From positions 1 through 26,032 of IMG/VR virus record IMGVR_UViG_3300034170_000056: DNA of 26,032 nt. One strand, 5' to 3'. Source of the DNA: a virus. The position numbers and the translations under genes were made by a program. Position 1 is the stretch's first letter; the number at the start of each line of letters is the position of its first letter. Below, piece by piece: positions 1-26,032 of this stretch. The notes beneath the pieces are model-generated. The model saw only the letters and a program-made list of their open reading frames with translations. It made no database searches and was not told the DNA's origin.

Positions 1-127
1 GAGAGTTCATAGCTTACATTGGATCCGGAGTTGCTGAGTGCGAGGTGAAATCTCATGTTCTTGTCGTCGACACCATAAGCGATAGGACCCATGCTGGCGA
101 CTTCAGTTCCAGCAGTGTCATACGCCT
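1..127. repeat. Terminal direct repeat, left copy (circle closure)
   Basis: These 127 bases are identical to 25906-26032. Joining the copies restores one uninterrupted tail-tip reading frame, so the true molecule is a circle (or circularly permuted or concatemeric DNA) of 25,905 bp. A length of exactly 127 is what an assembler with a 127-base k-mer leaves at the ends of a circular contig. It need not be a biological terminal repeat. Confidence 0.95.
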
Positions 128-1499
128 TAAGAGTTAGTGCCCCTCCAGTGTTGTAGAGGATGTCCCACCACGTGGCGGTTCCTGCGGTGGACACTCTCGC
201 CAGGATAGAGAGATCAGGCGTCGCAGCCGGTACATTAATCATGCATCGGAACTGGATGGAGCCCGTCGAAGTGTACGGATCTACTAGGGCATGGAGTCGG
301 CTGGACCCCAGAGTAACAACAGGAGAGCTACACACGAAGTCTGAATAGGCCGCGAATGTAGGAGTACCTTCGAACCGCATGACAGACTTGCCGACCACTG
401 CGGCTATGTTCTGTGCGTTCTTCTCGTCTTCGAGTGGCCAGTACATGACCAGGCTGGTGACGTTCGTCTGAGGGATAGAACGGCGCAGCGGTGACTGAAG
501 AGAGGAAGATCCGGCAGTCAGGCGACGGATGATTGAGGCCGCCTCGATAGGGGTACGCACGTCGCGCCCGGTCGTGTCCCAAGACTGCGGCCAGTTGGCG
601 ACCTCACCCCAGAATCGGTAGTGCCGGTTGTCCACGCCCACATCAGTGCCGGAGATCGTCCAGGTGTTACCAGCAGCGTCGGCGAAGGACAACACTCCAG
701 GTGTCTGGTCAGTGAAGACAGGATTGGCCACTTCCGTACCACCGAGGCCATTTATCACCTTGAGTGCATAAATCTCCATGGGGATGTTCGAGAACGTCCC
801 TAGAGTGTCTGTTCCATCGTAGATGCTGGTAGTGCTGGTGGCGTCGACTACAGTGTCGAACAGCACCCACGTGCCATCGATCGTCGTGTCGTCGCTGTAG
901 TAGAAACGTGCGGTGCGTCCACTGGATCCGTTGTTCACGTCTAGAGTTGCACGCACAGACTTGCGGCCTGTGATGTTCCCGGGGACGGGAACCACAGAGA
1001 GGATGTCATGCTGAGTTGTAGCATCGGACCACCAGTGAATGGCCAGCAGGCCATCCGCTGTGATGTAGAGACCATAACTGAGCTGCTTGTAGACACCCAG
1101 GTAGGTGGCGATGGTAGGGCGCCAGGTGGACGGCCTAACATCAGCCTGCAACTCGATGTCACCGGCGATGCTCAGAGCCGCTGAGTCGTCGGCTCGGAAT
1201 TGCCCAGAGGAGCCAGGTACGCGGAGACGGCCCGGACCGTTGGCCACGGACACTCGCAGCGGAGTGTTGCGGCCGATCATCCCGTAATAGGGGCCGACTG
1301 GGTTGCGCGGAGAGAATCGACCGTCCCTGTTGTTCATGGTGAGGCGGCACTTGGTCGGGTCGACCTGTCCTCCCTCATCCTTACGCCCCCGAGTGATGCC
1401 GATGTTGCTCGCGGTGTAGACGTAGGCAGAGATGTCCGCCCATTCACCGCTCAGGTACAGCTCCACCTTGATGTCGAGGATCGACTCGGGGAAGGACAC
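1..1499 (-). CDS. Tail-tip / minor tail protein, N-terminal part (residues 1-499; continues at 26032)
   Basis: This is the first part of a 1,317-residue protein that crosses the circle junction and ends at 23451. I chose GTG at 1499 because it lies 6 bases after the tape-measure stop, with GGGAG about 10 bases upstream. Residues 1-85 look like the N-terminal tail-hub domain common in actinophage minor tail proteins. Residues of about 85-260 form a beta-rich lectin-like (LamG/concanavalin type) domain, with a Trp-rich strand followed by a stretch reading VRATLDVNNG. A second LamG-like domain begins near residue 385 (MYWPLEDE). The protein follows the tape measure directly and no separate distal tail protein gene is visible, so it probably combines the distal-tail, hub and receptor-binding roles. 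Domain names rest on pattern recognition, not on a search. Confidence 0.88.
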   Translation of the reverse strand, partial: MSFPESILDIKVELYLSGEWADISAYVYTASNIGITRGRKDEGGQVDPTKCRLTMNNRDGRFSPRNPVGPYYGMIGRNTPLRVSVANGPGRLRVPGSSGQFRADDSAALSIAGDIELQADVRPSTWRPTIATYLGVYKQLSYGLYITADGLLAIHWWSDATTQHDILSVVPVPGNITGRKSVRATLDVNNGSSGRTARFYYSDDTTIDGTWVLFDTVVDATSTTSIYDGTDTLGTFSNIPMEIYALKVINGLGGTEVANPVFTDQTPGVLSFADAAGNTWTISGTDVGVDNRHYRFWGEVANWPQSWDTTGRDVRTPIEAASIIRRLTAGSSSLQSPLRRSIPQTNVTSLVMYWPLEDEKNAQNIAAVVGKSVMRFEGTPTFAAYSDFVCSSPVVTLGSSRLHALVDPYTSTGSIQFRCMINVPAATPDLSILARVSTAGTATWWDILYNTGGALTLKAYDTAGTEVASMGPIAYGVDDKNMRFHLALSNSGSNVSYEL

Positions 1500-1505
1500 G
1501 GTTAC

Positions 1506-2996
1506 TCACGCTCCCAGCGGGATACCATTGACGCGGAACACCTTGCGGATGAACACCATGAACTCGTCCTCGGCTCCCTCGAACCCGAAGGTGACACGAG
1601 TATCCGCTCCACCCCCACCGCTGCCCACCTGGCTGTCGGAGGCCGTGTGCACCATCGAGCCAGGAGCAAGGTCGATGTCCTCGGCCCCATACTCACCGAC
1701 CCGGATGCGCCCAGATCGCGGACCTCCGTTGGCCGCTCCGATGACGCCACCATGTGCCCTGCCCTCGATCGCATTCCTGTTGGTGCTAACGACGTTCACG
1801 TAGGCAGTAGTGCCGTTGATCTCCTGAAGACGCTGGTAGACACCGTTGATGACCCTGGTGGCGTTGTCAGTCGCGCTGATGGCGATCTGCACGCTCTTGG
1901 GAATACCGATGAGTTCGTTGGCCAGCTTCTGGGCCTCAGACTTGGTCATACCCATCTGAGTTGCAGCCCGGATGAACGCCTGACGTCCCTCGTCCATCTT
2001 CTTGCCGGCGTCAACAGCGCTACCACCGGAGTCGGTGATGGCCTTGCCAGCGTCGTTGGCCGCCTTGGCGATGCTGTCCAAGGCGGACTGGTTCTTGCGA
2101 CCCTTCTCGGTGTTGATGTCTAGGTTCTTGCCATTCTCCTGCACCGACTTGGTGGCGTCGGCCGTAGCCTGCGCCAGGTTGCGCAGGGAGTCACGCAGCG
2201 AGAGCTGCTGCCCAGAAGCCTCACGAGCCTTGTCGGACTCATCCTTGAGAGCCTTGGCGTGGTCCTCCGCTGCCTTCTTAGCCTTGTCCGTCTCGTCCTT
2301 GAGCTTCTTCTCCGAGTCAGCGGCATCCTCACCTGCCCCCACTAGATTCTTCATCCAGTTCCAGGCGCCGCTGATGGCCTTACCTGCCGCCTCGAACGCA
2401 GGGCCGAAGACGTTCTTTAGGAACTCTCCTACCTTCTGTAGCGCAGGTCCCAGTGTGCCCGTGATGAACTGCCCGATGACCTGGATCACCATGCGGAACG
2501 TCTCGCTGTGCTGGTAGGCGTAGATGAGACCAGCGGCGAGCGCAGCAATAGCGATGACCACGAGGGCGATGGGGTTGGCGCTCATGACGGCGTTCAGGAC
2601 ACCCTGCGCGGCTGCCATCACACCGGACGCAGCCGCCCCAGCAATAGTGGCAGCTCGGTGGGCCACTGATGACACGGTGGCGCGCACGCTGGCTGCCGAC
2701 TCCGCGTTCATCGCTGCCACCGCAGAGATCATAGGGACGATGAAGCTGACCATGCCGGACGCCAGGTCACCAATACCGGCGCCCAGCACGAACAGCTTGT
2801 CTCCGAGGGTGGCGGACGCCATCGAACCCTCGCCCATGAGTCCCTGAAACCCAGTCATGGTGTCCTGGACACCAGTGATGGTGTCCCGGAAGCCCATGGC
2901 GGCAGTGTCAACGGCGTCGAAGCCCTCTCGGGCTCGACCGAACCCTCCCTCGCTCTCGTTGACAGACCTGATGATGATGTCGACCACGCTAGGCAT
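1506..2996 (-). CDS. Tape measure protein
   Basis: The 496-residue protein sets tail length and lies in the tail lumen until DNA ejection. It has the usual composition: long Ala/Gly-rich helices, hydrophobic segments near residues 80-100 and 140-165 (for example NPIALVVIAIAALAAGLIYA), then a Lys/Asp/Glu-rich coiled coil at about 220-300 with repeated K-D-E-x-D-K units, and a Gly-rich C-terminus. At roughly 1.5 angstrom per residue this predicts a tail of about 75 nm, short for a siphovirus. The ATG at 2996 has GGAGG 8 bases upstream and overlaps the stop of the frameshifted chaperone (ATGCCTAG). The position between the chaperones and the tail-tip gene is the standard one. Confidence 0.93.
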   Translation of the reverse strand: MPSVVDIIIRSVNESEGGFGRAREGFDAVDTAAMGFRDTITGVQDTMTGFQGLMGEGSMASATLGDKLFVLGAGIGDLASGMVSFIVPMISAVAAMNAESAASVRATVSSVAHRAATIAGAAASGVMAAAQGVLNAVMSANPIALVVIAIAALAAGLIYAYQHSETFRMVIQVIGQFITGTLGPALQKVGEFLKNVFGPAFEAAGKAISGAWNWMKNLVGAGEDAADSEKKLKDETDKAKKAAEDHAKALKDESDKAREASGQQLSLRDSLRNLAQATADATKSVQENGKNLDINTEKGRKNQSALDSIAKAANDAGKAITDSGGSAVDAGKKMDEGRQAFIRAATQMGMTKSEAQKLANELIGIPKSVQIAISATDNATRVINGVYQRLQEINGTTAYVNVVSTNRNAIEGRAHGGVIGAANGGPRSGRIRVGEYGAEDIDLAPGSMVHTASDSQVGSGGGGADTRVTFGFEGAEDEFMVFIRKVFRVNGIPLGA

Positions 2997-3596
2997 CGAA
3001 GTCCACCTCCTCTCGATCTGCCATGGCTAGCCTCTCTATCGCTATCAACTGCAAGAGGCTTGCGTCTTCCTTCTCTACCTCGGACGGGAGCTTGTGGAAC
3101 CGATCGCAGAGACTAAGAATCAGCTCTGCGTGCTCAAGTTCTGCTGGCTTGGTGACGAGATTTCCATCGGAATCAAAGCCACCGCCGAAGTCGCGCCAGG
3201 CTTCGAGACCCGCCCTAAAGGGGCGTTCACGCCGACCACCTTCTCCATCCAGGTCTGGACGATGAACGCGGACAGGTTCGGGTCGACCCGCTGCATACCC
3301 TCCAGAGTGGGAGGGACCGGCTCCTTCACGATGGGGTCGGAGTCGGGAACCTCCTGTTCGAGGTTCCAGTCGACCAGGAAGGGGATGAACAGCTTGTAGA
3401 GGCTGACAGCGCGCTCCACCATCTCTTCGGTCGGGGCCGAGGTCCCGTTGAAGTTGGCGAACTGCGTCAGCTCCTTGGTGAAGGAGGTGAACTCCTTGAT
3501 GGACATGGAACGGGCTCGGAACTCCAGCCCGCAGTACTGGTCGTCCGGATCGGTGATGGAGAACCGAACATGCTTGAGAGTTGCATCGAATCCCAC
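2989..3596 (-). CDS. Tail assembly chaperone, -1 frameshift product (G-T type, about 202 aa)
   Basis: The shorter chaperone frame (3596-3120) contains the heptamer C CCT TTA at 3222-3216, a canonical X XXY YYZ slippery site. Slipping back one base moves ribosomes into a frame that stays open for 75 further codons (starting AGG GCG GGT at 3216) to a TAG at 2991-2989, which overlaps the tape-measure start. The extension is acidic and helical (contains LILSLCDRFHKLPSEVEKED). This is the lambda G/GT arrangement: the short form and the rarer long form wrap the tape measure and recruit tube protein. A weak CGAAG...CTTCG stem lies just downstream. The exact site is inferred, but an open frame filling the otherwise empty 120 bases before the tape measure is strong support. 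Confidence 0.85.
3120..3596 (-). CDS. Tail assembly chaperone, short form (G type, 158 aa)
   Basis: This is the unshifted product, starting at GTG 3596, four bases after the stop of the upstream tail-tube-like gene. It begins with VGFDATLKHVRF and contains a helical segment with KEFTSFTKELTQFANF near residues 33-48. It is of typical size for a G-type chaperone and sits directly before the tape measure. No catalytic motif is expected. Its last 31 residues lie downstream of the slippery heptamer and are replaced in the frameshifted form. The start is not certain because there is only a weak GGA upstream. In-frame codons extend further upstream through the neighbouring gene, so the coding start must lie near 3596. 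Confidence 0.85.
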   Translation of the reverse strand: MGFDATLKHVRFSITDPDDQYCGLEFRARSMSIKEFTSFTKELTQFANFNGTSAPTEEMVERAVSLYKLFIPFLVDWNLEQEVPDSDPIVKEPVPPTLEGMQRVDPNLSAFIVQTWMEKVVGVNAPLGRVSKPGATSAVALIPMEISSPSQQNLSTQS

Positions 3597-3600
3597 GGGA

Positions 3601-4002
3601 TCACGTCCAAGCCGGAGCGACGCCGTTGGAGAGGACACCCGGCACCGTCCAGTTGAGGTCGCCACCGTTGGTGCGGGCGATCTGGTAGTCGGTGAGCAGG
3701 CACTCGGCGGACATAGTCGCGCCGCCAGTGATGATGACCACCGTGCGGGAGACCCCACCCTGAATGTCCTTGAAGACGTCGTGCGCCAGGTTCGATCCGG
3801 GGTCAAACTGTCCCTTCAGCGAGAGGCTGAAGTCGGAGAGTAGCGCCAGACGCTCCATCGCTGACTTGTCCACGCCGGTGATGTCCGTTACCGCCTTGGG
3901 GGTGGCGAAGTTGAACTCCGTCACGTCCGTGCTGATGTCCTTGCCAGCACCGCTGGAGTTGTCGACGGTGACGGTGGACCCGAGACCACTGGTCTTAGCC
4001 AT
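3601..4002 (-). CDS. Second tail-tube-like protein (paralogue of 4455-5189)
   Basis: The 133-residue protein resembles the first half of the major tail protein upstream. Both start M-x-K-x-SGLG and carry a V-T-x-I-x-x-V/I-x-K-SAMERLA/IA segment (here DITGVDKSAMERLALL at about residues 39-54), followed by a similar beta-strand order ending in a W-x-x-P-G or W-G pattern. That points to the beta-sandwich tube fold. Two related tube-like genes side by side suggest either a second tube subunit, a terminator or adaptor ring, or a duplication in which one copy lost the C-terminal domain. The ATG at 4002 is 6 bases past the preceding stop. Confidence 0.75.
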   Translation of the reverse strand: MAKTSGLGSTVTVDNSSGAGKDISTDVTEFNFATPKAVTDITGVDKSAMERLALLSDFSLSLKGQFDPGSNLAHDVFKDIQGGVSRTVVIITGGATMSAECLLTDYQIARTNGGDLNWTVPGVLSNGVAPAWT

Positions 4003-4008
4003 GTGGGT

Positions 4009-4452
4009 TCATCCCTTCCTGAGTTCGTTGGCGATCTTGTCTGTGTGGGCGGAGAAGTCCTCCACCCAGTCCTCCGGCCGGGCGTGCACCCGGCCCTGGC
4101 CCGAGGGATTTCCCCTCCAGTCCCCGTCCCGCACGAGGTAGATCGAGGGCCGCTCGACCGGCACGCGGTGCAGGTGGCTCTCGAAGCACTCGGTGCCCGG
4201 GGCGAAGATGTAGACCGCCACAGCGCCGTCCTGGTGCCTGCTGGCCGGCGCCCTCCCGCTGGCCCGCACCGCCGCCTCCAGGTCGCTGCCGACCGGCACG
4301 CGGGTCGTCCATCCCCACCGGTGGGCCGGGCAGCCCACCTCCTCGCAGGTGGCCTGGCGGCTGTGCGTGGCCCGTGGGCGGACGATCTCGTAGGTCTTGT
4401 AGGCCCCGGGAGGGCCGACAGGGTCAACGCGGAACACACTCGGGCCGTTCAT
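4009..4452 (-). CDS. Conserved actinophage hypothetical protein in the tail module
   Basis: The 147-residue protein has unknown function. It starts at ATG 4452, with GGAGG 8 bases upstream. A GTG at 4458, overlapping the preceding stop, is possible but too close to that ribosome site. Residues 29-47 (RATHSRQATCEEVGCPAHR) hold a His and two Cys in the order H-x5-C-x4-C-x2-H, a possible metal site. A basic, Gly- and Arg-rich second half follows. Proteins of this look beside the tail-tube gene are familiar from Streptomyces-type phages, but I know no assigned role. It is sandwiched between the two tube-like genes, so a structural or assembly role in the tail is likely. Confidence 0.8.
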   Translation of the reverse strand: MNGPSVFRVDPVGPPGAYKTYEIVRPRATHSRQATCEEVGCPAHRWGWTTRVPVGSDLEAAVRASGRAPASRHQDGAVAVYIFAPGTECFESHLHRVPVERPSIYLVRDGDWRGNPSGQGRVHARPEDWVEDFSAHTDKIANELRKG

Positions 4453-4454
4453 GA

Positions 4455-5189
4455 TCACACCCTCCGCGCCGCAGCGTTCTTGACCAGCACGACGGCGAAC
4501 GTGGCCGTGGAGAACGTGCCCGAGGTCACGGCCCGGACGTACCGCCGCACGGTCGCTGTGGAGCTGGACGAGGCCAGGCGCTGGGCCCCGACCGCCGTGG
4601 CCGCGGTGAACGCGCCCCCGGTCAGTGCGGTGAACGAGGAGTCGTTCGCGCTGTCCTCCAGCGTCACGGTGACCGACGTCCCGGTGAACGCGAGCACCTG
4701 GAGGTACGCCTGCCAGCCGAACGTGGTGGAGGCCGTGAGGTCCACACTGGTGCCGTTGGTGGCCGAGGAGTCGGCGCGCTTGCCTGCCGTCAGTAGCGTG
4801 CCCCACTCCAGCCCGAAGCCATTCGCCACGGCCGACGTCTTGAGCGTGACCCCTCCGTCGTTGGCGCGGGTCGGGTCGTAGCCGATCTGCTTGGCGATCA
4901 TGCAGGCCGCGGGGCTGCCCAGGGTGGTACCCCGGCAGTACATGAGGTACTGGTCCGTGCTCGGAAGCGTCTTGAGCAGCGCGTGAACGTCAGCCGTCGG
5001 GTTGAAGTGCGTGACGTAGTCGATGCCGCCGTCGAGCTTTCCGGCGATCCGCTCCATGGCGCTCTTGTTGATGGCTGTCACGTCGAGCGTATCCACCGGA
5101 GTGGCGATCTTCGTCAGCGCGGAGACGTCGCCGCTAAAGTCGTAACCGGAGACGTAGAGATTGTCGCCCAGTCCAGACTGCTTGGTCAT
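4455..5189 (-). CDS. Major tail (tube) protein
   Basis: The 244-residue protein has two parts. Residues 1-128 form a tube-type domain (SGLG near the N-terminus, INKSAMERIAG at about 40-50, ending in LEWG near 128). Residues 135-244 form a Thr/Ser-rich beta domain (SSATNGTSVDLTAS onward), possibly an Ig-like surface decoration. Size, Ser/Thr/Ala-rich composition and position after the tail-completion genes and before the chaperones all fit a siphovirus tube subunit. The start is secure: ATG 5189 has GGGAGG 5 bases upstream in a 15-base intergenic gap. A 133-residue gene two genes downstream repeats the N-terminal domain. Confidence 0.85.
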   Translation of the reverse strand: MTKQSGLGDNLYVSGYDFSGDVSALTKIATPVDTLDVTAINKSAMERIAGKLDGGIDYVTHFNPTADVHALLKTLPSTDQYLMYCRGTTLGSPAACMIAKQIGYDPTRANDGGVTLKTSAVANGFGLEWGTLLTAGKRADSSATNGTSVDLTASTTFGWQAYLQVLAFTGTSVTVTLEDSANDSSFTALTGGAFTAATAVGAQRLASSSSTATVRRYVRAVTSGTFSTATFAVVLVKNAAARRV

Positions 5190-5208
5190 TGTGTCCTCCC
5201 TACGTAGG

Positions 5209-5673
5209 TTACGCGACCTGAGACCATAGGTCGTTGATGATGACCGGCATGACGATGTCCATGACCCGCTGGAGCTGCTTGCCCTGGCTGCCTAGGCTGA
5301 CGTAACCCGCCACCAGGGACAGTCCAGGTCCATCGGAACCTAGGAGATCAACGTTCTTGACGGAGTCGGAGAGCTGGAAGTCACCGGAGTATGCGGCCAT
5401 CAGCGTGATGGCGGCCTGGAGCATGTTCGGGTCGATCGCGTCCTCGGGCTGCTGGAGCATGTTCGTGTAGAGGCGCACACGGAACTCCAGATAGCCAGTG
5501 GTGGCCGCGAGACCTGACTTACCGCGTGCAGGCTTGAGAGTTTGCACCCACACAGCGCAGGTGAGTCCGTTGCCCGGTGGGCTCTTGGGCTCGTGGGTGT
5601 TCACCGAGTCGAAGAGGCCAGTGGCCGCAGCGTGTGAGGAGATGGCGTTGAGGATGTCCGTTACCCCGCTCAT
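5209..5673 (-). CDS. Tail terminator / tail completion protein
   Basis: The 154-residue protein starts MSGVTDILNAI. It shows the alternating helix-strand pattern and size of the ring protein that caps the tail tube and joins it to the neck. It contains a strand YLEFRVRLYTNML at about 66-78 and a hydrophobic C-terminal strand VMDIVMPVIINDLW. I prefer ATG 5673, which shares one base with the upstream stop (TGATG) and has GGAGG six bases upstream. The GTG at 5676 is only three bases from that ribosome site. Its place between the HK97 gp10-like gene and the major tail gene is the usual place for the terminator. The assignment is mainly positional. Confidence 0.72.
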   Translation of the reverse strand: MSGVTDILNAISSHAAATGLFDSVNTHEPKSPPGNGLTCAVWVQTLKPARGKSGLAATTGYLEFRVRLYTNMLQQPEDAIDPNMLQAAITLMAAYSGDFQLSDSVKNVDLLGSDGPGLSLVAGYVSLGSQGKQLQRVMDIVMPVIINDLWSQVA

Positions 5674-6056
5674 CACATACCTCCGATGCGCTGCTCGATG
5701 ACCTGCTCGGCGATCTTCTGTGACAACTGCTCGATCTCCGGTGCCATCTTACGGAAGGTGGAGTAACCCTTGAACCGAGAGGCGTTGTTCCTGCTCGACG
5801 TTCCTTCGAGCCATCCGCCGTAGACGATCCCACCGTCGGTGATGAGGTTCGTGTCGGACCTGCGCTCGGTCTGGATGGCTCCCTCATAGCGACCGGTCGG
5901 GTGCTGGAGCACGGAGTGCAGCCGTTGACGGATGAGGTTGACTCCCTGCTGACCTACCTCATCATTGATCTCGTCGATGGACCTCTCGATGTCATCTTCG
6001 AGAGACCCGTCGAAGAACGGACCGCTGGTCTTGATGTCGGTGCCAGCCACGGTCAC
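5673..6056 (-). CDS. HK97 gp10-like neck / tail-completion protein
   Basis: The 127-residue protein starts MTVAGTDIKTSGPFF at GTG 6056, overlapping the connector stop by four bases (GTGA). It shows the pattern of the HK97 gp10 family: an N-terminal helix (DDIERSIDEINDEVGQQG), then GRYEGAIQTERR, a short strand with GGIVYGGWLEG, and a C-terminal helix with KMAPEIEQLSQKIAEQVIEQ. Members act at the head-tail junction or tail completion. A longer frame extends upstream into the connector gene, but the overlapping start fits the style of this genome. Confidence 0.8.
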   Translation of the reverse strand: MTVAGTDIKTSGPFFDGSLEDDIERSIDEINDEVGQQGVNLIRQRLHSVLQHPTGRYEGAIQTERRSDTNLITDGGIVYGGWLEGTSSRNNASRFKGYSTFRKMAPEIEQLSQKIAEQVIEQRIGGM

Positions 6057-7102
6057 ACCGCCTTCATGCGGGCCTTGCGCCCGCACGTCTCGTAGGCGCG
6101 CTGCACCGCGGCGGCCAGGCCAGCTCCAGTGGCTGGGCGGGCGTTGTCACCCGAGCCGGTCTCGCGGCTGTAGCCGCTGCCCTCCTGGAGCACCTGGTCG
6201 AGCGCGAGGGCCACGCACAGCGAGGTGACGCCCTCGGCGAAGACCTGCCGGCCGATCCCCGCGGTGTCCAGGTGGCCTACCGCCTGGGTACCGAGCTGGC
6301 CCCGCTGCACCTGCAGCGTGCGCTTGGCGAGCACCGGCGCGGAGGCGGCGTGGGCAGCCAGGGTCGAACCGTCCCAGGCCCGCTTGACCACCAGGTACGC
6401 AGGCATGATCTCGACGACGAGCATCTTCTCGGAGCCGATGGCGATGACTTCGCCCTCGGCGTAATTGGTCGGGTCTCCGGACGGAGTGACCACATCGTCC
6501 GCCATCGACTCGCCCAGCACGTTGTCCGAGGTGTCGGTGGTGGAGAGCCACGCCTTCCCGGTGACGATCAGCTTCTCGGAGTCGATGGTGAGCAGATCGC
6601 CAACGCCGATCGTGCCGTCCGTCACGGCCAGGCTGGTGGCCGACGCGGAGATCGAGGAGACGAGTGTGCCCGCTGGAGTGGTGTTGTCGTCGTAGCCGTA
6701 GACCGCTTCGAGAGCGATGTCGTGCTGGTAGGTGTTGTTCTGGCCGAACGTGGAGTTGTCGGCGAGGTCCAGCTCGATGCGGTCGTAGGGCGGACCGGCC
6801 TCGTTCGGCTCCAGGAAGTAGTCCGTGGCGGGGATCGTCACACCACCGGACGACAGAGCGATGACCGAGATGACCTCGTTCTCGTCCAGCCACAGACGCC
6901 ACGGGGTCGTGGTCCGCGTCTGCTCGCTGGGCCAGTTGAAGTACCGCGTGGCCCGCGTCGGGTAGAACACGCGGTTGCACACGTTCTCGATCGTGCGGGA
7001 AGCAGCACCGATCGCTCGATCCACCTGCGCATCCGCGCGGGCAGTCTGCTTGATGTCAAGAGCGGACTTGACGTCCTCTCGACGGGCGTACCAGACGCTC
7101 AT
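6053..7102 (-). CDS. Head-tail connector (gp6-like adaptor) with inserted beta domain
   Basis: The 349-residue protein starts MSVWYARREDVKSALDI, typical of gp6-like adaptors that bind beneath the portal. Residues 1-110 and about 280-349 are the helical adaptor parts (ARADAQVDRAIGAASRTIEN at 22-41; C-terminal VQRAYETCGRK). Between them, about residues 145-265, lies a Thr/Ser/Val-rich domain with two similar units, each containing a G-D/E-x-I/L-x-I-x-S-E-K-hydrophobic pattern (IDSEKLIV and IGSEKMLV). Such an insertion makes it more than twice the usual adaptor length of about 100-150. ATG 7102 follows a 115-base intergenic region and starts the connector/tail block. Confidence 0.83.
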   Translation of the reverse strand: MSVWYARREDVKSALDIKQTARADAQVDRAIGAASRTIENVCNRVFYPTRATRYFNWPSEQTRTTTPWRLWLDENEVISVIALSSGGVTIPATDYFLEPNEAGPPYDRIELDLADNSTFGQNNTYQHDIALEAVYGYDDNTTPAGTLVSSISASATSLAVTDGTIGVGDLLTIDSEKLIVTGKAWLSTTDTSDNVLGESMADDVVTPSGDPTNYAEGEVIAIGSEKMLVVEIMPAYLVVKRAWDGSTLAAHAASAPVLAKRTLQVQRGQLGTQAVGHLDTAGIGRQVFAEGVTSLCVALALDQVLQEGSGYSRETGSGDNARPATGAGLAAAVQRAYETCGRKARMKAV

Positions 7103-7217
7103 TGGGTTCCCATTCCTCTGCCTTGCTTTCTGGCCTAGGGCGTACGCCCAGGTTGGGATAGAGCTTATTCAGTTAAGAACTGCTCACTCATTCACTGGGC
7201 TCAGTGTACGCGAACTG
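7103..7217. promoter_or_regulatory. Palindrome-rich intergenic region before the connector/tail block
   Basis: These 115 bases hold a perfect 12-base palindrome GGGCGTACGCCC (7138-7149), CAGTT-3-AACTG (7170-7182) and CACTG-4-CAGTG (7193-7206). On the minus strand a perfect TTGACA lies at 7221-7216, overlapping the stop of the upstream gene, but I find no convincing -10 at 16-18 bases. The gap separates the head-fibre gene from the connector in an otherwise tightly packed transcript, so an internal promoter, terminator or processing site is likely. Confidence 0.4.
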
Positions 7218-8816
7218 TCAATTACCGGAGAACGTGAGACCGTCCCAGGGGCAGAACAACTCACCGTGCGGGCCGACCCGCAGCGGCGTGCCGTCGTTGG
7301 GGCAGGCGACGAGTGGTGTGGGCACGGCGGCCAGCGCCTGCTCCTCGTGCAGGATCGAGAGCAGAGCATTCCACCCGCCGCGCCGGGCGCCGTCGGGCGT
7401 GCGGGTCGAGATCGCCAGCAGCGCGGGGAACGGGACGACCGCCAGCGCCCGGATCGCCTCCGGGAAGAGCGTGACCCCATAGGTGATCGTCGGCGCCGGG
7501 ATCGCGGTGGACGCCAGTACGGCCGAGGGCATCAGGTTGATCCCGACCTTGACCTGTGGTGTGGGCACGGAGGTGGAGGCCAGCACCCGGACGACAGCAA
7601 GAGTGACCCCGACGTGCAGCACCGGCACGGGCACGGACGCGGCCGGCGGGGCGATGGCGGCCGGGCTGAGCACGACCTCATTCGAGACGGCGGGCGTCGG
7701 GACCGCGGTCGAGCCAGAAACAGCGACGGCCGGCACGGTGGCCCCGGCGTGCGGGACCGGCGTCGGTACGGCAGCTGTGAGCAGGAGGGCGTTGACCGGA
7801 ACGACGATCATGATCGCCACAGCTGGCACGGGGAAGGTCGTGGCGCCCGCGACCGCCGTGGGGGAGACCCTGACCCCGTTCGCCACGACCGGGGCGGGGA
7901 CGGCGGTCGAGGCCAGCACGGCAGCCACCGCGAACAGAACTGAGGCGTGCGGCACAGGCGTAGGGACGCTCGTGGAGGCCAGGACCGCGGCCGGGCCCAC
8001 GTTCGTCCCGGCGCGCGTCGTCGGCGTCGCCACGGCGGTCGAGCCGGCCACGGCGGTCGCCGAGATGCCCACGGCGGCGTGCGGCGCCGGGGCAGGGACC
8101 GCGGTCGTCGCCTGCACCGCCACGGCGGTGAGCGAGGTGGATGCCCGGGTGGTCGGGGCGGCAACTGCCGTTGTGCAGGACACGGCGGTCGCCGTGATCG
8201 CCGCGTCGGTACCACCGTTGGTGACGACGATGTTGTCGAAGGTGCAGGCGTGAGCAACCGCCGAGTTTCCCGCTCCGATCGAGAGACCGCAGGCACCAGC
8301 CGTGGTGTACGTGGAGTCTGTGATGTCGACATCCCACGTACCTGGCTCTGTCCCTGTCCAGATGCGGGCCTTCAGGCTGTTGCCAACGACACGGAACCGG
8401 AACCCGTAGGTGGTGCTTCCACTGATAGTGAAGGTCTTGGAACCGATCGTCGTCCCGGAGAAACTGACAATCTTGGACACGGCCCATGTGGAACCCGAAG
8501 GCTCCAGCCCCATTGTGTAGCCGTTCTGGACGTCTACGCCGCTCATCTGACCACGTGCGAACACCATCGGGTAAGGCTCGTTGGCGTCGTTGGTGAAGGT
8601 TCCTGTGATCTCGACGTCTACCGGGTTGGTGATGTTCACAGCCCTGGTGGTACGCGCAGCACCCGAATAGCCACCGGCGGTGCCGGAACGCATCCGTCCG
8701 GCATTGGACTGGATGTCCGTTCCACCGCCGGTGCCAGTGCCATTCGTCGTCCAGTTGGAGGTAGACCATGCGTCGCCGTTGGTACCAGTGAACGTGTCGC
8801 TCATCAGCGTGGTCAT
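7218..8816 (-). CDS. Head-module repeat protein: lectin-like N-terminus, twelve 22-residue repeats, C-terminal zinc ribbon
   Basis: The 532-residue protein has three parts. Residues 1-205 are a beta-rich domain of LamG/laminin-like look (MTTLMSDTFTGTNG... to TFDNIVVTN). About 205-470 is a run of roughly twelve units near 22 residues, consensus x-V-x-P-x-A-V-x-A-S-T-A-V-P-T-P-x-x-x-A-G, likely a beta-stacked rod. About 470-532 is a compact C-terminus with GGWNALLSILHEE followed by CPNDG-x11-FCPWDG, a CX2-3D/CX2-3D-like pair that looks like a degenerate zinc ribbon. Small stand-alone proteins resembling this C-terminus occur at the same place in other actinophages (recollection, not searched). 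A head fibre or decoration that could bind carbohydrate is plausible. ATG 8816 has GGAGGAGG upstream. Confidence 0.8.
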   Translation of the reverse strand: MTTLMSDTFTGTNGDAWSTSNWTTNGTGTGGGTDIQSNAGRMRSGTAGGYSGAARTTRAVNITNPVDVEITGTFTNDANEPYPMVFARGQMSGVDVQNGYTMGLEPSGSTWAVSKIVSFSGTTIGSKTFTISGSTTYGFRFRVVGNSLKARIWTGTEPGTWDVDITDSTYTTAGACGLSIGAGNSAVAHACTFDNIVVTNGGTDAAITATAVSCTTAVAAPTTRASTSLTAVAVQATTAVPAPAPHAAVGISATAVAGSTAVATPTTRAGTNVGPAAVLASTSVPTPVPHASVLFAVAAVLASTAVPAPVVANGVRVSPTAVAGATTFPVPAVAIMIVVPVNALLLTAAVPTPVPHAGATVPAVAVSGSTAVPTPAVSNEVVLSPAAIAPPAASVPVPVLHVGVTLAVVRVLASTSVPTPQVKVGINLMPSAVLASTAIPAPTITYGVTLFPEAIRALAVVPFPALLAISTRTPDGARRGGWNALLSILHEEQALAAVPTPLVACPNDGTPLRVGPHGELFCPWDGLTFSGN

Positions 8817-8845
8817 GGCCTACCTCCTCCCGGTTGATGCAGGTG

Positions 8846-9322
8846 TTACGGGGTCAGGTCAACGACGAAGACGCCCGCCGAGTCCCAGGTGATGCTGAGC
8901 GTGCCCGCCGTCGGGGAGTAGTCCGCCCCGAAGTTCACGAGGCAGATCGCGTTGTTCCCGACCAGCGCGTCCGCGTAGAGCAGCGCGCAGCGGGCGGCGG
9001 TGACCGTGACGGTGGCAACGGAGACGTCGCCCATGTCGTAGATCATCGTGCCAGCGGAGGCTGTCAGCGTGGGGCTGGTAGATGTGGCACCGGCCGCCGC
9101 AGCCGAGAGGGCCACACCGCCAGACGCCCAGTTCGTGCCTGAGACCTCGTTGGCGTTGTACGGAGCGACGCCGTATGCGGTGTCGGTGGTGAACGCCGGG
9201 GTGATGGAGTTGGAGAAGAGGGCGAGCTTGTGGGTCGCCAGGGACAGGTCGATGGCGAGCTGGCTCGCATCGAGCACGTCCACGAACGTCGCGGCGAATA
9301 GCCCGGAGGCGGTGACGGCCAT
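8846..9322 (-). CDS. Actinophage structural hypothetical protein (158 aa)
   Basis: The protein starts MAVTASGLFAATFVDVLDASQLAIDL and is Ala/Thr/Ser-rich with many predicted beta strands. It contains an FTTDTAYG-like segment near residue 45, where the N-terminal domain ends, and NAICLVNFG near residue 126. Proteins of this type are common in Streptomyces and related phages next to capsid or tail genes and are thought to be virion components, but I know no proven role. The ATG at 9322 follows the upstream stop by one base. The next gene is the repeat-fibre protein, so a shared surface structure is possible. Confidence 0.75.
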   Translation of the reverse strand: MAVTASGLFAATFVDVLDASQLAIDLSLATHKLALFSNSITPAFTTDTAYGVAPYNANEVSGTNWASGGVALSAAAAGATSTSPTLTASAGTMIYDMGDVSVATVTVTAARCALLYADALVGNNAICLVNFGADYSPTAGTLSITWDSAGVFVVDLTP

Positions 9323-9323
9323 G

Positions 9324-9584
9324 TCAGTTGATCTCCTTCACCTTGGCCGAAGCGGTGATCGGCGCCGGGGTGATGGCCCCGTCGACCGGTCCGGGTCGGG
9401 TGTTGCGCAGCCTCTCGCGGACCGCGCGCAGATCCTCGGCCGCCGCGCGGCGGTTCTCCTTCGCGGCGGGGTCGTCCAGGTCCGCGAGGTGCAGCTCGTG
9501 CGCGCCCTCGTACATCTCCTGCGCCTCGGCCTCGGCCAGGGCAGCGGCCATCTCCGACCGCAACTGCTCGACTCTGCTGGTCAT
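9324..9584 (-). CDS. Small coiled-coil protein in head module (86 aa)
   Basis: The protein begins MTSRVEQLRSEMAAALAEAEAQEMYEG and is mostly charged helix (residues 1-65), with heptad-like Leu/Ala spacing and an acidic bias, then a Pro/Thr-rich tail. Function unknown. A scaffolding or head-accessory role would fit its position between capsid and connector genes, but a scaffold normally lies before the capsid gene. The start is secure: ATG 9584 with GGAGGAGGAACGC upstream. It lies 12 bases after the previous gene and ends 1 base before the next start. Confidence 0.78.
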   Translation of the reverse strand: MTSRVEQLRSEMAAALAEAEAQEMYEGAHELHLADLDDPAAKENRRAAAEDLRAVRERLRNTRPGPVDGAITPAPITASAKVKEIN

Positions 9585-9596
9585 GCGTTCCTCCTC

Positions 9597-9800
9597 CTAG
9601 CCGTTGCTCATGGCGAGACGCACCTTGGCGGCGCTCGCGTTGATGTTGACGTCGACCCGGCCCGAGCGGTGCTCGGTCGTGTCGTTGCCCGCCTCGTCCC
9701 GAGTGGTGCGGGTGTAGTGCTGGCCGTCGAAGCCGATCGACTGCACCTTGCAGCCGAAGCAGCCGTCGACCGGCGCGGGGTGCGTCTCTCGGTGCTTCAC
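9597..9800 (-). CDS. Small CxxC protein, conserved actinophage hypothetical (67 aa)
   Basis: The protein starts at GTG 9800 (MKHRETHPAPVDGCFGC), with GAGGAGG five bases upstream. An in-frame GTG at 9884 would add 28 residues encoded by a large hairpin and has no ribosome site. Residues 14-17 hold CFGC, preceded by two His (residues 3 and 7), which could bind a metal. The remainder is polar, with an RTTRDEAGNDTTEHRSGR segment. Similar PVDGCFGCK proteins are familiar from the head regions of actinophages. Function unknown. Confidence 0.8.
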   Translation of the reverse strand: MKHRETHPAPVDGCFGCKVQSIGFDGQHYTRTTRDEAGNDTTEHRSGRVDVNINASAAKVRLAMSNG

Positions 9801-9828
9801 GGGTCCTCCTCGGGTTCTGCCTGACGGT

Positions 9829-9885
9829 GGTGGCGGGCCGGTCGGCCGCGTCTCGGTGCTCTGCTGCACCAACCGGCCCGCCACC
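9829..9885 (-). other. Large stem-loop between two head-module genes
   Basis: GGTGGCGGGCCGGTCGG (9829-9845) pairs with CCAACCGGCCCGCCACC (9869-9885): a 17-base stem with 16 Watson-Crick pairs and one mismatch that becomes a G-U wobble in the minus-strand RNA, with a 23-base loop. It sits between the stop at 9891 and the start at 9800, leaving the GAGGAGG ribosome site free. There is no T tract, so attenuation or RNA processing is more likely than simple termination. Confidence 0.55.
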
Positions 9886-9890
9886 TGCTG

Positions 9891-10160
9891 CTACCGGCTG
9901 GACCGCTGGGCGGACCGGGCGGACGCCGGGCCCACCGGCCCCTCGCCGGCCTCCTTCGAGCCGCCCTGGACCGGACCGGGCTGCTCGTCGTCGAGTCGGA
10001 AGTCGTGCTCGGCCGTGTCCTCCGCCGTGACCTGCGTCCGGACCGGGCGGTCGCCGTGCTCCAGCTCGGCCTGGGCCGAGGACGGGTGGTCGGGGACGTC
10101 GGGGTCGGCGTAGGTCACGAAGCTGACCCCGCCGACGCCCTCCTTGCGGATCTTCGGCAT
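9891..10160 (-). CDS. Acidic small hypothetical protein (89 aa)
   Basis: The protein starts MPKIRKEGVGGVSFVTYADPDVPDHP. Residues 1-18 look like a short beta unit. The rest is acidic and low in complexity (AEDTAEHDFRLDDEQPGP, then Gly/Ser/Ala/Pro), probably disordered. ATG 10160 has GAGGAGGCAGCA upstream, a good ribosome site, so expression is likely. Function unknown. Place and acidity would suit a minor head protein. Confidence 0.72.
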   Translation of the reverse strand: MPKIRKEGVGGVSFVTYADPDVPDHPSSAQAELEHGDRPVRTQVTAEDTAEHDFRLDDEQPGPVQGGSKEAGEGPVGPASARSAQRSSR

Positions 10161-10170
10161 TGCTGCCTCC

Positions 10171-10308
10171 TCAGGCTGCTGCGTTCAGGGCGTCGGCCAC
10201 GAGACTGGCGTAGTCCGTGCTGGTGCACTCGCAGATCGCCAGGCTGTCGCTACGGCGGATGACCCAAGCCCGCCCGGTTGAGTCGTGGACGTAGAAGTAG
10301 GGATCCAC
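10171..10308 (-). CDS. Very small head-module protein (45 aa)
   Basis: The frame starts at GTG 10308, one base after the upstream stop, and gives MDPYFYVHDSTGRAWVIRR, then two Cys (ICEC at about 26-29) and a C-terminal helix. Codon use is like the neighbours, and the frame fills a gap of 149 bases with no other coding solution that looks like a protein. Similar small proteins of this type are common in actinophages. Function unknown. The ribosome site is weak, so translation is probably coupled to the upstream gene. Confidence 0.65.
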   Translation of the reverse strand: MDPYFYVHDSTGRAWVIRRSDSLAICECTSTDYASLVADALNAAA

Positions 10309-10309
10309 G

Positions 10310-10774
10310 TCATGCCGCCGCGACGGCCGCGCCGTCGTCGTAGGGGTAGTAGGTCAGCGACCACTTCACCGAGCCGGTGTTCGTGGCCGAGGTGATGAGT
10401 TCGATCGTGCCGATCGGGCAGAGGAACCCGACGGCTCCGGGGATCTCACCAGCGCCCGCGCTCTGCACGTTCAGCGTCCCGCCAAGAGTCAGCGGGAGAG
10501 TGACCAGCGAGCCGATCTCCTTCGAGGCGACGGCTGCCACGGAGGCCAGGACGACGTCCGTGCCCGTGGTCGGGTTGGTGGTGACGGACAGGTTCGTCGC
10601 GGTGGCAGAACCCGCAACGGTGAACTCGCCGACCAGAGAGGTGACGACCACCCGGCCGCCGGTGATGGTGAAGATGGCCGCCTGCGCAGTGGCCGGAAGA
10701 ACCGCAGTTGCGCGGTCGACCTTGACGCCGAGAGTGATGGCGCGAATCTGGCTGCCCTGAATGAGGACGCTCAT
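10310..10774 (-). CDS. Probable capsid-associated (decoration) protein (154 aa)
   Basis: The protein starts MSVLIQGSQIRAITLGVKVDR and is rich in Thr, Val, Ala and Gly with many short strands, a beta-sandwich look. It contains LPLTLGGTLNVQSAGAGE near residues 93-110 and ends in YYPYDDGAAVAAA. It lies 16 bases downstream of another beta-rich protein, and both follow the capsid gene after an attenuator-like hairpin. A head decoration or capsid-stabilising role is inferred from position and composition only. ATG 10774 has GAGAGG upstream. Confidence 0.68.
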   Translation of the reverse strand: MSVLIQGSQIRAITLGVKVDRATAVLPATAQAAIFTITGGRVVVTSLVGEFTVAGSATATNLSVTTNPTTGTDVVLASVAAVASKEIGSLVTLPLTLGGTLNVQSAGAGEIPGAVGFLCPIGTIELITSATNTGSVKWSLTYYPYDDGAAVAAA

Positions 10775-10790
10775 GGTATGTCGTCCTCTC

Positions 10791-11213
10791 TCAGACCAGG
10801 GCCGGAAGGTTGGCGGGGCCGCGCTGCGTCTGGAGATCGTGCGCGATGGCGACGACCGTCCCGGCGCCGGTGCTGGCGACCTTGAGCTTGTAGTACCCGT
10901 CCGACAGCTCGGCACCGGTGACGGTGAAGACCGCGCAGTCGTTGTTCGACGCACCGGAGAGGACGACGGTCGAGGCCGTCGCCTGGGTCACCTTCGTCCA
11001 GACACCGCCCACGCCGCTGCCCTTGTAGAACTGGGTCACGGTGGCGAGCGCCTGCGTGGTGGTGCCGTTGTTCTCGGAGAGGGTGAACGTGTCACCGGCG
11101 TCCAGGTAGCAGACGAACGTGACGGCCTGCGCACCGGCGGCGCGCATGTCCACGAGCACGTCGTCGGCCACGGCCACGACGTTCAGAATGCGCCCGAGGG
11201 CTTCCATTCCCAT
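10791..11213 (-). CDS. Probable capsid-associated beta-rich protein (140 aa)
   Basis: The first gene after the capsid. I start it at ATG 11213 (MGMEALGRILNVVAVADDV), with AAGGAAGG nine bases upstream. The longer frame from 11258 would run through the hairpin. It has an Asp/Val-rich N-terminal part, then strands with FVCYLDAGDTFTLSE near 34-48 and a YYKLKVAS strand near 111-118, and ends in GPANLPALV. Function not known. Position suggests a head decoration or minor head protein made in large amounts with the capsid. Confidence 0.7.
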   Translation of the reverse strand: MGMEALGRILNVVAVADDVLVDMRAAGAQAVTFVCYLDAGDTFTLSENNGTTTQALATVTQFYKGSGVGGVWTKVTQATASTVVLSGASNNDCAVFTVTGAELSDGYYKLKVASTGAGTVVAIAHDLQTQRGPANLPALV

Positions 11214-11258
11214 GGTGTTGTGCCTTCCTTGTGGGGGCTTATTGCCACTTCGGAGCAA

Positions 11259-11290
11259 GGCCGGAGAGGGGTTTCAATGCCTCTCCGGCC
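11259..11290 (-). terminator. Hairpin after the capsid gene (attenuator)
   Basis: GGCCGGAGAGG (11259-11269) and CCTCTCCGGCC (11280-11290) form a perfect 11-base stem with a 10-base loop, eight bases past the capsid stop. On the minus strand only TTG follows, so termination would be partial. Its position fits a device that limits read-through from the highly expressed capsid gene. Confidence 0.6.
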
Positions 11291-11297
11291 CGGCGCA

Positions 11298-12659
11298 TCA
11301 GCGGGCGGCGATCTTGACGAACGGGGAGAGCGTGGCGGTCGCACCGTTGGCCGGGGTGATGGCCGACTTCAGCCACGGCTGGCCGTCGACCCGGCTCACG
11401 ATCCGGTACGCGGTCTTGTCGGCCGCGAACTTGTAGTGCGGGCTGGAGCTGGCCTGCATGGTCATCCGGTCACCGATGAGGTAGTAGCCGAAGTCCACGA
11501 AGTTCAGGTCACCAGCCGCACCGAGCTGGCTGGCCTTCTCGTCGAAGATGACCGGCCGACCGAGGATGGTCATGGGCGGGCCATCCGCGCCGTTGTTCAG
11601 CCACACGGCCGAACCACCGGTACCGACGCTCAGTGCCATGGTCGCCAGCTCCGGGAAGGTGTCCGGCGAGGCAACCCAGACGGCACGGGCCAGGCTGGAC
11701 GGAAGCATCCGGGCGTACATCTTCGCGACGTTCTCCCACAGGATCGTGGCTGCCGCCTGCCCCGCCTCCTTGGCAACGGAGACCGCCGCCGTGTTGCCCG
11801 CGTTCAGGTAGCCCAGCGGCTCGCCGACGCCCGTGCCCGAGGTGAAGGCCAGGTCCTCGTACCACGCCATGGCCTCCGGGAAGGTCTGGTCGAGGTACGC
11901 TCCGAACGCCGGTGCGTCGGCGATCAGCTCGTTCGGGGCCTCGGCGTAGCCGGTCAGCTTCTTGGCCTCCAGCACGACGCGGCCGAACGCCGACTGGCTC
12001 TCGGTCAGGCTCGCGCCCTCCTCGGTCCAGTAGCAGACGATGCCGCCGAAGACGGAGCCGCTGTTCGTGGTGGAGTCCACCATCGGGATCGGCACGCGCA
12101 GGCTGGACATCGGGATCGTCCGGGCACGGGAGCGCACGACGGCCGACTGCAGCGAGACGGTCAGCAGCTCGGACCGGATCTCCTCGGGCACGAGGAACCC
12201 GCCGTCGGCGGGGACCGTGGAGCCGAAGGAGTTCTTGATCTGGCTGGCCTTGCTCTGGCGGGCGAGGATGTCCTCGGAGTTCGGCAGCGCGGCGGCGTGG
12301 TGCCAGATCGACTGGAAGAAGTCGGCCGTGCCGTTGTAGAGGTGGTCGACCTTCGCGCCCGGGGCCATCTTGTTGTAGAGCGCGTTCTTCATCGACCGCT
12401 TACCGAACGCCTGGTCCGGGCCGACGTTCGCGTTGCGCGCCACGTTCTTGTGGTCGGTGCCCAGCATCTCGGCCAGCACGACCTGCGACTGCTCACGGAT
12501 CTGCGCCGAGATGTCGGTGTCCTTGTCCCGCATGGCGGTGACGTAGTTCTTGATGAAGTCGCCGATCTGACCGTTCTTGATCAGACCCGCGACCTTCGTC
12601 TGGTCACTGAGCATCTCCTCCAGCTCCTGCGGAGCCGTGGGGAAAACGGTGGGGCTCAT
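11298..12659 (-). CDS. Major capsid protein (HK97 fold)
   Basis: The 453-residue protein has a long charged helical N-terminal part (residues 1-135: TAPQELEEMLSDQTK onward), probably an internal scaffolding (delta) domain. The capsid fold follows, beginning near GGFLVPEEIRSELL (about 153-166). Family patterns include VPIPMVD, the E-loop region near FGGIVCYWTEEGASL, and a C-terminal A/P-domain with GRPVIFDEKASQL and FVDFGYYLIGDR. No separate scaffold gene is visible, which supports an N-terminal scaffold removed by the protease encoded just upstream. ATG 12659 overlaps the protease stop by four bases (ATGA). Confidence 0.93.
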   Translation of the reverse strand: MSPTVFPTAPQELEEMLSDQTKVAGLIKNGQIGDFIKNYVTAMRDKDTDISAQIREQSQVVLAEMLGTDHKNVARNANVGPDQAFGKRSMKNALYNKMAPGAKVDHLYNGTADFFQSIWHHAAALPNSEDILARQSKASQIKNSFGSTVPADGGFLVPEEIRSELLTVSLQSAVVRSRARTIPMSSLRVPIPMVDSTTNSGSVFGGIVCYWTEEGASLTESQSAFGRVVLEAKKLTGYAEAPNELIADAPAFGAYLDQTFPEAMAWYEDLAFTSGTGVGEPLGYLNAGNTAAVSVAKEAGQAAATILWENVAKMYARMLPSSLARAVWVASPDTFPELATMALSVGTGGSAVWLNNGADGPPMTILGRPVIFDEKASQLGAAGDLNFVDFGYYLIGDRMTMQASSSPHYKFAADKTAYRIVSRVDGQPWLKSAITPANGATATLSPFVKIAAR

Positions 12660-13453
12660 CGAAACGCCTCCTTCAGGGCTTCGAGAAGTGCAGCGGAGAC
12701 GAGGTCAGGGTTGTCCTCGTCGGCGGTCGGTGCGGAGTCCTCGGTCTTGGCGACCGCGGGCTGTGGGGGAGGCGGGGCGTCGTCGCGGCCGGGGTGATTG
12801 AAGATGCTCAGGTCCCACGAGGCGGCGTTGGCGTTGGCCTTGTTCGAGGCGGCGTCCTCCGAGGTGGAGTCCAGCTCGTCGATCAGGCCAGCGGACTTGG
12901 CCTCCTCTGCGGAGTACCACGACTCTGCGCGCATGGCCTCACGCCAGAAGTCGATGGAACCGCCAGCGCGCTCGGAGTAGATCGAGGCGATGTTGTCGGA
13001 CATCTTGTCCAACTTGTCGGCCAGGTCCCGCATGTCCACCGAGTTCCCGATGCATAGTCCGCTGGCATCGTGGATCATCAGCGTGGAGTTCTTGCAGGCG
13101 ATCCGCTTCTTCCCCGCCTGCGCGATGAACGAGGCAGCGCTCGCGGCCAGCCCGTCCACGATCGTGGTCACCGTGGCAGAGTGATTCTTGAGGGCGTTGT
13201 AGATGGTGATGCCGTCGTAGACCTCACCGCCCGGCGAGTTCAGGTGCACGTCGATCGTCTTCACGGACGAGTCGAGGGCGTTCAGGTCGCGGACGAAGTC
13301 AGCGGCAGTCACGCCCCAGTAACCGATCTCGTCGTAGATGTAGACGCTGGCCGCAGTCTTGTCGCTGGCCTTGTTCTCGATGCGGTACCAGTCGTTGCGT
13401 CCCTGCTGCAACTTGGCGACGGGCCGGGCCATCTTAAGCAGCTTCGGATTCAT
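12656..13453 (-). CDS. Head maturation protease (ClpP / S14-like)
   Basis: The 265-residue protein cleaves the scaffold part of the capsid protein during prohead maturation. Seen: HLNSPGGEVYDGITIYNAL at 70-88 (ClpP SPGG strand), the nucleophile region DGLAASAASFIA with Ser105 in the AAS position, and MIHDASG with His128. The SAEEAKSAGLID segment further on is the usual end of the fold. The last 60 residues are Pro/Ala/Asp-rich, perhaps a capsid-targeting tail. I chose ATG 13453 because AGGAGG lies five bases upstream. This overlaps the portal gene by 20 bases. Position between portal and capsid is standard. Confidence 0.92.
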   Translation of the reverse strand: MNPKLLKMARPVAKLQQGRNDWYRIENKASDKTAASVYIYDEIGYWGVTAADFVRDLNALDSSVKTIDVHLNSPGGEVYDGITIYNALKNHSATVTTIVDGLAASAASFIAQAGKKRIACKNSTLMIHDASGLCIGNSVDMRDLADKLDKMSDNIASIYSERAGGSIDFWREAMRAESWYSAEEAKSAGLIDELDSTSEDAASNKANANAASWDLSIFNHPGRDDAPPPPQPAVAKTEDSAPTADEDNPDLVSAALLEALKEAFR

Positions 13454-14681
13454 TGGGTCCTCCTCCCGTCGTCATTGCAGCGGACATCGCCGCGCTGGTC
13501 ATCTGCATGGGCGGCAGCTCGCAGATCGCAGCCGCGTCGTCCGGGTGAACGCCAGCGTCGATGAGCGTCTTGAAGGCGTTGGCCTTGGTGGTCAGCTCCG
13601 CGGACTCGGCTGCCTCGTCCTCGGGCACGACCGACTCGTAGTCGAACTCCACGGCTGAGGATGTGGAGCCGAACAGCGGCAGGTAGATCCGGTTGAGCAC
13701 ACCCCGGTAGCGGTTCAGCCGACCTTCTAGGTGGTAGCGGGCGAACACCAGCTCCGCTGCCTCAGCGGAAGCGCGGTTCACATCCTCGGTCATACCAAGC
13801 ATCGTCTTACTGATGCCGTACGCCTCGCGGATGACGTCGCGACCGACGTTCAGCATCTCGACGAACTGCATGTCTTTCTGGCCCACGCTGTTCTGGACCC
13901 ACTTCATCCCGTTCTCCAGGATGCCGACCCGGTGCGCAGCCTGGACGCCCTTGTGCTGCTCTCCCCACTGCATCTGGAGACGGCGGAACTCTGGGTCGCT
14001 GATCGAGGAGGGAACTTCGATCACACCGCCAGGCTCAGCCGAGTTACGGAAGAAGTTCCTGTTCCACGCCTGGCTCAAGGCGATGGACTCCACCGTGGAT
14101 AGGATCGACATGATGGGCGAGAGGCCACGGTACGGGTCACGGGGGTGCGGGTACTTGATCTGGATGACCTCGTCGTTGCGGAGCGGGATCTTCTCGCCCT
14201 CTGGGCCGGTGTAGACCCAGCCAAGCAGGAAGTCCTTGCCGCCGGGCACCGGGCTCATCCGGTCAGGGCGCGCCGGCCACAGTTCGGCCGGAAGAGACGT
14301 CCCCTCGAAGTAGGCCACGAGGACGAACGCCTCACCGCACAGCTCCAGGTGCTGCGTCCCGGTCTCGACCAGCATCTGCTGGGAGAAGAACGGGTTCGGC
14401 TCGTTCCACAGGCGCAGTGCCGCGTGCTGCTCCACCATGCGCCGGGGCTGGTGCGGGTCCATGCGCGGGCCCATCTTGCGGAACAGGTTCCAGTCGGCGT
14501 TGGACACTGACTCGGAGAGCCGGTGCACGATCTGATAGATCGTCCCGTTCTCCTCCATCATCTGGAGCTGCCTACCGAGGTTCGCCGGAGATGCGGAGAA
14601 CAGGCCCATACCCAACCGAGACGGCGGGGAACCGATGGTGACGGGCGCGGAGTTGACCGGACGGCCATTGCTGACGATCAC
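13434..14681 (-). CDS. Portal protein (HK97 family)
   Basis: The 415-residue protein forms the dodecameric DNA channel at the capsid vertex. Recognised features: the N-terminal wing with YQIVHRLSESVSNADWNLF (about 49-67), an LCGEAFV strand near 113-119, the family segment EVIQIKYPHPRDPYRGLSP (about 173-191), AWNRNFFRNSAEPGGVIE (about 207-224), and the clip/stem helix region MLGMTEDVNRASAEAAE (about 298-314). The end is acidic and Ala-rich. GTG 14681 overlaps the preceding stop (GTGA) and has GGGAGG about ten bases upstream. It lies between terminase and protease genes, as expected. Confidence 0.92.
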   Translation of the reverse strand: MIVSNGRPVNSAPVTIGSPPSRLGMGLFSASPANLGRQLQMMEENGTIYQIVHRLSESVSNADWNLFRKMGPRMDPHQPRRMVEQHAALRLWNEPNPFFSQQMLVETGTQHLELCGEAFVLVAYFEGTSLPAELWPARPDRMSPVPGGKDFLLGWVYTGPEGEKIPLRNDEVIQIKYPHPRDPYRGLSPIMSILSTVESIALSQAWNRNFFRNSAEPGGVIEVPSSISDPEFRRLQMQWGEQHKGVQAAHRVGILENGMKWVQNSVGQKDMQFVEMLNVGRDVIREAYGISKTMLGMTEDVNRASAEAAELVFARYHLEGRLNRYRGVLNRIYLPLFGSTSSAVEFDYESVVPEDEAAESAELTTKANAFKTLIDAGVHPDDAAAICELPPMQMTSAAMSAAMTTGGGPNESEAA

Positions 14682-14980
14682 GTCTGCTTACCTCCCGTCC
14701 GCTGCATGTAGTTGACCTCTGAGCGAATCAGGTACAGCTCCCCGTCGACCGGGACGTTCGCCTCTCGACCGAGCTGCTTGGCTTCGACGAGACGGATCAC
14801 CTTGCGGTCGTGTCCAAGCATGATGCCCTCGAACGCTTCCCCGTTCTTGAGCGTGATGACCAGTCGCTCCTTGACGAGGTTGAGGAAGATGCGGGTATCG
14901 AGCCACCATAGGCCGCCGAGTATGAGGAAGGCCATGGCCAGACCGGAGGTGACTAGGGCGAAGGTCTCCATCACGGTCAC
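14678..14980 (-). CDS. Small membrane protein with Sm-like domain (100 aa)
   Basis: It has one N-terminal membrane helix (about residues 6-25, ALVTSGLAMAFLILGGLWWL), then a soluble domain from about 35 reading RLVITLKNGEAFEGIMLG and PVDGELYLIRSEVNYMQR. The V-x-L-x-N-G-x-x-F-x-G-x-hydrophobic pattern is that of a small Sm-like beta barrel. Comparable proteins occur beside portal genes in many actinophages. Function unknown: RNA binding, or a membrane-linked packaging or entry role, can only be guessed. The start is uncertain. GTG 14980 gives the GTGA overlap with terL. GTG 14986 and ATG 14971 are alternatives. Confidence 0.78.
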   Translation of the reverse strand: MTVMETFALVTSGLAMAFLILGGLWWLDTRIFLNLVKERLVITLKNGEAFEGIMLGHDRKVIRLVEAKQLGREANVPVDGELYLIRSEVNYMQRTGGKQT

Positions 14981-16338
14981 AGCCACCTGATGTTTCCGAC
15001 GGCAGGCTTGATGTCCTTCTCCGCGACCATGTACCGCATGGCATCACACCCGTCGTCCTCCTCCTTCACCGGAGCCTCTTTCGTTCCGTCCCAGACGTAG
15101 CCGGGGATCTCTTCCACCGTGGAGGCTGGCTTGAGGGCTTCGACCAGGTCAGCGTCACGCATCACTGTACTGTCCCTCAGCACGAAAAGTCTCGGCCGCC
15201 CATCCCCGGCCTTGCGCATCCTGACCTGGACCGCTTGGATGCCCGCCTTGACCGTCTTCTCCGCTGCCTTGGTCGGCAGGCCGAGGCACTTCGAGAGCGT
15301 GGCCCGCCCCTCCGCGTCGGCCGGATCGCAGATGATCGCCACGGGCCGGGGCTCCGTCCAGTCGCCGGCCGCCTGCCGGGTCGCTGAGCCGTTGGTCACC
15401 CAGCGCAGGGCGTCGGCGGCGTGCTGGTCCACGGTGCGCTTGGTCCGATACAGCTCGCGGTAGAGATACAGACGTCCGTCCGGGTCCTCGGCCCACCACT
15501 GCAGCACGAACGGGTGGTTGTACCCGAAGTCCACCACCCAGTACCGCGGCCAGGTCTCGGGGATCGGGAACCGGTCGAGCAGGTGGACCGCCGGATCCCA
15601 GTCATCGTAGATCTGTCCCTCGGCCGCGACCCACAGCCCCTTGCGCAGCCGCTTGTAGCGCACGCCGGTCAGCGCATCGAGCTTGCGCAGGTAGGCCAGG
15701 CCACGATCTGTCCAGCACTGGCCGGTCTGGTCGAACAGCACGGGGTTGTCCTCGTGGCGGCTCTCGTACAGCCGCGTCGCTCCCGCCTCGGCTCGCTGCT
15801 TCAGCCAGTGCGCGGGCTCGGCCGGGTTCGTGTCCGCGATGAGCTGCTGGAAGCTGACCTTGCCGTTGCGCAGCCGGGTGGTCACCGCCTCCCAGTCGTT
15901 GCGGGTCAGCTCGATGGCCTCCTGCACGTAGGCGATGTCGTAGTCGGAGGACATGATCCGCGTGGCCTTGTCCATCCCACCGATGACCAGCTTCGACCCA
16001 TTGCTGTAGGTGTACTGCGCTGGCTCCTCGGCGTTGCCGCCCTTGTAGCGGATGATCCCCGAGGTAATGGCCTCAGGTGCGACGTGCTCGCGCCACGTGA
16101 CCAGCGCCGTCGAGGTCAGCGAGGTGGCTGTCTTGCGCAGGATCAGACCACGGCTGCCAGGGTTCGACAGTAGGACCATGTGCAGCTTCTCCATGCAGGC
16201 CCGGCTCTTGCCCGTGCCGGCGGGGCCAGAGAGCAACACCTCGTCCGAGCGATCCTTGAACAATGAGAGGGCCGCTCCCTTCGGGGTGAACGCGCGCCGC
16301 ATCCTCGGCACGGAGCCCACCCCGGTCGCGTTCGTCAT
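14977..16338 (-). CDS. terL: Terminase large subunit
   Basis: The 453-residue protein is the ATP-driven packaging motor and nuclease. Seen: Walker A GPAGTGKS at 38-45, a Walker B-like strand YDIAYVQEA at 133-141 with Glu140, the coupling segment ADTNPAEP at 168-175, and a C-terminal RNase H-like nuclease with Asp270 in VVDFGYNHP, a second acidic strand IICDPADAEG, and DDGCDAMRYMV near the end. The family length is normal, and no break is visible. ATG 16338 lies two bases after the terS stop, with GGAG eleven bases upstream. The type of packaging (cos or headful) cannot be told from the protein by eye. Confidence 0.95.
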   Translation of the reverse strand: MTNATGVGSVPRMRRAFTPKGAALSLFKDRSDEVLLSGPAGTGKSRACMEKLHMVLLSNPGSRGLILRKTATSLTSTALVTWREHVAPEAITSGIIRYKGGNAEEPAQYTYSNGSKLVIGGMDKATRIMSSDYDIAYVQEAIELTRNDWEAVTTRLRNGKVSFQQLIADTNPAEPAHWLKQRAEAGATRLYESRHEDNPVLFDQTGQCWTDRGLAYLRKLDALTGVRYKRLRKGLWVAAEGQIYDDWDPAVHLLDRFPIPETWPRYWVVDFGYNHPFVLQWWAEDPDGRLYLYRELYRTKRTVDQHAADALRWVTNGSATRQAAGDWTEPRPVAIICDPADAEGRATLSKCLGLPTKAAEKTVKAGIQAVQVRMRKAGDGRPRLFVLRDSTVMRDADLVEALKPASTVEEIPGYVWDGTKEAPVKEEDDGCDAMRYMVAEKDIKPAVGNIRWL

Positions 16339-16340
16339 GG

Positions 16341-16844
16341 TTAGGTCAACTCCTTCGGGTCCACTCCGACGATCTCGTAGGTGACTCCACCACTGACTTC
16401 GAGCTGCTGGGGCCGGTCCAGGCCGAGGAGCTTCCTCCGCGACTCGGACAGGCGCTGGAGCGTGGCGACCGCTTGCAGCCGCGGGCCGTTGTCCGGGATG
16501 CCGGTCCGCCCTCCCTGGTAGACGACCTCGTGGTCCGCTTCGAGCACGCGGAGCGCTGCCTGCTCCAGCCGGTCCAGCTTCTCCAGCTCCATCCGGCGGG
16601 CGTCCTCGGCTGGCTCGGCCACGACCTCGGCCATCGCGCGCTTCACGCCGTCGAACGCCTGACTCTTGGTGATCCCGAGCTGGTCGGCGATCTGCTGGTA
16701 ACTCATCGACCGCGACCTCAAGCGAACGCACTCCGCGTCCCGCTTCACGGTCTCCGGATCACGGACGAACAGTCCTGTGCCACTGCGTGGACCTGGGTCT
16801 CTGCCTGTTCGGATCGCCTTGGCGTCCTGGTCGTCGTCGCTCAC
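16341..16844 (-). CDS. terS: Terminase small subunit
   Basis: The 167-residue DNA-recognition subunit starts MSDDDQDAKAIRTGRD at GTG 16844, which overlaps the preceding stop by four bases (GTGA) and has AAGG seven bases upstream. Residues about 54-72 form a helix-turn-helix (MSYQQIADQLGITKSQAFDGVKRAM). A coiled-coil oligomerisation region follows (AEDARRMELEKLDRLEQAALRVLE, about 80-103), and a C-terminal strand VTYEIVGVD close to the TerL-binding end. Position directly before terL supports the call. The recognition site may be one of the nearby repeat elements, for example 17766-17892. Confidence 0.9.
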   Translation of the reverse strand: MSDDDQDAKAIRTGRDPGPRSGTGLFVRDPETVKRDAECVRLRSRSMSYQQIADQLGITKSQAFDGVKRAMAEVVAEPAEDARRMELEKLDRLEQAALRVLEADHEVVYQGGRTGIPDNGPRLQAVATLQRLSESRRKLLGLDRPQQLEVSGGVTYEIVGVDPKELT

Positions 16845-16984
16845 CGTGTCACCTTCACTACCGGACGGGCTTCCCGCTTCTCCGCCATGATCGTCACGTA
16901 GACCGCGAGCCCCGCCCACAGCGCCGCGCCCAGCCCGGCCCCGACCGCGAACCCGGCCAGCGCGCTCATCGACGCCCGCCTCAT
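16841..16984 (-). CDS. Very small single-helix membrane protein (47 aa)
   Basis: The frame begins at ATG 16984, directly after the TAG of the upstream gene (TAGATG), with AGGTG seven bases upstream, and ends in a four-base overlap with terS. It encodes MRRASMSALAGF, then a Gly/Ala-rich hydrophobic helix to about residue 32, and a basic tail KREARPVVKVTR. The tight coupling at both ends and the basic-in topology make it a likely real gene. Function unknown. A regulator, holin-like or superinfection role are all open. Confidence 0.65.
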   Translation of the reverse strand: MRRASMSALAGFAVGAGLGAALWAGLAVYVTIMAEKREARPVVKVTR

Positions 16985-17410
16985 CTACTTCACCTCTCCG
17001 GTCGACGGCCGCGCCCACTGCTTCGCGGCGTGCTCGGGCTCTACCGCCGTCAGCGCCTGCGTGACGGCCGTCAGCCGGTCGGCTGGGCTCAGCCAGTTGC
17101 AGGCCCACTCGGTGCGCACCGGTGCCGTGGTGGCCTCGTCCAGGCCCGCCGTCCACGCTGTCTCGGTGTCGACCTCGGCCAGCAGGCGGCGCAGGCTCGC
17201 CACCTCCAGCGTCACGCACAAGTCGAGGTCTCCCACCTCGGTGGCCGTGGCCGCGACCGTGGACGTCGGCAGCGAAGTCGACGTCGGGGCGGCCGGCGCA
17301 GTGCCGTCCTCGGTGTGCTTGGCGAGTGCGTACGAGCCGACGATCACCAGCCCGGCCACGAGCGCCGAGATGACCACGGCGAGAGCGCCGCGCAGCGGGG
17401 TGATGGTCAT
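16985..17410 (-). CDS. Membrane-anchored extracytoplasmic protein (141 aa)
   Basis: The protein starts MTITPLRGALAVVISALVAGL, an N-terminal signal anchor (about residues 8-29) without a lipobox Cys. A Thr/Ser/Pro/Ala linker (32-57) is followed by a domain of about 80 residues with two Cys (65 and 104) that could form a disulphide outside the cell. It is helical in pattern (VASLRRLLAEVD, LTAVTQALTAV). The role is unknown. A surface-exposed early protein next to replication and packaging genes could act in superinfection exclusion. ATG 17410 overlaps the upstream stop by four bases. Confidence 0.75.
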   Translation of the reverse strand: MTITPLRGALAVVISALVAGLVIVGSYALAKHTEDGTAPAAPTSTSLPTSTVAATATEVGDLDLCVTLEVASLRRLLAEVDTETAWTAGLDEATTAPVRTEWACNWLSPADRLTAVTQALTAVEPEHAAKQWARPSTGEVK

Positions 17411-17688
17411 GACCTTGCTCCTTCGTCTGTCGTGGCGGGCGGTCGGTGGTCCGGTCCACCATCGGGGTGGTGCGCTATCAAGGGCTGGGTCGGCTCCGGG
17501 CACCAGGTGCAGAACTCGACCACGGCCACGACGACCCCCGGCGGGGTGCACGTCCATCCGCGCTCCCGCAGGTAGTCGGCCCGGCGTTCGAGGGCCAGCC
17601 GGGAGCGGGCCGCACGCGCCTTGGCCGCGCGGTCCGTGCCGGGCCCCGGGCCTCGGCCCCGGACCGCGGTGCCATCCTCGGTGGTCAT
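17407..17688 (-). CDS. Small basic hypothetical protein, possibly leaderless (93 aa)
   Basis: The protein starts MTTEDGTAVRGRGPGPG. An Arg/Ala-rich helix (AAKARAARSRLALERRADYLRERGW, about 21-45) leads to a short strand with VVVAVVEFCTWC, containing a CxxC pair at about 59-62, and a His/Pro/Asp-rich end. No function is recognised. A basic helix plus CxxC could bind nucleic acid. No Shine-Dalgarno sequence is visible, and a promoter-like pair ends six bases before the ATG, so the mRNA may begin at the start codon. It is the first gene after the repeat cluster and heads the packaging transcript. Confidence 0.7.
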   Translation of the reverse strand: MTTEDGTAVRGRGPGPGTDRAAKARAARSRLALERRADYLRERGWTCTPPGVVVAVVEFCTWCPEPTQPLIAHHPDGGPDHRPPATTDEGARS

Positions 17689-17694
17689 GGGCGA

Positions 17695-17724
17695 AGTATG
17701 CGCTCAGACGACACACTCTGGCAA
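17695..17724 (-). promoter_or_regulatory. Candidate promoter giving a leaderless transcript
   Basis: On the minus strand TTGCCA (17724-17719), an 18-base spacer and CATACT (17700-17695) stand 6 bases before the ATG at 17688. This is the distance from a -10 element to a start site, so transcription would begin at the start codon. Both hexamers match consensus at 4-5 positions. Confidence 0.4.
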
Positions 17725-17765
17725 CTGTGGGCCTCACTGGCCTCCTCTCCCTTTCGGCCTGTTTC

Positions 17766-17892
17766 TTCCCTGCGTTCCCTGCGTTCCCTGCGCTTGTTTT
17801 CAGATAACTCCACATCCCTTCCCTGTTCCCTGCCCCCCCTTTAGGGGCAGGGAAGGGGGAAGGACCCTTCAGGGGTACCTACCTTCCCTGCG
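17766..17892. repeat. Iteron-like TTCCCTG(CG) repeat cluster, candidate origin or packaging site
   Basis: TTCCCTG occurs at 17766, 17775 and 17784 (three tandem nine-base TTCCCTGCG units), then at 17819, 17826 and 17884, plus one inverted copy at 17848-17854. Between the two clusters lies the relatively AT-rich stretch at about 17794-17816. The cluster fills the 190-base gap between the RecA-like ATPase gene and the packaging block. Repeats of this kind beside a replication gene resemble iterons that bind an initiator. A terminase recognition site is the other candidate. Confidence 0.6.
17826..17854 (-). other. Stem-loop within the repeat cluster
   Basis: TTCCCTGCCCC (17826-17836) and GGGGCAGGGAA (17844-17854) form a perfect 11-base stem with a 7-base loop. 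The arms include a direct and the only inverted TTCCCTG copy. It lies 25 bases past the ATPase stop on the minus strand and could stop transcription, but no T tract follows, so a role in the origin or packaging site is as likely. Confidence 0.5.
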
Positions 17893-19189
17893 CCGTCTGG
17901 GCGTCCTCGACGATCACGACGAGCCCGGCGGGCGTGCTCAGCCCCAGCTCGGACAGCCAGCCGGGCCGTGCCTGCCTGCCGGCCACCTCCGGCCAGGTGA
18001 GCCGTCCCTCGGCCTCCAGCACCTCCAGGGCGGGCTTGAGGTGGCTGTTGTTGAAGGCGATGCCGTTCTTCTTCAGCACCTTGCCCAGCACGTTGGCCGA
18101 GGTGAACTGCCCACCGACCGCCGGGTCCTGGAGGAACTGGGCGATCTTCTCGGCCAGCATCCGCTCCGGGTCGTCCTTGGGCGCAGCGATGGTCATGGTG
18201 GCCCTGGTGCGTCCGCTGGCGGACGTGTCGTCCACCCAGAAGCTGCCCAGCAGGGTCCAGCCGTCGGAGACCTGTGCCTCCTCCTCGTTGCCCTTGAGGG
18301 CGACCATGCCGTCCCGGTCCTTGACCACGTGCACGCCGGAGCAGCCCTGCTTGCCCCGTCGGATCGGTGACTTGCCCGGCCGCAGCCGGAACCCGACGCC
18401 GTCCACCTCGGCCAGCCACGACACCGAGCCGAAGCCGTCCCGCTCCTCCTGGCGGTCGTGGCCCTTGGGCGCGTGCCCCAGGGAGAGCACCGCGGCGCCC
18501 TGCGCGGTGAAGGTGTTCACCAGCAGGTTCTTGTAGCCGCCGACGCCCATCGGGCTGACCGGATCCCAGCCGTAGGACGCGCAGGCGGCCAGGATGCCGT
18601 CCAGGATCACCAGGGACGGCTGTAGCGCCCCCGCCTGCTCAGTCAGCATCTCCAGGGTCAGGCGCCCGTCCAGCCAGTGCAGGTGCTCGAGTATCTGGGT
18701 GGCGGTCAGGCCCAGCTTCAGCAGCCGCTGGAGCGTGCCGGCGGGGGTGGCCTCCTCGAAATGGGCGTAGACCACGTCGTTCCCTGCCTGGATCTCGGCC
18801 ACCAGGTGCGCGGCAGCGAACAGGGACTTCCCGCTCTCGGTAGGGCCGATCATCGTGTGCCAGCGGCCTGGGTAGAGCATCTGCGCACCGTCCACGCGCC
18901 GCAGGCCCACCGAGGGAACTGGCGGGGCGTAGGTACCGTCCAGGTACGGGGTGAGGTCCAGCAGCCCGCCAGGGCCCGCTGCGCGCGCCCCTGCGGCCTT
19001 CTCCCGTCCGTACTCCCTGGCCCAGGCCTCTCGGGTCTGGCACACCGTGCAAGCGGCGTGCCGGTGGCCGTACTGCCCGGCGTCGGGGCAGAGCGGCTGC
19101 TCCCCGGACGTGGGGTCCTCCACGATGACCTCCACAGCGACCTCCGCCGTGCCGGCCAGCTCCTCGATCTCCTGCGGCAGCGCGCTCAT
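17879..19189 (-). CDS. RecA-like AAA ATPase, probable replicative helicase/loader
   Basis: The 436-residue protein starts at ATG 19189 in a four-base overlap with the primase stop. Seen: an N-terminal Cys/His cluster (C34, H42/H44, C47, C50; PLCPDAGQYGHRHAACTVC) that looks like a zinc finger; Walker A GPTESGKS at 115-122; a Walker B strand LVILDG at 193-198; and GYKNLLVNTF and VLSLGHAPKGHDR in the usual sensor region. The last 100 residues include a winged-helix-like helical segment. The fold is that of RecA/DnaB-type or RadA/AAA_25 ATPases. With a prim-pol encoded just upstream it probably unwinds or prepares DNA for phage replication. Whether it is a hexameric helicase cannot be told by eye. 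Confidence 0.85.
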   Translation of the reverse strand: MSALPQEIEELAGTAEVAVEVIVEDPTSGEQPLCPDAGQYGHRHAACTVCQTREAWAREYGREKAAGARAAGPGGLLDLTPYLDGTYAPPVPSVGLRRVDGAQMLYPGRWHTMIGPTESGKSLFAAAHLVAEIQAGNDVVYAHFEEATPAGTLQRLLKLGLTATQILEHLHWLDGRLTLEMLTEQAGALQPSLVILDGILAACASYGWDPVSPMGVGGYKNLLVNTFTAQGAAVLSLGHAPKGHDRQEERDGFGSVSWLAEVDGVGFRLRPGKSPIRRGKQGCSGVHVVKDRDGMVALKGNEEEAQVSDGWTLLGSFWVDDTSASGRTRATMTIAAPKDDPERMLAEKIAQFLQDPAVGGQFTSANVLGKVLKKNGIAFNNSHLKPALEVLEAEGRLTWPEVAGRQARPGWLSELGLSTPAGLVVIVEDAQTAQGR

Positions 19190-20004
19190 GGCCGTCCTCC
19201 TGCAACCCGCTTCGCGGCGCTGCTCATCGTGCGTGCGATCTCGACGTCGGTCAGGCCCACCCCGCGGGCGGCCTGTTCGAGCGGGGTGACGTCCAGCCCG
19301 TACTCCAGGGCGCGGCACACCTTGCGGAACAGGGTCGAGTTCCGCTCGCCCGGCACCGCTGCCCCGACCTCGGCCACCAGCGCCTCCAGCAGGCGCGTGG
19401 AGCCGCTGCCGGTGTGGTGTGGGGCCTGGGCGACGCGATGCTTCCGCTCTCCGACCAGCAGTCGGTCCAGGCGCTTCCAGTCCAGTGGTGCAGGCTCTCC
19501 GTTCGGCTCGGCCGTGGCGTACCGGTACCCACCCGAGTAGTCGGCCGTCTCGATATACGACGGAGGAGCGATCACGTAGCCACCCTCCCCGCGCAGGTCC
19601 ACGCCGTGCTTGGCGTAGGTGGCGTTGGGCATGTCCCCGCAGGTGGGGAAGTAGGCGTGACACCCGCCGGACGGTGTGATCACCCAGTGCACCACCCCGC
19701 TGAGCATCCCCATCGCGTCCAGCATCTTCAGCACTGAATAGCCGTTCGGGCGGCCGGGCTTGGCGTCGATGTCGAGCACGTCGAAGAGCACGCCGGTGGG
19801 CAGTCCGATCGCGTAGGGGTCGCTGGCCCACCAGCGTCTGATCCGCTCCGGATCGGTGCTGGCCTCGGTGCGCCACGACACCACCGGGTGCTTGACGTTG
19901 GATCCTTTCGGGCTGGCCGGGAACACCGGCTGGCCGGTCTCGGCGTAGGCCAGGGCAGCCGATCGCATCAGGGACGCGCCCTCTTCGTAGGTCAGCGCCG
20001 TCAC
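19186..20004 (-). CDS. Prim-pol type primase-polymerase
   Basis: The 272-residue protein has the AEP-superfamily prim-pol pattern (bifunctional DNA primase/polymerase, N-terminal). Seen: GLPTGVLFDVLDIDAKPG with the metal-binding Asp78 and Asp80, TPSGGCHAYF with His116 (109-119), and DLRGEGGYVIAPPS at 136-149. The C-terminal 70 residues are helical (ERNSTLFRKVCRALEYG), as in prim-pol relatives. In many mobile elements this domain is fused to a helicase. Here the ATPase is a separate gene coupled by four bases. It would synthesise primers, and perhaps extend DNA, for the phage. GTG 20004 overlaps the upstream stop by four bases. Confidence 0.9.
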   Translation of the reverse strand: MTALTYEEGASLMRSAALAYAETGQPVFPASPKGSNVKHPVVSWRTEASTDPERIRRWWASDPYAIGLPTGVLFDVLDIDAKPGRPNGYSVLKMLDAMGMLSGVVHWVITPSGGCHAYFPTCGDMPNATYAKHGVDLRGEGGYVIAPPSYIETADYSGGYRYATAEPNGEPAPLDWKRLDRLLVGERKHRVAQAPHHTGSGSTRLLEALVAEVGAAVPGERNSTLFRKVCRALEYGLDVTPLEQAARGVGLTDVEIARTMSSAAKRVAGGRP

Positions 20005-20300
20005 GCCTGGTCCTCTCCCAGGCTCAGAGAGAGCTCCAGCTCGACGACCCGCAGGGCCTCGTACCCGGCGTGTCTCTTGGCGGCGTTCTCCTGGGTGGGC
20101 CTCAGACGGTGCAGGGCGGCAAGGTAGGTATGCAGCCGCATGATCTCGTCCAGGCGGTTCATCAGGTTCGGCACCGAGTAGTCGGTGACGTTGATCGGCT
20201 CGGGGATCGGATCCGGCTGCCCCTGCGCCGGCACTCGGCTGTATTGGGTGAGCATCCGGACGAGGTTGCTCTGGTAGTACACACGTCGTACGGTGTTCAT
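20001..20300 (-). CDS. Small early hypothetical protein (99 aa)
   Basis: The protein starts MNTVRRVYYQSNLVRMLTQYSRVPAQG. It is mostly helical with Leu/Arg/Met-rich segments (NLMNRLDEIMRLHTYLAALHRL, about 45-66) and an acidic C-terminal helix. ATG 20300 has AAGGAG six bases upstream, the best ribosome site in the early region. An in-frame GTG at 20372 that overlaps the preceding stop (GTGA) would add 24 residues and is the alternative. No family is recognised. It is linked to the primase gene by a four-base overlap, so an accessory role in replication is plausible. Confidence 0.75.
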   Translation of the reverse strand: MNTVRRVYYQSNLVRMLTQYSRVPAQGQPDPIPEPINVTDYSVPNLMNRLDEIMRLHTYLAALHRLRPTQENAAKRHAGYEALRVVELELSLSLGEDQA

Positions 20301-20327
20301 GATTCGCTCCTTCACAGCGAGTCCTCC

Positions 20328-20354
20328 GGCCCGTCGGCCTTCATCCGGCGGGCC
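20328..20354. other. Stem-loop in early intergenic gap
   Basis: GGCCCGTCGG (20328-20337) pairs with CCGGCGGGCC (20345-20354) over ten positions with one wobble or mismatch and a seven-base loop. It lies in the 68-base gap before the AAGGAG of the gene starting at 20300 and may affect expression. No T tract. Confidence 0.3.
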
Positions 20355-20368
20355 GTGGTGCGTCCGGG

Positions 20369-20650
20369 TCACTCCTGGGTGCCGTCGGTGGCAGCCTGCA
20401 CAGCCACGCGCAGCTTCTCCAGGGCCTGCTGGCCCTCTGCCACCACGAGCGCCACCAGCAGCTCCTGGCGGGCCTGGGGACTCACCTCGTCCGCCCGGGC
20501 GGCCAGCCTGCGGGCCTGGTGGTCCGGGGTGCGCGCCGCCGCCGACGCGGCCGACGCCTTGCGGGCGCGCTCGGCGCGCACCGCGGGGTCTGCGAGCTTG
20601 CCGGCGAACCCACGGCCCTCGCCCTGCTGCTGGCTGTTCTCCATGCCCAA
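20369..20650 (-). CDS. First leftward early gene, helical hypothetical protein (91-93 aa)
   Basis: It is the first gene of the long leftward transcript. Two starts are possible: TTG 20650 with AGGTGAG seven bases upstream (93 aa), or ATG 20644 (91 aa) with that site 13 bases away. The protein is charged and helical: KLADPAVRAERARKASAASAAARTP, then ARADEVSPQARQELLVALVVAEGQQALEKL. The LADPxxRAERARKA segment is a common motif in small actinobacterial phage and plasmid proteins. Function is unknown, possibly DNA binding. An operator-like dyad lies directly upstream. Confidence 0.7.
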   Translation of the reverse strand: MGMENSQQQGEGRGFAGKLADPAVRAERARKASAASAAARTPDHQARRLAARADEVSPQARQELLVALVVAEGQQALEKLRVAVQAATDGTQE

Positions 20651-20652
20651 AG

Positions 20653-20685
20653 ACTAGCTCACCTACTATGAATAGGCAAGCTAGT
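20653..20685. promoter_or_regulatory. Operator-like inverted repeat next to the divergent start
   Basis: ACTAGCTCACCTA (20653-20665) and TAGGCAAGCTAGT (20673-20685) are inverted repeats matching at 11 of 13 positions, separated by CTATGAA. They lie three bases upstream of the leftward TTG start and cover the AGGTGAG ribosome site and AT-rich hexamers. A dimeric repressor or autoregulator site is the simplest reading. A structured mRNA leader that hides the ribosome site is possible too. Confidence 0.5.
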
Positions 20686-20723
20686 AGCGGGTGGCAGGTC
20701 CTCGGCCGACTGTCGATAGCGAC

Positions 20724-20752
20724 TGGACACTGTGCCTTGATGCGGGTAAGTT
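20724..20752 (+). promoter_or_regulatory. Candidate rightward promoter
   Basis: TGGACA (20724-20729), a 17-base spacer and TAAGTT (20747-20752) precede the plus-strand gene. The -35 matches TTGACA at five of six positions. The -10 is weak but keeps T-A-x-x-x-T. The start site would be near 20760, leaving about 30 bases of leader with GGAGG. Confidence 0.35.
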
Positions 20753-20790
20753 CATACCAGAGACGTACAGATCCCACTCTGGAGGAATAG

Positions 20791-21255
20791 ATGTCGAGCG
20801 AGTTCACCTACGACGAGACCGACGTCCCCGTCGGGCAGCGCACCGGGGGCCGGACCAAGGAGGTCAACCCGCACGAGGGGATCGTCCTGCACCTGCGTGG
20901 CCTGGTCGGCACCGACTCCGACGAGAAGCGCGCCCGCGCCCTGACCGTGCCGTTCCTGGACGAGGACGGCGAGGTGCTGGAGACCCGGCTCGACGCCGAG
21001 GGCCACACCCTCTGGCCCACGCCGGTCAACCGCGCGCTGCGCCAGCTCCGCGAGCCCGGCGACACCTACACCAACGAGGCCGGCGAGCTGGAGCAGTTCA
21101 CCGTCCGTACCGCGGTGCAGTCTGCCACTGCTCACGTGGCCGGTCGGACGATCCCGGCGGCCACCATCACGTTCTGGGTCTACACGAAGGTCGTGGACGG
21201 CGGGGAGGTCGCCGCGCGGATCGTCCGCACGGTCCGTGGCGATGCACAGGACTGA
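20791..21255 (+). CDS. Lone plus-strand gene, unknown protein (154 aa)
   Basis: The only gene on the plus strand. ATG 20791 has GGAGG five bases upstream, so translation is secure. The protein is acidic overall (MSSEFTYDETDVPVG; LDEDGEVLETRLDAEG) with alternating strands: LHLRGLVG near 30-37, a middle stretch VNRALRQLREPGDTYTNEAGELEQFTVRTA, and ITFWVYTKVVDGG near the C-terminus. I recognise no family and no helix-turn-helix. GC is very high at third positions, as in the replication genes and unlike the low-GC tail genes. It stands between a divergent control region and a strong hairpin. This is where a phage regulator, host-takeover or anti-defence gene is often found, but that is inference from position only. 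Confidence 0.85.
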   Translation: MSSEFTYDETDVPVGQRTGGRTKEVNPHEGIVLHLRGLVGTDSDEKRARALTVPFLDEDGEVLETRLDAEGHTLWPTPVNRALRQLREPGDTYTNEAGELEQFTVRTAVQSATAHVAGRTIPAATITFWVYTKVVDGGEVAARIVRTVRGDAQD

Positions 21256-21302
21256 ACAGCCCTAGTGGCTCTCGCCTAGTGAGCGTACGCTGAACGAGGC
21301 AG

Positions 21303-21335
21303 GCCCGGTCGGAGAAGCAGACTCTCCGGCCGGGC
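21303..21335. terminator. Strong hairpin between convergent transcripts
   Basis: GCCCGGTCGGAGA (21303-21315) and TCTCCGGCCGGGC (21323-21335) form a 13-base stem with one wobble and a 7-base loop. It lies 47 bases past the plus-strand gene and 17 bases past the end of the leftward transcript, so it would serve both directions. The T tracts are short (TTCGCT on the plus side), as is usual in high-GC actinobacteria. Confidence 0.75.
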
Positions 21336-21352
21336 TTCGCTCATGCTAGGGC

Positions 21353-21721
21353 TCAACCAGTGAGGCTGTCGCCTGCTGCCCCATCCGCCCCGTTGGGATG
21401 CAGGCGATCAGGGCCGGTGAGCTTCCCGTTCCGGGCCCGCAGGATGATGCTCAGCCGCCACGCAGCGACGATCGGCAGGCTGACGAACACGACGACCCGC
21501 AGGGCACGAAACCAGGACGGGTCGGGCCACCCGGCAGCGTCGGCGGCAACCCGCACGACACCGAGGTCCAGGATCGCGGCTTCAGAGATCATGAACGACA
21601 TCAGGTGGCGCCCGACCTCACTGTCCCGCCAGCCACCCCACGTGGTCCACCCATAGGTGAGGGCGCACGCAGAGCAGAGTGCAGCAGTGATGAACAGCAG
21701 GACGTTGCCGATATTCGTCAC
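21353..21721 (-). CDS. Membrane protein of the lysis block (122 aa), possible holin
   Basis: The last gene of the leftward transcript. It starts at GTG 21721 in a four-base overlap (GTGA). It has membrane helices at about 5-25 (IGNVLLFITAALCSACALTYG), a weaker one at about 39-60 (SEVGRHLMSFM then hydrophobic residues), and 74-93 (LRVVVFVSLPIVAAWRLSIIL), then a polar tail. The W-x-x-x-x-x-G-R-H-L-M-x-F-M segment is familiar from membrane proteins in lysis regions of actinophages. A holin or holin-modulator role is suggested by number of helices and place, not shown. Confidence 0.72.
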   Translation of the reverse strand: MTNIGNVLLFITAALCSACALTYGWTTWGGWRDSEVGRHLMSFMISEAAILDLGVVRVAADAAGWPDPSWFRALRVVVFVSLPIVAAWRLSIILRARNGKLTGPDRLHPNGADGAAGDSLTG

Positions 21722-21927
21722 GTTGCGCCACCGTTCGCTCGACTGTGCTGGAACGCTGCGGCGATCTTCGGCGCAAGGTGGTTCCGACGGCGCAGGTCTT
21801 CGAGGTCTCGCGCCAGCCTCTCCACCTTCGGAGTCCTGTCCTGCGACTCCTTCAGTGCCCTCTCCGCTGCTACCAAGTCTACGGCGGTCTCTCGGCGCTT
21901 CCTATCCCACATCGGTAGCCAGCTCAT
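21718..21927 (-). CDS. Small charged coiled-coil protein (69 aa)
   Basis: The protein starts MSWLPMWDRKRRETAVDLVAA at ATG 21927, overlapping the previous stop by four bases (ATGA). A longer frame to 22146 only reads through the upstream gene. It has a short hydrophobic N-terminus (SWLPMW), a long charged helix (residues 10-50; RTPKVERLARDLEDLRRRNHLA), and an Ala-rich end. Proteins of this pattern are common in lysis regions of Streptomyces phages. Function not known. Confidence 0.75.
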   Translation of the reverse strand: MSWLPMWDRKRRETAVDLVAAERALKESQDRTPKVERLARDLEDLRRRNHLAPKIAAAFQHSRANGGAT

Positions 21928-22220
21928 ACGGACTCCTCCCCTACGGCGGAGGAGTCGGCAGGACCCGGTGTGCTGATCGCCTTGGGGATCGCCCTCAGGA
22001 CGTCCCGCTGAAGCTCCGAGTTCGGGATTGTCAATCTGGTCAGGTGGTCCCGCTCGGACTGCCACGCCGCCCGCCAGGTCTCTGCGGACTGCTTCTGCTC
22101 GGCGTACAACGAGCGCGGGACCAGGCGCCCGGTGAGGATCATCCACACCGCCGCTCCAGCGATGGCCCAGCCGATCGCGGCCGGGCTGGAGCCGGTGAGG
22201 AAGGTCAGCAGGCCGTCCAC
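21924..22220 (-). CDS. Single-helix membrane protein with coiled coil (98 aa), holin-like
   Basis: GTG 22220 lies one base after the previous stop. There is a membrane helix at about residues 12-30 (SPAAIGWAIAGAAVWMILTG), then a charged helical tail (RSLYAEQKQSAETWRAAWQSERDHL), an Arg/Pro-rich segment and an acidic end. It is probably oriented with the tail inside the cell. It resembles the small TM-plus-coiled-coil proteins found beside endolysin genes in actinophages, annotated variously as holin or hypothetical. A spanin role is unlikely because the host lacks an outer membrane. Confidence 0.72.
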   Translation of the reverse strand: MDGLLTFLTGSSPAAIGWAIAGAAVWMILTGRLVPRSLYAEQKQSAETWRAAWQSERDHLTRLTIPNSELQRDVLRAIPKAISTPGPADSSAVGEESV

Positions 22221-22221
22221 A

Positions 22222-22536
22222 TCATCGGCCCGCCCCGCTGGGCTCGGTGCTGCTGCTGCTGGAGCCTACGCCGTACTGCCGGGTGGCCGGGGTTCCGACG
22301 AGCAGCAGCAGCCCCGCAGCGGTCGCCACGGCCCCGGTGTCGAGCGCGTTCAGCAGGGTGTCGGCCCAGGGCACGCCGGTCACGCCGCCGGCCACGATGA
22401 TGGCCTTCAGGACGACGCCGGCCGCGGTGGAGGAGTAGAGGATCCCGGCGTGCCTGAGCCAGGCCGGGCACCAGGCGGCGAACCGCGAGGCCCAGCTCGG
22501 GGCGCTGCTGGAGGTGGAGGTGTGCTCGCCGGCCAT
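22222..22536 (-). CDS. Holin candidate (104 aa, two membrane helices)
   Basis: ATG 22536 shares one base with the M15 peptidase stop (TGATG). The protein has a polar Ser/Thr-rich N-terminus, two hydrophobic helices (about 36-52, STAAGVVLKAIIVAGGV; and 68-82, GAVATAAGLLLLVGT), then a Ser-rich tail. Two helices, size about 100 residues and direct coupling to the cell-wall enzyme fit a class II holin, which would release the endolysin by forming membrane lesions. Two other small membrane proteins downstream are competitors for the role. Confidence 0.75.
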   Translation of the reverse strand: MAGEHTSTSSSAPSWASRFAAWCPAWLRHAGILYSSTAAGVVLKAIIVAGGVTGVPWADTLLNALDTGAVATAAGLLLLVGTPATRQYGVGSSSSSTEPSGAGR

Positions 22537-22949
22537 CAGTGCCACACCCCGCCGGGGCCGTACTCCCACGTCGTCGGGTGCGCCGGCGTGCCGCCGGTGG
22601 TGTTGTGCCCAGAGGCGTGCCTGACATCCACGTGGCGTACCAGCCTCCGGCCGCCGGCCGCGGTCTGCCAGCCGACACCGGAGAACACGCCCAGGGCCAC
22701 CACGGAGGCCAGCGAGACCCGCAGGTCGACGTCGGCCGCCGAGCCGTACCGGTGCTGGGAGTTGGCCGCCCCGCCGACCGCCTTGTTGTGCACCGGGCAG
22801 CGGTAACCGGACCGGACGACCAGCCCCGAGGAATAGCCCAGCGTCCGCAGGCGCTCCAGGCCCAGCACGAGGGCGGGCAGCGCCTTCGAGACGCGGCAGT
22901 GCGGGCACGCGAACTCGGCCGCGGTGAAGTGCGGGGACAGAGCGCCCAT
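22536..22949 (-). CDS. M15-family peptidase, endolysin
   Basis: The 137-residue protein has the zinc D,D-peptidase pattern of the M15 (VanY/Peptidase_M15_3) type: HFTAAEFACPHC at 7-18, the motif SGYRCPVHNKAVGG at 47-60, S-x-H-x-x-G-x-A-x-D with His66 and Asp73 as zinc ligands, and HVDVRH with His106 as the third ligand. It would cut the peptide part of peptidoglycan and so lyse the host. It is a bare catalytic domain: no cell-wall-binding domain and no signal peptide, so it needs a holin. ATG 22949 shares one base with the preceding stop (TGATG). Confidence 0.9.
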   Translation of the reverse strand: MGALSPHFTAAEFACPHCRVSKALPALVLGLERLRTLGYSSGLVVRSGYRCPVHNKAVGGAANSQHRYGSAADVDLRVSLASVVALGVFSGVGWQTAAGGRRLVRHVDVRHASGHNTTGGTPAHPTTWEYGPGGVWH

Positions 22950-23425
22950 CAGATATCGAACCTGAGAGGGATGATACGGATGGTTGGGTAGTCGACGTTC
23001 TGAGTTCCGGAAGCAGAGTCTCGGTACGCCTGCATGGTGAAGGTTGCCGCAGTAGCGGAGGCAGGCAGGGAATACGTGGCAGATGCGGCCACATGAAGCT
23101 GAGTAGAGATCGTAGACATGGGGACCTCACCCCACCCGACAGGTCCCCCTCCGGCTATACCTGCGGCGATGGTAGTAGATCCGGAGACCCTTGGGCAGAT
23201 ACGGGTCCTGATACCTCCGCCCACCGTGAACCACGCGCCGAACGTCACAAGACAGATCAGATTCGCTGTGGGGTGAGGGTTGGTGATCGAGGCAATGCAG
23301 GACGTCGTCGGGAGGTCGGTTGTGGTTGTGGCAGTGATGACGTTCGTACCTGCTCCGGTAACAGAGACGATGTCTGGAAGATCCCAGTCAACAGCATCGA
23401 CCTTGGCCCCAGCTCTGAGCGTCAT
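22949..23425 (-). CDS. Small tail-associated hypothetical protein (158 aa)
   Basis: The protein starts MTLRAGAKVDAVDWDLPDIV. It is beta-rich and high in Thr/Ser/Ala/Ile (TGAGTNVITATTTTDLPTT near 24-42), with two conserved-looking Cys segments and an ATFTMQAYRDS strand near the C-terminus. It looks like a virion surface or tail-fibre accessory protein of a type often found after the tail-tip gene in Streptomyces phages. It lies 25 bases after that gene's stop. ATG 23425 has AGGAG seven bases upstream. A role in host binding is likely but not shown. Confidence 0.78.
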   Translation of the reverse strand: MTLRAGAKVDAVDWDLPDIVSVTGAGTNVITATTTTDLPTTSCIASITNPHPTANLICLVTFGAWFTVGGGIRTRICPRVSGSTTIAAGIAGGGPVGWGEVPMSTISTQLHVAASATYSLPASATAATFTMQAYRDSASGTQNVDYPTIRIIPLRFDI

Positions 23426-23450
23426 GATCTTGCTCCTGTCGTCATCATCA

Positions 23451-26032
23451 TCACGGAAGAACAGAGTCCATCGCGGAGGCCCACGATGAGAAGGCGCTCA
23501 TTCCAGCCTGCCACCCGTAGCACTTCCTGATGCCGAACGTAGCGTAGATGTCAGCCATGTTAGTCTGCGAAGTGGATACTGACCAGAATCCACCAGAAAC
23601 ACTTGACTCGGTGGACATGCCTACGGACATCTTACCAACTGGGATACCAGCTGAGATGTATGCAGAGATGTTGCTCTTGGCAGCGGAGAGCGAGACACTG
23701 GCGTCGTAATACTGCTGGCCGATCATGTCGAGGGCACCTGCTGCCTCGCACGCCACTGCCCACCCACGGTACTCGGATTGATTGGATCCATTGGGCGCGA
23801 ATGTAATGGCGAAGTTAGTACCATAGAGGTTCTTGAGCTGAGTGGACAGATAGACGATGTCTGACTGGCTGTGTGTTCCGCCTTCGATGTCCCAGTCAAG
23901 TCCGTCGAGACCGGCCCCAGCACCTTCTAGCTGAGTCTTGATGTTAGCCACGCCCTGTAGGAACGTGGTGCGATCCGAGGACGGAACCGTGTAACCTCCG
24001 CCGCCGCCGACTGATAGGTGGATGCGCTTACTACCAGTTCGCCAGGCAGCGGCCCCGGAGAGGAATGCCGACTGGCCTTCCGGACCGTAGCCAACCAGAG
24101 TCAGAGAGCCGGTCCCATTGGCGAATGACAGGTTCATCACATTGACAGCCGCGTTGACACTTCCCCACGGAGTTGAGGGAGAGTCGGACCAGAGCATCTT
24201 GTACCCGGCGATGACCGTGGTAGGAAGGGCTCCAGCAGCACCTCCGCCCCCTGGGCCTCCGGTCTCTCCTCCGGTACCGGACCCTGTGTCGGACACCAGC
24301 GTGACGGACTGCCCGACGACAGCGTTGTTCAGTAGACAGGTGCGCGCCGAGCCATGACCTGACAGGACGTAGCCTCCGGAGGGGACGGAGGTTCCTGTAG
24401 TGGAGCCGGTGGTCTGCCGGTCGTTGATGGCGGTGATGACCCCGGAGGAGTTGACCGACACCTCGCAGCCGTACTGGTTGGTCTCGGTCACGGTGACTGG
24501 AGTCTGGTACAGGCAGAGCTGGTCGACCCCGCGGTAGCCGGGGTAGGGCGCGCCTGGGGGGTTGCTGGCGGCGGTGGGGTTGACGGAGTCGATCGTGCAC
24601 GAGCCGGAGGTGAACTGCGCCGCGTTGCTGGTGGCCGGGGTGCCCTCCTCCGGGGTCGTGGCCGCCCCTCCGAGCACGCGCGCGCCATGCAGGCCGTAGT
24701 AGACCGGGCGGAACAGGGCGACCCCCGCGCCGGCCACCTGTGCCTTCACGATCCCGTTCGCGGAGCGGGTCACGGTGAACGTCTGCGGGGATGAGGCTCC
24801 GCTGATCGCCGTGGCAGCGATGCGCTCGCCAGCCACCATGAGGTCAATGGGCATGTCCCCGCTGGCCGTCGTCCACAGCGGACCCGTCGAGGTGGCGACC
24901 GACAGCGACGTTGCTGTGCTGGTGGCGTCAGCGGCCAAGGTAGAGTAACCGGAGTCGTAGCGCGAATCTGTGTCGGAATAGGCAGCCACGTGGTACGGGC
25001 TTTCTGGCACACAGTTGAACGTTATGTCATGAGTCTTGGAGTTGATCGTCTCCGAGTAGCCCTGAACCAGCAGGGAAACATCATCCGGAGGCATCCACGC
25101 TGGGGAATCGGTGATGACCATGCGGTCACCGACGTCCAGAGAGAGAAGCTCGTAGATGAGTGTCGGAGTGACAGAGATGTACTTGTTCGACATCTTCACT
25201 CTGACGGACGGGTAGCGCGCCTCATCAACCGTTCCAAGGTGCAGCCTCCATCCCGCCTGCTGCTCGGCCGAGGAGTCACGATAGAGCGACAGAGACAGGG
25301 CCGTTGTGTATCGTCCTACGCCATCCGGGGGCTGCTGAATGCTGATCGGACCGTGCTCCTGCACAGCGCGGAAAGACGAACCGCTCTCCCGAGTAACAGT
25401 GACATCGTTGCGAACGTTCTGGTCGTCCTCCACCGGCTGGAAATCGTCCAGACATCCAGACGTGTAGCTCATCGTGCAGGTGGGGTCCTGGTTCACCAGC
25501 GAGGACAGGGAACGGAACTGTAGGCCGTAGGCGTCGCGAGGCTCATACAGCACACCATTGTCAGAGTTCGCTGCATCGCGGAGCAGGTTCACCAGCGTAT
25601 CGATCGTCTGATAGCCGACGTAGACGGTGTCCCCGTCCCCGCCACCTACCACCCTGAGAGCGACGCCCTCCTCGGTGCACAGCCGGTTGACCCTCGCAAC
25701 CGCCAGCTCACCGGCGTAGGCGTTGGTCTGCAAGTCCAGGTCGAAGATAGAGGTGATCGCGGACTCTACGGTGACATGCCCGACAGACACGCTGCCAAGA
25801 GCAGCCTTCACCGGGTTGAGATACACAGATGTAGCTACACCGATCTGCTTACTGCTGAGTGTTCCTCCGTTCGTGATTCCGGATTCGCGCCCAACCTCAA
25901 GAGTGGAGAGTTCATAGCTTACATTGGATCCGGAGTTGCTGAGTGCGAGGTGAAATCTCATGTTCTTGTCGTCGACACCATAAGCGATAGGACCCATGCT
26001 GGCGACTTCAGTTCCAGCAGTGTCATACGCCT
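23451..26032 (-). CDS. Tail-tip / minor tail protein, C-terminal part with GH18 chitinase-like domain
   Basis: This continues the frame from window position 1 and ends at TGA 23451; the full protein has 1,317 residues. After the second LamG-like domain comes the tail-hub domain (about 490-800; contains RNDVTVTRESG), a GC-richer Thr/Ser/Gly linker region with small beta domains (about 830-1040), then a GH18 domain at about 1063-1317. Key GH18 features: the S-x-G-G strand (LSVGGGG, near 1131), the catalytic D-G-x-D-x-D-x-E motif at 1167-1174 with Glu1174 as acid/base and Asp1172 present, and M-I-x-Q-Q-Y-Y-D near 1223-1231. All key residues are present, so an active beta-1,4-N-acetylglucosamine hydrolase is plausible. 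It would act at the virion tip on a host-surface glycan. Confidence 0.9.
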   Translation of the reverse strand, partial: AYDTAGTEVASMGPIAYGVDDKNMRFHLALSNSGSNVSYELSTLEVGRESGITNGGTLSSKQIGVATSVYLNPVKAALGSVSVGHVTVESAITSIFDLDLQTNAYAGELAVARVNRLCTEEGVALRVVGGGDGDTVYVGYQTIDTLVNLLRDAANSDNGVLYEPRDAYGLQFRSLSSLVNQDPTCTMSYTSGCLDDFQPVEDDQNVRNDVTVTRESGSSFRAVQEHGPISIQQPPDGVGRYTTALSLSLYRDSSAEQQAGWRLHLGTVDEARYPSVRVKMSNKYISVTPTLIYELLSLDVGDRMVITDSPAWMPPDDVSLLVQGYSETINSKTHDITFNCVPESPYHVAAYSDTDSRYDSGYSTLAADATSTATSLSVATSTGPLWTTASGDMPIDLMVAGERIAATAISGASSPQTFTVTRSANGIVKAQVAGAGVALFRPVYYGLHGARVLGGAATTPEEGTPATSNAAQFTSGSCTIDSVNPTAASNPPGAPYPGYRGVDQLCLYQTPVTVTETNQYGCEVSVNSSGVITAINDRQTTGSTTGTSVPSGGYVLSGHGSARTCLLNNAVVGQSVTLVSDTGSGTGGETGGPGGGGAAGALPTTVIAGYKMLWSDSPSTPWGSVNAAVNVMNLSFANGTGSLTLVGYGPEGQSAFLSGAAAWRTGSKRIHLSVGGGGGYTVPSSDRTTFLQGVANIKTQLEGAGAGLDGLDWDIEGGTHSQSDIVYLSTQLKNLYGTNFAITFAPNGSNQSEYRGWAVACEAAGALDMIGQQYYDASVSLSAAKSNISAYISAGIPVGKMSVGMSTESSVSGGFWSVSTSQTNMADIYATFGIRKCYGWQAGMSAFSSWASAMDSVLP
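25906..26032. repeat. Terminal direct repeat, right copy
   Basis: Identical to 1-127. Merging the two copies gives the 25,905-bp circle and an unbroken tail-tip gene. Confidence 0.95.

Follow-up and report, generated by a model that had tools for sequence, protein, structure and literature searches.

A GH18 domain at the C terminus of an actinophage tail-tip hub, a candidate surface-glycan depolymerase

Related depolymerases and GH18 enzymes

Little is known about the receptors and surface barriers that phages meet on Streptomyces and other soil actinobacteria. Virion-borne glycosidases have already been described, as has a GH18-like phage depolymerase. In the virion-associated depolymerases covered by one review (PMC5380687, whose text contains neither ‘chitinase’ nor ‘GH18’), a glycan hydrolase forms part of a tail protein at the end that contacts the receptor, and the well-known representatives are trimeric β-helix tailspikes. 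The GH18-like precedent is TP84_26 of Geobacillus phage TP-84, a capsule depolymerase whose activity has been shown (PMC10131341): a large protein, GH18-like in its C-terminal catalytic domain, that acts on the capsule of its Gram-positive host and is proposed to be partly tail-associated. Basilisk gp52, a Bacillus phage protein claimed as a virion chitinase, was considered as a further precedent and rejected, as it has FNIII similarity only and no chitinase domain (PMC6145125).

Compact GH18 barrels are known from cellular secreted enzymes such as class III plant chitinases of the hevamine type and ENGases of the Endo T type (1hvq, 4rl3, 7xmh and 4ac1), which carry QxY on strand 6. The Streptomyces-type GH18 chitinases (3ebv and our genome-survey loci L022–L038) carry MQYYN or VQDYN at this strand.

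The window analysed here is the whole of IMG/VR virus record IMGVR_UViG_3300034170_000056 (26,032 bases), in which a tail-tip hub protein ends in a GH18 domain. As in the reviewed depolymerases, the hydrolase is part of a tail protein, but the fold is a TIM barrel appended to a hub instead of a β-helix. The C-terminal placement recalls TP84_26, whose gene, however, lies in a lysis cluster with a holin and an endolysin, whereas the domain described here is encoded within the hub gene. The initial annotation of this DNA had called a virion chitinase of this kind unusual. This stands in part: no match was returned when the GH18 domain, a sister domain and the accompanying module were run by tblastn against 50,697 phage records, but the TP-84 enzyme precedes it (PMC10131341). 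The hub fusion in actinophages, the clade to which the domain belongs and the connection of this clade with a polysaccharide locus in bacteria all seem to be undescribed in the open-access subset of the literature that was searched. We favour, as on balance probable, the reading that the hub of this small, soil-type actinobacterial siphophage ends in a catalytically competent GH18 endo-β-N-acetylglucosaminidase that cuts a GlcNAc-containing host surface glycan during adsorption.

The hub gene and its C-terminal appendix

An exact 127-bp direct terminal repeat closes the record into a 25,905-bp circle (Table 1). This length is typical of an assembler k-mer; the record therefore probably represents a complete (permuted) genome that closes into a circle and, at 25.9 kb, is small for a siphophage. 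The minus strand encodes, in order, a terminase, a portal, a Clp-type head protease, the major capsid and major tail proteins, a tape measure and then a long open reading frame (ORF) that crosses the join. The capsid protein has its best match in Dagobah (51% across the whole length). For the terminase, Thermobifida phage P1312 comes first (59%), with Dagobah at 52%, and the core of the join-crossing protein is 31–41% identical to proteins of Dubu, phiSASD1, Dagobah and Chymera. Because hub, terminase and capsid thus resemble those of Streptomyces phages, the host is probably a Streptomyces-group actinobacterium.

Table 1. Positions of the features discussed, in window coordinates
Feature	Position	Strand	Remarks
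Direct terminal repeat, copy 1	1..127		Identical to 25906–26032
Hub gene, N-terminal part	1..1499	−	Residues 1–499 and the codon across the join; PHROG 5313, 2e-99
Tape-measure-like gene	1506..2996	−	Directly upstream of the hub
M15 peptidase-type endolysin	22536..22949	−	Recognisable lysin, encoded apart from the hub; no glycosidase
158-aa ORF after the hub	22949..23425	−	Start MTLRAGAKVDAVDW
Hub gene, C-terminal part	23451..26032	−	Continues from position 1 over the join; PHROG 5313, 7e-120
GH18 (β/α)8 domain	23454..24230	−	Residues 1059–1317; stop codon 23451–23453
W1298	23511..23513	−	Strand 8 Trp, which lines the −1 subsite in GH18 enzymes
GQQYYDA, strand 6 motif	23700..23720	−	Residues 1229–1235; Tyr-Asp pair of GH18 formed by Y1233 and D1234
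DGLDWDIE (DxxDxDxE), strand 4	23883..23906	−	Residues 1167–1174; E1174 is the proton donor
SVGG (S-x-G-G), strand 3 motif	24003..24014	−	Residues 1131–1134
‘GYVLSGH’ module and Gly/Pro-rich linker	24231..24689	−	Residues 906–1058 (module 906–1036)
Direct terminal repeat, copy 2	25906..26032		Repeats 1–127

On the circle, this frame continues through the join from a GTG start at 1499, giving the 1,317-residue tail-tip protein that the initial annotation had described. Both halves match PHROG 5313, and homologues in the Streptomyces phages Chymera, phiSASD1, Dubu, Dagobah and ShakeNBake likewise follow the tape measure, several of them annotated as minor tail proteins. The homologous hubs end well before the protein described here: Chymera residues 551–922, 922 being its last residue, align with hub residues 537–905, and phiSASD1 residues 968–1046 (of 1,051) align with hub residues 821–900. 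As the Streptomyces phage hubs end at the stretch matching hub residue ~905, residues 906–1317 are, by alignment, an appendix consisting of a module with the sequence GYVLSGH, a linker and the GH18 domain. The in-record hub had no NCBIfam match, and Pfam showed in it no CBM, ChBD, LysM or other wall-binding domain. The GC content of the GH18 part (57.8%, versus 59.5% for the hub core) bears no clear mark of recent transfer.

Fold, active site and distribution of the GH18 clade

The initial annotation had placed the GH18 domain at 23451–24230, and these coordinates are correct: they hold 259 codons and the stop, at the C terminus of the long ORF. The assignment was not trivial, because a single-sequence Pfam search is weak here: the window domain alone scores 22.8 bits against PF00704, below the curated cut-off of 29.6, and one relative (L006) scores exactly 29.6 bits. 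Scans of viral contigs and bacterial genomes yielded nine further domains at 30–47% identity. A profile built without the window domain recovers the window ORF at E=1e-75, and the nine-sequence profile matches GH18 chitinases and ENGases in the PDB at up to 3.9e-15, aligning with 3ebv over nearly the full length and with 4ac1 over a long stretch. An AlphaFold2 model of the domain is a TIM barrel (mean pLDDT 88.8, pTM 0.90), and GH18 proteins rank top in a Foldseek search with this model (E 1.9e-9, TMq about 0.7). Profile and modelled fold together confirm residues 1059–1317 as a complete GH18 domain.

The active-site motifs named in the initial annotation are present, with one amendment. The S-x-G-G strand is found as SVGG, and the numbering of DGLDWDIE is exact on the joined hub. 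The M-x-x-Q-x-Y motif is also there, as M-I-G-Q-Q-Y-Y-D at residues 1227–1234, but M1227 is not conserved and the tyrosine equivalent to the catalytic one is Y1233 rather than Y1232; the conserved core in the clade is GQQ[FY]YDA. All ten clade domains share D1172, E1174, Y1233, D1234 and W1298 without exception, and in alignment the catalytic residues coincide with those of bacterial GH18 chitinases. Since this core is invariant across 30–47% identity, the domain is likely to be catalytically active; by alignment its residue pattern is that of an enzyme, unlike that of a decayed GH18 lectin. The fold matches and the alignment with GH18 chitinases would also put E1174 in the pocket. In the relative L012, two secondary motif positions are changed (D1167 to G and D1170 to N), which suggests that the members of the clade need not all be equally active.

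The domain agrees with the compact cellular barrels 1hvq, 4rl3, 7xmh and 4ac1 in the residues of strands 4, 6 and 8, at only 12–18% identity in fold alignments. On strand 6 the phage clade has Q-[FY]-Y-D, where hevamine has Tyr-Asn. Family and catalytic residues are common to the Streptomyces-type chitinases as well, but these score 42–58 bits against the phage-clade profile, compared with 324–388 for clade members, and in a tree, 100/100 support separates the clade (10 rows) from the actinobacterial chitinases of the survey. TP84_26 is retrieved by Foldseek with the domain model at rank 41 (E 2.5e-3); it is structurally distant (TM 0.53, 11% identity) and nearer to YdhD-type GH18.

The clade is rare in bacteria. 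One Nocardioidaceae MAG has two members, encoded by neighbouring genes, and another Actinomycetota MAG has a single one. An initial profile search of genome contigs with a two-sequence profile gave no match. Among 295 genomes of the order to which the Nocardioidaceae MAG belongs, the clade was found in that MAG only, and among 396 Actinomycetota, ordinary GH18 chitinases were the sole additions; both surveys scored only some candidates per genome, so the rarity is approximate. The only clearly cellular members are the two Nocardioidaceae proteins, which have signal-peptide-like starts by eye; one of them has two copies of the GYVLSGH module ahead of its GH18 domain. On the contig that carries them are genes for a sugar epimerase, a nucleotidyltransferase and glycosyltransferases of families GT1 and GT2 and also, by eye, one for a Wzz-like membrane protein, on the basis of which we regard it as a polysaccharide-synthesis locus. 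No recognised chitin-use genes adjoin these two GH18 genes (L006 2664–5871, +, and L039).

The GYVLSGH module itself has no Pfam family, and its AlphaFold2 model is moderate (mean pLDDT 74.6); the best Foldseek match is 6ozd, an exported Burkholderia protein, part of which it resembles (E 2e-6). Similar sequences presumably occur in phosphodiester-glycosidase proteins. Module and GH18 domain travel together. They are part of the hub in L009, which is 1,572 aa long, and in L010, where the hub has at least 2,930 aa; in L008, L012 and L003 they occur in separate genes, those of L003 and L012 being close to tape-measure genes. In L005, a GH18 domain without the module is fused to a phrog_837 minor tail protein. 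The fusions in the independent contigs L009 and L010, that in L005 and the proximity to the tape measure in L003 and L012 count in favour of the preferred reading.

By its domain content, the L010 hub is a multi-enzyme phage tail tip: a phytase (PF02333, 4e-52) splits its GYVLSGH module, and an apiosidase-like domain (PF13204, 3e-52), accompanied by a Collagen_bind_2 domain, lies between the module and the terminal GH18 domain. This giant hub, on IMGVR_UViG_3300045391_002835, occupies 3–8795 (+) in an open frame of 3,146. The stretch between phytase and apiosidase looked barrel-like by eye, but Pfam gave no match there. In L008, the stand-alone GH18 gene is preceded by a 1,674-aa ORF (2295–7319, +) with a GH26 domain above the Pfam cut-off and a weak laminin-G match.

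Proposed role and alternative readings

We propose that the GH18 domain would be carried at the distal tail tip by the GYVLSGH module and a flexible linker, and that at adsorption it would hydrolyse a GlcNAc-containing surface glycan, thereby clearing a path to the cell wall. By analogy with GH18 enzymes, hydrolysis of β-1,4 GlcNAc linkages would be retaining and substrate-assisted, with E1174 as acid/base and with D1172 and Y1233 positioning the 2-acetamido group. A GlcNAc-containing polymer of the host surface was among the substrates suggested in the initial annotation and is kept here as the lead candidate, most likely an exopolysaccharide or capsule-like polymer. We prefer such a polymer for several reasons. 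The enzymes in related tail proteins target glycans or phosphates, not peptidoglycan, and the GH26 encoded before the L008 GH18 gene and the apiosidase and phytase of L010 would fit a depolymerase pattern. The cellular relatives sit in a polysaccharide locus, much as glycosidases are encoded in exopolysaccharide operons; LysM, wall-binding and chitin-binding modules were looked for in the hub and not found; and a precedent of shown activity exists in the TP-84 depolymerase (PMC10131341). The choice of an exopolysaccharide draws on one Nocardioidaceae MAG contig and is correspondingly provisional.

The main rival is a tail-associated peptidoglycan lysin, in which the GH18 domain would cut GlcNAc-MurNAc linkages so that tail tube and DNA pass through the thick actinobacterial wall. 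Tail lysins of Gram-positive phages are often located on the hub, GH18 includes spore-cortex and peptidoglycan N-acetylglucosaminidases, and the endolysin of this phage is an M15 enzyme without a glycosidase, an activity not seen elsewhere in the genome. Against this, Pfam detected neither LysM nor another wall-binding domain in the in-record hub, relatives carry at the same position a phytase and an apiosidase, neither of which acts on peptidoglycan, and the cellular members lie in a polysaccharide-synthesis locus; we consider the lysin unlikely, though a serious contender. A non-catalytic lectin with a GH18 fold, comparable to xylanase inhibitors and chi-lectins and attaching to a GlcNAc receptor, is less probable still: the best single-sequence PDB matches and several of the Foldseek matches are GH18-fold inhibitors or lectins, but GH18 lectins typically lack the catalytic acid or its Asp, whereas D1172, E1174, Y1233 and D1234 are invariant here. 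That the GH18 family also includes peptidoglycan-active and non-catalytic members was counted against the preferred depolymerase reading.

The weakest of the catalytic readings, which we hold to be very improbable, is a chitin-directed enzyme with which virions would bind or dig through fungal or arthropod chitin where the host grows. The fold is chitinase-like, and Streptomyces are major degraders of chitin (PMC12370203). However, Pfam detected no chitin-binding module in the in-record hub, the domain, of only 259 aa, has no large insertion between strands that would form a deep cleft for chitin, and its clade is separate from the surveyed Streptomyces-type chitinases. The suggestion in the initial annotation that the phage might move along chitin finds no support, as no chitin-binding module was detected, the clade is separate from ordinary actinobacterial chitinases, and the cellular members whose surroundings are known sit in a polysaccharide locus. 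An artefact, either a chimeric assembly or a chance motif, might have been suspected because the hub extends over the contig ends and the Pfam score is under the cut-off. It is in practice refuted: repeat and reading frame fit exactly at the join, the independent contig L009 carries the same hub–GH18 fusion in an alignment that is continuous through the join (hub 10–809), and neither the predicted fold nor the profile match would be expected of a chance motif. The central claim of the initial annotation, that a tail-tip hub protein ends in a GH18 domain whose active site is intact, is thus upheld by profile, fold and alignment evidence and by the position of the gene directly after the tape measure.

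The combination of an intact hub glycosidase and its relatives in a host polysaccharide locus directs attention to a concrete, testable surface glycan, and the domain, if active, would be a tool to read actinobacterial surface glycans. Genes tallied as ‘chitinase’ auxiliary metabolic genes in soil viromes may include tail-borne entry enzymes. A broader and more doubtful proposal, which we offer tentatively, is that this unrecognised GH18 clade, common to actinophage tail tips and to secreted proteins of an actinobacterial exopolysaccharide locus, is a depolymerase of the cognate polymer: phages might have taken the glycan-processing enzyme of the host, together with its module, and mounted it at interchangeable hub sites, alongside GH26, apiosidase or phytase in related phages.

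Three further ORFs on the minus strand deserve mention. One of 532 aa (7218–8816), between the capsid and tail genes, and one of 665 aa (17879–19876), upstream of the terminase, have no Pfam or PHROG match. The 158-aa ORF that follows the hub has no family match and is probably a small minor tail protein; a sequence with the start MVLRAGSKFDATDF, similar by eye to its own start, follows the hub in L002 and L010.
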